Shown: positions 1-64,000 of the stretch, in pieces | How the letters are laid out: each line of letters opens with the position of its first letter | How positions within the stretch are numbered: position 1 is the stretch's first letter | Assembly (NCBI RefSeq): GCF_006539165.1 | Contig: NZ_BJMM01000013.1 | Coordinates: 1 to 64,000, forward strand | Origin: Streptomyces cacaoi | Lineage (GTDB): Bacteria > Actinomycetota > Actinomycetes > Streptomycetales > Streptomycetaceae | Direction: 5' to 3' | Length of the DNA: 64,000 bases | Notes under the pieces: generated by a model | Seen by the model: the letters and a program-made list of their open reading frames with translations, nothing else | Database searches by the model: none | What the model was told of the DNA's origin: nothing | Position numbers and translations under genes: made by a program

Positions 1-827
1 AGGCGCTGCGCACCCAGACGGCTGCCGAGGAGCAGGCGGACGCGATGGTCGCCGCGGCCCGCACGGAGTCCGAACGCCTCGTGGAGGAGGGCCGGTCGGA
101 GGGCCGGGGGCTGGTGGAGCAGGCCCGTTCGGACGCGGACACCCTCCTGGAGGAGGCCCGCACCGACGCGGGCGCCATCCGCACCCGGGCCGACGAACTG
201 CGCACCCGGATCGAGTCGGAGGTCGAGGAGCTGCACGAGCGGGCGCGCCGGGAGGCGGCCGAGGCCATGCAGTCCGCCGGGGAGCGCTGCGACAAGCTCG
301 TCAAGGCCGCGGAGGAACAGCTCGCGGAGGCCAAGGAGAAGGCCGAACAGATCCGCAACGACGCCGACTCCGAGGCCGGCAAGGTACGGATCGCCGCCGT
401 GAAGAAGGCCGAGGGCCTGCTGAAGGAGGCCGAGCAGAAGAAGGCCGAAATCCTGCGCGAGGCCGAGCGGATGCGCCAGGAGGCCGAGGAAGAGGCCCGG
501 CACACCGTCGAGTCGGGCCAACGCGAACTGGACATTCTCGTACGTCGGCAGGAGGACATCAACGCCGAGATCTCCCGCGTCCAGGACGTCCTGGAGGCGC
601 TGGAGTCCTTCGAGTCGCCCGCGCCGCCCGAGCAGCAGGCGTCCAACGTCCCGGCGCAGAGCGGTTCTTCGCGGGGCGGGTCCGGCTCCGACGCCAAGAG
701 CAGCAAGAACAGCAAGAACGGCAAGGGCGGTAAGAAGGGGGGCGCGAGCCCCGGCGCACAGGGAGGCGTGACAGCGGGTGTTGGCGCTGGTACAACTCGA
801 TCGAGTGGCAAGGGAACTCAGGGTTAG
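1..827 (+). CDS. scy: Scy, polarisome coiled-coil scaffold (3' end only)
   Basis: This is the C-terminal end of a long Ala/Glu/Arg-rich coiled-coil protein, open from the window edge with codons in phase with base 3. The visible 275 or so residues are nearly all charged heptad or hendecad repeats (EARxxAxx, AExxKAEQI). They end in a disordered Ser/Gly/Lys tail. Scy of S. coelicolor is a very long coiled coil that builds the tip-organising centre with DivIVA and FilP. The identification rests on composition plus the filP gene immediately downstream, which is the conserved scy-filP order. The N-terminus lies outside the window, so full length and integrity cannot be judged. Confidence 0.85.
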   Translation, partial: ALRTQTAAEEQADAMVAAARTESERLVEEGRSEGRGLVEQARSDADTLLEEARTDAGAIRTRADELRTRIESEVEELHERARREAAEAMQSAGERCDKLVKAAEEQLAEAKEKAEQIRNDADSEAGKVRIAAVKKAEGLLKEAEQKKAEILREAERMRQEAEEEARHTVESGQRELDILVRRQEDINAEISRVQDVLEALESFESPAPPEQQASNVPAQSGSSRGGSGSDAKSSKNSKNGKGGKKGGASPGAQGGVTAGVGAGTTRSSGKGTQG

Positions 828-874
828 CCACTCGAACGAGGGCACATTCTCCAGATCAAACGGGCATTAGCTCG

Positions 875-901
875 ATGACACGCCGTCGCGGGCCCTAGGA
901 T
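875..901 (+). promoter_or_regulatory. candidate filP promoter
   Basis: In the 124-nt scy-filP gap, ATGACA (875-880; 5 of 6 to TTGACA) and TAGGAT (896-901) could be the -35 and -10 elements. The spacer is only 15 nt, which is short, so only the -10 is reasonable. It would give a roughly 40-nt leader containing the AGGA ribosome-binding site before the ATG. Confidence 0.3.
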
Positions 902-951
902 TCCCTCTATCACTCCCCGTCTGATAACCCGTCTGACTCGACAGGAACCCC

Positions 952-1905
952 ATGAGCGACACTTCCTCCCCCTTCGGCTTCGAGCTCGTGCGGCGTGGCT
1001 ACGACCGCGGTCAGGTGGACGACCGCATCACCAAACTCGTCGCCGACCGAGACAGCGCCCTCGCCCGCATCACGTCCCTGGAAAAGCGCATCGAGGAGCT
1101 GCACCTCGAAACGCAGAACGCGCAGGCTCAGGTCAACGACTCCGAGCCCTCGTACGCGGGGCTGGGCGCCCGCGTCGAGAAGATCCTCCGGCTCGCCGAG
1201 GAAGAGGCCAAGGATCTGCGCGAGGAGGCTCGCAAGGCCGCCGAGCAGCACCGTGAGCTCGCCGAGGGCGCGGCGCAGCAGGTCCGCAACGACGCCGAGG
1301 CGTTCGCGTCCGACCGCAAGGCCAAGGCCGAGGACGAGGCGAGCCGGATCGTCGAGAAGGCCCAGGGCGAGGCCACGTCCCTGCGCAAGGAGGCCGAGAA
1401 GGACGCGCAGTCCAAGCGCGAGGAGGCCGACTCCCTCTTCGAGGACACCCGCGCCAAGGCCGCCCAGGCCGCGGCGGACTTCGAGACGAACCTCGCCAAG
1501 CGCCGTGAGCAGTCGGAGCGTGACCTGGCGTCCCGTCAGGCCAAGGCGGAGAAGCGGCTCGCGGAGATCGAGCACCGCGCCGAGCAGCTGCGGCTGGAGG
1601 CCGAGAAGCTGCGGACGGACGCCGAGCGCCGCGCCCGGCAGACGGTGGAGACGGCCCAGCGCCAGGCGGAGGACATCGTCGCCGACGCCAACGCGAAGGC
1701 GGACCGGGTGCGCAGCGAGTCCGAGCGCGAGCTGGCGGCGCTCACCAACCGCCGCGACAGCATCAACGCGCAGCTGACGAACGTCCGCGAGATGCTCGCG
1801 ACGCTGACCGGCGCGGCCGTGGCGGCGGCCGGGCAGCCCGAGGAGGGCGCCGCCGAGGAGGAGTCCTCGGTCAGCCGCGGCGTGCCCGCCCAGCAGTCCC
1901 GCTGA
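952..1905 (+). CDS. filP: FilP, intermediate-filament-like coiled-coil protein
   Basis: The 317-aa protein begins with a short DivIVA/FilP-like head (FGFELVRRGYDRGQVDDRI, residues 8-26). A continuous Ala/Glu/Arg coiled coil runs from about 70 to 285, followed by a short acidic tail. FilP forms cytoplasmic filament networks that stiffen hyphae and binds DivIVA and Scy at growing tips; S. coelicolor FilP is of similar length. The gene sits directly behind scy. The start is the ATG preceded by CAGGAA. Base and codon use match the neighbours. Confidence 0.93.
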   Translation: MSDTSSPFGFELVRRGYDRGQVDDRITKLVADRDSALARITSLEKRIEELHLETQNAQAQVNDSEPSYAGLGARVEKILRLAEEEAKDLREEARKAAEQHRELAEGAAQQVRNDAEAFASDRKAKAEDEASRIVEKAQGEATSLRKEAEKDAQSKREEADSLFEDTRAKAAQAAADFETNLAKRREQSERDLASRQAKAEKRLAEIEHRAEQLRLEAEKLRTDAERRARQTVETAQRQAEDIVADANAKADRVRSESERELAALTNRRDSINAQLTNVREMLATLTGAAVAAAGQPEEGAAEEESSVSRGVPAQQSR

Positions 1906-1911
1906 GACGGC

Positions 1912-1930
1912 GGCGCCCCCGCGGGGCGCC
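1912..1930 (+). terminator. hairpin after filP
   Basis: Perfect 8-bp stem GGCGCCCC/GGGGCGCC with a 3-nt loop, 7 nt after the filP stop codon. There is no U-tract, which is typical of Streptomyces hairpins. Confidence 0.55.
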
Positions 1931-1936
1931 GGAGGC

Positions 1937-1977
1937 GGCGCGTGAGTCCGGAGCGACGGTGTCCGGGCTCACGCGCC
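1937..1977 (+). terminator. second, longer hairpin after filP
   Basis: A 16-bp inverted repeat (1937-1952 with 1962-1977) contains one G-U wobble and a 9-nt loop. Together with the preceding hairpin it forms a double stop between filP and the ABC genes. Confidence 0.6.
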
Positions 1978-2148
1978 GCTTCGTCGTACGGGCCGCGCCG
2001 CGGCCGTTTCCGGGGCCGCGGCGTGGGGCTTCGTCGGGCGGTCTCCGGCGCGGACCGGACAGGCGAGATTCGACGCACTGTTCCGAACCGGACACCGAGA
2101 GTGTCCGGGTGTCGTTCCGGCCGAGTGGCGGGGGCCTGCGGACGCTCG

Positions 2149-2154
2149 TAGCGT
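2149..2154 (+). promoter_or_regulatory. -10 hexamer for leaderless ABC ATPase mRNA
   Basis: TAGCGT ends 7 nt before the ATG at 2162, and no Shine-Dalgarno lies between them. Transcription is expected to start at or within 1-2 nt of the start codon. Confidence 0.5.
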
Positions 2155-2161
2155 CGAATGC

Positions 2162-3202
2162 ATGATCGAGCTGCGGGAGCTGACCAAACGGTACGGCGAG
2201 AAGACCGCCGTGGACGGTCTGACCTTCAGCGTGCGCCCCGGAGTCGTCACCGGCTTCCTCGGGCCGAACGGCGCCGGCAAGTCCACGACGATGCGGCTGA
2301 TGATCGGCCTGGACTCCCCCACGCACGGCGATGTCCGTATCGACGGCGAGCACTACGACCGGATGCGCGAACCGCTGCACAGCATCGGCGCCCTGCTGGA
2401 GGCCAAGGGCGTGCACGGCGGCCGTACCGCCTACAACCATCTGCTGTGCATGGCACAGTCCAACGGCATCCCCGAGCGCCGGGTCGGCGAGGTGCTGGAG
2501 ATGGTCGGCCTCCAGGACGTGGCCCGTAAGCGGCCCAAGGGCTTCTCCCTCGGCATGGGCCAGCGCCTGGGCATCGCGGGCGCGCTGCTGGGCGATCCAC
2601 GCATCCTGATGTTCGACGAGCCGGTCAACGGCCTCGACCCCGAGGGCATCCACTGGATCCGTACGCTCATGCAGCATCTGGCGCGGGAGGGCCGCACCGT
2701 CTTCGTCTCCAGCCATCTGATGAGCGAAATGGCCCAGACGGCACAGCATTTGATCGTCATCGGACAGGGCCGGCTGCTCGCCGACACCTCGATGAACCAG
2801 TTCATCGCCGAGAACTCGCGGACCTACGTCAGGCTGCGCACACCGGAGCCGGAACGCGCGCGGGACGTGCTGCTGGAGGCCGGACACCGGCCGGTCACCG
2901 CGGAGGACGGCTCCCTGGAGGTCGAGGGGGCCCGGGCCGCGACGCTCGGCGAGCTCGCCGCGGAGCGGCGGCTGGTGCTGCACGAGCTGAGCGAACAGCG
3001 TGCCTCGCTGGAGGAGGCGTTCATGCGGCTGACGGCCGGCAGCGTCGAGTACCACGCGCACGACCTCCCGGAGGGCTCCGCCGGCGGGCCCGGAGAGGCG
3101 GCGTCCGGCGAGCCCGGAGAGGCGGCGTCCGGCGAGCCCGGGGCGGCCGGGGCGCCGGCGCCCGCGTGGGGCGAGAACTGGCGGAAGGGGCAGGGCCGAT
3201 GA
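2162..3202 (+). CDS. ABC transporter ATP-binding protein (pair 1)
   Basis: 346-aa NatA/BcrA-like ATPase expected to energise the permease encoded next. Visible motifs: Walker A GPNGAGKS at 34-41, signature variant SLGMGQ at 129-134, Walker B ILMFDEP at 148-154, then NGLDPEG and the H-loop SSH. After the nucleotide-binding domain there is a roughly 80-residue accessory domain and a Gly/Glu/Ala tail containing an exact 8-residue duplication. The stop overlaps the permease start (ATGA), so the two are translationally coupled. The ATG at 2162 has a -10 hexamer 7 nt upstream and no ribosome-binding site, suggesting a leaderless mRNA. Substrate is unknown; peptide or lantibiotic export/immunity is typical of the family. 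Confidence 0.92.
   Translation: MIELRELTKRYGEKTAVDGLTFSVRPGVVTGFLGPNGAGKSTTMRLMIGLDSPTHGDVRIDGEHYDRMREPLHSIGALLEAKGVHGGRTAYNHLLCMAQSNGIPERRVGEVLEMVGLQDVARKRPKGFSLGMGQRLGIAGALLGDPRILMFDEPVNGLDPEGIHWIRTLMQHLAREGRTVFVSSHLMSEMAQTAQHLIVIGQGRLLADTSMNQFIAENSRTYVRLRTPEPERARDVLLEAGHRPVTAEDGSLEVEGARAATLGELAAERRLVLHELSEQRASLEEAFMRLTAGSVEYHAHDLPEGSAGGPGEAASGEPGEAASGEPGAAGAPAPAWGENWRKGQGR
3088..3135 (+). repeat. 24-bp perfect tandem duplication inside the ATPase gene
   Basis: Two identical 24-bp units (3088-3111 and 3112-3135) encode two copies of an 8-residue Gly/Glu/Ala/Ser/Pro block in the C-terminal tail. The unit is a multiple of three, so the frame is kept. Confidence 0.85.
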
Positions 3203-3987
3203 CGCTCACGACGATGCCGACGCACACCGCCCGGGTCGTGAAGTCCGAGTGGACGAAGGTCCGTTCCGTCCGCTCCACCGTGTGGACGCTGGCGGCCGCG
3301 CTCGTCGTCACGGTCGGCATGGGCGCCGCGATCTGCGCGGTGACCAGCTCCAGCTACGACGACATGTCGACCACGCAGCGGGCCACCTTCGACCCCACGT
3401 ACCTCAGCTTCTCCGGCATGGGTCTGGGCCAGTTGGCGATGATCGCCTTCGGCGTGCTCGTCGTCTCGGCCGAGTACAGCACCGGCATGATCCGCAACTC
3501 GCTCGCCGCCGTACCGCAGCGCGGCACCTTCCTGCTGTGCAAGATGCTGGTCACCGGGCCGCTGGTGCTGGTGGTCGGCATGATCACGAGCTTTGCGACC
3601 TTCTTCCTCGGACAGGCGCTGCTCGGCGACCAGGGGGCGGGGATCACGGATCCGGGCGTGCTGCGCGCGGTGGTCGGCGGCGGGCTGTACATGGCGCTGA
3701 TCGCGCTGTTCGCCGTCGGCGTCACCTTCATCCTGCGCAGCCCGCTGCTCGCGTTCGCGATCCTCATGCCGTGGTTCTTCCTGATCTCCAGCATCCTGGG
3801 CACGGTCGACGCGACGAAGAAGATCGCGCAGTATCTCCCCGATCAGGCGGGAACGGTCGTGATGTCCGTCGTTCCCGACACCCTCGACCGCCCGTACGGG
3901 CCGTGGGAGGGGCTGTTGATCCTGGTCGGCTGGACCGCGGCGGCGCTCCTGGCCGGGTTCCTCGTCCTCAAGAAGCGGGACGCGTGA
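3199..3987 (+). CDS. ABC-2 type permease (pair 1)
   Basis: 262-aa integral membrane protein with about six hydrophobic segments. It begins with a cytosolic helix carrying VVKSEWTKVRSVRSTVWTL, the typical start of BcrB/NatB-like Streptomyces permeases. The chosen ATG overlaps the ATPase stop (ATGA at 3199-3202); a longer in-frame start at 3166 would lie inside the upstream gene. It forms the membrane half of the exporter with the preceding ATPase and is clearly paralogous to the permease at 5282-6262, which starts with a nearly identical SEWTKIRSVRST segment. Confidence 0.92.
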   Translation: MTLTTMPTHTARVVKSEWTKVRSVRSTVWTLAAALVVTVGMGAAICAVTSSSYDDMSTTQRATFDPTYLSFSGMGLGQLAMIAFGVLVVSAEYSTGMIRNSLAAVPQRGTFLLCKMLVTGPLVLVVGMITSFATFFLGQALLGDQGAGITDPGVLRAVVGGGLYMALIALFAVGVTFILRSPLLAFAILMPWFFLISSILGTVDATKKIAQYLPDQAGTVVMSVVPDTLDRPYGPWEGLLILVGWTAAALLAGFLVLKKRDA

Positions 3988-4038
3988 CCCGCCGTGGACC
4001 TCGTGGGACGCGACTGATGGAACCGATTCGGCCCCTTG

Positions 4039-4044
4039 TAGCCT
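4039..4044 (+). promoter_or_regulatory. -10 hexamer for the second ABC pair
   Basis: TAGCCT lies in the 110-nt gap between the pairs. Transcription starting about 7 nt downstream would give either a leaderless GTG at 4053 or a roughly 45-nt leader to the ATG at 4098. Confidence 0.4.
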
Positions 4045-4097
4045 CCTAGGCCGTGTACGGGGGCGAGTCAGCCCCGAACTGCGTCCAGGGGCAAAGG

Positions 4098-5285
4098 ATG
4101 ATCGAGGCGTACGGCCTGACGAAGCGCTACGGCGCCAAGACGGCCGTCTACAACCTGTCCTTCCAGGTACGACCGGGTACCGTGACCGGGTTTCTGGGGC
4201 CCAACGGCTCCGGGAAATCCACCACGATGCGGATGATCCTGGGGCTCGACACCCCGACGTCCGGCCAGGTCACCATCGGCGGGCACCGGTTCCGTGGACT
4301 GCCGAACGCGCCCCGTCAGGTGGGGGCGCTGCTCGACGCGAAGGCTGTGCACGGGGGACGCACCGCACGCAACCATCTGCTGTCCCTGGCCCAGTTGTCG
4401 GGGATCCCGGCCCGCCGGGTCGACGAGGTCCTCGGCGTCGTCGGCCTCCAGGATGTGGCCAAAAAGCGCTCTGGCGGTTTCTCTCTCGGTATGGGCCAGC
4501 GGCTGGGTATCGCGGCCGCGCTGCTGGGCGATCCGCAGGTGCTGCTGTTCGACGAGCCGGTCAACGGCCTCGACCCCGAGGGCATCCTGTGGGTCCGCAA
4601 TCTGATGAAGCGGCTGGCCTCGGAGGGCCGTACCGTCTTCGTCTCCAGCCATCTGATGAGCGAAATGGCGCAGACCGCCGAGCACTTGATAGTCATCGGC
4701 CGCGGTCAGCTCATGGCCGACATGTCCGTCAGCGAGTTCATCGCCCGCAACTCCGTCGGCTTCGCCCGGGTCCGCACCCCGGACACCGAGCCGGAGCAGC
4801 GCGAGAAGCTCGCCACCGCCGTGCACGAGGCGGGCGGGCAGGCGCAGCCTGAGGAGGACGGCGCGCTGCGCGTCACCGGGCTGGCGCTGCCGCAGATCAG
4901 CGATCTGGCGCACCACGCCGGGCTCCGGCTGTGGGAGCTGTCCCCGCACCAGGCGTCCCTTGAAGAGGCGTACATGCGGCTCACCCAGGGCTCCGTCGAC
5001 TACCGCTCCACCGTCGACGCACGTGCCGGCCTCCAGCAGCAGCCCGCGCCGGTGCCCGCCCAGATGCCGCCCGGCGCCCCGGCCCAGATGCCGGCCCCGG
5101 GCCAGATGCCGGCCCCGCCCGCACCGGGCCAGGCCGCGCCGGGCGCCCCCGGTGGCTGGGCGCCGCCGCAGGACGCGCAGCACCAGGGGTTCGGCCCCGC
5201 CCCGCAGGGCCCGCCGCCCCCGACTCCCCCGGCTTCCCAGCCCGCATCCCCGCACGCCCGGCACGAAGGCGAGGACGCCCGATGA
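4098..5285 (+). CDS. ABC transporter ATP-binding protein (pair 2)
   Basis: 395-aa paralogue of the ATPase at 2162, with motifs at the same positions: Walker A GPNGSGKS 34-41, SLGMGQ 129-134, VLLFDEP 148-154. The last 85 or so residues form a Pro/Gln/Ala-rich low-complexity tail with repeated PAQMP/GQMPAP units, unlike the tail of pair 1. The start chosen is the ATG preceded by AGGGGCAAAGG, which aligns with the N-terminus of pair 1. An upstream in-frame GTG at 4053 would add 15 residues. The stop overlaps the permease start (ATGA). Confidence 0.9.
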   Translation: MIEAYGLTKRYGAKTAVYNLSFQVRPGTVTGFLGPNGSGKSTTMRMILGLDTPTSGQVTIGGHRFRGLPNAPRQVGALLDAKAVHGGRTARNHLLSLAQLSGIPARRVDEVLGVVGLQDVAKKRSGGFSLGMGQRLGIAAALLGDPQVLLFDEPVNGLDPEGILWVRNLMKRLASEGRTVFVSSHLMSEMAQTAEHLIVIGRGQLMADMSVSEFIARNSVGFARVRTPDTEPEQREKLATAVHEAGGQAQPEEDGALRVTGLALPQISDLAHHAGLRLWELSPHQASLEEAYMRLTQGSVDYRSTVDARAGLQQQPAPVPAQMPPGAPAQMPAPGQMPAPPAPGQAAPGAPGGWAPPQDAQHQGFGPAPQGPPPPTPPASQPASPHARHEGEDAR

Positions 5286-6262
5286 GCACCCAGCAGCAGT
5301 ACGAAGGCCCCCTGCCCGGCCACCAGGCCCCGCCCGCCCCGCCCGCCGCTCCGGCCCCGCACGGCCCGCAGGGCGGCTGGCCCGGGCAGCAGAACGCCGG
5401 CCACCAGGCCCCGGCCGCGGGCGGCTACACCTCGCCGATCCCGATGGCCCGCACCCACCTCGGCCACGCGCTGGTCTCGGAGTGGACCAAGATCCGCTCC
5501 GTCCGCTCCACGATGTGGACGCTCGGCGTGATGTTCGCGCTCGTCGTCGGCATCGGTCTGCTGACCGCTGTCGGGCTGAGCGGCGACTCCTACACCGGTA
5601 TGCCGCTGCTCTCGGGCGGCCTGTTCGGGCTGATGCTCGGCCAGATCTGTGTGATCACCCTCGGCGTGCTCGTGATCACCTCCGAGTACGGCACCGGGAT
5701 GATCCGCACCACGCTCACCGCCTGCCCCCGGCGCGGGCGGGTGCTCCTCGCCAAGGCCGTGGTGTTCTTCGTGCTGGCCTTCGTCATGACGACGCTCGCC
5801 TGCTCGCTCACCGCCCTCGTCCACTCGACCATGCTGAGCGGCCAGGAAGCGCCGGCGGGCGCCAGCGGCATGCCCGGCACCTGGGAGGACGGCACGCTCG
5901 TCGCCAGCGGCGGCGAGTGGTTCGGCGCGACCGTCGGCGCCGGGCTCTACGTGGCGCTCCTCGGGCTGCTGTCCCTGGCCATCGGCGCCCTGCTGCGGCA
6001 CTCGGCCGGGGCGATCACGCTGATGCTCGGTGTCGTCCTGCTGCCGCTGGTGATGGCGCTGTTCATGGCCGGTGAGGCGCTCGCCACCGTCCGCGAGAAG
6101 CTCATCGAGTTCTCCCCGCTCAACGGCCTCGCCTCCCTCTACCGGATCCCGATGGCCGAGGACCAGGACGCCACCGGCTGGCCCCTGTTGGGCGGCCTGG
6201 CCTGTGTGACGCTCGTCTTCCTCGTACTGGCCTACACCCTGCTGAACAAGCGGGACGTCTGA
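5282..6262 (+). CDS. ABC-2 type permease (pair 2) with Pro-rich N-terminal tail
   Basis: 326-aa permease. Residues 1-55 are a Gln/Pro/Gly-rich cytosolic tail absent from the pair 1 permease. The membrane domain follows, beginning at SEWTKIRSVRSTMWTLG, with about six hydrophobic segments and a long loop before the last half. It is translationally coupled to the ATPase, whose C-terminus also carries a Pro/Gln-rich tail, so both partners of this pair acquired low-complexity tails. Substrate unknown. Confidence 0.9.
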   Translation: MSTQQQYEGPLPGHQAPPAPPAAPAPHGPQGGWPGQQNAGHQAPAAGGYTSPIPMARTHLGHALVSEWTKIRSVRSTMWTLGVMFALVVGIGLLTAVGLSGDSYTGMPLLSGGLFGLMLGQICVITLGVLVITSEYGTGMIRTTLTACPRRGRVLLAKAVVFFVLAFVMTTLACSLTALVHSTMLSGQEAPAGASGMPGTWEDGTLVASGGEWFGATVGAGLYVALLGLLSLAIGALLRHSAGAITLMLGVVLLPLVMALFMAGEALATVREKLIEFSPLNGLASLYRIPMAEDQDATGWPLLGGLACVTLVFLVLAYTLLNKRDV

Positions 6263-6311
6263 GGCGGCCGCCCTCGGGACCCCACGGCCGAGCCGCCCGG
6301 TGCGACGGGCG

Positions 6312-6665
6312 TCAGTAGCGGGGGTTCCGGGGGCGCTGCAACCGGGCGGTGCGGCGGTCGCGGGCGTTCCAGCACGCCCGGTGCCAGTGCCGCCGGTCCG
6401 CCACATCGCCCTCCAGGGGCCAGGCGACGACGTGCGGGACACCGGGCGGGATCTCCTGGTCGCACCCCGGGCACCGGTAGTGCTTGACCGCCGCTCCCCC
6501 GCTTATCTGCCGGACCGCCCACTCCTCGCCGCGCCACATCTCGGTGCGCTCCAGCCCGTACCGCTCCCTGCCCTCGTCGTGCCCACGCCGGTTCGCCGAG
6601 GCGTACCGGGCGGCCTTGGCTGACGTGGCGGCGGCGCTGCGGGGCTTGTTACGACGGGGGGACAC
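6312..6665 (-). CDS. small Zn-ribbon-like conserved Streptomyces protein
   Basis: 117-aa basic protein (N-terminus SPRRNKPRSA) with a putative treble-clef zinc site: YRCPGCDQE, then DRRHWHRACW (CxxC and HxxC). Similar small proteins in Streptomyces are often called ATP/GTP-binding proteins, but I see no P-loop here. The GTG at 6665 is chosen because GAGGTG precedes it by about 5 nt; the open frame continues upstream to 6851 in low-quality Pro/Arg sequence. It converges with the permease gene at 6262. A nucleic-acid-related role is a guess from the basic character. Confidence 0.7.
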   Translation of the reverse strand: MSPRRNKPRSAAATSAKAARYASANRRGHDEGRERYGLERTEMWRGEEWAVRQISGGAAVKHYRCPGCDQEIPPGVPHVVAWPLEGDVADRRHWHRACWNARDRRTARLQRPRNPRY

Positions 6666-7117
6666 TGGGCACCTCGGCTTCGGACGGGGCGGTTTCGGCA
6701 CGGCGGACCGTGGGCGTGTGCGTGGACGCGGACGCCCGCACGCCGGCAGGGACGGTACGGGAGACGGGCGGGCGAGGCCCGTCCGCGTTCCACTCAACCC
6801 TACGGGGGCCCGGGTGGGGCGGCCGCCGCTCGTCCACAGGGCGCGGGTCATTGGCGTTCATACGACGAACAAGGGGCGGGCCGTGCCTTTGGCACGTGTC
6901 AGGCGTTAATGCTTGTCGAGGGCGCCCGGCCCCCGCGGACGGGCGCTCGTCCGTCGCCCGCGCAGGGCGCCGGACGGGCGGCCGCGCGGACACCCGGCAC
7001 GGGCCGCACGGGCGGGGCCGGGCACGCACCGGACCCGGCACGGGACCCTCGGCGCGGCCCCCGGGGCAGGGGCCGGTGCGCCGGACGACCTCGGGGGCGT
7101 CAAGAGGACGGTGGGGT
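6666..7117. other. 452-nt intergenic region between divergent genes
   Basis: No credible gene; open frames here are Pro/Arg/Gly shadows. A small hairpin GTGCC-TTT-GGCAC and an imperfect palindrome GCGTTAATGC near 6880-6915 are the only AT-containing islands and could be regulatory. It must hold promoters for the minus-strand Zn-ribbon gene and the plus-strand oxidoreductase. Confidence 0.4.
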
Positions 7118-8200
7118 ATGCGAGTTGGAGCTTTTGTCCTGGGCGCCCAGTTCCCGGGCCAGGAGCACACGGAAGCGCTGGAGCGCACGGTCCACTCGGC
7201 GCAGGCCGCCGAGGAGAGCGGCCTGGACGCCGTATGGCTGGCCGAACACCACTTCGTCCCGTACGGCGTGTGCCCCTCGGCGGTGACGCTCGCCGCGCTG
7301 CTGCTGGGGCGCACACGGCGGATCGGGGTCGGCACGGCCGTCAGCGTGCTGCCCAACGCACACCCGGTCGCTCTGGGCGAGCAGACCGCGCTCCTCCACC
7401 TGCTGACGGGCGGCCGTTTCACCCTGGGCGTCGGACGGGGCGGGCCCTGGGTGGACCTGGAGGTCTTCGGCGGCGGCCTCGGCGCGTACGAGGAGGGCTT
7501 CCCGGAGGCGCTCGATCTGCTGCTGCGCTGGCTGCGCGAACCCCGCGTCGGCGCCGACGGCGAGCGGTACCGCTTCCGCGAGGTGCCCGTCGTCCCCCGG
7601 CCGCGCCCGCCCGACGACGCCCTCGCCGCTCCCCGTCCGGGCACCGCCCCCGGCGGGGACGCGGCGGCGGGGAGCGGCCCGGACGTCGTGGTGGCCTGCA
7701 CCTCGCCGGCGAGCGTGCGGATGGCGGCGGCCCGCTGTCTGCCGATGCTGCTGGGCATGCACTGCGGCGACGAGGACAAGGCGGAGATGACGGCGCTGTG
7801 GCGGCGGGAGGCGAGGGCCGCCGGGCACGACGGCGCCCGGGTGGAGGCGGGCGCGGCACGCCATGTGTCGGCCGGGGTCGCGCAGGTGGGCGACTCGCGG
7901 CAGGAGGCGAGCGCCGCGCTGGTGCGGTCGATGCCGGGCTGGCTCCGGCAGGGCCTGGGCGCGCACGTGACCGTCGACGGACGGCGCCGGCCCATGCGGG
8001 ACCCGGTCGGATACACGGAGTTGCTGTGCCGGCTGCATCCCGTCGGCGCTCCCCGGCTGTGCGCCGACCGGCTGGCGGCGACGGCGGAGCGCACCGGCGT
8101 CGGCAGGTTCGCGCTTCTGGTGGAGGGGACCGGCGAGTTGGCCGGTACCCGGCACAACATCCGCCGGCTCGGCGAGGAAGTGCTCCCGCTGCTGAGCTGA
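7118..8200 (+). CDS. LLM-class flavin-dependent oxidoreductase (luciferase-like)
   Basis: 360-aa bacterial-luciferase-like TIM-barrel protein. Features: the MRVGAFVLGAQFPGQ strand, EESGLDAVWLAEHHF (39-53), the RIGVGTAVSVLP strand, and LLTGGRFTLGVGRG (112-125), the usual F420/FMN cofactor region. An insertion of about 30 Ala/Gly/Pro residues (around 195-225) interrupts the barrel where the insertion loop normally lies. The start is the ATG at 7118, preceded by AGAGGACGG. Substrate and cofactor choice (FMN or F420) cannot be read from the sequence. Confidence 0.87.
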   Translation: MRVGAFVLGAQFPGQEHTEALERTVHSAQAAEESGLDAVWLAEHHFVPYGVCPSAVTLAALLLGRTRRIGVGTAVSVLPNAHPVALGEQTALLHLLTGGRFTLGVGRGGPWVDLEVFGGGLGAYEEGFPEALDLLLRWLREPRVGADGERYRFREVPVVPRPRPPDDALAAPRPGTAPGGDAAAGSGPDVVVACTSPASVRMAAARCLPMLLGMHCGDEDKAEMTALWRREARAAGHDGARVEAGAARHVSAGVAQVGDSRQEASAALVRSMPGWLRQGLGAHVTVDGRRRPMRDPVGYTELLCRLHPVGAPRLCADRLAATAERTGVGRFALLVEGTGELAGTRHNIRRLGEEVLPLLS

Positions 8201-8340
8201 TCCGGCGGGCGGGGACGGTGCGTGCGGCGACGGCGGTGCGTGGCGGGCCCGTCCGCGCCCGCCATGCGCCGTCGCAGCGCGCGCTCGCGGCAACGACGCA
8301 TGGCCGTGCGGGATGGCGGAACGGCGGTCGCTGAGCGGAC

Positions 8341-8733
8341 TCAGCAGTCCCGCAGCTCCGGCGACTGGTTGAGCAGCTGGCCCCGGATCGAGGTGAAGCG
8401 CGCCAGCCGTTCGTCCGCGGAGCCGTCGAGCGGGAAGACGGCCACACGGTGGCAGTTCTGGAAGGCGAGCCGTACCCCGAAGTGCCGCTCCAGGGCGCCA
8501 CGTATCGCGTCACTCGCCAGTGCGCGCAGCAGCTGTCCGCGGTGCTGCTCGTCCGGCGGCGGTGTCTGGTTGTCCGCGAACTCCCCGCCCTCCACCTTCA
8601 GCTGCGCGACGAGCGTGCTGACCATCTCCCACGCGTACGGGAGAGAAGTCCGGACGCAGTCGACGAACGCCGCCTCATCCACCTCGCCGCGCTCGGCCTG
8701 TTCCAGCAGTGCGGGTGGGACGTCGAGCGACAT
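8341..8733 (-). CDS. SCO5389-family conserved protein
   Basis: 130-aa cytoplasmic protein of a family conserved in Streptomyces and always close to nucS; function unknown. It is mostly helical and acidic in its first half (MSLDVPPALLEQAERGEVDE), with a C-terminal VAVFPLDGSADERLARFTSIRGQLLNQ segment. The ATG at 8733 has a strong GAGAGGAG ribosome-binding site. It is divergent from nucS across 230 nt. Confidence 0.8.
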   Translation of the reverse strand: MSLDVPPALLEQAERGEVDEAAFVDCVRTSLPYAWEMVSTLVAQLKVEGGEFADNQTPPPDEQHRGQLLRALASDAIRGALERHFGVRLAFQNCHRVAVFPLDGSADERLARFTSIRGQLLNQSPELRDC

Positions 8734-8949
8734 GGGTTCTCCTCTCACGGACCCGGCCCGGGGCCGGGGCTGTCGGATACCGGGGACAGGTCGATCGGGG
8801 CTCCGTGTAGTCACGTGACCCCGTACGGCGACGCCCCCCGCTCTTACGGTAAGGGTCAACAGACCCGCACCACACGGAAATGGGAATACTCGCGCCATCG
8901 ACGAACGAGGCCATCCAGGGGCGAATCGCGCGGGGCACGGGGTGTCCAG

Positions 8950-8955
8950 TAGCGT
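8950..8955 (+). promoter_or_regulatory. -10 hexamer for near-leaderless nucS mRNA
   Basis: TAGCGT ends 8 nt before the nucS ATG at 8964, and no Shine-Dalgarno is present. Confidence 0.45.
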
Positions 8956-8963
8956 GGCCGACC

Positions 8964-9626
8964 ATGCGTCTCGTCATCGCCCGCTGCTCCGTCGACTACG
9001 CCGGCAGGCTCACCGCACATCTGCCCTCTGCGCCCCGGCTCATCCTGGTGAAGGCCGACGGCTCGGTCTCCGTCCACGCGGACGACCGCGCCTACAAGCC
9101 CCTCAACTGGATGTCTCCGCCGTGCACTCTCAAGGAGGGCGACGATCAGCGCTGGACGGTGGAGAACAAGGCGGGCGAGAAACTCATCATCACGATGGAA
9201 GAGGTCCTGCACGACTCCTCGCACGAGCTGGGCGTCGACCCCGGTCTGATCAAGGACGGCGTCGAGGCACATCTCCAGGAGCTGCTCGCTGACCGAATGG
9301 AGACCCTGGGCGAGGGCTGGACACTGATCCGGCGTGAATACCCCACCGCCATCGGCCCGGTGGACATCCTCGGCCGGGACGCCGACGGCGCCACCGTCGC
9401 CGTGGAGATCAAACGACGCGGGGAGATCGACGGCGTCGAGCAGCTGACCCGCTATCTGGAGCTGCTCAACCGCGACCCCCATCTCGCCCCCGTCAAGGGC
9501 GTGTTCGCGGCCCAGGAGATCAAGCCGCAGGCCCGGGTGCTGGCTTCGGACCGCGGCATCGCGTGCCACACACTGGACTACGACGCCCTGCGCGGCATCG
9601 AGGACGACAAACTGCGGCTGTTCTGA
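8964..9626 (+). CDS. nucS: NucS/EndoMS mismatch-specific endonuclease
   Basis: 220-aa homologue of NucS, the endonuclease that replaces MutS-MutL mismatch repair in many Actinobacteria by cutting both strands at mismatches. The N-terminal DNA-binding/dimerisation part begins [16 protein letters not shown]. The C-terminal RecB-like nuclease shows GPVDILGRD and VAVEIKRRG (PD-(D/E)xK core). The protein ends in LRLF, the motif used to dock on the DNA polymerase sliding clamp. The ATG at 8964 is used rather than the longer 8880 start because the family begins here and a -10 hexamer sits just upstream. Confidence 0.95.
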
Positions 9627-9662
9627 CCGGCCGCACCCTGCCGGGCCCCGGCAGCCCGGGAC

Positions 9663-9694
9663 GCCGCGGCCGTCCGACCGACGACGGCCGCGGC
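9663..9694. terminator. bidirectional hairpin between nucS and the P-loop gene
   Basis: Perfect 11-bp inverted repeat GCCGCGGCCGT / ACGGCCGCGGC with a 10-nt loop, between convergent genes. Confidence 0.6.
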
Positions 9695-9778
9695 CCGGCC
9701 GCCGTTCCCGTACGGATACGCCCGAAGGCCCAGCCCCGGCGTGCCCGGCAGCCGCCCGGCGGTGACGGGCAGGCCCTG

Positions 9779-9818
9779 CTACTCGGTGCTACTCGGTGCT
9801 GCTCGGTGCTACTCGGTC
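9779..9818. repeat. 10-bp tandem repeat (4 copies) across a stop codon
   Basis: Four head-to-tail copies of ACTCGGTGCT, one with G for A and the last diverging at its end. They cover the stop codon of the minus-strand gene at 9809-12274. Because 10 is not a multiple of 3, gain or loss of a unit would change the C-terminal residues. Confidence 0.8.
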
Positions 9819-12274
9819 GTTCCGGCGGAGGACGGCGCCTGCCCGCTGCTGGACGGTGCGCTCCCGCCCGCCGTGGCGTCCTGCCGGCCGCCGCCACCGG
9901 TCCTGGGCGTGCCCGAGGAGCCGGACGGGCCGGACGAGGCCGGGGGGTCCTCGCTCGGGTCCTCGCCGGGCGGTGTCGACGGGTCCTCGGACGAGGGCGG
10001 GTCCTCGGGCGTCGAGGGCGGGTCGTCCGGGGTGGACGGCGGGTCCTCCGGCGAGGTGGACGGGTCGTGCGGCGAGGACGGCGGATCCTGCGGCGAGGAC
10101 GAGTCGCCGTCCGGGGAACTGGGCTGCTGCGAGGGCTCCTCGGAGTCCTCGTCGCCGTCCGGGGACGAGGAGGGCGGCGGCGGCGCGGTACGGGTGCCGG
10201 CTGCGGGCCGCTGCGGGGCGGCGGGCGCGTTGCCGTCGTCGCCGGGCCGCTCGTCGGCGACCGGCCCGTCGTCCTCGCGGGAGGTGGTGTGCTGCGGGCG
10301 GACGGTGTCGGGCTTGTCCTCGTCGGAGGAGGTGGCGCCGATGGTGACGACGGTGCCGAGCACGGCGGCCAGCAGCGCGCCCGCACCGGCCGCCGCGAGG
10401 TTGCGCCGGCTTCCGGTGAACACCGCGCGCGAGCGGTGCTTGTGGCCGCCGCCGGAGTGGGAGACCGACGGCGTCTGTCGGGTGCTCGCCACGCCCTCCG
10501 AGCCGGCTGCGGTGCCCGCGGCGGACCCCGCGGCCGGGACGACACCGGTGGTGTCCGCGACGGGAACGACGCGGGTGGTGTCGGCGGGCGGCACGGCCGG
10601 GACGACGGCCGTCGGACCGGTGGCGCCGACGGGCGGCGGCGCCGACTCCTCGGCCCCCTCCGTGGCGAAGCTCTGCGCCTGGGAGAGCGGGGAGGGCGGC
10701 GGCGCGGCCGCGGGGCCGCCGAGCCGGTCGGTGATCAGAGCGAGGGCTCTGCGGGCCGCGAAGACGCCGCGCTGCTCGCCGAGGGTGGTACGCAGCCCGA
10801 GCGCGGCCTCCAGCTCCGCCCGGGCCCGCTCCGGATTGCCGGTGGTCAGCGCCAGGACGCCCAGGTCGTGGTGGAAGTACGCCTCCTCGGCGACCTCGCC
10901 GGACAGCCGCGCGGACTCCTGGCCGTGCCGCAGGATCCGCTCCCAGGCGCTCCAGCGCAGCGCGGCGGCGAGCAGCGGCGCCGCCGTACGGGCCAGCAGC
11001 ACGGCCGCGCTGTCGTTCCCGGCCTGCTGCGCCCCGCGGACGGCGGCCAGCACGGCGTCGGCCTCGGTGGCGACCTGTGCCGGGGTGACCGAGGGGTGCC
11101 CGGCCCACCAGGTGTAGTGCTGGGCGACGGCGGTGGCGTGTGCGGCGCCGCCCTCGGCGTATCCGGCGGCGGTGAGCGGCCCGGCGACGCCGGCGGCGAG
11201 CACGAGATGGTCGCCGACGGGTGAGACGAGGCCGGCGGAGAGCAGCTCGGTGGGGCTCTCCCCGGCGTGCGGATCGCCCGTGAGCGCGGGGAGGTGCGGG
11301 TGGTGCGGGAGTTCGCCGTCGAGCGCGAGGGCGAGGCGCAGGGTCTGCGCACCGGCGTCCGGCTGGAGCGCGGCGAGCGCCTGTACGAGCGCGGCGGCGT
11401 CGGCGGGCAGCGCCTCCCCGGCGCCGGCTTGGCGGCTGCGCAGCAGTGCCCCGGCCCGGACGAAGTGCTGGGGCAGGCCCTCGGTCTCGAACCAGAGGTC
11501 GGCCGCCCAGTCCGCCTCCCGGTCGGTCAGCGGGCGGTGCAGGGCGTGTTCGACCAGCTCCAGGCCGGCGGTGCGGCTCAGCCCGGCCAGGAACACTTCC
11601 TCGACGCGGGACTCGGGCGCGGGGGCCGCGACCTCGGGGGTGGCGGCGAGCAGGAAGGCGCACTCGGGCGTGGCCCGCAGCAGCTCCTCCAGGGCGGCCC
11701 CGCCGAACTCCAGGTCGTCGAGGACGACGACGGCGCCGATCCGGGCGAGCGCCTCGCCCAGCTCGGCCGGGCCCGGCCGGTGCGCGGGCGCGTCCTGTCC
11801 GCCGGGCACGTGGGCGGCGGCGAACAGTTCGTGCAGAAGGTCGGTGGGGGTGCGGCGGTAGCCGCTGAGCCGGATGACGCCGTCGGGCGCGAGCGTCGAG
11901 ACGTCGTGGGCGACGGCGTCCAGCACGCGGGTGCGTCCGCTGCCGCGCGGCCCGGTCAGCCGGACGGAGCGGCCGCGGGTGAGCAGACGGACGAGGCGTT
12001 CGCGTTCCTCCTCGCGCTCCAGGAGCGGGCCGGGCGCGGGGGCGCGGCCCGCGCCGGGCGCCGCCTGGGGAAGGGGCCGCCCGGCGGGGTCGAGCTTGCC
12101 GGGGACGCCGGGCTGCCGGCCGGGCGGGCAGGGCTCGATCTCGCTGCCGTCGACGGGGTTGACCGTCAGCAGATAGCTGTCGGCGACGAGCTGGACGGCC
12201 CGCGAGAGTCCGCCGCCGGTGTGCTCCGGTGCGCCGGCGTCCTGCCGGTGCGGTGCGCTGTCGTGCGCGTCCAT
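9809..12274 (-). CDS. membrane-anchored P-loop (STAND-like) ATP-binding protein
   Basis: 821 aa. The N-terminal 70 residues are polar. An AAA/STAND-like ATPase follows, with GPRGSGRT as the Walker A (Arg replaces the usual Lys) and AVVVLDDLEF as Walker B. A long Ala-rich helical region resembling TPR repeats comes next. A single transmembrane helix (AGAGALLAAVLGTVVTIGA) lies about 170 residues from the end. The tail is presumably extracytoplasmic and consists of Ser/Pro/Asp/Glu repeats (SPEDPPSTPDDPPS), like a wall-spanning stalk. The topology suggests signalling between ATPase and envelope, but function is unknown. Start ATG at 12274. Confidence 0.78.
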   Translation of the reverse strand: MDAHDSAPHRQDAGAPEHTGGGLSRAVQLVADSYLLTVNPVDGSEIEPCPPGRQPGVPGKLDPAGRPLPQAAPGAGRAPAPGPLLEREEERERLVRLLTRGRSVRLTGPRGSGRTRVLDAVAHDVSTLAPDGVIRLSGYRRTPTDLLHELFAAAHVPGGQDAPAHRPGPAELGEALARIGAVVVLDDLEFGGAALEELLRATPECAFLLAATPEVAAPAPESRVEEVFLAGLSRTAGLELVEHALHRPLTDREADWAADLWFETEGLPQHFVRAGALLRSRQAGAGEALPADAAALVQALAALQPDAGAQTLRLALALDGELPHHPHLPALTGDPHAGESPTELLSAGLVSPVGDHLVLAAGVAGPLTAAGYAEGGAAHATAVAQHYTWWAGHPSVTPAQVATEADAVLAAVRGAQQAGNDSAAVLLARTAAPLLAAALRWSAWERILRHGQESARLSGEVAEEAYFHHDLGVLALTTGNPERARAELEAALGLRTTLGEQRGVFAARRALALITDRLGGPAAAPPPSPLSQAQSFATEGAEESAPPPVGATGPTAVVPAVPPADTTRVVPVADTTGVVPAAGSAAGTAAGSEGVASTRQTPSVSHSGGGHKHRSRAVFTGSRRNLAAAGAGALLAAVLGTVVTIGATSSDEDKPDTVRPQHTTSREDDGPVADERPGDDGNAPAAPQRPAAGTRTAPPPPSSSPDGDEDSEEPSQQPSSPDGDSSSPQDPPSSPHDPSTSPEDPPSTPDDPPSTPEDPPSSEDPSTPPGEDPSEDPPASSGPSGSSGTPRTGGGGRQDATAGGSAPSSSGQAPSSAGTTE

Positions 12275-12397
12275 GATCGTCCCCCCATTCGGTGGCGGCG
12301 CCCTGCGTGCCCGTCCGGCGCGGTGTCCCGGAGGCCGACGAGGAAGGTGTCCCGCTCATTGTCCCGGATGCCGCGGCGCGCGGTCCGGGCCCCCGGG

Positions 12398-12877
12398 TCA
12401 CGGCTTGGTGAGGATCCTGGCCGGCTCTGCGGGGACGGGCGGGACGGCGGAGTCCATCTTGTCATGCTCCGCCGCGGTCTGTGCTGCTGTCGCACCCGTC
12501 ACACCGGTTGCCCGGCCCGGGTCCGGCGGTGCGGGCCTGCCCGCCGGGGGTGCGCCGGCGGCCGGCCGGGGCGGGTGGCCGGCGCCGTGGTCGATGGCGA
12601 GGATGCGGTGCAGCCGCGTCGCGACCAGCAGGCGCTGCATCTGCTGGGGCACCCTCCGCAGCACCAGCCTGCGTCCGCAGCGGCCGGCGCGGCGGTGCAC
12701 GCCCATGATGACGCCGAGGCCGGTGGCGTCCCACGCGGCGAGTCCGGCGAGGTCGAGCACGAGATCGCCGTCGCCTCCGTCGACGGCGGCGTGCAGGGCG
12801 GATCTGGCGTCCGCGGCGCTGCGGACATCGAGACAACCTCCGACGACCAGCTCGGCGTGGTCGCCCGTGATGTGCAT
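12398..12877 (-). CDS. STAS-domain protein (anti-sigma-factor-antagonist-like)
   Basis: 159 aa: a STAS domain (1-100, MHITGDHAELVVGGCLDVRS and LVLDLAGLAAWDATGLGVIM) and a disordered Pro/Ala tail. In SpoIIAA/RsbV proteins the segment reads D-S-S-G, with the second Ser phosphorylated by an anti-sigma kinase. Here it is D-A-T-G, so Thr would be the only acceptor. The ATG at 12877 follows GGGGAG by 5 nt. The partner kinase is not in the window. Confidence 0.8.
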   Translation of the reverse strand: MHITGDHAELVVGGCLDVRSAADARSALHAAVDGGDGDLVLDLAGLAAWDATGLGVIMGVHRRAGRCGRRLVLRRVPQQMQRLLVATRLHRILAIDHGAGHPPRPAAGAPPAGRPAPPDPGRATGVTGATAAQTAAEHDKMDSAVPPVPAEPARILTKP

Positions 12878-13063
12878 GTGTGCTCCCCGAGTGGTGTGCG
12901 CTGCCGTGGTGTTGACGTGCTTCTCCCCTCTTGAACTGACGGCGGGGACGGCGGCGGCGTTGCCGTCCGTGCCCGAACCGATACGGATTTCACCCCCGCG
13001 AGCGAGCACCGGGCCGGGGTGTGCGGGGGTGTGCGGACAGCTGTGCCCGGTGACCGGCCGGGC

Positions 13064-13921
13064 TCAGTGCTCGTAGAAGCCGTGGCCGCTCTTGCGGCCG
13101 AGGTCGCCGGCGTCGACCATGCGCCGCATCGACTCGGGCGGCGCGAACTTGCCGTCCTTCGACTCCGTCCAGATGTTGTCCATGGCGTGCAGCAGGATGT
13201 CGACGCCGGTCAGGTCCGCGGTGGCGAGCGGGCCCATGGCGTGCCCGAAGCCGAGCCGGCAGGCGGTGTCGATGTCCTCGGCCGAGGCGACGCCGGACTC
13301 CTGGAGCTTGGCGGCCTCCACGACGAGCGCGGCGATGAGCCGGGTGGTGACGAAGCCGGCCACGTCACGGTTGACGACGACGCAGGTCTTGCCGACGGAC
13401 TCGGCGAACTCCCGGGCGGTCGCGAGGGTTTCGTCGCTGGTCTTGTGGCCGCGCACCAGCTCGCACAGCGCCATCATCGGCACCGGCGAGAAGAAGTGGG
13501 TGCCGACGACCCGCTCGGGCCGCGAGGTGGCGGCGGCGATCTTCGTGATGGGGATCGCGGAGGTGTTGGAGGCCAGCACGGCCCCGTCCTTGGCGATCTT
13601 GTCGAGCGCGGCGAAGATCTCCTGCTTGACCTCGATCTTCTCGAAGACGGCCTCGACGACGACATCGGCATCGGCTGCCGCGTCCAGATCGGTGGTGGGG
13701 GTGATGCGGGCGAGTGCCGCCTCGGCCTCGGCGGCTTCCAGCTTGCCCTTGGCGACGAACTTCTCCAGCGACGCCTTGATCCCGTCGGTGCCGCGGGCGA
13801 GCGCCTGATCGGTCACGTCCCGTACGGTGACCTCCCAGCCGGCCTGCGCGGAGACCTGTGCGATGCCCGAGCCCATCAGCCCGGCACCGATGACGGCGAG
13901 CTTCTTCGCCTCGTTCTTCAC
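13064..13921 (-). CDS. 3-hydroxybutyryl-CoA dehydrogenase
   Basis: 285-aa short form of L-3-hydroxyacyl-CoA dehydrogenase, which interconverts acetoacetyl-CoA and 3-hydroxybutyryl-CoA with NAD(P). The Rossmann motif KLAVIGAGLMGSGIAQ is at the N-terminus. The catalytic region has SNTSAIPITKIA, GTHFFSPVPMMALCELV (His-Phe-Phe-Ser-Pro) and VNRDVAGFVTTRL. The C-terminal domain ends DLGRKSGHGFYEH. Start GTG at 13921; a GTG at 13948 is also possible. Family length is about 283 aa. It may feed butyryl-CoA supply or fatty-acid oxidation. Confidence 0.92.
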   Translation of the reverse strand: MKNEAKKLAVIGAGLMGSGIAQVSAQAGWEVTVRDVTDQALARGTDGIKASLEKFVAKGKLEAAEAEAALARITPTTDLDAAADADVVVEAVFEKIEVKQEIFAALDKIAKDGAVLASNTSAIPITKIAAATSRPERVVGTHFFSPVPMMALCELVRGHKTSDETLATAREFAESVGKTCVVVNRDVAGFVTTRLIAALVVEAAKLQESGVASAEDIDTACRLGFGHAMGPLATADLTGVDILLHAMDNIWTESKDGKFAPPESMRRMVDAGDLGRKSGHGFYEH

Positions 13922-14147
13922 CCTGAGTTCACCCTCGTTTCGTCCCACGTGCCGGGCGGTGCGCTGCCCGGAGCGGAACAGTGGCGCTGCTGCGCCCCGT
14001 CCCGGTGCGCGCCGTGTGCACTCGCCCGTGAATCGGCGTCCGTTGGGCGGACATTAGCGGTTCTGCCCGGAGCGTGGGCAGGGAAGAGACACGTATCACG
14101 TCTCACATGGCGGACATCACACGGGGCGGCGGAACCGGCCGCCGGCC

Positions 14148-14837
14148 TCATCGCGCGGGCTTCGTCGCGTACTTGAGGAGTTCGTCGGTGGCGAGCTTCT
14201 CGAACGTGTCCAGCCGGGCGAGGGCTTGGCGCGCTACCTGTTCGTGTGACGCGCCCTCAGCTGTGGCGCGGGTGGCACCGCGGGAGACCAGGTTGCAGAT
14301 GTTGACCAGTTCGGCGGCGACGAGTTCGGGCACCGGGTCGTCGGACGCGGCACCCGTCTCCTCGACGAGGGTCTCGTACAGCCGCTGCGCGGTCTTGTGC
14401 TGCATCAGCATGAGGCGGGACATCAGCGGCGGCGCCTCGCGCACGCAGCGCATGAACTCGTCGAATCCCTCCCGCATTCCGGCGTACAGGCTGTGCTCGG
14501 AGATGTCCTGGCGCAGCTGCCCGAGCACCGCATCCGCGGCGGACCGGCCCGGCTCGCGCTCGCGCACGGCGACGGAAGGGCGGTCGATCATCTCCTCCTC
14601 GCGGTCGAAGAAGAGGTCCTCCTTGGCCGGGAAGTAGTTGTAGACGGTGTTGACCGAGACGTCCGCCGCCTCGGCGATCTCCGCGACCGTCACCGCGTCG
14701 AAGCCGCGCTGGAGGAACAGGCCGGTCGCGATGTCGGAGATCCGTCTGCGCGTCTCCCGCTTCTTCCGCTCCCTGCGGCCCTCGGGTTTCCCGCCGCTCC
14801 CGTGCGCCGCCTGCTGCTCGTCCGCGGTGCTGGTCAT
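14148..14837 (-). CDS. TetR-family repressor of the adjacent ABC exporter
   Basis: 229-aa TetR/AcrR regulator. The HTH lies at about 30-75 (TVAEIAEAADVSVNTVYNYFPAKEDLF), followed by a helical ligand-binding domain. It is divergent from an ABC exporter across an 80-nt AT-rich gap, the usual arrangement for repressing both genes and responding to an exported compound. A TACGAT hexamer occupies -12 to -7 relative to the ATG, so the mRNA is probably leaderless and repression would act on both promoters. Confidence 0.9.
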   Translation of the reverse strand: MTSTADEQQAAHGSGGKPEGRRERKKRETRRRISDIATGLFLQRGFDAVTVAEIAEAADVSVNTVYNYFPAKEDLFFDREEEMIDRPSVAVREREPGRSAADAVLGQLRQDISEHSLYAGMREGFDEFMRCVREAPPLMSRLMLMQHKTAQRLYETLVEETGAASDDPVPELVAAELVNICNLVSRGATRATAEGASHEQVARQALARLDTFEKLATDELLKYATKPAR

Positions 14838-14843
14838 GCCGCC

Positions 14844-14849
14844 ATCGTA
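14844..14849 (-). promoter_or_regulatory. -10 hexamer for leaderless tetR mRNA
   Basis: TACGAT lies exactly at -12 to -7 from the ATG at 14837, with 6 nt between and no Shine-Dalgarno. Confidence 0.55.
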
Positions 14850-14860
14850 CACAGCTGTGG

Positions 14861-14905
14861 GGAGCCTCAATTTTTGGAGAGGTTGCAAACTTTAAGAGCC
14901 TCTGT
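14861..14905. promoter_or_regulatory. candidate TetR operator in the divergent promoter region
   Basis: Unusually AT-rich patch for this genome, with TTGCAA (palindrome and possible -35) and a CTTTAAG near-palindrome, flanked by AGAGG...CCTCT. GAGCCTC occurs as a direct repeat at its edges. It lies between the two start codons, where a TetR dimer would be expected. Confidence 0.4.
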
Positions 14906-14917
14906 TTTTCTGCTGCC

Positions 14918-15706
14918 ATGCCAGCTGCCATCCACACCGCCGGGCTCGCCCGGACCTTCCGCATGAAGCACCGCACCGTCGAAGCCGTCCGGGGGATCGA
15001 TCTGACCGTGCAGGAGGGCGAGATCCTCGGCTTCCTCGGCCCCAACGGCGCGGGCAAGACCACGACCCTGCGCATGCTCACGACGCTGCTGCCGCCCACC
15101 GCCGGCACCGCGACGGTCGCCGGGCACGACCTGGCCCGCGATCCGGCCGGGGTGCGCCGCCGGATCGGCTACGTCGCCCAGTCCGGCGGCGTCGACCCGG
15201 CCGTCCGCGTCCGCGAGGAACTGCTGACCCAGGGCCGCCTCTACCGGCTGGGCAGGGACGCGGCCCAGGAGCGGGCCGAACAGCTCGCACAGCTGCTGGA
15301 GTTGACCGAGCTGATGGAGCGGCCGTGCAGGGCGCTCTCGGGCGGGCAGCGCCGGCGTCTGGACATCGCCATGGCCCTCACCCACTCCCCCGCCGTCCTC
15401 TTCCTGGACGAGCCGACCACCGGCCTGGACCCCGGCAGCCGTGCGGCGCTGTGGGAACTGGTGCGACAGCTGCGCGAGGAGCACGGCGTCACCGTCTTCC
15501 TGACGACGCACTACCTGGACGAGGCGGACGCGCTCGCCGACCGGCTGGTCGTCGTCGACCGCGGCCGCGTCGCCGCCGAGGGAACCTCCGCACAGCTGAA
15601 GCAGCACTGGGCCGGGAGCACGGCGGCGAGCCTCCAGGACGCGTTCATCGCGATCACCGGGCGGACCGTCCCGCAGGAGGAGCCGGCAGCCCCGCTCGCC
15701 GTCTGA
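14918..15706 (+). CDS. ABC transporter ATP-binding protein (DrrA/CcmA type)
   Basis: 262-aa ATPase with Walker A GPNGAGKT at 41-48, signature LSGGQ at 140-144, Walker B VLFLDEP at 160-166, then TTGLDPGSR and the H-loop TTH. It is the energy-coupling half of a two-component exporter whose permease begins 77 nt downstream. It is controlled by the divergent TetR gene. Family members export drugs or polyketides; the substrate is not deducible. The ATG has no clear ribosome-binding site. Confidence 0.93.
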   Translation: MPAAIHTAGLARTFRMKHRTVEAVRGIDLTVQEGEILGFLGPNGAGKTTTLRMLTTLLPPTAGTATVAGHDLARDPAGVRRRIGYVAQSGGVDPAVRVREELLTQGRLYRLGRDAAQERAEQLAQLLELTELMERPCRALSGGQRRRLDIAMALTHSPAVLFLDEPTTGLDPGSRAALWELVRQLREEHGVTVFLTTHYLDEADALADRLVVVDRGRVAAEGTSAQLKQHWAGSTAASLQDAFIAITGRTVPQEEPAAPLAV

Positions 15707-15783
15707 GCCGTACGCCCGCACCCGCCCTCCTGCCGTACGACACAGACCGGAAGACCGGTAGACCGGAAGAACGGAAGGACGCC

Positions 15784-16539
15784 GTGCTCCCCTTGCTCAC
15801 CGACACCCGCATCGTCGCCGGGCGGTACATCCGGCAGACGCTCTCCTCACGCCTCTCCCTGGGCATCGGCATGGTGCAGCCGCTGATGTTCCTCGTCTTC
15901 TTCGGGCCACTGCTGCACGATCTCCCGCTCGGCGGCGACGGCGACTCCTGGCAGACGCTCGTGCCCGGACTCCTCGTACAGCTGGGGCTGTTCTCCTCCG
16001 CCTTCGCCGGCTTCGGCATCATGCTGGAGAAACACCACGGGGTCATCGAGCGCATGCGCGTCACGCCCGCCAGCAGGACGGCGCTGCTCCTGGGCCGTCT
16101 CGTGCGGGATGTGCTGCAACTGCTGTTCCAGTCGGCGCTCATCGTGCTGGCCGGGCTCGCCCTCGGGCTGCGTGCGCCGCTGGCCGGGGTGCTGCTCGGG
16201 TTCGTGCTGGTGGCCGTCCTCGCCGTCGCGCTCGCCTCGCTCTCCTACGCGCTCGCGATGCGGGTGAGCACGCCGCAGGAGTTCGCTCCCGTCGTCAACA
16301 CCGTCAACCTGCCCGCGATGCTGCTCTCCGGGATCCTGCTGCCCATGGCGCTGGCCCCCGGCTGGCTGGACGTCCTCTCGCACTTCGTGCCCTTCCGGTA
16401 CCTGGTGGACGCCGTGCGCGAGGTGTTCGCCGGGCACTACGCGACCGGCGCCGTCGGGCTGGGCGCGCTCGTCACCACCGGGCTCGCCCTCGTCTCGCTG
16501 GCGCTGGGCACCCGGGTCTTCCGCACAGCGGGGGCCTGA
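15784..16539 (+). CDS. ABC-2 family exporter permease
   Basis: 251-aa membrane protein with six hydrophobic segments and the ABC-2 signature region STPQEFAPVVNTVNLPAMLLSG (residues about 160-182). A soluble loop GIMLEKHHGVIERMRVTPAS lies between helices 2 and 3. The start is the GTG at 15784, preceded by GGAAGGA; the open frame extends upstream inside the ATPase gene and is not used. It forms the exporter with the ATPase at 14918-15706. Confidence 0.9.
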   Translation: MLPLLTDTRIVAGRYIRQTLSSRLSLGIGMVQPLMFLVFFGPLLHDLPLGGDGDSWQTLVPGLLVQLGLFSSAFAGFGIMLEKHHGVIERMRVTPASRTALLLGRLVRDVLQLLFQSALIVLAGLALGLRAPLAGVLLGFVLVAVLAVALASLSYALAMRVSTPQEFAPVVNTVNLPAMLLSGILLPMALAPGWLDVLSHFVPFRYLVDAVREVFAGHYATGAVGLGALVTTGLALVSLALGTRVFRTAGA

Positions 16540-16541
16540 GC

Positions 16542-16582
16542 CACCGGGCGCGGGGCGGCGGCGCACGCCCCGCGCCCGGGTG
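16542..16582 (+). terminator. hairpin after the ABC exporter
   Basis: A 12-bp GC stem (GGGCGCGGGGCG with CGCCCCGCGCCC) lies right after the permease stop codon. Its end is only 9 nt before the -10 hexamer of the next gene. Confidence 0.55.
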
Positions 16583-16590
16583 CTGCGGGC

Positions 16591-16596
16591 TACGCT
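16591..16596 (+). promoter_or_regulatory. -10 hexamer for leaderless adenosyltransferase mRNA
   Basis: TACGCT is exactly at -12 to -7 from the ATG at 16603. There is no Shine-Dalgarno. Confidence 0.55.
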
Positions 16597-16602
16597 CGCC
16601 GC

Positions 16603-17175
16603 ATGGTCAACCTCACTCGCATCTACACCCGGACCGGCGACAAGGGCACCACCGCGCTCGGCGACATGAGCCGCACCGCCAAGACGGACACGCGGATCGC
16701 CGCCTACGCCGACGCCAACGAGGCGAACGCGGCGATCGGGGTGGCGCTGGCGCTGGGCGAGCTCTCCGAGGAGATGAGCACCGTCCTCGTCCGCGTCCAG
16801 AACGACCTGTTCGACGTCGGGGCCGATCTGTCCACCCCGGTCGTCGAGGACCCGAAGTACCCGCCGCTGCGCGTGGAGCAGGCGTACATCGACAAGCTGG
16901 AGGCGGACTGCGACCGCTTCCTCGCCGAGCTGGAGAAGCTGCGCTCCTTCATCCTGCCGGGCGGCACCCCGGGAGCGGCGCTGCTGCACCAGGCGTGCAC
17001 CGTCGTGCGCCGGGCTGAGCGTTCGACCTGGGCGGCGCTGGAGGAGCACGGCGAGACGATGAACCCGCTGACCGCCACCTACCTCAACCGCCTCTCGGAT
17101 CTGCTGTTCATCCTCGCCCGCACGGCCAACAAGCCCGTCGGCGACGTGTTGTGGGTGCCCGGCGGAGAACGGTGA
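16603..17175 (+). CDS. PduO-type cob(I)alamin adenosyltransferase
   Basis: 190-aa corrinoid adenosyltransferase that transfers the adenosyl group of ATP to cob(I)alamin to make coenzyme B12. Diagnostic motifs are the ATP loop YTRTGDKGTTALGD at 8-21, VRRAERSTW around 135, and NRLSDLLFILAR near the C-terminus. Length fits the PduO/MMAB family (about 190 aa). The ATG lies 6 nt after a TACGCT hexamer, so it is probably leaderless. The downstream HAD gene overlaps (GTGA). No B12 riboswitch is visible. Confidence 0.95.
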   Translation: MVNLTRIYTRTGDKGTTALGDMSRTAKTDTRIAAYADANEANAAIGVALALGELSEEMSTVLVRVQNDLFDVGADLSTPVVEDPKYPPLRVEQAYIDKLEADCDRFLAELEKLRSFILPGGTPGAALLHQACTVVRRAERSTWAALEEHGETMNPLTATYLNRLSDLLFILARTANKPVGDVLWVPGGER

Positions 17176-17828
17176 GCACCCCGGGCGGGCGCGGTGACAC
17201 CCGCGGGCGTGCGCTGCTGATCGACCTCGGCGGCGTACTGGTGGCCGACGCGCTGCCCACGACGGCCGAGGTCTGGTCGCGCCGCCTCGGCCTCACACCG
17301 CAGGACGTCGCCGAGGGGATCTACGGCGGCGACGAGGACCAGGTGCTCATCGGCCGGATGAGCGAGCCGGACTGGTGGGACGTGGTCGCGCGCCGGCTCG
17401 GCCTGGACGCGGCCCGGACGGCGGCGCTGCGGGACGATCTGACCGGCCACCCGGTCTACGACGACGCCCTCGTCGACGCGGTCCGTGCGGTGCGCCCCGT
17501 CGTCCGGACCGCCTTCGTCAGCAACGCGTGGCCGCACACCCGGACCGGTCTGGCCACGCTGCTGTCCCGGGCCGACGCCGCCGTCCTCTCCTGCGAGGTG
17601 GGCGTCGCCAAGCCGGACCCGGGCATCTACAGATGTGCCCTGGAAACGCTCGGCGTGGCCGCGCGGGACGCCCTCTTCGTCGACGACCGGGAGGAGAACG
17701 TGGCCACCGCGCGGCGGCTGGGAATGCGCGGCCACGTCCACACCGCGACGCCGGAAACCCTCGCAGCTGTCGAGGAGTTCACCGGTGTCCCCTTGCGTGG
17801 GGACGCGCCCGGTGGCCACGGAGAGTGA
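17172..17828 (+). CDS. HAD-superfamily hydrolase
   Basis: 218-aa HAD subfamily IA-like hydrolase. Motif I is LLIDLGGVLV, with the nucleophile Asp present and Gly at the second Asp position, as in YihX-like proteins. Motif II is FVSNAWP, motif III Lys lies in VGVAKPDPGIY, and motif IV is LFVDDREENV. The GTG start overlaps the stop of the adenosyltransferase gene, so the two are coupled. It is likely a sugar- or small-metabolite phosphatase; a corrinoid-related role is only suggested by the overlap. Confidence 0.87.
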   Translation: MSTPGGRGDTRGRALLIDLGGVLVADALPTTAEVWSRRLGLTPQDVAEGIYGGDEDQVLIGRMSEPDWWDVVARRLGLDAARTAALRDDLTGHPVYDDALVDAVRAVRPVVRTAFVSNAWPHTRTGLATLLSRADAAVLSCEVGVAKPDPGIYRCALETLGVAARDALFVDDREENVATARRLGMRGHVHTATPETLAAVEEFTGVPLRGDAPGGHGE

Positions 17829-17833
17829 TCCGG

Positions 17834-17839
17834 TAGTTT
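17834..17839 (+). promoter_or_regulatory. -10 hexamer for leaderless mRNA of the membrane-anchored protein
   Basis: TAGTTT ends 7 nt before the ATG at 17847; no Shine-Dalgarno. Confidence 0.4.
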
Positions 17840-17846
17840 CCCGTCC

Positions 17847-18713
17847 ATGACAACACCCGGGGGCCAGTCACAGCAGCCGAACCCGTACCAGACGCCGGGC
17901 CCCTATCAGCCCCCGCCGCTGCCCGGCGGGCAGCCCAACCCGTACGCGCAGCCCGTCGGCCCGCCCGCGATGCCGACGCCTCCCGGCCCGCCCGCGCCCG
18001 GGGGCGGGCGCGGAGGTCCGCGGTGGCTGTGGGCCCTCGGCGGGGCCGTGCTCGCCTCGGCGGTCTGGGCGGCGACGCTGATGGGCACCGGCGCGCTGAA
18101 GGACGAGGAGTCGGCGAAGAACGGCGGCAGAGCCCACTTCGCCGGATACCGCTTCCACCACGACATGTGCGAGACGGCGAAGATCGCCTCCTTCACCGAC
18201 AAGTACGAGATGGCGGAGTTCGACCAGTCCGAGGACCCGGACGGCTGGTCCACGCGCCAGAAGGGCCTCGACTCCAGCCTGTGCAGCCGCACCCTGCACG
18301 AGCCCGACAACGACTCGGACTTCCCGCCCGCCGTCTACGTCACCACCACCGTCACCTGGCACAAACGCTCCGACCCCAGCGGGGAGTTCGCCTCACAGCT
18401 GCGCAGCTACGAGGACCAGGAGGACAAGACCTCGACCTACACCATCGAGCCCGTCGAGGGGCTCGGTGACGAGGCGTACGAGGTGATCGAGAAGCGGGGC
18501 CGCACCGTCGGCAGCATGATCCTCGCCGTCCGCGCCGGGTGGATGACCTACGAGATGCGCTTCTCGTGGATGGGCGGCGGCCCGGACGAGCACTTCGAGC
18601 CGCCCTCCCGCAAGAAGCTGCACGACATGATGCTCTCCGACACCCGCGCGACGCTCGCCGCGCTGAAGAAGCCGGACACCGAGGACGCGCCGCAGCGCGA
18701 CCCGCGCGCCTGA
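17847..18713 (+). CDS. membrane-anchored extracytoplasmic protein of unknown function
   Basis: 288 aa. Residues 1-55 are a Pro/Gln/Gly/Tyr-rich cytosolic segment (PNPYQTPGPYQPPPLPGG). One transmembrane helix (WLWALGGAVLASAVWAATLM) follows at about 59-78. The extracellular domain of about 200 residues has two cysteines that could form a disulfide (HHDMCETA and SSLCSRTL). The Pro-rich N-tail plus single-helix layout is common in Streptomyces envelope proteins. No catalytic motif is visible. It ends just before a strong hairpin. Confidence 0.78.
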   Translation: MTTPGGQSQQPNPYQTPGPYQPPPLPGGQPNPYAQPVGPPAMPTPPGPPAPGGGRGGPRWLWALGGAVLASAVWAATLMGTGALKDEESAKNGGRAHFAGYRFHHDMCETAKIASFTDKYEMAEFDQSEDPDGWSTRQKGLDSSLCSRTLHEPDNDSDFPPAVYVTTTVTWHKRSDPSGEFASQLRSYEDQEDKTSTYTIEPVEGLGDEAYEVIEKRGRTVGSMILAVRAGWMTYEMRFSWMGGGPDEHFEPPSRKKLHDMMLSDTRATLAALKKPDTEDAPQRDPRA

Positions 18714-18721
18714 GCTCCGGA

Positions 18722-18761
18722 CCGCCGGGCGCGCCCGGGGCCGTCCGAGCCCGCCCGGCGG
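18722..18761. terminator. bidirectional hairpin between convergent genes
   Basis: 10-bp inverted repeat CCGCCGGGCG / CGCCCGGCGG, between the membrane-anchored protein gene and the convergent acetyltransferase gene. Confidence 0.5.
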
Positions 18762-18800
18762 GCGGCCCCGCGCACCGTCGGCGGGCCCGCCTGCAGCGGT

Positions 18801-19712
18801 TCAGGCCCGCCAGGGAGCGCCTGTGCGGGCGCTCGTGTCGTCGGAGGCGGGCACCGGCGCCGGGGCGCGTCCGAAGCGCCGCTCGATCCACTCGACGCCG
18901 AACGCGACCAGCTCCCCCGCCTCGAACAGATGGCACGGGGCCGCGCCCACCCGCCCGCTCAGGCCGGTCCCGTGGTCGAGCGCGTCCCGTGCGATCACGG
19001 TGAACGGCCACTCCTCCGCCGGGACGAAGGGCGTGTAGTCGAACCCGCCCTCCTCGGTGTCCACGTCCTCGTAGCCGCGCCAGACGCGCTTCCCGTTCTC
19101 GTCCAGCACGGGCACGTCGTAGTGCAGATAGCGCTTCCCCGGCGCCTGGGCGAGCGCCTCGGCGTGGTGGAGGAGGGTGAGCGCGTCCAGTGGGGCGCCC
19201 AGCAGCAGGACGCGTCCGCCGGCGGCCACGAGCCTGCCCAGCACGCCCTCCGTCCCGTACGGGTCGTCCCAGGGCTGCGAGGCGGTCAGTTCGGCCGCGC
19301 GGGCGCCGAGTGCCGCGAAGCTGTCCGGGTGCCGGGTGCGCAGCGCCCCGGGCGTCAGCCGCAGCGCCTCCGGCAACCGCCCGTTGTCGTGGCTGCCCTC
19401 GCTCAACGCCGGGTCGTACGCGGGGTGTTCGGCGAGCACCGCCTCCCGCCACTGCTGCGGCCACTGCGCCAGCTCCCACGGGGGCTGGTCGTTCCAGCCG
19501 CTGTAGACCAGCAGGGTGCCCCGCTCCCCCACCGCCTCCCGCAGCGCGTCCACGACGGTGCGCGAGCCGCCGGGCACGTAACCCAGCGCGGACAGCTGCG
19601 TGTGGAACATCAGCGTGTCGCCCTCCCGCACGCCCAGGGCGCCCAGTTCGCGCACCAGACGTCCCCGGGTGACGGGGCCGTCCGAGAGAGCCAGCAGTTC
19701 TTCCTCGTCCAC
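18801..19712 (-). CDS. AAC(3)-family aminoglycoside N-acetyltransferase-like protein
   Basis: 303 aa, Antibiotic_NAT family (acetyl-CoA-dependent 3-N-acetylation of aminoglycosides). Family features: LGVREGDTLMFHTQLSALG near residues 25-44, EHPAYDPALSEGSHDNGRLPEALR, RHPDSFAALG, and LLGAPLDALTLLHHAE, which holds the conserved Thr/His/Glu region. Start GTG at 19712, preceded by GGAGGGAAGG. Length is within the family range (260-300). Chromosomal members in Streptomyces are often cryptic resistance genes or act on other amines, so resistance is possible but not shown. Confidence 0.87.
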   Translation of the reverse strand: MDEEELLALSDGPVTRGRLVRELGALGVREGDTLMFHTQLSALGYVPGGSRTVVDALREAVGERGTLLVYSGWNDQPPWELAQWPQQWREAVLAEHPAYDPALSEGSHDNGRLPEALRLTPGALRTRHPDSFAALGARAAELTASQPWDDPYGTEGVLGRLVAAGGRVLLLGAPLDALTLLHHAEALAQAPGKRYLHYDVPVLDENGKRVWRGYEDVDTEEGGFDYTPFVPAEEWPFTVIARDALDHGTGLSGRVGAAPCHLFEAGELVAFGVEWIERRFGRAPAPVPASDDTSARTGAPWRA

Positions 19713-19786
19713 GGCGACGCCTTCCCTCCGTTTTCCTCCGTCAGCTGACGAGCCGTGCGGCCCGTCCGGGCCCGCACACGTGACAA

Positions 19787-20389
19787 CTAACGGAACGTCC
19801 CGGTGGTGCCCCGCTCGCGCGGACGGTCGTCCTCCGGTTCGCCGCCGCCCGTCCCGGGCTTCGGCTTCTTGGGCCACACCGTGTAGCTCAGCGCCCACAC
19901 GACGCAGACGGCGGACATGACGCCCATCTTGATCTGCCACTCACGGAGCGAGGCGACCTGCCCGTCGTCGCCGATGTACCAGATCGCCAGCTGGAGCAGC
20001 ACCGCCGCGACGGCACCCGCACCGACCGCCCGCGCCGTCATCCGCCACTCGTGCGCGGCGCGTGCCATGCCGTACCGCGGAGGCTTCGCCGGCCGGGGCG
20101 CACCCCGCAGCCGGTGCGCCGCGTGCCCGTCCGCCCACTTGATCATGTAGTGCCCGTGGGTGGCCGTGAACCCGATGTAGACCGCCGCCAGTCCGTGCTT
20201 CCAGTCCGGCTCGGCCCCGTTCTTGAGGTCGACGGCGGTGACGACGAGCAGGATCAGCTCCAGCATCGGCTCGGCCAGGAGCACCGCCGCTCCGGTGCGC
20301 GGCATCCGCAGCAGATACCGCAGTCCCAGACCGGCCGCGAGCAGCACCCAGAAGCCGACCTCGCACAGGACGATCAGCGTCACGACCAT
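19787..20389 (-). CDS. integral membrane protein of unknown function
   Basis: 200 aa with about five hydrophobic segments: an N-terminal helix pair (MVVTLIVLCEVGFWVLLAAG and AVLLAEPMLELILLVVTAVDL), a third near YIGFTATHGHYMIKW, and two near the C-terminus. A charged Pro/Arg tail ends the protein. Start ATG at 20389, preceded by GGAGGGATG. A very long open frame continues upstream, but it is antisense to known genes. It follows the acetyltransferase gene's promoter region. No function recognised. Confidence 0.75.
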   Translation of the reverse strand: MVVTLIVLCEVGFWVLLAAGLGLRYLLRMPRTGAAVLLAEPMLELILLVVTAVDLKNGAEPDWKHGLAAVYIGFTATHGHYMIKWADGHAAHRLRGAPRPAKPPRYGMARAAHEWRMTARAVGAGAVAAVLLQLAIWYIGDDGQVASLREWQIKMGVMSAVCVVWALSYTVWPKKPKPGTGGGEPEDDRPRERGTTGTFR

Positions 20390-20785
20390 GGAACATCCCT
20401 CCGGGAACAGCTGTGCGGACAACCGCCTCCAGCCTGGCCCCCGGCACCGCGCCGCCACGTCGTCGGCCGCGACGATTCCCGGCGGCCCGGAGTGCGACGA
20501 AGGATGCAGTCCGCCCGGGCGGCCCCTCGCCCCCGCGAAGGACGAGCACACCGGGGCGGCAGCCGTAGCGTGGGCGGAGCGGCTCGGCCCCCGGCGAGGG
20601 CTCGGGACTCCGGCACTCGGGACTCCGGCACTCGGGACTCCGGCTCGGGTCCCGGCAAGGGCTCGGCGCCCGGGTGGGAGCCGGGCGGGATCACCGGCGC
20701 GGTCCCGACGGGGGCGCGGGAGCCGGGGCGCGAAGTTTTCCACAGGGCGCCGCCAGTGCGCCCCCGCGCCAGGAGAATGGGAGCC
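20390..20785. other. 396-nt divergent intergenic region
   Basis: No gene seen. It holds a 15-bp tandem repeat (20601-20645) and must contain the promoters of the membrane protein (minus) and the histidine kinase (plus). Confidence 0.5.
20601..20645. repeat. 15-bp tandem repeat, three copies
   Basis: CTCGGGACTCCGGCA occurs at 20601-20615 and 20616-20630, and nearly complete at 20631-20644, head to tail in non-coding DNA upstream of the histidine kinase. Confidence 0.85.
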
Positions 20786-22444
20786 ATGACCGCAGTCCAG
20801 GCCCGTCCACCCGGCGGGCTCCGTGCCCTCCGCCCGCACCGCGACGACGTGCTCATCGCACTCGGCGGTGCCCTGGGCGGGCTGGTCCTGTGGTGGTTCG
20901 GGCTGAGCAGCAATCCGGTCCTGCTGCACGGGCCGCGCTGGCTGGTGCTGCTGCCGCAGGCCGCCATGTGCCTCGCCGTGCTCGGCCGGCGCACCCTCCA
21001 GCCGTACGCGCTGCTGCTGGCCCTCGTGGCCCAGCTCACCGACGTACTGCTCGGCTCGCTGCTGAGCACCCTGATCCTGTTCACGGACGTCCTGTACGCG
21101 GCCGTCCTCTACGGCTCCCAGCGGCTCGCCCGGGTCTGCCTGTCCGGCTCCGTCGTCTTCACGGCGGTGTTCTCGGTGACGCTGCTGGCGGCCTTCCGCA
21201 AACCCGAGCTGCTGCTGATCAGTGCCGCCTGCGCCGGCGTCATGATCGTCCCCACCTCCTCCGGCATGATGATCCGCAACCACCGGGAGGCGGCGGCGGC
21301 CGAGCGGCTGCGGGCCGAACAGACCGCGCTGCTCGCCGAGATGGACCGCAAGCAGGCGATCAACGCGGAGCGCGCCCGGATGGCCCGCGAGCTGCACGAC
21401 GTGGTGGCCAACCACCTCTCCGCGATCGCCATCCACTCCACGGCGGCGCTCTCCCTGCCCGGCCCCGCGCCACCGGGCGACCCGACCCGGGACGCGCTCG
21501 GCGTCATCCGGGAGAACAGCGTCCAGGGCCTGGCCGAGATGCGCCGGCTGATCGGCCTGCTGCGGGATTCCGAACGCCGCGACGAGCCCGCGACGGCTCC
21601 GTCCCTGGACGGGCTGGACGCCCTCCTGGAGCGTGCCCGGGCCGCGGGCGGCGGTCACCACTTCGCCCTGGAGGACCGCCGTGCGCCCGCGGAACCGCTG
21701 CCGGCGCCGGTACAGCTGGCGGCCTACCGGGTGGTCCAGGAAGCCGTCACCAACGCGCTCAAGCACGCCGCCGCGGGCACCGTCACCGTCCTGCTCGACC
21801 GGTGCCGCGAGCGCCGCGTCCTGGAGGTCCGGATCACCAGCCCGCTGCCCCGCCCGGCGCCCGGCACGGGAGACGCCGCGGCGCCCCGTGCCCCCGGAGC
21901 GGGCGCGGGTCTGATCGGCATGCGCGAACGCGTGGAGCTGCTCGGCGGTGAGCTGGCCGCCGGCCCCGCCGACGGGCCGGACGGCGCCCGCTGCTGGGCG
22001 GTGCACGCCGTACTGCCGCTGCCGGACAACGCCGAGGCGGCCGCCCGGAGCCCGTCCGGCCCCGGCACGGACAGGCCCCGCGCCCCCGGGCCCGACCCCT
22101 CCCCCGGCACAAACGCCCCCGGCACGGACGGCTCCGGCACGGCAGTCCCGGCCGGGGACGGGCACACGCCGGACGCGCACGAGCCGCCCTCGGGCAGGCA
22201 CGACGCCCCCGGCGCCCACGAAGCGCCCGCCGGCCCCGGCACGGACGGCCCGAGCAGCACAGAAAGCCCGAGCGGCGCAGAAAGCCCGGGCGGCACGCAC
22301 GGCAGGAACGGCGCGCGCCACGAGGACGTGAACGGCACGCACGGCAAGTGCGGTGCGGCCGGTCCGGTGGGCGCCGCCCGTCCCGCCGTCGACCCGCACC
22401 GCCCATCGAGACGAGGGAGCAGAACCCGTGACCATCCCCGGTGA
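20786..22444 (+). CDS. NarL-type sensor histidine kinase
   Basis: 552-aa HisKA_3 kinase. Four to five transmembrane helices lie in 20-155. The dimerisation/phosphoacceptor segment ARMARELHDVVANHLS places His at 204. The ATP-binding domain has the N-box VVQEAVTNALKHA (Asn323) and GAGLIGMRERVELLGG. It phosphorylates the response regulator whose gene overlaps by 17 nt. Residues about 415-552 are an unusual Pro/Gly/Ser/Ala-rich disordered extension after the kinase fold. Start ATG at 20786, with AGGAG 10 nt upstream. Signal unknown. Confidence 0.92.
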   Translation: MTAVQARPPGGLRALRPHRDDVLIALGGALGGLVLWWFGLSSNPVLLHGPRWLVLLPQAAMCLAVLGRRTLQPYALLLALVAQLTDVLLGSLLSTLILFTDVLYAAVLYGSQRLARVCLSGSVVFTAVFSVTLLAAFRKPELLLISAACAGVMIVPTSSGMMIRNHREAAAAERLRAEQTALLAEMDRKQAINAERARMARELHDVVANHLSAIAIHSTAALSLPGPAPPGDPTRDALGVIRENSVQGLAEMRRLIGLLRDSERRDEPATAPSLDGLDALLERARAAGGGHHFALEDRRAPAEPLPAPVQLAAYRVVQEAVTNALKHAAAGTVTVLLDRCRERRVLEVRITSPLPRPAPGTGDAAAPRAPGAGAGLIGMRERVELLGGELAAGPADGPDGARCWAVHAVLPLPDNAEAAARSPSGPGTDRPRAPGPDPSPGTNAPGTDGSGTAVPAGDGHTPDAHEPPSGRHDAPGAHEAPAGPGTDGPSSTESPSGAESPGGTHGRNGARHEDVNGTHGKCGAAGPVGAARPAVDPHRPSRRGSRTRDHPR

Positions 22445-23165
22445 GGAAAGCCCTCCGCGGGAGCAGCCCGACGCCACGAGAACGGCCGGCCCCCCGGCGG
22501 GCCCCGGGCCCGTCCGGGTGCTGGTCGCCGAGGACCAGCAGGCGGTGCGCGCCGGCCTGGTGCTGATCCTGCGGCACGCGGCAGGCATCGAGGTCGCGGG
22601 AGAGGCGGGCGACGGCGAGGAGGCGGTGCGGCTCGCACGTGAACTGCGCCCGGATCTGGTGCTGATGGACATCCAGATGCCCCGGCTGGACGGGGTGACG
22701 GCCACGGGCCGCATCACCGGTGAGGGCCTCGCCGACGTCCTGGTGCTGACCACCTTCGACCTGGACGAGTACGTGTTCGGCGCGCTGCGCGCCGGGGCGT
22801 CCGGCTTCCTGCTGAAGGACAGCGACGCGGCCACGGTGATCGACGCGGTGCGCACCGTCGCCCGGGGTGAGGGCATGCTCGCTCCGGCCGTCACCCGGCG
22901 CCTGATCCGGGAGTTCGCCGGCACCGGGCGCCCCGACGACCGAGCGGAGGAGGAACCGCCGGGGCTGGACACCCTGACCAGGCGCGAACGGGAGGTCCTC
23001 GGCTGCTTGGGCGAGGGCATGTCCAACGCCACCGTGGCCCGACATCTGCGCATGGCGGAGGCCACGGTGAAGACGCACGTCAGCAGGGTGTTGGCCAAGC
23101 TCGGGCTGAGCAGCAGAACGCAGGCGGCCGTGCTGGCGCAGGAGTGGAGCATCCCGGCTCCCTGA
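22428..23165 (+). CDS. NarL/LuxR-family response regulator
   Basis: 245 aa. Receiver domain (about 28-145) with acidic pair Glu35-Asp36, phosphoacceptor Asp81 (LVLMDIQMPRLDG) and the conserved Lys in GFLLKDS. The C-terminal LuxR HTH is LTRREREVLGCLGEGMSNATVARHLRMAEATVKTHVSRVLAKLG. The GTG start lies inside the kinase gene and is preceded by GAGGGAG, indicating coupling. The first 25 residues are a Pro-rich extension. The neighbouring AEC permease is a plausible target. Confidence 0.94.
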   Translation: MTIPGEESPPREQPDATRTAGPPAGPGPVRVLVAEDQQAVRAGLVLILRHAAGIEVAGEAGDGEEAVRLARELRPDLVLMDIQMPRLDGVTATGRITGEGLADVLVLTTFDLDEYVFGALRAGASGFLLKDSDAATVIDAVRTVARGEGMLAPAVTRRLIREFAGTGRPDDRAEEEPPGLDTLTRREREVLGCLGEGMSNATVARHLRMAEATVKTHVSRVLAKLGLSSRTQAAVLAQEWSIPAP

Positions 23166-23512
23166 GCAGCCCGTGGCCCCGGCGCCGGAGAGCGGACGGG
23201 CGGACGGGCCCCGCCGTCGTGGAAGGCCCGACGCGCAAGACCCGGCGTGCCAGGACCGGTCGGGCGAGGACGGACCGCCGAGGAGAGACCGGCGAGGGAC
23301 GTCCGGCGAGGGAGGCGGTGTGGGCACGCACGGCCCCCGTGCGGACAATTGTGCGGGGCCCGGCCGTACGGACGTACGGCGGTGGCGGCCCGTACGGCCC
23401 GCGCCGGAGGACGACTCCGTGGGAGGGCGCGCACGGCCGCCCGACCCGCCGGGCCGCACCGTCCAGCAGGCACACCGCGCAACACGCGGGCACAGCAAGG
23501 GAGAAGAGCGCC
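23166..23512. other. 347-nt intergenic region with CGTACG palindromes
   Basis: No gene. 23363-23380 is a perfect dyad GCCGTACG-GA-CGTACGGC, and another CCGTACGG palindrome lies at 23390-23397. ACAATTGT (23345-23352) is a further palindrome. All lie upstream of the AEC permease and could be operator sites for the adjacent response regulator. Confidence 0.5.
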
Positions 23513-24433
23513 GTGACGGGCGTGCTCACCGGCTTCGCCGTCATCGCCGCCGTCATCGGCACCGGCTATGTGCTGGGCAGGCTCGGGCTGCTCGGCCCGG
23601 GCGGCCGGGACGTGCTCACGAAGCTGGCCTTCCATGTCGCCACCCCCGCCCTGATGTTCGAGACCCTGGCACGGGCGGATCTGTCGCTGCTCGTGTCCGC
23701 CCCGCTGGCGGTGACGGCGCTGGCCACCGTCGCCGTCATGGCCGTGTACGCGGTCGTCGGCGTACTGCGGCGCTGGGGCACCGGCTTCACCACCGTGGGC
23801 TCGCTGTGCGCGGGCTATGTGAACGCGGGCAACCTCGGTATCCCGGTGGCCGCCTATGTGCTGGGCGATGCCACGCTCGTGGCGCCCGTGCTGCTGTTCC
23901 AGCAACTGGTGGTCACACCCATCGCGATGACGGTGCTCGATCTGTCCGGGCCCGGCGGCGAGGCGGGCGCACTGCGCCGGCTCACGGGGCCGCTGCGCAA
24001 TCCGGTCGTCATCGGCTCGCTCAGCGGGGTGCTGGTGGCCGTCACCGGATGTCCGCTGCCGGAGCCGGTGTGGGAACCGTTCGAGCTGGTGGGCAACATG
24101 TCGGTGCCCGCGGTGCTGCTCGCCTTCGGCATATCCCTGCACGGCAGCGCCCTGCCGGGACGGGGCAGCGACCGCGGACCCGTGCTGCTGGCCGTGGCGC
24201 TCAAGGTGGCCGGACAGCCGCTGGCCGCGTGGGCGCTGGGCTCGGCCGTCTTCGGGCTGTCGGGCCGGGCGCTGTTCACCGTCGTGGTCACGGCCGCGCT
24301 GCCCTCGGCGCAGAACCTCTTCACCTACGCCTCCCGTTATGCCGTGGGCACCCGCCTGGCCCGTGAGGCGATCCTGCTGTCCACCTTCCTGGCGATCCCG
24401 GCGCTCGTGCTCATCGCCGCCACCCTCGGCTGA
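23513..24433 (+). CDS. AEC-family (auxin efflux carrier-like) transporter
   Basis: 306-aa membrane protein with about ten helices in two five-helix halves. The first half begins VIAAVIGTGYVLGRLGLLG and carries GYVNAGNLGIPVAAYVLGD (NAGNLGIP is characteristic). The second half contains NPVVIGSLSGVLVA and ALPSAQNLFTYASRY. Bacterial members transport dicarboxylates such as malate or other small anions. Start GTG at 23513, preceded by AAGGGAG. It follows the two-component genes on the same strand and may be their regulated output. Confidence 0.88.
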   Translation: MTGVLTGFAVIAAVIGTGYVLGRLGLLGPGGRDVLTKLAFHVATPALMFETLARADLSLLVSAPLAVTALATVAVMAVYAVVGVLRRWGTGFTTVGSLCAGYVNAGNLGIPVAAYVLGDATLVAPVLLFQQLVVTPIAMTVLDLSGPGGEAGALRRLTGPLRNPVVIGSLSGVLVAVTGCPLPEPVWEPFELVGNMSVPAVLLAFGISLHGSALPGRGSDRGPVLLAVALKVAGQPLAAWALGSAVFGLSGRALFTVVVTAALPSAQNLFTYASRYAVGTRLAREAILLSTFLAIPALVLIAATLG

Positions 24434-24769
24434 ACCAGCGCGGAGCGAACGGGCGTTCAGCCCGCACGGAAGGCCCGGCTCGCTCCCTTTTCCCGCAGGA
24501 CGTCCGTCCCCTGTTCCGCAGGACACCGGCGGCCGTCCGCTGCCGCGCGGGCGCCCGCATCCGCCGGACGCGGGCGCGCCTCCCGCACGCCTCCGCGGCC
24601 GTGACGACGGCACCGGCCGTAACCCGGAGCCCAACCGGCCTCGTTGACAGGGAAGTTCACCCCGGCCGCCCCGGCCCGCGCGGCCCACCGGGCCCCGCGG
24701 CGGACGGCCCGCGCCGGCGCCGCCACCGGAGGCCGGGCCCACTCCCGCACGAAGCGAGGTCACGCTGTC
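24434..24769. other. 336-nt intergenic region
   Basis: No convincing gene or long hairpin. A TTGACA at 24644-24649 is a possible -35 element for the DrrAB-like genes, but no TANNNT lies at normal spacing. Confidence 0.35.
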
Positions 24770-25795
24770 ATGTCTGCCACGAGCCGCAGCGGGGGCGCCC
24801 GCTCCCCGGGCCTCATCCCGCCCCCGACCCGCGCGGACGGCCGACGGGCAGCCCCCGCCCTCGATGTCACCGGTCTGCGCAAGGAGTTCGACGGCAGAAC
24901 GGTCCTCGACGGCATCGATCTGCACGTCCCGGAAGGAACCGTCTTCTCGCTGCTCGGCCCCAACGGCGCGGGCAAGACGACCACCGTCGCGATCCTCAGC
25001 ACACTGCTCGCCCCGGACGGCGGCCGGGCCCGCGTCGCCGGCTACGACCTCGTCCGGCAGAGCGAGAGCGTGCGCTCGGTGATCGGCGTCACCGGCCAGT
25101 TCGCCGCCGTGGACCCGCTGCTCACCGCCGAGGAGAACCTCCGGCTGATGGCGGACCTCGCGCACCTCGACCGCGCCACCGGCCGCCGCCGCACCGCCGA
25201 ACTGCTCGACGCCTTCGACCTGACGAAGGCCGCACGCCGCACCGTCGGCACGCTCTCCGGCGGGATGCGCCGCAAACTCGACCTCGCCATGACGCTCGTG
25301 GGCGAACCGCGCCTGCTCTTCCTGGACGAGCCCACCACGGGCCTCGACCCGCGCAGCCGCCGCACCGTCTGGGAGACCGTCCGGCGCCTCGTCGACGAAC
25401 AGCGGGTGACCGTCTTCCTCACCACCCAGTACCTGGAGGAGGCCGATCACCTCGCGGACCGCATCGCCGTCCTGGACCGCGGCCGGATCGTCGCCGAAGG
25501 CACGGCCGACGACCTCAAACGCCGGGTCCCCGGCGGCCACATCCGGCTGCACTTCCCCGACCGCGCCGCGCTCCGGGCCGCCGCCGCCCTCCTGGACTCC
25601 GGCACCGCCGACCCCGAGGCCCTCACCCTGCGTGTGCCCGGCGACGGCGGCATCCCCGCTCTGCGGGCCGTGCTCGACGTCCTCGGCGAGGCCGCCGTCC
25701 CCGCGGACCGGCTCTCCGTGCACACCCCCGACCTGGACGACGTCTTCCTCGCCCTCACCGGCCCCGGCACCCACTCCGAGGAGCACGCCCGATGA
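24770..25795 (+). CDS. daunorubicin-resistance-like ABC ATPase (DrrA type)
   Basis: 341 aa. Walker A GPNGAGKT at 63-70, signature LSGGM at 162-166, Walker B LLFLDEP at 182-188, TTGLDPRSR, and H-loop TTQ (Gln in place of the usual His, frequent in DrrA). The C-terminal 90 residues form a DrrA-like domain ending PDLDDVFLALTG, typical of this family. Residues 1-30 are a Pro/Arg-rich extension. The start at 24770 is preceded by GCGAGG. The stop overlaps the permease ATG. Probable drug or secondary-metabolite exporter. Confidence 0.92.
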   Translation: MSATSRSGGARSPGLIPPPTRADGRRAAPALDVTGLRKEFDGRTVLDGIDLHVPEGTVFSLLGPNGAGKTTTVAILSTLLAPDGGRARVAGYDLVRQSESVRSVIGVTGQFAAVDPLLTAEENLRLMADLAHLDRATGRRRTAELLDAFDLTKAARRTVGTLSGGMRRKLDLAMTLVGEPRLLFLDEPTTGLDPRSRRTVWETVRRLVDEQRVTVFLTTQYLEEADHLADRIAVLDRGRIVAEGTADDLKRRVPGGHIRLHFPDRAALRAAAALLDSGTADPEALTLRVPGDGGIPALRAVLDVLGEAAVPADRLSVHTPDLDDVFLALTGPGTHSEEHAR

Positions 25796-26604
25796 GCGCC
25801 GCCGCCCTCGCGCTGCGCGACTCCCGCACCATGCTGCGCCGCGTCCTGCTGCACGCGCGCCGCTATCCGAGCCTGTCGCTGTCCGTGCTGATCATGCCGG
25901 TGACGATGCTGCTGCTGTTCACCTTCGCCTTCGGCGGCGCGCTCGGCGCGGGCCTCACCGGCGGCAGCGGCCCGGGCTCCGCCGCCGGCTCGGGCGCCGA
26001 CTACATCGACTACATCGCGCCGGGCATCATGCTGATGGCGGCCACCGCCGGATCCCTGTCGGTCGCGGTCGGCGTCTGCGTCGACATGACCGGAGGCATC
26101 GTCAACCGCTTCCGCACCATGTCGATCTCCCGTACCGCGTTCCTGACCGGGCACGTCGTCGGCGCGGTGCTCCAGACGATGGCGGGCGTCGTGCTCGTGA
26201 CCGTCGTCGCCGTGCTGATCGGCTTCCGGCCCGACGCGAGCCCGCTGGAGTGGCTCGCGGCCCTGGGGCTGCTGACGCTGGTCGCGCTGGCGCTGGCCTG
26301 GCTGTCGGCCGGCTTCGGACTCGTCGCCAGGACGGTGGAGTCCGCCAGCAACATGCCGATGCCGCTGCAATTCCTGCCGTTCCTCGGCAGTGCCGTCGTC
26401 ACCCCGGAGACGATGCCCGCCGGGCTGCGCTGGTTCGCCGAACACCAGCCGTTCACCCCCGTCATCGAGACGCTCCGGGGGCTGCTCACCGGGGACGGCA
26501 TCGGCACCGACGGGCCGGTGGCGCTCGCCTGGTGCACGGGCCTCGTCCTCGTCGGCCATCTGTGGGCGCGCCGGGCGTTCCACCGCTCCGCCGCCGGGCG
26601 CTGA
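25792..26604 (+). CDS. DrrB-type ABC-2 permease
   Basis: 270-aa membrane protein with six hydrophobic segments. The N-terminal cytosolic helix (ALALRDSRTMLRRVLLHARRYPS) leads into the first membrane helix. The DrrB-like loop GGIVNRFRTMSISRTAFLTGHVV lies between helices 2 and 3, and SASNMPMPLQFLPFLGSAVV-like sequence is the conserved ABC-2 element. The ATG overlaps the ATPase stop (ATGA). It functions with the preceding ATPase. Confidence 0.91.
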   Translation: MSAAALALRDSRTMLRRVLLHARRYPSLSLSVLIMPVTMLLLFTFAFGGALGAGLTGGSGPGSAAGSGADYIDYIAPGIMLMAATAGSLSVAVGVCVDMTGGIVNRFRTMSISRTAFLTGHVVGAVLQTMAGVVLVTVVAVLIGFRPDASPLEWLAALGLLTLVALALAWLSAGFGLVARTVESASNMPMPLQFLPFLGSAVVTPETMPAGLRWFAEHQPFTPVIETLRGLLTGDGIGTDGPVALAWCTGLVLVGHLWARRAFHRSAAGR

Positions 26605-26640
26605 CCGCCCCGGCGGCCGTCCCCACAGGGGCCGGGGCGG
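26605..26640. terminator. bidirectional hairpin between convergent genes
   Basis: Perfect 10-bp inverted repeat CCGCCCCGGC / GCCGGGGCGG, separating the ABC permease gene from the convergent DUF2550 gene. Confidence 0.55.
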
Positions 26641-26685
26641 CCGGACCACCGCCGTACGACGGCGAGCCCCGGGCGGCCGGACGGC

Positions 26686-27144
26686 TCAGGCGACGTTCAC
26701 GCGCTGCCCGGGAGGGGCCGCCTCCAGCCAGGCCAGAAAGCCGGTCAACGCGTCCTCGCTGAGCGCCAGTTCGACCCGCTCCCGGGCGGGCCCCACCGCG
26801 CAGGCCAGCACGACGGCGTCGGACAGCAGCGCCTGCTCCTCCTCGCCCTGCGGGCCTCTGCGCTCCAGAACGTCGATGGCCCCGCGCACCAGTTGGCGGC
26901 GGGGCCTGGGGGCATACGAGAAGACGCGGAACCACTCGATCCGGTCACCGTTGTAGCGGGCGATTCCGTACGCCCAGCCTTTTCCGGTGGGCTCAGCTGC
27001 CTCGCCCTCGGAGACCTCCCACCGCAGATTGCAGTCGAACGTCCCGCCGGACCGCTGGATGAGCCGCCTGCGTACCCCGAAGGCGAACAGCCCCACCAGC
27101 ACCAACAGGACGACCGCGCCGCACAGCAACAGAGCGAGGACCAT
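26686..27144 (-). CDS. DUF2550 membrane-anchored protein
   Basis: 152 aa. One N-terminal helix (MVLALLLCGAVVLLVLVGLFAFG), then a soluble domain starting RRRLIQRSGGTFDCNLRW and GKGWAYGIARYNGDRIEWFRVFSYAPRP-like sequence that defines the family. Members lie next to atpC in many Actinobacteria, including mycobacteria, but their role is unknown. The ATG at 27144 has AGGAGG 9 nt upstream; the GTG at 27150 is only 3 nt from it and is less likely. A large hairpin separates it from atpC. Confidence 0.86.
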   Translation of the reverse strand: MVLALLLCGAVVLLVLVGLFAFGVRRRLIQRSGGTFDCNLRWEVSEGEAAEPTGKGWAYGIARYNGDRIEWFRVFSYAPRPRRQLVRGAIDVLERRGPQGEEEQALLSDAVVLACAVGPARERVELALSEDALTGFLAWLEAAPPGQRVNVA

Positions 27145-27213
27145 CTTCACCGACCTCCTCGCTCACTCAGGACCCCGGGCCTCGCGGGTCTCGACAACTG
27201 CTTCTCTATGGCT

Positions 27214-27259
27214 TCAGCCGCGGACGGCCCCGGAACATTCCGGGACCACCCGCGGCTGA
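27214..27259 (-). terminator. atp operon terminator-like double hairpin
   Basis: Outer 10-bp stem TCAGCCGCGG / CCGCGGCTGA encloses an inner CCCGGAA/TTCCGGG dyad. It lies about 40 nt after the atpC stop codon and is also close upstream of the DUF2550 gene. Confidence 0.55.
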
Positions 27260-27297
27260 GGTGTCGTGATGACGCGCCGCCGTGCGACGGCAGTGCG

Positions 27298-27681
27298 TCA
27301 GCGAACGGCGGTCACCGCTCGCAGCCGGACGCTGGCGCGCTTCTCCGCGTCGTCGTCCGCCTGGGACTTGGCCTGCTCCAGCGCCCGCTCGGCACGCTCG
27401 ACGTCGATCTCGTCGGTCAGCTCGGCGACCTCGGCGAGCAGCGAGAGCTGGTTCTCCGCGAACGAGATGAAGCCGCCGTGCACGGCGGCGACGACGGTGC
27501 CGTCCCCGCTCTCACCACTCGTCCGGATGGTGACCGGGCCGGACTCCAGCACACCGAGCAGCGGCTGGTGGCCGGGCATGACACCGATATCACCCGACGA
27601 GGTGCGCGCGACGACCAGGCTGGCCTCGCCCGACCAGACCTTGCGGTCGGCGGCGACCAACTCGACGTGCAGCTCAGCCAC
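27298..27681 (-). CDS. atpC: F1Fo ATP synthase subunit epsilon
   Basis: 127-aa epsilon subunit of the F1 central stalk. N-terminal beta-sandwich (AELHVELVAADRKVWSGEASLVVARTSSGDIGVMPGH-like, containing the conserved GDIGVMPGH), then two C-terminal helices rich in Ala/Glu/Lys. It couples to gamma and the c-ring and can inhibit ATP hydrolysis. Last gene of the minus-strand atp operon. Confidence 0.97.
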   Translation of the reverse strand: MAELHVELVAADRKVWSGEASLVVARTSSGDIGVMPGHQPLLGVLESGPVTIRTSGESGDGTVVAAVHGGFISFAENQLSLLAEVAELTDEIDVERAERALEQAKSQADDDAEKRASVRLRAVTAVR

Positions 27682-27815
27682 TGTGGCTCCTCAGACTGGG
27701 ATGGAAAAAGGATACGGGGTGCGGAGCGGGGGCGGATACGCGCATCCGCCCCCGCCGGCGGCACGGGGCGCGAAGCCGTCCATGGCTCCGCGCCGGCACG
27801 CGCCGGGGCGCGACG

Positions 27816-30184
<2,369 letters not shown>

Positions 30185-30186
30185 GC

Positions 30187-31758
30187 TCAGCCCTCGCCCA
30201 GCAGCTTGCCGTCGGCGGTCTCGAACTGCTTCTTGAACTCGTCGACCGCGTCGCCCAGGGACTGGATCGTGTCGTCCGACATCTTGGCGCCCTCGCGGAT
30301 GCCCGTCATCAGACCCTGGTGCTCGCGGCGCATGTAGTCCAGCAGCTCGCGCTCGAAGCGGCGGATGTCCTCCACCGGCACGTCGTCCATCTTGCCGTTG
30401 GTGCCCGACCAGATGGAGACGACCTGCTCCTCGGTGGCGAACGGTGCGTACTGCGCCTGCTTCAGCAGCTCCGTCATCCGCTTACCGCGCTCCAGCGCCG
30501 CCTTCGAGGCGTCGTCCAGGTCGGAACCGAAGGCGGCGAACGCCTCCAGCTCGCGGTACTGCGCCAGGTCCACCCGGAGCGAACCGGTGATCTGCCGCAC
30601 GGCCCGGTGCTGGGCCGAACCACCCACACGGGAGACGGAGATACCGACGTTCAGCGCCGGGCGCTGGCCCGCGTTGAACAGGTCGGACTCCAGGAAGCAC
30701 TGGCCGTCGGTGATGGAGATGACGTTGGTCGGAATGAACGCCGAGACGTCGTTCGCCTTCGTCTCGACGATCGGCAGACCCGTCATCGAGCCCTTGCCCA
30801 TGTCGTCCGACAGCTTCGCGCAGCGCTCCAGCAGCCGGGAGTGCAGGTAGAAGACGTCGCCGGGGTAGGCCTCGCGGCCCGGCGGACGGCGCAGCAGCAG
30901 GGACACGGCGCGGTAGGCGTCGGCCTGCTTCGAGAGGTCGTCGAAGACGACCAGGACGTGCTTGCCCTGGTACATCCAGTGCTGGCCGATCGCCGAACCG
31001 GTGTACGGGGCGATGTACTTGAAGCCGGCCGGGTCGGACGCGGGGGCGGCGACGATCGTCGTGTACTCCAGGGCGCCGGCCTCCTCCAGCGCGCCGCGCA
31101 CGGACGCGATGGTGGAGCCCTTCTGGCCGACGGCGACGTAGATGCAGCGCACCTGCTTGTCCGGGTCGCCCGAGCGCCAGTTGTCGCGCTGGTTGATGAT
31201 CGTGTCGATGCCGAGCGCGGTCTTGCCGGTCTGCCGGTCACCGATGATCAGCTGACGCTGGCCGCGGCCGATCGGCGTCATGGTGTCGACGGCCTTGTAG
31301 CCCGTCTCCATCGGCTCGTGGACGGACTTGCGCTGCATGACCGTGGGGGCCTGGAGCTCCAGCGCGCGACGGCCCTCGGCCTCGATGTCACCGAGCCCGT
31401 CGACGGGGTTGCCCAGCGGGTCCACGACACGGCCGAGGTAGCCGTCCCCGACAGGGACCGACAGCACCTCGCCGGTGCGCTGAACCGGCTGGCCCTCCTC
31501 GATGCCGCTGAACTCACCGAGGACGACCGCGCCGATCTCGCGCTCCTCCAGGTTGAGGGCGAGGCCGAGAGTGCCGTCCTCGAACTTCAGCAGCTCATTC
31601 GCCATGGTCGAGGGCAGCCCCTCCACCTTCGCGATGCCATCGCTGGCAGCGCTGACCGTACCGACCTCTTCGCGCGAGGCCGCGTCCGGCGTGTACGACT
31701 GGACAAAGTTCTCCAGCGCGTCCCGGATCTCATCCGGCCGGATCGTGAGCTCCGCCAT
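30187..31758 (-). CDS. atpA: F1Fo ATP synthase subunit alpha
   Basis: 523-aa non-catalytic nucleotide-binding subunit. P-loop GDRQTGKT at 173-180, [17 protein letters not shown]-terminal helix, and the alpha signature [13 protein letters not shown] in the middle. AAGGAG lies 12 nt before the ATG. A 139-nt spacer with a hairpin separates it from atpH, the largest gap inside the operon. Confidence 0.98.
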
Positions 31759-31805
31759 CTGGGTTCCCTGCTCTCCTTGTTGGGCCCGTAAATCTTCGGG
31801 GGGGC

Positions 31806-31823
31806 CTGGGGGTCGTCCCCCAG
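31806..31823 (-). other. hairpin in the atpH-atpA spacer
   Basis: Perfect 7-bp stem CTGGGGG / CCCCCAG with a 4-nt loop, next to a G-run. It could set mRNA processing or partial termination, or be a REP-like element; alpha is needed in three copies per complex and delta in one. Confidence 0.45.
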
Positions 31824-31897
31824 AAGGTTTTCTGTACGGCCCAACTCGGGCCGCGTGCGTGCTTGTTGAGTTGGTGTGGCGCGCGGGCTGCCGCCGG

Positions 31898-33675
<1,778 letters not shown>

Positions 33676-34485
33676 TCAGTGTTCCTCGACGAGCGCGCCC
33701 TGGATGTAGGTGCAGGTCAGCAGGACGAAGACGTACGCCTGGATGACCTGGATGAAGAGCTCGAACGCGATCATCACGATCGTCATCACGAAGGAGACGA
33801 CGGAGTAGGCGATGCCGATGCCGTTGAGCATGTACCAGGTCGCGATGGTGAACAGCGCCACCAGCATGTGACCGGCGAACATGTTCGCGAAGAGCCGGAC
33901 GGCGTGGGTGAAGGGCCGCACCAGCAGATTCGAGAAGAACTCGATGATCATGACCAGCGGCAGCACCGGGCCGAGCGACTTGTCGTAGCCGGTGAAGTTC
34001 TTCCAGGCGCCGACGAATCCCTGGCGCTTGAACGTGAGCCCGACCCAGAGGATGTAGACGAGCAGCGCGAGACCCAGCGGGATCGAGAAGATCGACGTCA
34101 CCGGGAACTGGGCGAGCGGGATGACGGACCACAGGTTCATCACCCAGACGAAGAAGAAGAGCGCCACCACGAGGGGGACGTACTTCTCGCCTTCCTTCTT
34201 GCCGATGGTCTCGTAGACGACTCCGCGGCGGATGAAGTCGTAGCCGGCCTCGCCGACCATCTGGAGCTTGCCCGGCACCAACTTGGGCTTGTTGAAGGCG
34301 GCCCAGAAGAACCAGACGATCGCGAGCGTACCGACGAGTGCGAGCAGTATCGGCTTGTTGAAGTCGAAGCCGCCGATGCTGAACATCGGCTCGAAGACGA
34401 ACGAGTGGAGCCCTGGAGCCTCGAAGCCGCAGCCACTGAAAAGGTGGCAGTCGGTCTCAAAGGCGAGCATCTGGTCAGTACTCAC
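33676..34485 (-). CDS. atpB: F1Fo ATP synthase subunit a
   Basis: 269-aa membrane subunit forming the proton half-channels. Conserved LVRPFTHAVRLFANMFAGH holds the essential Arg (VRLFAN), and the C-terminal helices contain AFELFIQVIQAYVFVLLTCTYI. The start is the GTG at 34485, with AAGGAG 6 nt upstream; the ATG at 34503 would place that ribosome-binding site inside the gene. Confidence 0.96.
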   Translation of the reverse strand: MSTDQMLAFETDCHLFSGCGFEAPGLHSFVFEPMFSIGGFDFNKPILLALVGTLAIVWFFWAAFNKPKLVPGKLQMVGEAGYDFIRRGVVYETIGKKEGEKYVPLVVALFFFVWVMNLWSVIPLAQFPVTSIFSIPLGLALLVYILWVGLTFKRQGFVGAWKNFTGYDKSLGPVLPLVMIIEFFSNLLVRPFTHAVRLFANMFAGHMLVALFTIATWYMLNGIGIAYSVVSFVMTIVMIAFELFIQVIQAYVFVLLTCTYIQGALVEEH

Positions 34486-34749
34486 CGCGGGCTCCTTCTG
34501 CATGGCGCATGAAAACGGCTACCTCGTTGTGTCGGCGCGGCGTGCGGCCACGGAACGGCACTGGTCTTGGTCTTGCGAATCGGGGGGCGGCGGCGGTCAG
34601 GGTGCGGGAGTGTCCGATCCGTCCCGGATGATCCGGAACTCCGGGAAACTCTGCCGTCCCCGCCTGCTGCGCCGCAGTTGGCACCGGACGATAGCAGTTG
34701 CTCGAACGAGCACTTATCCCGCCCCTACGAGACCCCGGCCCGCCGGGCC
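34486..34749. other. 264-nt atpI-atpB spacer
   Basis: Untranslated region between atpI and atpB with no gene visible and no strong hairpin. It is longer than the other gaps and may contain an internal promoter. Confidence 0.35.
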
Positions 34750-35193
34750 TCACGAATTCGCCCCAGAAGCGGCAGGCTTGCTGTCGCCCGGGGCGGACCC
34801 TTCCGGTTCGACGTACATGATCTTGGCCTTCAGGTACGCCCTTCCCTGCGCCGCGACCCACACCACGGTGGCGCCCAGCAGCGTGAACGCGAACGTACGG
34901 GTGTCGAAAAGGGTCGTATCCCGGAAAACCACCAGGACGACGAAGAGCAGCAGGATCTGCGTCGTGTACAGCAGCAGGCCCATCGCCTGAAAGAGATGCG
35001 GAAAGGATTTGGCGGTCCGCTGGAGAACGTAAAGGCCCATCCCCATGAAGAGGATCACCACGAGCGCTCCAGCAGCCGCACCGATGGCTCCCTTACCGCC
35101 TGCGAACACGCCGCTGACCACTGCGGCCACGACACCGGCTACGGCGGTCGGGACGGCGCAATGCAGCAGCATGCGAGCGTCGTTCGACTGCAT
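34750..35193 (-). CDS. atpI: ATP synthase protein I
   Basis: 147 aa with four hydrophobic segments (AVPTAVAGVVAAVVSGVFAG, AAGALVVILFMGMGLYVL, LLLYTTQILLLFVVLVVF, FAFTLLGATVVWVAAQG) and a polar C-tail. Position at the head of the atp operon and topology identify it as AtpI, an assembly factor or chaperone for the c-ring. Start ATG at 35193. Confidence 0.88.
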   Translation of the reverse strand: MQSNDARMLLHCAVPTAVAGVVAAVVSGVFAGGKGAIGAAAGALVVILFMGMGLYVLQRTAKSFPHLFQAMGLLLYTTQILLLFVVLVVFRDTTLFDTRTFAFTLLGATVVWVAAQGRAYLKAKIMYVEPEGSAPGDSKPAASGANS

Positions 35194-35316
35194 GTGGTGT
35201 GCTCCGGGGAAATCGGGGTCGACTGACGTCGAGGACGAGCGTAGCCCGGCACGGGAGACGAGCGTCCCGCCCGAAGAGGCCGGGTCAACGCGGCACTTCG
35301 GTACGTCACCGGGTTT

Positions 35317-35332
35317 CGTGAACGGTATCACA
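35317..35332. promoter_or_regulatory. candidate Rex operator (ROP) upstream of the atp operon
   Basis: CGTGAACGGTATCACA matches the Rex consensus TGTGAACGCGTTCACA at 12 of 16 positions, with both outer half-sites nearly intact. It lies about 125 nt upstream of atpI in an AT-richer patch. Rex is the NADH/NAD+ sensing repressor of respiratory genes in Streptomyces, so this would tie ATP synthase expression to redox state. Confidence 0.5.
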
Positions 35333-35440
35333 AACTATTTGATGAGGTCTTTACCTGCTGAGTGTGCCCCCCGTCACACACTCGGTCCGAAGTCCCCCGA
35401 ACCGGCGACACCGGCCGGGGAGCACCGTACAGGCCCCGGC

Positions 35441-36856
35441 TCAGCGCTTGTGCCCCACCGTCCGCCGCCGGGTCAACGCCGTGGCACCGTGCGGCGTTCG
35501 GGCCTTCGCCGCACCGCCGCCCTCGTCCGCGGTCTCGTCCCCCGTGCCGCCCCCCGCGCCGTCGCTCCGTGCGACCGCGCCGCCACCCGCGGGCTGTTCA
35601 CCACCGCCCCCGGCCTGCCCGGGACCGCTCCCCGGGGGCGTCTCGGACGCCGTGGAGGCCGCGGAAGCACCGGCCGCCGGGCCGTCCTCCCCGCGCCGGT
35701 AGCGGGGCGGCACGAACCCGCTGGCCCAGCGCGGCACTCGGGGCGTGAACCGGGGCAGCAGCAGGATCACCAGCCCCACGGCGCTCAGCACGACGATGGC
35801 CAGCACGATGGCGAGGCTGGAGGAGCGCACGGAGAAGGCGACGGCGCCGAAGGCGATCAACGCCGCCCAGAAATACATGATCAGGACGGCCCGGCTGTGC
35901 GAGTGCCCGATCTCCAGCAGCCGGTGGTGCAGATGCCCGCGGTCGGCCGCGAACGGCGACTGTCCGCGCCAGGTCCGGCGGACGATGGCCAGCACGAGGT
36001 CGGCGAACGGCACGGCGATGATCGTCAACGGCAGCAGCATGGGGATGTAGACGGGCACCATCGAGTGCACGGCCGAACGCATCGAACCCGTGCTGTCGGT
36101 GATGCGGTCCGGGTCGACCTGGCCCGTGATCGAGGCCGCGCCCGCGGCCAGCACCAGCCCGATGAGCATCGAGCCCGAGTCGCCCATGAAGATCCGCGCC
36201 GGATGCATGTTGTGCGGCAGGAAGCCCAGGCACATGCCCATCAGCACGGCCGCGAACAGCGTTGCGGGCGCCGCCGCTTCGATGCCGTAGCCGTACCACA
36301 TCCGGTACGCGTACATGAAGAACGCTGCGGCCGCGATGCACACCATGCCGCCGGCCAGACCGTCGAGCCCGTCGACGAAGTTCACGGCGTTGATGGTGAG
36401 CACGACCAGCGCGACCGTCAGCAGCGTGCCCTGGAGCGGGGTGAACGCCACGTTCCCCACACCGGGGATGGGGAGCCACAGGATGGTCAGGCCCTGCCAG
36501 ACCATGACGCCGGCGGCGATCATCTGGCCGCCGAGCTTCACCAGCGCGTCCACGCCCCACTTGTCGTCCAGGACGCCGATCAGCCAGATCAGCCCGGCGC
36601 CCGACAGCAGCGCCCTGGGCTCGTCGGAGAGCGTGAACAGCTCCCCGATGTTGGTCAGTTGAGAGGCGACGAGCAGACCCGCGCACAGCCCGCCGAACAT
36701 CGCGATACCGCCCAGCCTGGGCGTCGGCTCACGGTGCACGTCGCGCGCCCGTACCGGAGGCGCCGCACCGGCCGCGATGGCGAACTTCCGCACCGGCCCG
36801 GTCAGCAGATAGGTGACCGCGGCCGTGACGCAGAGCGTCAGCAGATATTCACGCAC
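35441..36856 (-). CDS. UDP-GlcNAc:undecaprenyl-phosphate GlcNAc-1-phosphate transferase (WecA/TagO family)
   Basis: 471-aa MraY/WecA-family membrane enzyme with about eleven helices. It starts the lipid-linked assembly of wall polymers. Motifs: DDKWGVDALVKLGGQ (Asp-Asp pair), NAVNFVDGLDGLAGG (catalytic Asp), FMGDSGSMLIG, and the WecA/TagO-specific loop DRGHLHHRLLEIGHSHSRAV. The last 90 residues are a disordered Ala/Gly/Thr-rich tail. Start GTG at 36856, preceded by GGGGAG. TATCGT at 36895-36900 is a possible -10. Confidence 0.93.
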   Translation of the reverse strand: MREYLLTLCVTAAVTYLLTGPVRKFAIAAGAAPPVRARDVHREPTPRLGGIAMFGGLCAGLLVASQLTNIGELFTLSDEPRALLSGAGLIWLIGVLDDKWGVDALVKLGGQMIAAGVMVWQGLTILWLPIPGVGNVAFTPLQGTLLTVALVVLTINAVNFVDGLDGLAGGMVCIAAAAFFMYAYRMWYGYGIEAAAPATLFAAVLMGMCLGFLPHNMHPARIFMGDSGSMLIGLVLAAGAASITGQVDPDRITDSTGSMRSAVHSMVPVYIPMLLPLTIIAVPFADLVLAIVRRTWRGQSPFAADRGHLHHRLLEIGHSHSRAVLIMYFWAALIAFGAVAFSVRSSSLAIVLAIVVLSAVGLVILLLPRFTPRVPRWASGFVPPRYRRGEDGPAAGASAASTASETPPGSGPGQAGGGGEQPAGGGAVARSDGAGGGTGDETADEGGGAAKARTPHGATALTRRRTVGHKR

Positions 36857-36973
36857 GGGCTCCCCAGAGTTCTCGTGGGCTGCTCAGGCCCCACACGATA
36901 GGTCACGTATCCCCGGCTGCCCGCTCCCGCGACGGCCGTGGTCCCCGGCCGCCGGGCCGCGCCGCTGCCGGAC

Positions 36974-36993
36974 GGCTCCCCGGCGGGGGAGCC
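36974..36993 (-). terminator. hairpin after the phosphatase-like gene
   Basis: Perfect 8-bp stem GGCTCCCC / GGGGAGCC with a 4-nt loop, between the prmC-sua5-phosphatase operon and wecA. Confidence 0.5.
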
Positions 36994-37125
36994 CGGCACG
37001 CCGCGCTCGGGCGGGCTGATCGCGCCGTGCGCACGCAGATGAGCGCACTGTGTGCTCACGGCGCCGCGCCACAGCCTAAGACACACGCCGCGGCCTGCTG
37101 GTTCTCGGTACGGCCCGCGGACGTC

Positions 37126-37788
37126 CTAGGTGTGCGCCGGAACACCCGTGAGCGCGGTGATCACCGGCTCCAGGGCCCCGTTGATCTCCTCGCCGACGGT
37201 GCGGAAGTACGGAATGGGAGCGCCGTACGGGTCGTAGATCTCGTCGGCCTCGGGGCTGGGCGCGAGCAGCCAGCCACGCAGCGCGGCGGCGGCCTGCACC
37301 AGCGCGTGCGCACGCTCGACGACGCTCTCGGCGGTCCGCGGCGCCGGCAGCGTCGCCGGGTCTATCGCCCGCACCAGTCGGGTGAACTCCTTGAGCGTGA
37401 AGGTGCGCAGGCCGGCGGAGTGGCCCATGGAGATGACCTGCGCCCGGTGGTCACGGGTCGCGGTCAGCACCAGGTCCGCCTTGATCACATGCTCGTCGAG
37501 CAGCTCACGGCCGATGAACCCGTCGGCGTCGGCGCCGTGTTCGTGCAGCACGGACACGGCGTTCTCCTCCATGGGCGCGCCCTCGTGGCCCCACGTGCCG
37601 GCGCTCTCCACCACGAGCCCGCCGGTGCGGCCGTCGCCGAGGCGGGCGGCCAGAGCATGCCGGGTGAGCCGCTCGGTGATCGGCGAGCGGCAGACGTTGC
37701 CTGTGGAGACGTGGAGGATCCGGAACGCGCCATCGGCGCCGCTTATGCCGCCGGCCTTGGCCGGGCCACGCCCTTCGGGGGCGGTCAC
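37126..37788 (-). CDS. LMW protein-tyrosine-phosphatase fold protein lacking the catalytic Cys
   Basis: 220 aa. The phosphate-binding loop reads HVSTGNVCRSP, where active low-molecular-weight phosphatases have C-x-G-N-x-C-R-S; the nucleophilic Cys position is Ser, confirmed as codon TCC on the minus strand. The second Cys, the loop Arg and the general-acid DPYG segment (EIYDPYG near the C-terminus) are kept. It should therefore bind phosphoryl groups but probably not hydrolyse them by the usual route. GTG start overlaps the stop of the threonylcarbamoyl synthase gene by one base. Upstream of a wall-polymer transferase, so an envelope-regulatory role is possible. Confidence 0.85.
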   Translation of the reverse strand: MTAPEGRGPAKAGGISGADGAFRILHVSTGNVCRSPITERLTRHALAARLGDGRTGGLVVESAGTWGHEGAPMEENAVSVLHEHGADADGFIGRELLDEHVIKADLVLTATRDHRAQVISMGHSAGLRTFTLKEFTRLVRAIDPATLPAPRTAESVVERAHALVQAAAALRGWLLAPSPEADEIYDPYGAPIPYFRTVGEEINGALEPVITALTGVPAHT

Positions 37789-38435
37789 TACGGGGCCACC
37801 TCCAGGCCCGGTACGACCTTGCGCAGCTCGTCGGCGCTGATCGCCCCCGCGCGCAGCAGCACGGGCGTGGAGCGGGTGACGTCGACGATGGAGGACGGCA
37901 CGGCCTCGGCCGTCGGCCCTCCGTCGAGATAGACCGCGACGGACTCGCCCAGCATCTCCTGGGCGGCGTCGCAGGTCTGCGGCGAGGGGTGACCGGTCAG
38001 ATTCGCCGAGGAGACGGCCATCGGGCCGAACTCGGTGAGCAGTTCGATGGCCACGGGGTGCAGCGGCATCCGTACGCCCACGGTGCCCTGCGTCTCGCCC
38101 AGGTCCCAGGCGAGGGAGGGCTGGTGCCGGGCGATGAGGGTGAGCGCGCCGGGCCAGAAGGCGTCGACGAGTTCCCAGGCCGTCTCGGAGAAGTCGGTCA
38201 CCAGCCCGTGCAGGGTGTTCGGTGAGCCGACGAGCACCGGCGACGGCATGTTGCGGCCGCGGCCCTTGGCCTCCAGGAGATCGCCGACGGCCTCGGAGTT
38301 GAACGCGTCGGCGCCCACGCCGTAGACGGTGTCCGTGGGCAGCACGACCAGCTCGCCGCGCTTGACCGCGGATGCGGCCTCGCGCAGGCCCATCGCGCGG
38401 TCGGAGGCGTCGGAGCAGTCATATCGCCGTGCCAT
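37788..38435 (-). CDS. L-threonylcarbamoyladenylate synthase (Sua5/YwlC/TsaC family)
   Basis: 215 aa. Makes threonylcarbamoyl-AMP from Thr, bicarbonate and ATP for the t6A modification of tRNAs reading ANN codons. Motifs: KRGELVVLPTDTVYGVGADA near 27-46 (Sua5 KxR-like nucleotide/Thr site), FWPGALTLI and AVSSANLTGHPSP. Start ATG at 38435; the preceding open frame (to 38930) is antisense to prmC. Genes for prmC and the phosphatase-like protein flank it within 2 nt. Confidence 0.93.
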   Translation of the reverse strand: MARRYDCSDASDRAMGLREAASAVKRGELVVLPTDTVYGVGADAFNSEAVGDLLEAKGRGRNMPSPVLVGSPNTLHGLVTDFSETAWELVDAFWPGALTLIARHQPSLAWDLGETQGTVGVRMPLHPVAIELLTEFGPMAVSSANLTGHPSPQTCDAAQEMLGESVAVYLDGGPTAEAVPSSIVDVTRSTPVLLRAGAISADELRKVVPGLEVAP

Positions 38436-38437
38436 GG

Positions 38438-39283
38438 TTACGGCACCTCCCTGCGTGCAGTGGCAAAACGGGGCCGGTTGTTCAGGTCGGGGTGGTCCGC
38501 GGCGTCCGCCCAGCCGCGGTCCTCGGTGAAGATCCAGGGCACCTGTCCGCCCTGGGTGTCGGCGTGCTCGATGACGACGACGCCCCCGGGGCGCAGCAGC
38601 CGGTGGGCCGCGCGCTCCAGGCCGCGGATCGTCTCCAGGCCGTCCTCGCCCGAGAACAACGCGAGCTGCGGGTCGTGGTCGCGGGCCTCGGGGGCGACAT
38701 ACTCCCACTCGGTGAGCGGAATGTACGGCGGATTGGAGATCACCAGGTCGACCTGGCCGTCGAGTTCCGGCAGCGCGGTGAGCGCGTCCGCGTGGTGCAG
38801 GGCGACGCGGGAGCCCTCGACGTTGCGGCGGGCCCACTCCAGGGCCCCCTCGTCGAGCTCCACGGCGTGCACCCGCGAGCGCGGCACCTCCTGGGCGAGG
38901 GCCAGGGCGATGGCGCCGGAGCCGGTGCACAGATCGACGATGAGCGGTTCGGCGACGTCCATGGCGCGTACCGCGTCTATCGCCCAGCCGACCACCGACT
39001 CCGTCTCGGGCCGGGGCACGAACACCCCTGCGCCGACCCGGAGTTCGAGGTAGCGGAAGAAGGCCCGGCCGGTGATGTGCTGCAACGGCTCCCGGGCCTC
39101 GCGCCGGGCGACGGCCTCCCAGTAGCGCGCGTCGAAGTCGGCGTCGGCGACCCGGTGCAGCTCCCCGCGTTTGACGCCGTGCACGAAGGCCGCCAGCTCC
39201 TCCGCGTCGAACCGCGGCGAGGGCACGCCCGCGTCGGCCAGCCGCTGTGTGGCCTGCGCGACCTCAGCCAGCAACACGTTCAC
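38438..39283 (-). CDS. prmC: peptide chain release factor N5-glutamine methyltransferase PrmC
   Basis: 281 aa. Methylates the Gln of the GGQ motif in RF1/RF2. AdoMet motif [17 protein letters not shown] (about 155-171) and catalytic NPPY ([11 protein letters not shown]). It sits right after prfA, its substrate gene, in the conserved prfA-prmC order, with 50 nt between. Confidence 0.96.
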
Positions 39284-39333
39284 GTTCCGTCCCCATCCGT
39301 CTCACCGCACCCTGCCGTATCCCGGGCCCGGAC

Positions 39334-40404
<1,071 letters not shown>

Positions 40405-40454
40405 CGTGTGCATCCCTTTGCTGGAGAAACGAAGGCGCCGCGGCGCCGGAACAC

Positions 40455-40504
40455 CAAAAGAGCGCCGGCCGTGCCGCCCCCGACGGGCGGCACGGGCCGG
40501 CGCT
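40455..40504 (-). terminator. strong terminator after rpmE
   Basis: Inverted repeat of 19 pairs with one bulged base (arms 40461-40479 and 40485-40504). On the minus strand it is followed by CTTTTGG. It lies between rpmE and prfA. Confidence 0.75.
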
Positions 40505-40513
40505 GTGGTGTCG

Positions 40514-40744
40514 CTACTTCTTGGCCGTGCCGGCGTTCTTGCCGAAGCGGGCCTCGAAGCGGGCCACACGGCCACCGGTGTCGAGGATCTTCTGCTTGCC
40601 GGTGTAGAAGGGGTGGCAAGCCGAGCAGATGTCGGCGCGGATGACGCCCTCCGACACGGTGCTACGGGTCGTGAACGAGTTGCCACAGGTGCAGCTGACC
40701 TGGGTCTCGTGGTACTCCGGGTGGATGTCGCGCTTCAAGGTCAC
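40514..40744 (-). CDS. rpmE: 50S ribosomal protein L31, zinc-binding type
   Basis: 76 aa. Four zinc ligands are kept: Cys18, Cys20 (VSCTCGNSF), Cys40 and Cys43 (DICSACHPF). This is the C+ form, which is normally replaced by a Cys-less paralogue under zinc limitation (Zur control). Conserved [13 protein letters not shown] segment present. Located upstream of prfA as in most Actinobacteria. Confidence 0.97.
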
Positions 40745-40913
40745 TCCTAGGTTCGGGAGGGCGCCGGGTCGGGAGACGGGTTGTCCACCGTGAACCGGGG
40801 CCGACGGTCAAGTTTGCCACTGCTGACCGCACCCCCCAAAACCGGGGCCCGGACGACGGTATTCCCCCGGTGCTCCCCGGCGCCGCACCGGCCCGGTTCC
40901 GGCGGAAGCGGCC

Positions 40914-42095
40914 TCACTCCCCGCCGGGTTCCCCCGCGGCCTCGGCCCGCTTCGTCCCCTTTCCGCCCGGGACGACGCCCCCTATGTCGGTCTTGTCGCC
41001 GGCGGATCCCTTGGTGGCGGACTTCGGTATCGCGCGGTCGTCCCGCAGCGCGTGCCACACCTTCGAGGTCTTCGACTCCATCGGCACGACCCGGTTGGGA
41101 TCGGCCGGGTCGTACTGCACGGGCAGGGTCGTCATCTGGATGTCGTCGGACTTGATCCCCTTCAGCATCCTGGCCAGCCCGGACAGCTCCTTGACCGAGT
41201 CCAGCTCGGAGTCCGTCGTCACCGCTGAGGTCGCGGTGTCGGCCAGGTCGTAGAGCCGCTTGGGGTTGTCGAACAGGTTGACGCTGTTGACCTGGTCCAT
41301 CAGCGCCTTGATGAACGCCTGCTGCAACTGGATACGGCCCAGGTCGCTGCCGTCCCCGACGCCGTGCCGGGTCCGCACCAGGCCGAGCGACTGCTCGCCG
41401 TCGAGGGTGTGGGTGCCGGCCTGGAGGTCGAGGTGGCTGTCCTTGTCCTTGATGGCCTTGTTCGTCGTCATCTTCACCCCGCCGAGGGTGTCGATGAGCT
41501 TCTTGAAGCCGGAGAAGTCGACCTCCAGATAGTGGTCCATCCGGACCCCGGAGAGCTTCTCGACGGTCTTGACCGCGCAGGCCGGGCCCCCGGTCTCGTA
41601 CGCGCTGTTGAACATCGCGCGCTGGGCGGGCACCCGCCGGTTGCCGGCGCTCTCGTCGCCCTGGCAGGAGGGCCGCTCGACGAGCGTGTCCCGCGGTATG
41701 GAGACGACGCTGGCCTTGTCGTGCTTCTCGTTGATGTGCACGACCATCGCGGTGTCCGAGCGGGCCCCGCCCTGGTCCTCCCCGTACTTGGCGTTGTCGC
41801 CCTCCCGGGAGTCCGAGCCGAGCACCAGGATGTCCATCGAGCCGTTCGGCACGTCCTGGGGGCGGTCGGTCCCCAGCGCCGCGTTGATGTCGACGCCGGA
41901 GATGTTGCCGTTCAGTTTGAAGTAGACGAAGCCGAGGCTCGTACCACCGAGCACCACGGCTCCGGCCAGGGTCCACGCGGCGGCGCGCGTCACGCGCTGA
42001 CGCCCCGTGCGCGGCTTGCGACGGCGGCCGGTGGCGCGTATGCCCCGGGAGCGGCGCCCGTCCGCCGTGTCGCCCTCGTTGCTGTCGCCGGCCAT
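40914..42095 (-). CDS. LytR-CpsA-Psr (LCP) family wall-polymer ligase
   Basis: 393 aa. Basic cytosolic N-terminus (RRRKPRTGRQRVTR), one membrane helix at about 38-57, then the extracellular LCP domain. Motifs: DILVLGSDSREGD, RSDTAMVVHIN, SVVSIPRDTLV, and DHYLEVDFSGFKKLIDTLGGV. These enzymes transfer lipid-linked teichoic acid or other polymers to peptidoglycan, which fits the WecA-like gene upstream. Start ATG at 42095. Confidence 0.92.
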   Translation of the reverse strand: MAGDSNEGDTADGRRSRGIRATGRRRKPRTGRQRVTRAAAWTLAGAVVLGGTSLGFVYFKLNGNISGVDINAALGTDRPQDVPNGSMDILVLGSDSREGDNAKYGEDQGGARSDTAMVVHINEKHDKASVVSIPRDTLVERPSCQGDESAGNRRVPAQRAMFNSAYETGGPACAVKTVEKLSGVRMDHYLEVDFSGFKKLIDTLGGVKMTTNKAIKDKDSHLDLQAGTHTLDGEQSLGLVRTRHGVGDGSDLGRIQLQQAFIKALMDQVNSVNLFDNPKRLYDLADTATSAVTTDSELDSVKELSGLARMLKGIKSDDIQMTTLPVQYDPADPNRVVPMESKTSKVWHALRDDRAIPKSATKGSAGDKTDIGGVVPGGKGTKRAEAAGEPGGE

Positions 42096-42329
42096 CTTCA
42101 CTCTTCCCTCAGTCCTGCCGTTCGCCTGTTGTCCGATGTGGACGCGATGTCTCGCGGAAGGGTTGCACAACGCGTCACCGGCACGCGTTTATCTCGCACC
42201 GACGGACAGAGGCGCCCCGACGGGGCCGTCGCTCCGCACTGATCCCGTTCTACCTGCGACGACGCATCCGCGCCCGGCGAGAGCGGACGGGTTGCTCCGG
42301 GCAACCACCTGTGGTCAAGCTCTCAGCAG

Positions 42330-42382
42330 GCAAAACACACGGCGAGGGCCGCCCCACCGTGTGTAATGGAGCGGCCCTCGCC
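42330..42382 (-). terminator. rho intrinsic terminator
   Basis: Perfect 12-bp stem GGCGAGGGCCGC / GCGGCCCTCGCC (42341-42352 with 42371-42382) and an 18-nt loop, followed on the minus strand by GTGTGTTTTGC. A clear intrinsic terminator for the gene encoding the Rho factor itself. Confidence 0.75.
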
Positions 42383-42403
42383 TGATCCGTCCGGGCGATC
42401 CGG

Positions 42404-44470
42404 TCAGTCCTGCCCGTTGCCCGGCGCAGGCGTCGTCTTCTGGATCTGGAGCAGGAACTCCGCGTTGGACTTCGTCTGCTTCATCTTGTCCAGGAGCAGC
42501 TCGACGGCCTGCTGCTGGTCCAGGGCGTGCAGGACGCGGCGGAGCTTCCAGACGATCTGGAGCTCCTCGTTCGCCATGAGGATCTCCTCCTTGCGGGTGC
42601 TGGACGCCTCGACGTCCACCGCGGGGAAGATCCGCTTGTCGGCGAGCTTCCGCTCCAGCTTCAGCTCCATGTTGCCGGTGCCCTTGAACTCCTCGAAGAT
42701 CACGTCGTCCATGCGGGAGCCGGTCTCGACCATGGCCGTCGCGACGATCGTCAGGGAGCCGCCGTCCTCGATGTTGCGCGCCGCACCGAAGAACTTCTTC
42801 GGCGGGTAGAGCGCCGTCGAGTCGACACCACCGGACAGGATGCGCCCGGAGGCCGGGGCCGCCAGGTTGTAGGCGCGGCCCAGCCGGGTGATCGAGTCCA
42901 GCAGCACGACGACGTCGTGACCCAGCTCGACGAGCCGCTTGGCCCGCTCGATGGCCAGCTCGGCGACCGTGGTGTGGTCCTCGGCGGGCCGGTCGAAGGT
43001 CGAGGAGATGACCTCGCCCTTGACCGACCGCTGCATGTCGGTGACCTCTTCCGGACGCTCGTCGACGAGGACGACCATCAGGTGGCACTCGGGGCTGTTG
43101 TGCGTGATCGCGTTGGCGATCGCCTGCATGATCATGGTCTTACCGGTCTTCGGCGGGGCCACGATCAGACCGCGCTGCCCCTTGCCGATGGGCGAGACCA
43201 GATCGATGATCCGGGTCGTCAGCTGGTTCGGCTCCGTCTCCAGCCGCAGCCGCTCCTGCGGGTACAGCGGCGTCAGCTTGGTGAACTCCGGACGGCCCTT
43301 GCCGCCTTCGGGCGCCATGCCGTTGACGGAGTCCAGCCGCACCAGCGCGTTGAACTTCTCGCGCCGCTCGCCCTCGCGGGGCTGCCGCACCGCGCCGGTG
43401 ATGTGGTCACCCTTGCGCAGCCCGTTCTTGCGCACCTGCGCGAGCGAGACGTACACGTCGTTCGGCCCCGGCAGGTAGCCGGAGGTCCGCACGAACGCGT
43501 AGTTGTCGAGGATGTCGAGGATGCCGGCGACCGGGATCAGGACGTCGTCCTCGGCGATCTGCGGCTCGCCGTAGTCCTCGCGGCCACGGCGTCCACGACG
43601 GTCGCGGTAGCGCCCGCGACGGCCACGACGGCCGGGGCCCTCGTCGTCGAAGTCGCGGTTGCCGCCGCCGCCCTGGTTCTGCTGACCGCCGCCGTCACCG
43701 CCCTTGTTGCGCTGCCGGTCCCGCTGACGGTCCCGCTTGGACTGACGGTCCTGCTGCTTGCCGTCACCGCCCTGGCCGCCGCCCTTCTCCGGCTTCTCGG
43801 CGCGCTCGGACGACTTCTCGCCCTTCTCGCCCCTGTCCGCCTTCTCGGACCGGCCGGCCTCCTGCTTGCCGCCGTCGCCCGCCGACTCGGCCTTGCCGCC
43901 CTTGGCGTCCTTGCCCGCCTTCGTCTCCTGCGCGGAGCCGGAGGCGTCCTGGCCGGCGGACCCGGCGGATTCCGTCTTGCCACGGCGCGCACGTCCCCCG
44001 GCTGCCTTGGCGTCGCCCTCGGGCTGGCCCGGGATCTCGATCTGCTGCTGGGCGTCCTGGCCGTCCTGGCCCGCGGGCTCGCCGGTACGGGCGCGGGAGG
44101 TGCTGCGCCGCTTCGGCTTCGCCTCGGCGGTCTCCGCCTCGGCCTTCTCCGACGCACCCGCGTCGGAGGTCTTGCTCTTGCTGGACGTGCCGGCTGCTGC
44201 GGCGTCCGAGGACGAACTGCCGCTCGCCTGACGCTCCTTGATGACCTCGATCAACTGGCTCTTGCGCATCCGCGCGGTGCCCTTGATGCCGAGGCTGGAG
44301 GCGACCTGCTGGAGTTCGGCCAGAACCATGCCCTCAAGCCCCGTGCCCGAACGCCGACGCCGGGGTGCGGCACCGGAGGCAGGCGAGGCGGATGCGTCCG
44401 TAGCAGGCGCCGCGGCACCGTCGGCTGCGGTATCGGCGTTCACGCCCATCAGATCGGTGGTGTCGCTCAC
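42404..44470 (-). CDS. rho: transcription termination factor Rho
   Basis: 688-aa RNA-dependent ATPase/helicase. N-terminal Rho-N helical domain (LAELQQVASSLGIKGTARMRKSQLIEVIKE region), then a roughly 230-residue Arg/Gly/Asp/Lys-rich disordered insert typical of actinobacterial Rho. The RNA-binding OSB fold (GILDILDNYAFVRTSGYLPG) follows, and the ATPase core has Walker A APPKTGKT and the R-loop LLDSITRLGRAYN. Start GTG at 44470, preceded by GGAAGGA. Confidence 0.97.
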   Translation of the reverse strand: MSDTTDLMGVNADTAADGAAAPATDASASPASGAAPRRRRSGTGLEGMVLAELQQVASSLGIKGTARMRKSQLIEVIKERQASGSSSSDAAAAGTSSKSKTSDAGASEKAEAETAEAKPKRRSTSRARTGEPAGQDGQDAQQQIEIPGQPEGDAKAAGGRARRGKTESAGSAGQDASGSAQETKAGKDAKGGKAESAGDGGKQEAGRSEKADRGEKGEKSSERAEKPEKGGGQGGDGKQQDRQSKRDRQRDRQRNKGGDGGGQQNQGGGGNRDFDDEGPGRRGRRGRYRDRRGRRGREDYGEPQIAEDDVLIPVAGILDILDNYAFVRTSGYLPGPNDVYVSLAQVRKNGLRKGDHITGAVRQPREGERREKFNALVRLDSVNGMAPEGGKGRPEFTKLTPLYPQERLRLETEPNQLTTRIIDLVSPIGKGQRGLIVAPPKTGKTMIMQAIANAITHNSPECHLMVVLVDERPEEVTDMQRSVKGEVISSTFDRPAEDHTTVAELAIERAKRLVELGHDVVVLLDSITRLGRAYNLAAPASGRILSGGVDSTALYPPKKFFGAARNIEDGGSLTIVATAMVETGSRMDDVIFEEFKGTGNMELKLERKLADKRIFPAVDVEASSTRKEEILMANEELQIVWKLRRVLHALDQQQAVELLLDKMKQTKSNAEFLLQIQKTTPAPGNGQD

Positions 44471-44882
44471 GAAGGGTCCTTCCCTGGAGCGGACGTCGGC
44501 CAGTCTGGCTCGGCGACCGGTTGTGCTGTCCGGCTGGAGTCCTGTGCTCTCGGACCTGGCCGGGGCGGTGGTCCCGCCTGGATGTACGGCGGGGAGATCA
44601 GTACGTGGGTACGGCATGAAGCGTCGACGTGGAAGTCCTTCACACCGGCTCCGGAGCGTGTTCGGTGCTGCCCGGCAGTGATCCAAGCAGTGTGGGAAGC
44701 TCCTGGAAGAAGAGATGGTCCCAGCTGGGGCTACCAGGGGAACACGCAAGCACCGCACTCTTCGAACCGTCACACCGTGTCGTTCGCGGTGTGCGCGCCC
44801 CAAGAGACTGCGCATGCTGACTTGAGATTAACACTACCGGATCCAACAAACATTCCCCCTCTCGAAGACCGGTATGCGACAG
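44471..44882. other. 412-nt rho upstream region
   Basis: No gene. On the minus strand an AT-richer patch near 44825-44855 (TTGTTG, TAATCT) may hold the rho promoter, giving a leader of more than 300 nt. Such a long leader would allow the autogenous Rho-dependent attenuation known for rho in other bacteria. Confidence 0.4.
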
Positions 44883-45887
44883 TCACCGGGGTGCGCTGCC
44901 TGCGCCTCCCGGTGCGCCGTCGGGGCCGTCCGTGCCCCTCGACCCTCCTGTGGCCTCGCCCGACGCACCGGTGTGGAGCGGCAGCACGCTCGCTCCCGCG
45001 GTGTCCAAGGAGAGCCGGTTCGCGGTCCAGCCCTCGCCTGCGAGCTGGGACATCTTGTCGGCCTCGCCGTCGTCGGCGGGCAGTGCCAGCACCGTGGGGC
45101 CCGCGCCGGAGATGACGGCGGGCACCCCCTCGGACCGCAGCCGGGCGACCAGATCGGCACTCTCGGTCATCGCGGGCGAACGGTACTCCTGGTGCAGCCG
45201 GTCCTCGGTGGCGGCGAGCAGCAGCTCGGGCCGCCGGGTCAGCGCCTCGACCAGCAGCGCGGCACGTCCGGCGTTGAACGCCGCGTCCACGTGCGGCACG
45301 GTGCGCGGGAGCAGGCCCCGCGCGGTCTCGGTGAGCATCGGCTTGGCGGGCACGAAGACGACGGGCAGCAGTGCGGCGGCGGGCTCCAGCCGCACGGCGC
45401 GGGCCGCGCCCCCGTCGCTCCAGGCGAGCGTGAAGCCGCCGAGCAGGCACGCCGCGACGTTGTCCGGGTGGCCCTCGATCTCGGAGGCCAGCTCCAGCAT
45501 GCCGGTCTCGTCGAGCCGGGCCTCGCCCCCGGTGGTGACGGCGCGGGCCGCCATGACGCCCGCGCAGATGGCCGCCGAGGAGGAGCCCAGGCCGCGCCCG
45601 TGCGGGATGCGGTTCGCGCAGACGACCTCCAGTCCGCGCGGCTGCCCGCCCAGCAGATCGAACGTCGTGCGCAGGGACTTCACGAGCAGATGGCGCTCGT
45701 CCCGGGGCAGGGTGCCGGCGCCCTCCCCGGCGATGTCGACGTGCAGGCCGGAGTCCGCGACCCGGACGACCACGTCGTCGTAGAGCCCGAGGGCGAGCCC
45801 CATGGCATCGAAGCCGGGACCGAGGTTGGCGCTGGTGGCGGGGGTTCGCACACGGACGGCGGCGGCACGGAACGCGGGACCGGCCAT
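44883..45887 (-). CDS. thrB: homoserine kinase
   Basis: 334-aa GHMP kinase phosphorylating homoserine for threonine synthesis. N-terminal VRTPATSANLGPGFDAMGLAL and the ATP loop IPHGRGLGSSSAA are diagnostic. The last 40 or so residues are a Gly/Asp/Ala-rich extension beyond the usual length of about 305. The ATG at 45887 is chosen; a GTG at 45926 gives 13 more residues. Confidence 0.95.
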   Translation of the reverse strand: MAGPAFRAAAVRVRTPATSANLGPGFDAMGLALGLYDDVVVRVADSGLHVDIAGEGAGTLPRDERHLLVKSLRTTFDLLGGQPRGLEVVCANRIPHGRGLGSSSAAICAGVMAARAVTTGGEARLDETGMLELASEIEGHPDNVAACLLGGFTLAWSDGGAARAVRLEPAAALLPVVFVPAKPMLTETARGLLPRTVPHVDAAFNAGRAALLVEALTRRPELLLAATEDRLHQEYRSPAMTESADLVARLRSEGVPAVISGAGPTVLALPADDGEADKMSQLAGEGWTANRLSLDTAGASVLPLHTGASGEATGGSRGTDGPDGAPGGAGSAPR

Positions 45888-46020
45888 CTTCCGATGACTC
45901 TCCTTGATGTGGTTTGCGAGCAGCACCCCGGAACCGCGGCGGCGCCGGACCGGTCAACGTCTCCGGAAAGACGTGGCACACGCCCCTCACGGGTGACGTG
46001 CGCGAAGCGGGGTGAATCTC

Positions 46021-46026
46021 AGCCTA
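46021..46026 (-). promoter_or_regulatory. candidate thrB -10 hexamer
   Basis: TAGGCT on the minus strand about 134 nt before thrB. It is downstream of the thrC hairpin, so thrB could be transcribed separately. No good -35. Confidence 0.35.
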
Positions 46027-46110
46027 TCGAAGGTGGGTTCACTGGCGACATAGGGCGCACAGGAGGCGCACGATGCGTGTCGTGAGCCACCCTGCGCTCC
46101 TTGCCCGCCG

Positions 46111-46140
46111 GCCCGGCCCGCAACCCGCGACGGGCCGGGC
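46111..46140 (-). terminator. hairpin between thrC and thrB
   Basis: Perfect 10-bp stem GCCCGGCCCG / CGGGCCGGGC with a 10-nt loop, about 90 nt after the thrC stop; no U-tract. It lies inside the 342-nt thrC-thrB gap (45888-46229), which holds no gene. Confidence 0.5.
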
Positions 46141-46229
46141 TCGTTGGTGCTGCTCCGGCGCGCTTCCGCACCGGGGCAGCCGGGGCGGAAGAGCAGGCCG
46201 GGCCGGGCGAGCGGGCCGGTCGTGCCGGG

Positions 46230-47396
46230 TCAGACGAGGCCGAGCCGGGCGGCTGCGGCGTCCGCGTCGACCGGCACGGTGACCGGCTGCGGGGCGCCGG
46301 CGACGGCCCAGTCGGGGTCCTTGAGGCCGTTGCCGGTGACGGTGCACACGATCCGCGACCCGGGCTCGACCCTGCCCTGCTCGGCGGCCTGGAGCAGCCC
46401 GGCGACCGAAGCGGCCGAGGCCGGCTCGACGAAGACGCCCTCGCGGGACGCCAACAGCTTGTAGGCGCGCAGGATCTGACGATCGGTCACCGAATCGATG
46501 AGCCCGCCGGACTCCTCCCGCGCCCGCTCGGCCGTCGTCCACGACGCCGGGTTGCCGATCCGGATGGCGGTGGCGAGCGTCGTCGGCTCCTTCACCGGCT
46601 CACCGCGCACGATCGGCGCGGCACCCGACGCCTGGAAGCCCCACATGCGCGGGGTGCGGGTGGCCACGGCGGGCAGCTCGCCACCGCCGGGGGCGGTGGA
46701 GGGCGTCGGGCGGGAGTACTCACGGTAGCCCTTCCAATAGGCCGTGATGTTCCCGGCGTTGCCGACCGGCAGCACATGGATGTCGGGGGCGTCGCCGAGC
46801 ATGTCGACGATCTCGAACGCCGCGGTCTTCTGTCCCTCGATCCGGGCCGGATTGACCGAATTCACCAGCGCCACCGGGTACTTCTCGGACAGGCCGCGCG
46901 CCAGCGTCAGGCAGTCGTCGAAGTTCCCCTCCACCTGGAGGATCTCCGCGCCGTGCACCAGCGCCTGGCCCATCTTCCCCAGCGCGATCTTGCCCTGGGG
47001 CACCAGCACGGCGCAGACCATCCCGGCCCGCACCGCGTAGGCGGCGGCCGAGGCGGAAGTGTTGCCCGTGGAGGCGCAGATGACGGCCTGCGCGCCGTTC
47101 TCCTTGGCCTTGGTGATGGCCATCGTCATGCCGCGGTCCTTGAAGGAACCGGTGGGGTTGGCGCCCTCGACCTTGAGGTGGACGTCGCAGCCGGTCAGCT
47201 CGGAGAGCACCTGGGCCGGAACGAGCGGCGTACCGCCCTCACGGAGCGTGACGGGAGTCGTGTCGGCGTCGACCGGGAGGCGGTCCCGGTACTCCTCGAT
47301 GATGCCGCGCCACTGCGGACGGCCGGCGCCGCGCCCCGGCTCCCTGGGCCCCTCGGCCTCGGACATCCGTGACATCGGAGGTTCCATGACGGTCAC
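46230..47396 (-). CDS. thrC: threonine synthase
   Basis: 388-aa PLP enzyme converting phosphohomoserine to threonine. PLP Lys86 in [29 protein letters not shown] phosphate-binding loop and the [15 protein letters not shown] glycine loop. Compared with the typical 350-residue form it has an N-terminal extension and a roughly 20-residue Pro/Gly insertion after WKGYREY (residues about 230-250). Start GTG at 47396; the ATG three codons later is an alternative. 42 nt after hom. Confidence 0.95.
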
Positions 47397-47438
47397 TTCT
47401 TCTCGGCTCCCTTGCTCACCGTTGCCCGGTGCTGCTCA

Positions 47439-48740
47439 TTACTCACCCTCGACCCGCATGATGCTGGCCACCCCGCGCACGGTGTCGAGGCCGCGCAGCG
47501 CCTCCACCGTCGCGCTGAGCGCCGCGTCCGCGGCCCGGTGCGTGACGACGACGAGCCAGGCGCCGTCGTGCGCACCCTCCTTGCCCTTCTGCCGCACGGT
47601 GTCGATGGAGACCCCGTGCTCCGCGAAGACCGTCGCCACCTGCGCGAGGACGCCCGGCTTGTCGGCCACGTCCAGGCTGATGTGGTACCGGGTCACCACC
47701 TCGCCCATCGGGGAAACAGGCAGCTGCGTGTAGGCGGACTCGCCCGGCCCCTTGGCTCCGTTGAGCTTGTTGCGGCAGGCGGCCACCAGATCGCCCAGCA
47801 CGGCCGAGGCCGTGGGCGAGCCCCCGGCTCCGGGGCCGTAGAACATGAGCTGCCCGGCGGCCTCCGACTCGACGAAGACCGCGTTGTACGCCTCGCGCAC
47901 CGAGGCCAGGGGGTGGCTCAGCGGGATCATCGCCGGGTGCACCCGCGCGGTCACCGAGCGTCCGTCGGCGGCGCGTTCACAGATCGCCAGGAGCTTGACG
48001 GTGCAGCCCATGCGCCGCGCGGAGGCGATGTCGGCCGCCGACACCTCGGTGAGCCCCTCGCGGTGCACGTCGTCGAGGCGTACCCGGGTGTGGAAGGCGA
48101 TACCGGCCAGGATCGCGGCCTTGGCCGCCGCGTCGAAGCCCTCCACATCGGCCGTGGGGTCGGCCTCGGCGTAACCGAGCGCGGTGGCCTCGTCGAGCGC
48201 CTCGGCGTACCCGGCGCCCGTCGAATCCATGCGGTCGAGGATGAAGTTGGTGGTGCCGTTGACGATGCCCAGGACGCGGTTGACGGTGTCACCGGCCAGC
48301 GACTCGCGCAGCGGACGCACCAGCGGGATGGCGGCGGCCACGGCCGCCTCGTAGAACAGGTCGGCCGCGTGTTTCTCGGCCGCCTCGTGCAGCGTGGCGC
48401 CGTCCTCGGCCAGCAGGGCCTTGTTGGCGGTCACCACGCTCGCACCGTGCTGGAACGCGGAGGTGATCAGGGAGCGGGCGGGCTCGATGCCGCCGATGAC
48501 CTCCACGACGACGTCGACGTCCTCCCGCGCCACCAGCGCGGCGGCGTCGGTGGTGACGAGCTCGGGCGCGATCCCCGCGCGGACCCGGTCGGGGCGGCGC
48601 ACGGCGACCCCGGCCAGCTCGACCGGGGCGCCGATGCGCTGCGCGAGGTCCTCGGCGTGCGTCGTCATGATGCGTGCCACCTCTGAGCCGACCACTCCAC
48701 AGCCCAGCAGCGCCACCTTCAGCGGACGCGTACGCATCAT
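47439..48740 (-). CDS. hom: homoserine dehydrogenase
   Basis: 433 aa. Reduces aspartate semialdehyde to homoserine with NAD(P)H. N-terminal Rossmann motif VALLGCGVVGSEVARI, catalytic core INGTTNFILDRM and ALGYAEADPTADVEGFDAAAK. C-terminal ACT domain (YHISLDVADKPGVLAQVATVFAEHGVSIDTV-like) mediates threonine feedback. Two ATG codons open the gene. First enzyme of the hom-thrC-thrB block. Confidence 0.96.
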   Translation of the reverse strand: MMRTRPLKVALLGCGVVGSEVARIMTTHAEDLAQRIGAPVELAGVAVRRPDRVRAGIAPELVTTDAAALVAREDVDVVVEVIGGIEPARSLITSAFQHGASVVTANKALLAEDGATLHEAAEKHAADLFYEAAVAAAIPLVRPLRESLAGDTVNRVLGIVNGTTNFILDRMDSTGAGYAEALDEATALGYAEADPTADVEGFDAAAKAAILAGIAFHTRVRLDDVHREGLTEVSAADIASARRMGCTVKLLAICERAADGRSVTARVHPAMIPLSHPLASVREAYNAVFVESEAAGQLMFYGPGAGGSPTASAVLGDLVAACRNKLNGAKGPGESAYTQLPVSPMGEVVTRYHISLDVADKPGVLAQVATVFAEHGVSIDTVRQKGKEGAHDGAWLVVVTHRAADAALSATVEALRGLDTVRGVASIMRVEGE

Positions 48741-48783
48741 CCGACCTCGTCTTCCGTCTGTCTCGTCACAGCGTGTCGTGTGG

Positions 48784-48789
48784 TGTCAA
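48784..48789 (-). promoter_or_regulatory. possible hom -35 hexamer
   Basis: TTGACA on the minus strand, in the 108-nt lysA-hom gap. No TANNNT lies at normal spacing, so support is weak. Confidence 0.25.
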
Positions 48790-48848
48790 GTCTCACGTAC
48801 CGGTCCGCGGATTCCACGCCGGGTCCAGCATGTGGGACATAAATCTCG

Positions 48849-50276
48849 CTAGCCGACATCGAGTCGCAGGAGATCCTCCTCCGTCTCACGCCGCACGATC
48901 GTCCGTGCCGCACCGTCCTTGACGGCGACCACGGGCGGCCGCAGGGCGTGGTTGTAATTGCTCGCCATCGAGCGGCAGTACGCGCCGGTCGCGGGTACCG
49001 CCAGGAGGTCTCCGGGCGCGAGGTCGGCGGGCAGGAACGCGTCGCGCACGACGATGTCGCCGCTCTCGCAGTGCTTGCCGACCACGCGGCTGAGCATCGG
49101 CTCGGCGTCCGAGGAACGGGACACCAGCGCGACGCTGTACTCCGCGTCGTACAACGCGGTACGGATGTTGTCCGACATCCCGCCGTCGACGCTCACATAG
49201 GTGCGCAGCCCCTCCAGCTCCTTGAGCGTGCCCACCTCGTACAGCGTGAACGCCGTCGGCCCGACGATCGCGCGGCCCGGCTCGACCGACAGCCGCGGCA
49301 CCGCCAGCCCGGCCGCCTCGCACTCCCGTGTGACGATGTCGCGCAGGGCCTTGGCGATGTCGTGCGGCGCGCTCGGGTCGTCCTCCGCGGTGTAGGCGAT
49401 GCCCAGCCCGCCGCCCAGATCGATCTCCGGCAGCTCCACCCCGTGCTCGTCCCGCACGGCCGTCAGCAGACCGACGACGCGGCGTGCGGAGACCTCGAAG
49501 CCGGCCATGTCGAAGATCTGCGAGCCGATGTGCGAGTGGATCCCGGTCAGCTCCAGGTCGTCCAGCTGGAGCACCCGGCGGACGGCCTCCGCCGCCGGCC
49601 CTCCCCCGGCCTCCGGGTGTGCGGCGCTCCCGGCGAGCGCGAGCCCGAACTTCTGGTCCTCGTGCGCTGTCGCGATGAACTCGTGCGTGTGCGCCTCGAC
49701 ACCGACCGTGACCCGGATCTGCACCGGCTGCCGCCTGCCGTGCCGCCGCGCCGCGTGCGCCACCCGCGCGATCTCCTGGAACGAGTCGAGCACGATCCGC
49801 CCGACCCCGGCCCCGACCGCCCGGTCGATCTCCTCGGACGACTTGTTGTTGCCGTGCAGCGCGATCCGCTCCGGCGGCATCCCGGCGTCCAGCGCGGTGG
49901 CCAGCTCGCCACCCGAGCAGACGTCGAGGTTCAGCCCCTCCTCGTGCAGCCAGCGCACGACGGCACGGGAGAGGAACGCCTTCCCCGCGTAGTAGACGTC
50001 CGCGCCCTCGCCGAAGGCGGAGCGCCAGGCCCGGCAGCGGGCCCGGAAGTCGGCCTCGTCCAGGATGTAGGCGGGCGTACCGAACTCCTCGGCCAGCGCA
50101 CGGACATCGAGCCCGCCCACCGAGACGGCGCCGTCCGCGGACCGCCGGACGGTCTGCGCCCACACCTGCGGGTCGAGGCTGTTGAGATCGGCGGGCGGAG
50201 CTGTGCTCCCGGGGTAGCGCCCCTCCGGAAGCACATCGGCGTGCCGGGGCCCTGCGGGGTGTGCGGAACGGCTCAT
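48849..50276 (-). CDS. lysA: diaminopimelate decarboxylase
   Basis: 475-aa fold-III PLP decarboxylase making lysine from meso-DAP. PLP Lys in VYYAGKAFLSRAV, specificity/PLP region VCSGGELATALDAGMP, HIGSQIFD, EPGRAIVG and the second-subunit catalytic Cys in KHCESGDIVVRD. N-terminal 45 residues are a Pro/Ala-rich lead. Gene order nrtL-lysA-hom-thrC-thrB is conserved in Streptomyces. Confidence 0.96.
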   Translation of the reverse strand: MSRSAHPAGPRHADVLPEGRYPGSTAPPADLNSLDPQVWAQTVRRSADGAVSVGGLDVRALAEEFGTPAYILDEADFRARCRAWRSAFGEGADVYYAGKAFLSRAVVRWLHEEGLNLDVCSGGELATALDAGMPPERIALHGNNKSSEEIDRAVGAGVGRIVLDSFQEIARVAHAARRHGRRQPVQIRVTVGVEAHTHEFIATAHEDQKFGLALAGSAAHPEAGGGPAAEAVRRVLQLDDLELTGIHSHIGSQIFDMAGFEVSARRVVGLLTAVRDEHGVELPEIDLGGGLGIAYTAEDDPSAPHDIAKALRDIVTRECEAAGLAVPRLSVEPGRAIVGPTAFTLYEVGTLKELEGLRTYVSVDGGMSDNIRTALYDAEYSVALVSRSSDAEPMLSRVVGKHCESGDIVVRDAFLPADLAPGDLLAVPATGAYCRSMASNYNHALRPPVVAVKDGAARTIVRRETEEDLLRLDVG

Positions 50277-50290
50277 GACTCTTCGTGTCC

Positions 50291-51166
50291 CTAGATGTGT
50301 GCGGGTGCGGTGACGCCGAGCTGGGACAGGCCGCCGGCCAGCACCGCTGCGGTGGCTTCGGCGAGAGCCAGCCGCGCACGGTGGGCGGCCCCGGGTTTCT
50401 CGTCCCCGCGGGGCAGCGGCTCACCGGCGTCGTGGAAGTCCGCGAAGGCACCGGCGACGGCGTCCAGGTGGCGGGCGAGCGGCCCCGGCTCCGTGATCCG
50501 CGCCCGGTCGGCGAGCAGCGCCAGCAGCCGGCGCCCGCCGGAGCCCACCGCCGTCTGCCGGCCGCTGGGCTCAGGCCCGGCGCCCAGCTCACGCCCGGCG
50601 CGCACGAGGGCGCAGGCACGCGCGTGGGCGTACTGCACGCGGAACAGCGAGCTGGAGCGCTCCGTCCGGACCGCCAGCGCCTCCGGGCGCTCACCGGTCG
50701 CCTCGGCCCAGCGCGGAATGTCCCGCGCCGGATCGTCCTCCACCCGCGCCCGGGGAAGGACCTCGGCGCCCTCCGGCCACACGGCGGCGTCCGGATCACC
50801 GCCCCCTCCCGGGGCTCCCGGCACGGCACCGGGCGCGGCCCGGCTCCCCATGAGCTCCCGTACGAGCGCGCCCCGCGCCCCCTCGTCCAGCGTCACGTTC
50901 ACAAAACCCCCGCCGACCACCTCGGCCGAGGCCACCCCCTCCGCGCGCCCGAGCCGGGCACACAGCACATCCGCGACCTCACGGGGGGTGGCCCCCGCCT
51001 GCGCGGCGATCCGGAAGGCGATGCCCGTCGCGTAGTCGCCGGGCCCTCTGCGGGGCGGCGACTCGACGACGATGCGGGGCCTCTCGGGGAGGCCGCGCAC
51101 CTCCCCTGCCGCATGGGCGCAGCGCAGCGTGTGCCGGAGGGTGCGCGAGAGCTGGGCGGGGGTCAC
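50291..51166 (-). CDS. nrtL: ArgS-related anticodon-binding protein NrtL
   Basis: 291 aa, an arginyl-tRNA synthetase without its catalytic core. The first 95 or so residues match the ArgRS N-terminal additional domain (PRIVVESPPRRGPGDYATGIAFRIAAQAG...GGGFVNVTL). The rest matches the DALR anticodon-binding domain (YAHARACALVRAGRE, ending LARHLDAVAGAFADFHDAG). No HIGH or KMSK motif is present. It probably binds tRNA-Arg or a mimic. The GTG start has no ribosome-binding site, but TACGCT at -12 to -7, so it is likely leaderless. 14 nt before lysA. Confidence 0.87.
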   Translation of the reverse strand: MTPAQLSRTLRHTLRCAHAAGEVRGLPERPRIVVESPPRRGPGDYATGIAFRIAAQAGATPREVADVLCARLGRAEGVASAEVVGGGFVNVTLDEGARGALVRELMGSRAAPGAVPGAPGGGGDPDAAVWPEGAEVLPRARVEDDPARDIPRWAEATGERPEALAVRTERSSSLFRVQYAHARACALVRAGRELGAGPEPSGRQTAVGSGGRRLLALLADRARITEPGPLARHLDAVAGAFADFHDAGEPLPRGDEKPGAAHRARLALAEATAAVLAGGLSQLGVTAPAHI

Positions 51167-51172
51167 GGAACA

Positions 51173-51178
51173 AGCGTA
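51173..51178 (-). promoter_or_regulatory. -10 hexamer for leaderless nrtL mRNA
   Basis: TACGCT exactly at -12 to -7 from the GTG at 51166; no Shine-Dalgarno. Confidence 0.55.
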
Positions 51179-51275
51179 TGGGAGGCCCACCAGGGCCACG
51201 CGAACAGGTTTCTGCTCCGCCCCGCACCCCACCGCGGCCCGCACCCCGGGACGCGTCCCGCCCCGGACGGCCCGC

Positions 51276-51821
51276 TCAGGGCTCGACGGTCCCGGAAACG
51301 GCGGACCCGGGCGCCCGCGCCGCACCCTCCCCCGCTCCGGCTCTGCCGCACTCCTCCTCGCCGTCCCCGGCGCTTCTGCTCTCCGGAACCGCGACGGTCT
51401 CCCGCACGGCCGGCTCCGCCGCGGACGCCCGACCCGTGGTTCTGCCGTGCATCAACTGCCGCACCATGCGCACCAGCTCGGCAGGCTCGAAAGGTTTCGC
51501 GAGGAAGGCGTCCACACCCGTCTCGGCGCCCACCACACCGGAATGATTCAGCTCGGTCGACGCCGTCACCAGCGCGACCGGGACGTCCCGCGTCCGCGGA
51601 TCCGCCCGGAGCCGCTCGGCGGTCCGCACCCCGTCGAGCCGCGGCATCACGGCATCGAGCGTGACGACGTCCGGCTGGAGGCGGTGCACCACCTCCAGGC
51701 ACTCGGCGCCGTCGACTGCGGTCACCACCTCGAAGCCCTCCAGCTCGAGATTGACCCTGATCAGCTGCCGGATGACGCTGCTGTCGTCGACAACCAGCAC
51801 CCGGCCGGACATACCTGGCAC
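51276..51821 (-). CDS. stand-alone response regulator (receiver domain)
   Basis: 181 aa. One CheY-like receiver: acidic Asp12-Asp13 (RVLVVDDSSV), phosphoacceptor Asp56 (VVTLDAVMPRLDG), Thr in ALVTAS and Lys in FLAKPFEPAEL. A 45-residue Glu/Ala/Gly tail follows, with no output domain. No histidine kinase is adjacent. Start either the GTG at 51821, with TACGCT 7 nt upstream (leaderless), or the ATG at 51812; neither has a strong ribosome-binding site. Confidence 0.88.
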   Translation of the reverse strand: MPGMSGRVLVVDDSSVIRQLIRVNLELEGFEVVTAVDGAECLEVVHRLQPDVVTLDAVMPRLDGVRTAERLRADPRTRDVPVALVTASTELNHSGVVGAETGVDAFLAKPFEPAELVRMVRQLMHGRTTGRASAAEPAVRETVAVPESRSAGDGEEECGRAGAGEGAARAPGSAVSGTVEP

Positions 51822-51828
51822 ACCACAC

Positions 51829-51834
51829 AGCGTA
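51829..51834 (-). promoter_or_regulatory. -10 hexamer for the leaderless response-regulator mRNA
   Basis: TACGCT ends 7 nt before the GTG at 51821. It is the same hexamer as upstream of nrtL. Confidence 0.45.
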
Positions 51835-51968
51835 GGCGCGCAACTCCACGCCCGGAGGGCTTTTGCCCATTTCCGCCCCCTCACCTCCCCCGCCGGTGAA
51901 ACCCCGTTCCGGACCACCCCCCACAAGCTGATAGTGTTCTTCATGTCGCCGCCACAGACGGCCGACAA

Positions 51969-52040
51969 GCCCCCGTAGCTCAGGGGATAGAGCAACGGCC
52001 TCCGGAGCCGTGTGCGCAGGTTCGAATCCTGCCGGGGGTA
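51969..52040 (+). tRNA. tRNA-Arg (anticodon CCG)
   Basis: 72-nt cloverleaf. Acceptor arms GCCCCCG and CGGGGGT (last pair G-U), D arm GCTC...GAGC, anticodon stem ACGGC/GCCGT around loop CTCCGGA (anticodon CCG, reads CGG), T arm GCAGG-TTCGAAT-CCTGC, discriminator A at 52040. CCA is not encoded. It is divergent from the response-regulator gene. Confidence 0.95.
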
Positions 52041-52060
52041 CTTCTCGTCGAAGTACCGAA

Positions 52061-52104
52061 ACGCCCTGTGACCGACCCGAGATGTCGATCACGGGGCGTC
52101 TTTG
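52061..52104 (+). terminator. tRNA-Arg terminator
   Basis: 15-bp near-perfect inverted repeat (ACGCCCTGTGACCGA with TCGATCACGGGGCGT) with a 9-nt loop and then CTTTG, 20 nt after the tRNA. Confidence 0.75.
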
Positions 52105-52210
52105 CATGCTCGCCCGGTGACCCGTCTCGCTGTCCCCGCAACGGGTCCGCTCCTACGCGAGCACACCTCCCGACATCCGCGGAAGACACGGCACCGGCGG
52201 GGACGCCGTC

Positions 52211-53128
52211 TCAGTCGCCCACCCGCACAGGCGTGATGACGTAGCCCATCTCCAACAGCCGTGGCAGATAGTGCTCCAGAGCCTGCACGGACTGCGAGCG
52301 GTTGCCGCCGCCGTCGTGCGAGAGGACGATCGCCCCCGCGTCCGCGCCGGAGATCACCCGGGAACGGATGGTGGCCGCGCCGGGCCGCGACCAGTCGGTG
52401 GTGTCCACGGACCAGCCCACCGGCTCCATGCCCAGCCGTGCACAGATGCGCAGCGAAGCGCGGTCCCACGCGCCGTACGGTGCCCGGGCCAGGCTGGGAG
52501 GCGCCCCGAGCAGGCGGTACAGCAGCCGGCTCGTGCCCCCCAGCTCCTCCTCGACCCGCTGCACCGACAGCTTGTCGAGCTGCGGATGGCTCCAGCTGTG
52601 GTTGCCGACGAGGTGCCCGTCCGCCGCGATCTTCTTGACCAGATGCGGATACTCCTGGGCGCACTGCCCGACGACGAAGAAGGTCGCCTTGACCCCGTGC
52701 CGCCGCAGCACGTCGAGGACGGCCGGGGTGTGCACGGGGTGCGGGCCGTCGTCGAAGGTCAGCGCGATCCGCTTGTCCTCACCGCCCAGCCGCAGGTGGG
52801 CACCCTGGCGCACGGAAGTGGGCAACCGCGCGCCGGAGCGCCCCACGGTTCCCCGGGGCACGCCCGTGTAGGGGCGTGTGCGGTACGAGTAGGGGCGCCC
52901 CGCGCTCGCATGCGCAGGCCGCCGTCCCAGGCGACCGGACGCGGCTGCCCCGTGCAGCCGGCCCGATGACGAGGAGGCGCCGCCGAGCGCCCGGTGGGAC
53001 GATGCCGCACCGGACGCACCTCCGGTCGAGTCCTGCGTCCAGGCCCAGCCACCGGCGGCACCGAGGCAGGCCACGGCTCCGCCCAGCAGAGCCCGACGAC
53101 GCGTCAGTCCACACTTGTCATACTGCAT
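52211..53128 (-). CDS. exported polysaccharide deacetylase (NodB fold)
   Basis: 305 aa. Twin-arginine-like signal TRRRALLGGAVACLGAAGG at 9-27, then a Ser/Gly/Arg-rich linker to 105. The NodB domain has ALTFDDGPH (Asp126-Asp127), metal ligands His177 and His181 in NHSWSHPQL, RAPYGAWD, and a C-terminal AIVLSHDGGGNRSQSV. Removes N-acetyl groups from chitin, peptidoglycan or similar glycans. Start ATG at 53128. Confidence 0.9.
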   Translation of the reverse strand: MQYDKCGLTRRRALLGGAVACLGAAGGWAWTQDSTGGASGAASSHRALGGASSSSGRLHGAAASGRLGRRPAHASAGRPYSYRTRPYTGVPRGTVGRSGARLPTSVRQGAHLRLGGEDKRIALTFDDGPHPVHTPAVLDVLRRHGVKATFFVVGQCAQEYPHLVKKIAADGHLVGNHSWSHPQLDKLSVQRVEEELGGTSRLLYRLLGAPPSLARAPYGAWDRASLRICARLGMEPVGWSVDTTDWSRPGAATIRSRVISGADAGAIVLSHDGGGNRSQSVQALEHYLPRLLEMGYVITPVRVGD

Positions 53129-53288
53129 GACTTATAGATCTCACGGCTCCCGCACGGCCGCGTTCATTGACACGGCCCCGGCAGCGACTTCAGCCGCACG
53201 CAGCTCCCGGCGTGCGCGATCCGCGCTTCCCGGTTACGCCCGGCCCCCAGGGCGGGGCCTCCCACCCGGAAGTCGGCCGCCGAGCCCG

Positions 53289-54194
53289 TCACTCCAGCTC
53301 GTACCGGTGCTCCGGCTCCTGCTCCCGGCGGACGACGGCGACCGGGCACGCCGCGTGATGCAGGATCGCCTGGCTGACCGACCCCAGCAGCAGCCCCGCG
53401 AAACCACCGCGCCCCCGCGCGCCCACCACGAGGAGCTGCGCCTCCTCGCTCGCCTCGATCAGTGCCTGCCGCGTGTACTCCTGGATCAGCTGCGGGACGA
53501 CGCGGACCTCCGGGTACTGCTCACGCCAGGGTGCGAGCGCGGCCTCCAGGGTGCGCTCGGCCTCGGCCCTGAGCGTGTCGAGGTCGTAGACGGGCGGCAT
53601 CTGCACCCCCGGTCCGACGGCGACCGGCCCCGTCCAGTTGTTCCAGGCGTGCAGGGCGACGAGTTCGGCCCCGCGCAACGAGGCTTCGGCGAACGCCCAG
53701 CCGACGGCCGCGTCTCCCACGTCCGAGCCGTCGACCCCCAGCAGCAGGGGCCCGGAGGCGGCCGGCCTGCCCCGCGCGACGAGCAGCGGGCACGCGGCGT
53801 GCGCGGCGAGGTGGACCGCCACGGAACCGACGAGCAACCCCGTGACGCCTCCGAGGCCCCGCGTTCCCACGACGACGAGCGCGGCGCCCTGCGAGGCGTC
53901 CGTCAGCACGGACAGCGGCGACCCCGCCACGACAGCCGCGGTCACCTCCAGCCCCGGCTGCGCCAGCCGTGCCCGCGCGGCCGCCTCCTCTGCGGTCTGC
54001 TGCGCCTCGTTGTCCAGCACGCCCTCGGGCTGCGCGACGCCGGAGGGCCCGAGCGGCACCTTCGTCAGCTGCCGGGAGAAGGCGTGGACGATCCGCAGCG
54101 CACTCCCGCGCAACACCGCCTCCCGCGCCGCGACGACCACCGCGTCGAAGCTCGAAGGTGACCCGTCCACTCCCACAACGACTGTTGCGCTCAC
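53289..54194 (-). CDS. universal stress protein with two Usp domains
   Basis: 301 aa. Domain 1 starts VVVGVDGSPSSFDAV; domain 2 starts LLGVDGSDVGDAA. Both have the ATP-binding G-2x-G-9x-G-S motif (GTRGLGGVTGLLVGS and GARGRGGFAGLLLGS), so both should bind ATP. Start GTG at 54194, with GAGGAG 7 nt upstream; an ATG five codons earlier contains that ribosome-binding site. Signal and partner unknown. Confidence 0.9.
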   Translation of the reverse strand: MSATVVVGVDGSPSSFDAVVVAAREAVLRGSALRIVHAFSRQLTKVPLGPSGVAQPEGVLDNEAQQTAEEAAARARLAQPGLEVTAAVVAGSPLSVLTDASQGAALVVVGTRGLGGVTGLLVGSVAVHLAAHAACPLLVARGRPAASGPLLLGVDGSDVGDAAVGWAFAEASLRGAELVALHAWNNWTGPVAVGPGVQMPPVYDLDTLRAEAERTLEAALAPWREQYPEVRVVPQLIQEYTRQALIEASEEAQLLVVGARGRGGFAGLLLGSVSQAILHHAACPVAVVRREQEPEHRYELE

Positions 54195-54498
54195 GTCCAC
54201 GCTCCTCATCCGGGTCCGCCGGCCCGCCCCGCTCCCGGCCACCGCACGGGCCCGGCTGCCGCCTTACAGCCTTACCGCCCGCCCGGCCCACCGGCAGGGA
54301 CGGATGGCCCGAACGGGCGGGACCAGCGGGGAACCGCCCCGGCTCGAACGTCCCGCACGAGTCGGTGCACACGTGTCCGAACGGCAGCGGATCTGATCGG
54401 ATCACCGCCTGTCGTCCGAGTGAACCTCCGCAACCAAGCGTGGATGCCCGAGTTGTCCAGTGCGCTCGCGTCTGAGCTCCCATCAGGAGGACTAATCA
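54195..54498. other. 304-nt divergent region upstream of the rodlin-chaplin cluster
   Basis: No gene. Contains GATC-spaced repeats (GATCTGATCGGATC at about 54390-54403). It should contain the cluster promoter; sporulation sigma factors of the BldN class drive rodlin genes in other Streptomyces, but no confident match was found here. Confidence 0.4.
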
Positions 54499-54900
54499 AT
54501 GATCAAGAACGCGCTGGCCACCGCCGCCGCTGCCACGGCCGTCGTCGGCCTGACGGCCCCCCAGGCGATGGCCGCCGGCGATGACCGCGGCACCACGACG
54601 GTGAACGGGAACGGCGCGGCCCAGATGTACGGCAACTCCGCCACGCACGGGAACTGGAGCCCCCAGTTCGCGCTGATCCAGGGCTCGCTCAACAAGCCCT
54701 GCATCGCCCTGCCCGGCAAGGCCAACCTCGGCTCGCTGGTGGGAGTTGTTCCGATCACGGTCCAGGACCTCAACGTCCTGTCCAACCCGCAGAACCAGCA
54801 GTGCACGGAGAACTCCACCCAGTCCAAGGGCGACGAGTCCCTCTCGCACCTCCTGGACCGGGTGGGCCTGCTCTCCAACAACGGCACCGCCAACCGCTGA
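54499..54900 (+). CDS. rodlin (RdlA/RdlB-type surface protein), copy 1
   Basis: 133 aa. Signal peptide (MIKNALATAAAATAVVGLTAPQAMA), then the rodlin domain: GTTTVNGNGAAQMYGNSATHGN, ALIQGSLNKPCIALPGKANLGSLVG and NVLSNPQNQQCTENSTQSKGDE, with two cysteines. Rodlins organise chaplin fibrils into the rodlet layer on aerial hyphae and spores. Strong AGGAGG ribosome-binding site. First gene of the cluster. Which of rdlA/rdlB it corresponds to is not resolved. Confidence 0.93.
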   Translation: MIKNALATAAAATAVVGLTAPQAMAAGDDRGTTTVNGNGAAQMYGNSATHGNWSPQFALIQGSLNKPCIALPGKANLGSLVGVVPITVQDLNVLSNPQNQQCTENSTQSKGDESLSHLLDRVGLLSNNGTANR

Positions 54901-54917
54901 GCCTCCGCTCCGCGACG

Positions 54918-54955
54918 AAAGGCCCGGGAAGCGCCACGCTCCCCGGGCCTTTCGC
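54918..54955 (+). terminator. terminator after rodlin 1
   Basis: 11-bp stem AAAGGCCCGGG / CCCGGGCCTTT, 17 nt after the stop codon, with the T-run forming part of the stem end. Confidence 0.7.
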
Positions 54956-55057
54956 TGCCCGCTTGCGGCTCCGTTGTGCTCACCCGACAAAAGACGGCCC
55001 GAGCATACGATTCCGCCGTCTGAGGGAGACACCCGGCAATTCCGCTTTATTCGTGTC

Positions 55058-55079
55058 GCCTGGATCCCTGTCCTCGTTA
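55058..55079 (+). promoter_or_regulatory. shared GCCTGGATCC and CGTTA elements upstream of the short chaplin
   Basis: GCCTGGATCC (55058-55067) and CGTTA (55075-55079) lie in the leader of the short chaplin. The same 10-mer recurs at 56361-56370, with a CGTTA at 56395, before the secreted protein gene at 56496, though at different spacing. The CGTTA might be part of a sporulation-sigma -10 element. Confidence 0.35.
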
Positions 55080-55175
55080 CGAATGGCGACAGCGGAGTTG
55101 CAGGCGATCAGCCCGCACTCGTGGACATACGAAATCCGTGGTCCAGCGAACACCCGCTCAAGAAAGGACTCCCAC

Positions 55176-55412
55176 GTGAAGTACACGAAGGTTGCGACGG
55201 TCGCCGCAGGCACCCTGATGGCTCTGGGCACCGCCGCCGCTCCGGCCCTCGCCGACTCGGGTGCCTCTGGCGGCGCCGCGGGTTCCCCTGGCGTCCTGTC
55301 GGGGAACGTGGTCCAGGCTCCGATCCACCTGCCGGTCAACCTCTGCGGGAACACGATCAACATCATCGGCCTGCTCAACCCGGCGTTCGGCAACACCTGC
55401 GTCAACAACTGA
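55176..55412 (+). CDS. short chaplin (ChpE/H-type)
   Basis: 78 aa. Signal peptide (KYTKVATVAAGTLMALGTAAAPALA) and one chaplin domain (GSPGVLSGNVVQAPIHLPVN, then LCGNTINIIGLLNPAFGNTC). The two Cys typically form the disulfide of the amyloid-forming unit. Chaplins lower surface tension so aerial hyphae can emerge. GTG start preceded by AAAGGA. Similar to ChpH, which lies next to a long chaplin in S. coelicolor. Confidence 0.93.
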   Translation: MKYTKVATVAAGTLMALGTAAAPALADSGASGGAAGSPGVLSGNVVQAPIHLPVNLCGNTINIIGLLNPAFGNTCVNN

Positions 55413-55447
55413 CCTTCCGCGGTACGCGGAACCAGTCCGGATCGGCT

Positions 55448-55494
55448 CCGGTGCGTGGGGCGTGGAGCTCACGCACCGGGGCCGTCCCCTTTTT
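55448..55494 (+). terminator. terminator after short chaplin
   Basis: 10-bp stem CCGGTGCGTG / CACGCACCGG and a run of five T at 55490-55494. Confidence 0.65.
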
Positions 55495-55579
55495 CGAAGA
55501 ACCCTCCGAGCACGCGGGGGCGCACCCGGGCCTGAGCGGGTACCGGCCCTCCGCGACAGACTGAGAGCAGGAAGAGACC

Positions 55580-56182
55580 ATGCGACAGGTCTTGAGCAGG
55601 AGCCTCATGACCGCCGCCGCGACGAGCGGTGTGCTGGCCGGCGCGGCCGGATACGCGCAGGCGGACGCGGGTGCCCAGTCCGGCGCCGCGAACTCGCCCG
55701 GCGTGCTGTCGGGCAACACGGTGCAGGCTCCCGTGCACATCCCGGCCAACGTGTGCGGCAACTCGGTCAGCGTCGTCGGGCTGCTGAACCCGACGTTCGG
55801 CAACCAGTGCGCCAACGACGGTTCCCCGGCACGTCCGGCCGAGCGGCCCGCCCCGGAGAAGCCGGCTCCCGAGGCACCGGAGCACGACCACCACGAGCGG
55901 ACGCCGGAGAAGCCTGCCGAGCAGGCACCGCCCGCCGATTCCTCCGAGCGCGTCGTGCACGAAGAGCAGCCCGTCGAGCGGGCCTCCGTCCCGGCCCAGC
56001 GCGCCCCCGCGCAGCCGGCCGCGGAACAGGAGGCTCCGCGTGCGGCCCAGGAGGCGCGCCCGGCGGACCCGCAGCTCGCGGCCACCGGGGCCGCCGGGGC
56101 CGGGGCGATGGCGGCGCTGGGTGCCGGCGTGCTCGCCGGCGGCCTCGTCCTCTACCGCCGCTCCACCCGCCGGAACGGCTGA
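55580..56182 (+). CDS. cell-wall-anchored chaplin with a single chaplin domain
   Basis: 200 aa. Signal peptide (about 1-29) and one chaplin domain (30-76; SPGVLSGNTVQAPVHIPANV, CGNSVSVVGLLNPTFGNQC). A 90-residue Pro/Glu/Ala/His-rich linker follows, then a sortase signal LAATG with a C-terminal membrane helix and RRSTRRNG tail. LAXTG is the class E sortase motif of Streptomyces long chaplins. Known long chaplins (ChpA-C) carry two chaplin domains; this one has a single domain, so it looks like a reduced or hybrid form. ATG start. Confidence 0.92.
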   Translation: MRQVLSRSLMTAAATSGVLAGAAGYAQADAGAQSGAANSPGVLSGNTVQAPVHIPANVCGNSVSVVGLLNPTFGNQCANDGSPARPAERPAPEKPAPEAPEHDHHERTPEKPAEQAPPADSSERVVHEEQPVERASVPAQRAPAQPAAEQEAPRAAQEARPADPQLAATGAAGAGAMAALGAGVLAGGLVLYRRSTRRNG

Positions 56183-56210
56183 TTCCGGCCACCGGCGCCG
56201 AAGTGAAGGA

Positions 56211-56237
56211 CGGGGCGGACCGCACCGGTCCGCCCCG
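56211..56237 (+). terminator. terminator after the anchored chaplin
   Basis: 11-bp stem CGGGGCGGACC / GGTCCGCCCCG with a 5-nt loop, 28 nt after the stop codon. Confidence 0.65.
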
Positions 56238-56279
56238 CACCGACGTCCGCGACACCGGGCACCTCCCTCCCTCTCGTCC

Positions 56280-56304
56280 GGTCCCGGAAGGTTTCTCCGG
56301 GACC
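56280..56304 (+). other. hairpin in the leader of the small secreted protein
   Basis: 9-bp stem GGTCCCGGA / TCCGGGACC. TCCGGAAA (56350-56357) and TTTCCGGA (56375-56382) form another dyad just upstream of the gene. Possible operator or read-through control. Confidence 0.4.
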
Positions 56305-56495
56305 GGTCCCTTGCGCAGCGGGAGGGTGCCGATCGCATTTTGCGCGACTTCCGGAAAAGTGCCTGGATCCGTCGTTTCCGGAGCGACTCGTTGTCGTTAT
56401 CAAGAGCGACGTCGGAGGCGCCGGGTGCCGCGAATTCCCGGGTCGTTCCGTCGTATTGCCGGAACTCACGCCACCTCTCCGGGGAGAAGCACCAC

Positions 56496-56804
56496 ATGAA
56501 GTACAGCAAGACCGCCGCCGCTGTCGCGGGTTCGGTGATGGCTCTGGGAGCCGCGGCTCCGGCCGTCGCCGACCAGGCCGCCCCCACGCCGAACTTCAGC
56601 CTCAACGGTGGCCTGCAGAAGGGCCTCCAGAGCGAGACCCTGGACGCGGCCCCCATCGACGGGCCGCAGGTCAGGAAGGTGTCGGAGGGCGTCAAGGGCA
56701 CTGCGGCCCAGGGCGCGGAGCAGGGCAAGCAGCTCCTCGGCGGGCTGCTGGGCGGCCTCCCCCTCAAGAGCCTGCCCGTGGCCGGCGGACTGCTCGGCCA
56801 GTAG
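56496..56804 (+). CDS. small secreted protein inside the rodlin-chaplin cluster
   Basis: 102 aa. Signal peptide (MKYSKTAAAVAGSVMALGAAAPAVA), then about 75 residues without cysteine and a Gly/Leu-rich end (QLLGGLLGGLPLKSLPVAGGLLGQ). Strong GGGGAG ribosome-binding site. Neither a chaplin nor a rodlin; its N-terminus resembles the short chaplin's signal peptide (KY-T/S-K). Function unknown, but location and export point to the aerial surface layer. Confidence 0.78.
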   Translation: MKYSKTAAAVAGSVMALGAAAPAVADQAAPTPNFSLNGGLQKGLQSETLDAAPIDGPQVRKVSEGVKGTAAQGAEQGKQLLGGLLGGLPLKSLPVAGGLLGQ

Positions 56805-56936
56805 TCACGGAGCTCAACGCTCCGGACGTCACGCCGTATTCACCATTCAGGTGAAAAAGAAAAACTCACCAAGCGGAAGATAGTTGAACCCGACGTCCCA
56901 GACTTCCGCACTCTTCAAGGAAGAACGGTAGAACCC

Positions 56937-57347
56937 ATGATGAAGAAGGCACTGTCCACCGCAACGGTGGCCGTTTCGCTCGTCGGCGTCTCCGCGATGG
57001 CTGCTCCGCAGGCGCTGGCCATCGGCAACGACACCGGCACCACCACGGTGAACGGGAACGGGGCCGACCAGTCCTTCGGCAACTCCGCCACCCAGGGCAA
57101 CCTGAGCCCGCAGAACAGCCTGATCCAGGGCACGCTGAACAAGCCCTGCATCGCCGCGCTGAAGAAGCTCAACGTCGGCTCGCTCGTGGGTGTCGTGCCG
57201 GTCACCGTTCAGGACATCAACGTCCTGTCCAACCCGATGGACCAGCAGTGCTCGGACAACTCGTCCCAGGCGAAGGGCGACGAGACGCTGTCGCACATCC
57301 TGGACGACTTCCCGGTGCTGTCCGCGAACGGCGCGGCCAACCACTGA
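56937..57347 (+). CDS. rodlin (RdlA/RdlB-type), copy 2
   Basis: 136 aa. Signal peptide (MMKKALSTATVAVSLVGVSAMAAPQALA), then the rodlin domain with the same blocks as copy 1: GTTTVNGNGADQSFGNSATQGN, LIQGTLNKPCIAALKKLNVGSLVG and NVLSNPMDQQCSDNSSQAKGDE. The two differ mainly in the last 20 residues. Both lie on one strand, flanking the chaplins, unlike the divergent rdlA-rdlB pair of S. coelicolor. Confidence 0.93.
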   Translation: MMKKALSTATVAVSLVGVSAMAAPQALAIGNDTGTTTVNGNGADQSFGNSATQGNLSPQNSLIQGTLNKPCIAALKKLNVGSLVGVVPVTVQDINVLSNPMDQQCSDNSSQAKGDETLSHILDDFPVLSANGAANH

Positions 57348-57374
57348 CCGTTCCCCCGGGCCATGCGGCCCACG

Positions 57375-57410
57375 AAGGAGCCACCGGCGCTCGGCGCCGG
57401 TGGCTCCTTT
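57375..57410 (+). terminator. strong terminator after rodlin 2
   Basis: Perfect 16-bp stem (57375-57390 with 57394-57409), TCG loop, followed by T. It also faces the convergent gene at 57463. Confidence 0.8.
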
Positions 57411-57462
57411 CCGTCTGCCTCCCCCGCCTGCCTTCGGCCTGCGGGGGAGCAGGCGCGCGGCT

Positions 57463-57906
57463 TCAGCCGGGCAGCGCGCCCGTCACCGTGTTGACCGCGG
57501 AGCCGATCCCAGGCAGTTCGGAGAGCGAGTCGCCCTCCGACAGCGGCCCCGTGACGGCGCGGGTGCTCACCTCACGGAAGTCCGCGATCTGGGTGCCCAC
57601 GGAGTTGTCGAGCAGGTCGCTGCCCGTCCCCGCCAAGGGGTTGAGCGGGAGGGACGTGGCCGGGACGAGCGAGCTGTGCAGGCTTTTGCCGGTGCCGCTG
57701 ACCGTGTGCGACATGGGCCCGCTCAGCCCCTTGTCGAGCGCGTCACCCGTGATCGCGCCGGCCTGCCCGAGGGCGCTTCCGTCCGCGGCGAGCGCACCGG
57801 CGGCGCCGCCCCCGAGCACACCGCCCGCGACGGAGGCCAGAACGCCGATGCGCAGCACGGAGCGCGGCACGGAGGATGCCCGGCGGCCGGAAGTGGAGTG
57901 CAGCAT
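57463..57906 (-). CDS. secreted protein of unknown function, convergent to the rodlin
   Basis: 147 aa. Basic N-terminus and signal peptide (SVLRIGVLASVAGGVLGGGAAGALA), then a Ser/Gly/Leu/Thr-rich mature part without cysteine (SSLVPATSLPLNPLAGTGSDLLDNSV), ending in a Gly/Pro-rich tail. Similar in style to small exported proteins of the aerial surface. Start ATG at 57906, with only a weak ribosome-binding site. No family recognised. Confidence 0.7.
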   Translation of the reverse strand: MLHSTSGRRASSVPRSVLRIGVLASVAGGVLGGGAAGALAADGSALGQAGAITGDALDKGLSGPMSHTVSGTGKSLHSSLVPATSLPLNPLAGTGSDLLDNSVGTQIADFREVSTRAVTGPLSEGDSLSELPGIGSAVNTVTGALPG

Positions 57907-58149
57907 GAGTCACCACCAGAGGGAGGGGTTGAGCGCCACTCCCCTTCGGAGAGTGACATTACGCATGCACACAGTAGTTGAGCCGTTGCTCGCGCTTCCA
58001 GCCGCTGGGGCAGTGGCGCATCCGGACGCACCAGACGTCAGCTCACGGAGAACGCACTGGTGAACGAGCCTGCCCCCGGTGGCGTGCTCGGCGGGACAGC
58101 TGTGGTCATTCAGAGTGATTCGAGCGCCTTCCGCACGTCTTGTCACCAC

Positions 58150-58155
58150 TAGGGT
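58150..58155 (+). promoter_or_regulatory. -10 hexamer for near-leaderless DUF5949 gene
   Basis: TAGGGT ends 8 nt before the ATG at 58164; no Shine-Dalgarno. Confidence 0.35.
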
Positions 58156-58163
58156 GCCGGTCC

Positions 58164-58661
58164 ATGACCATCCCCCAGACCGCTCAGGGCGGCCCTCGGC
58201 AGGATCAGTGCGGCACCTTCACCACGATCGGTTGGAGCGGCGAAAGTCCGCAGGACGGACGGGACATGGCCTTTCTGGTCGTCTTCTCGCTCGGTGACAC
58301 GGCGGAGGGACCGGAGGCGTGCAGGGAGGCGACGCGCCGCTTCCTGCAGAGCGCGGGTCTTCCCGTCGGTCAGATGCTGGACGGGACGGACGGTCGCCCG
58401 CTGCCGGTGACGCTGCTGGTGGAGGGCGGGCAGGCCGTGCTGACGCTGCCCAAGCTGATGGTGCAGTACCCCGTCCGGCAGGAGTGGCTGGACGCGGCGC
58501 TTCAGCGGCAGCAGGTGTACTTCATGTTCGCCACCAAGCCCTGGCCACTGGCACAGCAGGAGAGCGCCATCGACGAGGACGCACTGCGGGCGTTCGTGGA
58601 CGAGGAGATGATGACGACCTCCGCGCACTGCCTCCTGCCGGTGCGCAGCCTGGCGAACTGA
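58164..58661 (+). CDS. DUF5949-family protein
   Basis: 165 aa, soluble. Begins MTIPQTAQGGPRQDQCGTFT and continues with AFLVVFSLGDTAEGPEACREATRRFL, PVTLLVEGGQAVLTLPKLMVQYPVRQEWLDAA, and FMFATKPWPLAQQE. This domain occurs almost only in Streptomyces and relatives and has no known role. Monocistronic, between the surface-protein cluster and the AurF-like gene. Confidence 0.8.
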   Translation: MTIPQTAQGGPRQDQCGTFTTIGWSGESPQDGRDMAFLVVFSLGDTAEGPEACREATRRFLQSAGLPVGQMLDGTDGRPLPVTLLVEGGQAVLTLPKLMVQYPVRQEWLDAALQRQQVYFMFATKPWPLAQQESAIDEDALRAFVDEEMMTTSAHCLLPVRSLAN

Positions 58662-59036
58662 CCAGGCATACCGCCACAGCTGTGGCGCGAGTCGAACTCC
58701 GGTGACACGGGGAGCACTCACGGCGGCCCCTGGACACACCTCCCGAACGGCGAGGACCTCGTACACGAAGGCCCGTACCGCTTCGAGAGGTTGTGTTCCG
58801 GGGCCGCTGCTGTGTACGGGGAAGCCACGGAGACCCGTCTGGATCGCCGCGGCCGGCGCGGCGGGTGAAGGAACACCGCGCACCAGTCGCCGAAGGGAGG
58901 TCCGGCGGTGCAGCTGTTGCGTGTTACCGCGCGGTCAACAAGAGGCGCACAGGGGATTGACGCGCTTGCTGACACGCAGTCTCATAAGAATCACAGGGAC
59001 GTGACCGCCGGTAACCGCAACGAAGAGGTGCCCCAG
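58662..59036. other. 375-nt intergenic region
   Basis: No credible gene. TTGACG at 58957-58962 and an AT-rich CATAAGAATC at 58983-58992 form a plausible promoter for the oxygenase gene, leaving a roughly 45-nt leader with GAAGAGG. Confidence 0.4.
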
Positions 59037-59993
59037 ATGACGACAGCGCCTGAGCTCCGAGCCGCTGCCACCACCGAACGCGAGGTACTCAGGGACGCCC
59101 TCGGTCTGCTCAAGGACCGTGAACAGGTGGCCGAGCGGCTCCTCGACTCCTCGCGGAAGCATTCGTTCGACCCGGAGACCGAACTCGACTGGGACGCCGC
59201 CTTCGAGGACGGCAAGTGGTTCTGGCCGCCGGAGCTGGTCTCGCTGTACGACACCCCGCTGTGGAAGCGGATGTCGGAGGAACAGCGCCAGGACCTCTCA
59301 CGGCACGAGGCGGCCTCGCTCGCCTCGCTGGGCATCTGGTTCGAGGTCATCCTCATGCAGCTGCTCGTGCGGCACATCTACGACAAGCCGCTCACGAGCA
59401 GCCATGTGCGCTACGCGCTCACCGAGATCGCCGACGAGTGCCGGCACTCGATGATGTTCGCCAAACTGATCACCAAGACCGGCTGTCCCGCCTACCCGGT
59501 CTCCCGGCTGCACCACAATCTCGCCCGCCTCCTCAAGACCATCTCCACGACGCCCGGTTCGTTCACCGCGACGCTGCTGGGCGAGGAGATCCTCGACTGG
59601 ATGCAGCGGCTCACGTTCCCCGACGAGCGCATTCAGCCGCTGGTGCGGGGCGTGACGCGCATCCACGTCATCGAGGAGGCACGGCACGTGCGGTACGCGC
59701 GGGAGGAATTGCGCCGGCAGATGGTGAAGTGCCCGCGCTGGGAGGCCGAGTTGACGCGGGTCAGCTCCGGCGAGGCGGCCCGGGTGTTCTCCATATCCTT
59801 CGTCAACCCCCAGGTGTACGAGGAGGTCGGCCTCAACAAGCAGGAAGCGCTGGCACAGGTCAAGGCGAGTGGCCACCGGCGCGAGGTGATGCAGTCCGGC
59901 GCCAAGCGGCTGACCGATTTCCTGGACGAGATCGGGGTGTTGCGCGGTGTCGGCCGCAAGCTGTGGGTCAGCTCGGGCCTGCTGCCGAAGTGA
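59037..59993 (+). CDS. AurF-family di-iron N-oxygenase
   Basis: 318-aa ferritin-like di-iron protein of the p-aminobenzoate N-oxygenase (AurF) family, which oxidises aryl amines to nitro groups. All seven AurF iron-ligand positions have counterparts: Glu103 (WFEVIL), Glu134 and His137 (DECRHS), Glu183 (GEEILD), and His210, Glu214, His217 (RIHVIEEARH, spacing H-x3-E-x2-H). No biosynthetic cluster surrounds it. Followed after 91 nt by a TetR gene. Substrate unknown. Confidence 0.88.
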   Translation: MTTAPELRAAATTEREVLRDALGLLKDREQVAERLLDSSRKHSFDPETELDWDAAFEDGKWFWPPELVSLYDTPLWKRMSEEQRQDLSRHEAASLASLGIWFEVILMQLLVRHIYDKPLTSSHVRYALTEIADECRHSMMFAKLITKTGCPAYPVSRLHHNLARLLKTISTTPGSFTATLLGEEILDWMQRLTFPDERIQPLVRGVTRIHVIEEARHVRYAREELRRQMVKCPRWEAELTRVSSGEAARVFSISFVNPQVYEEVGLNKQEALAQVKASGHRREVMQSGAKRLTDFLDEIGVLRGVGRKLWVSSGLLPK

Positions 59994-60071
59994 CCCCGTG
60001 AACGTCTCCGGGCTCCACCTCCCCTGGTTGCGGGGACGGAATGCACCGGCGTCCGAGCGGGACCGGACGGA

Positions 60072-60077
60072 TACGCT
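60072..60077 (+). promoter_or_regulatory. -10 hexamer for leaderless tetR mRNA
   Basis: TACGCT ends 7 nt before the ATG at 60085; no Shine-Dalgarno. Confidence 0.45.
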
Positions 60078-60084
60078 GCACAGC

Positions 60085-60822
60085 ATGAGCAGCAACGGCA
60101 CCGCACCGGCGTACCGCAGACTGAGCGTGGACGAGCGGCGCACACAGCTGCTCGTCCACGCGCTCGGACTGTTCGCCCACCGGCCGCCCGACGAGGTGTC
60201 GCTGGACGACGTGGCCGCCTCGGCAGGCGTCTCCCGGCCCCTGGTGTACCGCTACTTCCCCGGCGGGAAGCAACAGCTGTACGAGGTGGCCCTGCGCAGT
60301 GCGGCCGACCAGCTGAAGCAGTGCTTCGCCGAACCGTGCACCGGGCCGCTCACCACGCGGCTCTCCCGGGCGCTGGACCGGTATCTGCTGTTCGTCGACG
60401 AGCACGATGCCGGGTTCAAGGCACTGCTCCAGGGCGGCAGTGTCGTCGAGACGTCCCGCACGAACGCGATAGTCGACGAGGTCCGCCGGCACGCCGCCGA
60501 GGAGATCTACGCCCATCTCAACCCCGCGTACGGACCGTCCGGGCCGGGGCCGCGGCTGCGGATGGCGGTGCGGACGTGGATCGCCGCGGTGGAGGCCGCC
60601 TCGCTCATCTGGCTCGACGAGGGGAAACAGCCCGCACTGGAAGAACTGCGGGACCGGCTGGTGCAGCAGTTCGTCGCCGTACTCGTCACCACAGCTGCGG
60701 GAGATCCCGACGTGGCCCGGCTGACGCGTAAGGCGCTGCACGTCGAGAAGCGGGACGGACCCGTCGGACAGCTGGCGCGTTCGGTACTGCCGGTGGTGGA
60801 GGGCGCGGCCCATCTGCTGTGA
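60085..60822 (+). CDS. TetR-family regulator next to the AurF-like gene
   Basis: 245 aa. HTH at about 30-70 (PDEVSLDDVAASAGVSRPLVYRYFPGGKQQLYEVA), then a helical ligand domain. It follows the di-iron oxygenase gene on the same strand, but the hexamer before its ATG gives it its own, probably leaderless, transcript. It is a candidate regulator of the oxygenase. Confidence 0.88.
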   Translation: MSSNGTAPAYRRLSVDERRTQLLVHALGLFAHRPPDEVSLDDVAASAGVSRPLVYRYFPGGKQQLYEVALRSAADQLKQCFAEPCTGPLTTRLSRALDRYLLFVDEHDAGFKALLQGGSVVETSRTNAIVDEVRRHAAEEIYAHLNPAYGPSGPGPRLRMAVRTWIAAVEAASLIWLDEGKQPALEELRDRLVQQFVAVLVTTAAGDPDVARLTRKALHVEKRDGPVGQLARSVLPVVEGAAHLL

Positions 60823-60841
60823 CCCCCGGCGCATCCCAGGA

Positions 60842-60872
60842 CTTAAAGAACGCTTCAACCTCGGGCTAGGCT
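60842..60872 (+). promoter_or_regulatory. soxR promoter with SoxR/MerR-type dyad
   Basis: CTTAAA (60842-60847) and TAGGCT (60867-60872) are 19 nt apart, the long spacer typical of MerR-family promoters. The dyad TTAAAG-N4-CTTCAA (60843-60858) covers the -35 and spacer, and its half-sites differ by one base from the SoxR-box halves TCAAG/CTTGA. The ATG is 7 nt after the -10, so the mRNA is probably leaderless. Confidence 0.45.
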
Positions 60873-60879
60873 GACCCGT

Positions 60880-61557
60880 ATGGCGACTCAACTGTCCTGG
60901 AAAGCCAAGGAAGCCACTGTCGGGGAACTGGCCGAGCGGGCCGGAGTGGCCACGTCCGCACTGCGTTTCTACGAACGCGAGGGGCTCATCCACAGCCGGC
61001 GCACCTCGGGCAACCAGCGCCGCTACAGCCGCGACACACTGCGGCGGATCGCCTTCATCCGGGCTTCCCAGCGACTCGGTATCCCGCTGGCCGCCATCCG
61101 CGAGGTCATGGCGCTGCTGCCGGAGGGCCGCACTCCCACGCCGGAGGACTGGGCGGCGGTCTCGGAGTGCTGGCGTGAGGACCTCAACCAGCGGATCGCC
61201 CTCATGGAACAGCTGCGGGACCATCTCACCGACTGCATCGGCTGCGGCTGCCTCTCGTTGACCACGTGCACCCTGGCCAATCCGCACGACCGCCTCGGCG
61301 AGGAGGGCCCCGGTGCCCGCGCGCTCGCGCAGCCCTGCGGGCCCGACCCGTCGGCGGCCGGCGGACGTTCCTGCGACCGGACCGGCACCGCGGCCGCGAA
61401 GACGGACAGCTGCGCCGGTGATGCGGCGACGGCGCAGTGCGGCACCGGCAGCTGCGGCGACGACGCTCAGGGCACCACAGATGCGGAAGAAGACGCAGCT
61501 GCGGAGGAAAAACCCGCTGCCAGCCGGTCCGGCCGCGCGCACCGCCGGGCGGGTTGA
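60880..61557 (+). CDS. soxR: SoxR, [2Fe-2S] redox-sensing MerR-family regulator
   Basis: 225 aa. MerR HTH ([25 protein letters not shown], about 13-37), dimerisation helix, and the iron-sulfur motif [12 protein letters not shown] (C-x2-C-x-C-x5-C). Streptomyces SoxR senses redox-active metabolites such as actinorhodin. Known SoxR proteins end soon after the cluster (about 150-175 aa); this one has about 70 extra residues with further cysteines ([27 protein letters not shown]), then an acidic and basic tail. Whether the extra Cys bind metal is unknown. Followed after 4 nt by a small gene. Confidence 0.92.
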
Positions 61558-61561
61558 GCCG

Positions 61562-61834
61562 GTGCGCAGCGAGGAGACCACGTTCGTCGGCGGCCCGATG
61601 GACGGGCGCTCCCTGCCCGTGCTCGTCGGACCCACCGGCAGGCCGCCGCGCACCTACGAGGTGCCCGTACCGCAAGGCGGCGACGCGGCGCCCGTGGTGC
61701 ACGTGTACCGGCTGGAGCCGGCGCGGGTGAACCGGTGGGGGCTGCCCCGCGGTTGGCGGTATGTGCACGCCCCGGACGCCGCTCCGGACGGAGGGCCGCT
61801 GAGCCGGCTGCCGTGGCGCGGCCGACGGTCGTGA
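61562..61834 (+). CDS. small conserved protein downstream of soxR
   Basis: 90 aa. Starts [21 protein letters not shown]; the FVGGPMDG opening is typical of small actinobacterial/phage-like proteins of unknown function. Central strand-rich [29 protein letters not shown] at 61562 lies 4 nt after the soxR stop, suggesting coupling. The open frame extends upstream into soxR, but the coding pattern changes there. Confidence 0.65.
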
Positions 61835-61941
61835 GCCACGCGTCACGGCGGGACGCACCGGGGCGGTCGGCGGCCGTACGTACCACGCCGCCCGGCGCCG
61901 GCGCCGTTGACGCCGCCATGGGGATCTCTTGGCAAGACCAG

Positions 61942-61984
61942 TAGGTCCGGACCAATTGACAGTAGTGGTCTAGTCCGCTTTGCT
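61942..61984 (+). promoter_or_regulatory. chitinase-type promoter with DasR (dre)-like site
   Basis: AGTGGTCTAGTCCGCT (61964-61979) matches the DasR consensus AGTGGTCTAGACCACT at 14 of 16. GGTCCGGACC (61944-61953) is a perfect palindrome resembling its core. TTGACA (61956-61961) lies between them as a perfect -35; a weak TTTGCT (61979-61984) is at -10 spacing. This is the repeat-plus-TTGACA layout of Streptomyces chitinase promoters, but no chitinase gene follows. Confidence 0.6.
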
Positions 61985-62112
61985 CGCGGTGCGGTGGCGT
62001 CGCCCGTCAGCCTCCCAAGGTTCGTCTCCTCGCTCGGGCGACGCCGCTCCTCCCTGCCCCACCGGTCCTGGCGGCCTGGACAGGACCGTGCGCTGCGGGT
62101 TTCCTGCTTCCC
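61985..62112. other. leader between the DasR-type promoter and the kinase-like gene
   Basis: 128 nt with no gene; contains no clear ribosome-binding site for the GTG at 62113. Confidence 0.35.
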
Positions 62113-63024
62113 GTGCTCGAAGGAATCGTCCCGCCGCGCGGGTCCGCGCCGCACCGGCTCGGCCCGTACCGACTGCTCGGCGTGCTCGGCAACGGCCGTG
62201 CCGGAACGCTCCACGTCGGCAGGGGGTCACCGCAGCGGGGAGCACGCAAGCGGCTCGTCGCGGTACGCGCCGTACGGCCGGAACTCCTCCGCGACCGGCA
62301 GACGCGGGCGCGGCTACGCCGGCAGGCGGCACGCGTCGAGGCGGTGACCGATCCCTCCGTGGCGGCACCGCTGGGCTGCGAGCTGGACGGTGAAAAACCT
62401 TGGACAGCTGCCGAGTTCGCGCCGGGGCGTCCGCTGTCGGCGCTCGTCCGGCTGTACGGGCCTCTTCCGGAGATGTCCGTGCGAGCCCTCGGGGGCGCGT
62501 TGGCGCGGGCCCTGACGGCGCTGCACACCGCAGGAGTCGCGCACGGGGACATGTCTCCCGGGAACGTCGTGCTGACTGCGCGGAGCCCGCTGCTCGTCGA
62601 GTGCGGAACCGTCCTGGGCCAGGTGACGGCCCGGTCGGCCCTCGGTGACCCGGAGACCGCCGGCGGTGCGCTCCCGTCCCGGCTCCGGGCCGACGACGTC
62701 GTCGGGCTGGGTGTGGTGCTGGCACTCGCGTCCACGGCCCGGCTCGTCTCGCCGCCCGGGCCGTCGGACGAGAACCTCTGCGCGGTGCGGCAGCTCCCGG
62801 AGCCCGGCGCGGTGACCGAAGGGCTCCGGGAGGCCCTGCGGGCCTGCCTCGATCCTCGCCCCGAACGCCGACCGCACCCCGAGGTGCTGGCACGCACCCT
62901 CGACCTGGCCAGAAGCGCGGACCGTCCGGCCGCGGAGTGGCTGCCCGAGCCCTGGCTCCATGAGATCGGGGAGTTCGCCGATCAGGCGCGGGGGCTGAGC
63001 AGGTGGCGGCCGTCCCGCACGTGA
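62113..63024 (+). CDS. kinase-like protein with degenerate catalytic motifs
   Basis: 303 aa with a Ser/Thr-kinase-like N and C lobe arrangement: LGPYRLLGVLGNGRAGTLHVG (glycine loop region), VAVRAV (Arg where the ATP-binding Lys is expected), VAHGDMSPGNVVL (HRD-like loop with Asp and Asn kept) and VECGTVLG where DFG should be (Glu-Cys-Gly). Loss of Lys and DFG Asp suggests a pseudokinase. The N-terminal start is uncertain, as no ribosome-binding site precedes the GTG. It lies behind a DasR-type promoter. Confidence 0.6.
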   Translation: MLEGIVPPRGSAPHRLGPYRLLGVLGNGRAGTLHVGRGSPQRGARKRLVAVRAVRPELLRDRQTRARLRRQAARVEAVTDPSVAAPLGCELDGEKPWTAAEFAPGRPLSALVRLYGPLPEMSVRALGGALARALTALHTAGVAHGDMSPGNVVLTARSPLLVECGTVLGQVTARSALGDPETAGGALPSRLRADDVVGLGVVLALASTARLVSPPGPSDENLCAVRQLPEPGAVTEGLREALRACLDPRPERRPHPEVLARTLDLARSADRPAAEWLPEPWLHEIGEFADQARGLSRWRPSRT

Positions 63025-64000
63025 GGGGACATCGGGAACGCTGGCACCCTGAGGGGAATTCAGGAGCAGTGGCGTCCTCGGCGCCCTCGGTGCCGCGGTG
63101 CCGCCGAAAGGGCTCCGCTGGGCTCCGTTGGAACCAGTCGGGCCTCGGACTCCTGGGGACCAGGCGGACCGGTGGATGGACGTGGGATCAGGTGAGCGGT
63201 TTCGTCACCCGTGCGAATGAATTCGGCGACCGCGGAAGGGCCGAACCTCGGTACCTATGAGCCCGGCCCGGAGGTAGAGGCGGCGAGGTTTCGCCGCGTC
63301 AGTCCCCCCGGCCCATGGCGGAGATACGAGACAAAGCCGCTGGTCCGTCCCGGTGTGTGGAGCGTTCGCCCGGAGGGCGGGGTACCGGAGCGGCTCCCCG
63401 GACGCCGACGCCGGCGCATCGATCAGCGGTCCGGGGAGCGGGGCTTTGAGGACCAGCCTTCGGGTGAGCGGCATGCGTCCACCCTGCTCTGCTCGCCGGG
63501 AGACCGGGCAGGCGACCGTGCCACGATCGCTACGAGGGCGGACGAGAACGGGGAGCAAGCCGTCCAGGAGCGAGGTGTGCGGTGTTGCAGTCATCGACGA
63601 AGCGTCTCGGATCACGTGAGGCGGAGGCGGAGGAGACGGCCGGACGGAACGGTCACCGCCGACGGCCCGGGAGGAACAGACGAGCCAACGGGGGACGGGA
63701 CCGGACGTGCCGCGTGCATCCCCGGGCCCGCGCGGGCGTACCCCGTCGAGGTGCCAGGGCGCAGTCGACTGGGGCCGGAGGAGCACGGCGGACACCGGGT
63801 GCGCGGAACCACCGGGTGCGCGGCCCCGACCCCTGCCGGGGAGACGGAAGGCAGGCGTGGCGGGAGCACGGAGACGGGGCACGGGGGCGTCGTGGACGGG
63901 CCTCGGGCGAGCAGGGAGTTTCCCTCCGGTGGTGCCGACGGCTCCTGCGCCGGTCGCCCGGTTCGGGAGTGTCCAGGACATGCGGTGCGGTCATGGCCGC
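63025..64000. other. 976-nt right end without a convincing gene
   Basis: Open frames occur on both strands, including one on the plus strand open from about 63196 to the window edge, but third-position GC is only about 70%, against more than 90% in the real genes nearby. No recognisable domain and no ribosome-binding site. It may be a decayed gene or true intergenic DNA; a gene starting beyond the window cannot be excluded. Confidence 0.5.

Follow-up and report, generated by a model that had tools for sequence, protein, structure and literature searches.

Pseudophosphatases are best known from eukaryotes, and replacing the catalytic cysteine of a phosphatase with serine is the usual route to substrate traps. 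STYX, a eukaryotic pseudophosphatase, has retained its phosphatase fold after losing the nucleophile. It differs from the protein described here, which belongs to another fold family, is bacterial, lies beside sua5 and reflects a change that has arisen at least twice. As set out in excerpts of PMC8001253, LMW-type protein tyrosine phosphatases (LMW-PTPs) form a phospho-enzyme on their first cysteine, while the P-loop binds the phosphate and an aspartate serves as general acid. According to the same excerpts, loop position 5 is Thr in YwlE and PtpB, both arginine phosphatases, whereas a tyrosine-type enzyme has Ile there. A serine form of YwlE exists as a laboratory mutant; its entry, PDB 4kk4, carries the title 'YwlE arginine phosphatase - C7S mutant with phosphorylated active site serine'. 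Arginine phosphorylation has been reported in Mycolicibacterium smegmatis, and according to the excerpted text no arginine phosphatase had then been identified there or in M. tuberculosis (PMC9604228).

Searches of the open-licence literature found nothing on a Streptomyces protein tyrosine phosphatase as a pseudophosphatase, on YwlE C7S or on Sua5-phosphatase fusions. For bacterial LMW-PTP pseudophosphatases they led only to trypanosomatids, and for bacterial pseudophosphatases with catalytic cysteine and serine to work that, judged by titles and the first lines of abstracts, concerns eukaryotic phosphatases or phosphotyrosine-binding domains. A genus-wide phosphatase without its nucleophile, tied to a tRNA-modification gene and repeated independently, amounts to a natural experiment. 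The Cys and Ser versions share one gene order across sister genera and can be swapped, and the experiment might reveal what the sua5-linked phosphatase family does.

A phosphatase homologue with serine at the nucleophile position

The window analysed here is a stretch of 64,000 nucleotides from Streptomyces cacaoi. The features that concern us are the following:

35441-36856, minus strand: WecA/MraY-family glycosyltransferase (Pfam PF00953; under the ECA_wecA cut-off)
37126-37788, minus strand: LMW-phosphatase homologue (LMWPc) of 220 amino acids, with Ser28 at the nucleophile position (Pfam PF01451; YwlE-type PDB matches)
37222-37233, minus strand: general-acid motif D186-P-Y-G (sequence and alignment)
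37684-37707, minus strand: P-loop S-T-G-N-V-C-R-S, residues 28-35 (sequence; alignment with Cys homologues)
37788-38435, minus strand: sua5/tsaC homologue, threonylcarbamoyl-AMP synthase (TIGR00057, 192.3 bits, cut-off 123.2)
38438-39283, minus strand: prmC, release-factor methyltransferase (Pfam PrmC_N and methyltransferase domains)
39334-40686, minus strand: prfA, release factor 1, its true start probably within the ORF (Pfam PCRF and RF-1)

The phosphatase ORF opens with GTG. Its product belongs to the LMWPc fold family, with PF01451 matching residues 24-141 at 68.7 bits against a cut-off of 23.2. The nucleophilic Cys of the active LMW-PTP signature, C(X)4CR(S/T), is absent. The initial annotation had claimed a Cys-to-Ser replacement in this loop with the remaining active-site features intact, and both parts are confirmed: residue 28 is encoded by TCC (37705-37707), while the P-loop Arg, the second Cys, the Ser that follows and the Asp of DPYG are present and invariant, the Arg and the Asp across 139 Streptomyces proteins. 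Like the canonical LMW-PTPs MPtpA, Wzb and bovine LMW-PTP, the protein has the LMWPc domain, the P-loop Arg and Ser, the DPY motif and a hydrophobic residue at loop position 5. Unlike them, it lacks the catalytic Cys and, at 52.7 bits, falls far under the 247-bit cut-off of the NCBIfam equivalog models. It also lacks the nucleophilic P-loop Cys of arsenate reductases (ArsC), that residue being Ser28 here; ArsC models match 13, 10 and 9 of 16 aligned members weakly, and none is listed for the window protein. The window genome encodes one other LMWPc protein above the cut-off, on contig C44, with its Cys kept (CSGNICRS).

The serine is fixed throughout Streptomyces

All 121 Streptomyces genomes searched contain a strong match to the phosphatase. 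We read 176 syntenic loci from the genus, taking as syntenic those with an upstream Sua5 match on the same strand and midpoints no more than 1,600 bases apart. The loop is STGNVCRS in every one of them, in the main frame in 175 and in a second frame in L207, which excludes a sequencing or assembly error at Ser28. These loci come from 75 genomes and 80 named records, repeats included, and the two groups may overlap; the genome searches listed more matches than were fetched and read. The loci hold 148 distinct coding sequences, plus L207, and codon 28 among the 148 is AGC in 116, TCC in 27 and AGT in 5.

The rest of the active site is equally constant. In an alignment of 146 Streptomyces proteins (L196 and L208 left out; L207, with its P-loop in another frame, not counted), 120 positions are at least 99% conserved, including the whole P-loop and D186-P-Y-G, and the P-loop, D186, P187, Y188, G189 and P191 are invariant. 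Among 120 pairs drawn at random, dN/dS has a median of 0.18, a sign of purifying selection. By sequence, the protein has the features expected of a pseudophosphatase: the fold is kept, the nucleophile is lost and the sequence is conserved by selection.

These data bear on whether the gene is decaying and about to be lost. Three draft loci (L196, L207 and L208) could suggest so, since their reading frame is broken or their 3' end altered; these defects may be assembly errors. Against decay stand the presence of the gene in every genome searched, the conserved positions and the low dN/dS. On these grounds, and because all 176 loci read Ser, we rejected a pseudogene. Decay is extremely improbable given the invariant P-loop Arg, second Cys and Asp, a dN/dS of about 0.18 and, at 128 of 141 loci, a gene start that runs into the sua5 stop.

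Could the protein still be an enzyme? It might act through Ser28, through Cys33 or through some other group, and its substrate might be activated or unusual. Cys33 and Asp186 are fully conserved in the 139 Streptomyces proteins compared, as are Gly30, Arg34 and Ser35, and such conservation is typical of enzymes. However, Cys33 is just as invariant in the Cys relatives compared, and the family mechanism needs the first Cys (excerpts of PMC8001253), making continued catalysis very unlikely.

For a codon to pass from one serine set to the other, two nucleotides have to change (PMC6872785). Within Streptomyces, codon 28 has moved between TCN and AGY at least three times, with no other residue seen. 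For comparison, at 22 further serines encoded in the operon and shared by at least 98% of rows, the number of such switches ranged from 0 to 9. The moves of codon 28 therefore point to constraint on Ser, but not to an unusual degree of it.

Cysteine gave way to serine at least twice

In the 16 other genera of Streptomycetaceae, the nucleophile is Cys in 36 of 36 genomes, and among syntenic orthologues from ten other families of the class it is Cys in 20 of 25 genomes and Ser in 5. The initial annotation had asked whether Ser is fixed in orthologues and held that Cys in most of them would refute a pseudophosphatase. The answer is divided: fixation holds for the genus, and beyond it Cys does prevail. 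Serine is therefore a derived state rather than a property of the family, and most orthologues outside Streptomyces, having kept their Cys, are presumably active. The five genomes with Ser are all those available from a separate order (family code f13), and their loop is STGNVCRS, as in Streptomyces. Of 74 non-syntenic loci, repeats included, the 71 that were read (all but L314, L315 and L322) have Cys.

The window's order has two further families, f40 and f41. Their 15 genomes (G297-G307, G309, G311, G313, G315) gave distant partial matches only, among the matches listed, so the gene may be absent from these families. LMW-phosphatase copies outside the operon, fetched from Streptomycetaceae, keep the Cys in 20 of 20. 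In 15 of these 20 accessory copies (L325-L335, L337-L339, L343), the nucleophile is kept and the second P-loop Cys is His or Tyr.

To count the changes, we used two trees. On a 144-row tree, which had the two P-loop columns removed and included 18 of the 141 distinct Streptomyces rows, there are at least 2 Cys/Ser changes and, among f1-coded rows, at least 4 Asn changes. A 69-row tree with 11 Streptomyces rows (L196, L197, L207, L208 and two CMGN rows left out) again gave 2 and 4. Forcing a single Ser clade on the 69-row tree cost 43 log units (p-AU 0.0007), and with that topology rejected, Cys must have become Ser at least twice. The Streptomyces Ser clade is nested within Cys genera, its sister being g7 (CTGNVCRS; support 97/84). 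The f13 clade adjoins Streptomycetaceae (support 82) in the 144-row tree and lies amid other Cys families in the 69-row tree, so its exact position is unsure; for both trees the program issued a long-branch warning that included the f13 rows.

The Asn of the P-loop is replaced in 18 of the 36 sister-genus genomes, by Ser in 17 and by Gly in 1 (L121-L127, L129-L131, L156, L160-L166). The Ser after the P-loop Arg has become Gly in 1 of the 36 (L158). Sister-genus enzymes with either change may be impaired too. A family in which catalysis has become less important would be expected to show such changes, with the Asn lost in at least four events and the Ser after the Arg lost as well. Other residues also separate the groups: S28 and T38 occur in none of the 35 Cys proteins of Streptomycetaceae. 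Three more residues are close to fixation in Streptomyces, and of the same 35 proteins 1 has S124, 4 have S197 and 7 have H26.

The Ser group is relaxed at most slightly, and Cys orthologues without the Asn more so. At matched Sua5 distance, the Ser group has a phosphatase-to-Sua5 distance ratio of 1.29, against 1.27 for Cys proteins with the Asn and 1.50 for those without it (L196, L197, L207 and L208 left out). All-pair slopes, which are unmatched for distance, are 1.34, 1.23 and 1.54 on Sua5 and 1.51, 1.32 and 2.06 on PrmC, in the same order. As the slopes of the Ser group are somewhat above those of the Cys proteins with the Asn, a slight relaxation may have occurred.

The phosphatase gene overlaps sua5

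Upstream of the phosphatase lie prfA, prmC and sua5, in that order. In the window, the phosphatase GTG shares 1 base with the sua5 stop codon, TAG. A start could be identified at 141 Streptomyces loci. With the first usable one taken at each, the overlaps amount to 4 bases in 120 loci and 1 base in 8; in the other 13, the phosphatase starts 28 to 118 bases past the sua5 stop. The grouping with tRNA-modification and release-factor methylation genes, recognised in the initial annotation, thus stands, with sua5 overlapped and prmC adjacent. A scan of positions 36700-40800 found no promoter-like sites and three terminator-like sites, all near 40.3-40.5 kb.

The overlap would favour a protein that works by binding another protein, for example Sua5, with a P-loop that no longer binds phosphate and a Ser that is tolerated. 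Many of the observations are compatible with a structural role in which phosphate has no part. Family members have also lost one P-loop residue or another on several occasions, which speaks for the same reading. Yet Gly30, Arg34, Ser35 and Asp186 show no variation in the Streptomyces proteins compared, and Ser was retained through changes of codon set. We regard a purely structural partner as unlikely.

Relation to YwlE and a proposed role

By single sequence and by profile, the closest PDB chains are 4egs (profile E 3.8e-33) and the YwlE arginine phosphatase 4pic (profile E 1.5e-29). AlphaFold gave a poor model (mean pLDDT 57.8, from a shallow alignment), and a fold search with it returned LMW-PTP and ArsC chains at low TM-scores, adding little to the sequence. 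The window protein shares with YwlE/PtpB-type arginine phosphatases similar TFTLKEF and DP[YF]G segments. It differs in having Ser for the nucleophile, Val rather than Thr at loop position 5, and an interval from TFTLKEF to DPYG that is longer by about 40 residues. Val occupies position 5 in 139 of 139 Streptomyces proteins and in 5 of 5 f13 proteins, which argues against phosphoarginine as the ligand; an arginine-phosphatase function, which we also considered, is weakened by the same residue. Searches for an arginine kinase (McsB) found none in 61 and in 41 genomes, and they are uninformative since the 14 control genomes gave none either.

We think it fairly probable that, at the base of Streptomyces, a YwlE-like LMW-phosphatase gene linked to sua5 exchanged its catalytic Cys for Ser and has since been maintained as a pseudophosphatase holding phosphate or a phospho-ligand. 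Ser in every Streptomyces genome checked, together with the independent repeat in a separate order, suggests that the gene is probably kept for a phosphate-holding or signalling protein and not for an ordinary enzyme. The serine P-loop would still form an anion pocket from Ser28, Arg34, main-chain amides and Asp186, a geometry to which the poor AlphaFold model lends no support. With the thiolate gone, turnover would cease. The protein, which may be made in proportion to Sua5, would bind a phosphorylated ligand or partner and could act as sensor, competitor or scaffold; both ligand and partner are putative, as is any influence on Sua5 or translation. Taken together, the family mechanism, the trapping seen with Cys-to-Ser changes and 4kk4 imply that a natural Ser version should bind phospho-ligands without multiple turnover. 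The C7S mutant of YwlE has the same change at the same place; it was made by hand, whereas the Streptomyces change is natural and fixed in a genus.

As the active-site serine of 4kk4 is, by the title of the entry, phosphorylated, the Ser version might hold phosphate covalently. Ser28 would then attack a high-energy phosphodonor once and keep a stable phosphoserine, as a single-turnover switch or a phosphate carrier. The title of 4kk4, the YwlE-type identity of the closest solved relatives and the invariance of the general-acid Asp, which a mere binder might not need, are consistent with such an acceptor; Val in place of the Thr of arginine phosphatases is not, and we consider the acceptor unlikely. 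With a phosphorylated serine deposited for C7S YwlE, a phosphoserine switch is the boldest open reading. In its fullest form, a phosphatase coupled to sua5 would have become, independently in two actinobacterial lineages, either a natural trap for substrates or a phosphoserine switch. Ser28 would take up or hold a phosphoryl group and signal the presence of a phosphorylated ligand to the prmC-sua5 translation cluster. We offer this as speculation that is unlikely to be correct as a whole.

The downstream gap and codon 28

The initial annotation also placed the phosphatase before a wall-polymer transferase. In the window, the wecA-like gene does lie 269 bases downstream (gap 36857-37125), but the association is loose: the gap is bimodal across the 103 loci where a wecA-like gene was within reach, and in a second tally it is long and gene-sized in 74 of 104 Streptomyces loci. 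Its length follows codon 28, being short in 26 of 27 TCC loci (long in 1) and long in 73 of 77 AGY loci, in line with two basal Streptomyces clades. The presence of TCC and AGY codons in these two clades makes two separate Cys-to-Ser events within Streptomyces possible. However, that tree requires no more than a single amino-acid change, and switches of codon set also occur at further near-invariant serines in the operon.

The sole long gap scanned, at the S. griseus locus L084 (5674-7074), is filled by the serine hydroxymethyltransferase gene glyA. We do not claim an old link between the phosphatase and glyA, as the long gap tracks AGY and not TCC codons. The window genome has one glyA match, on another contig, C49.
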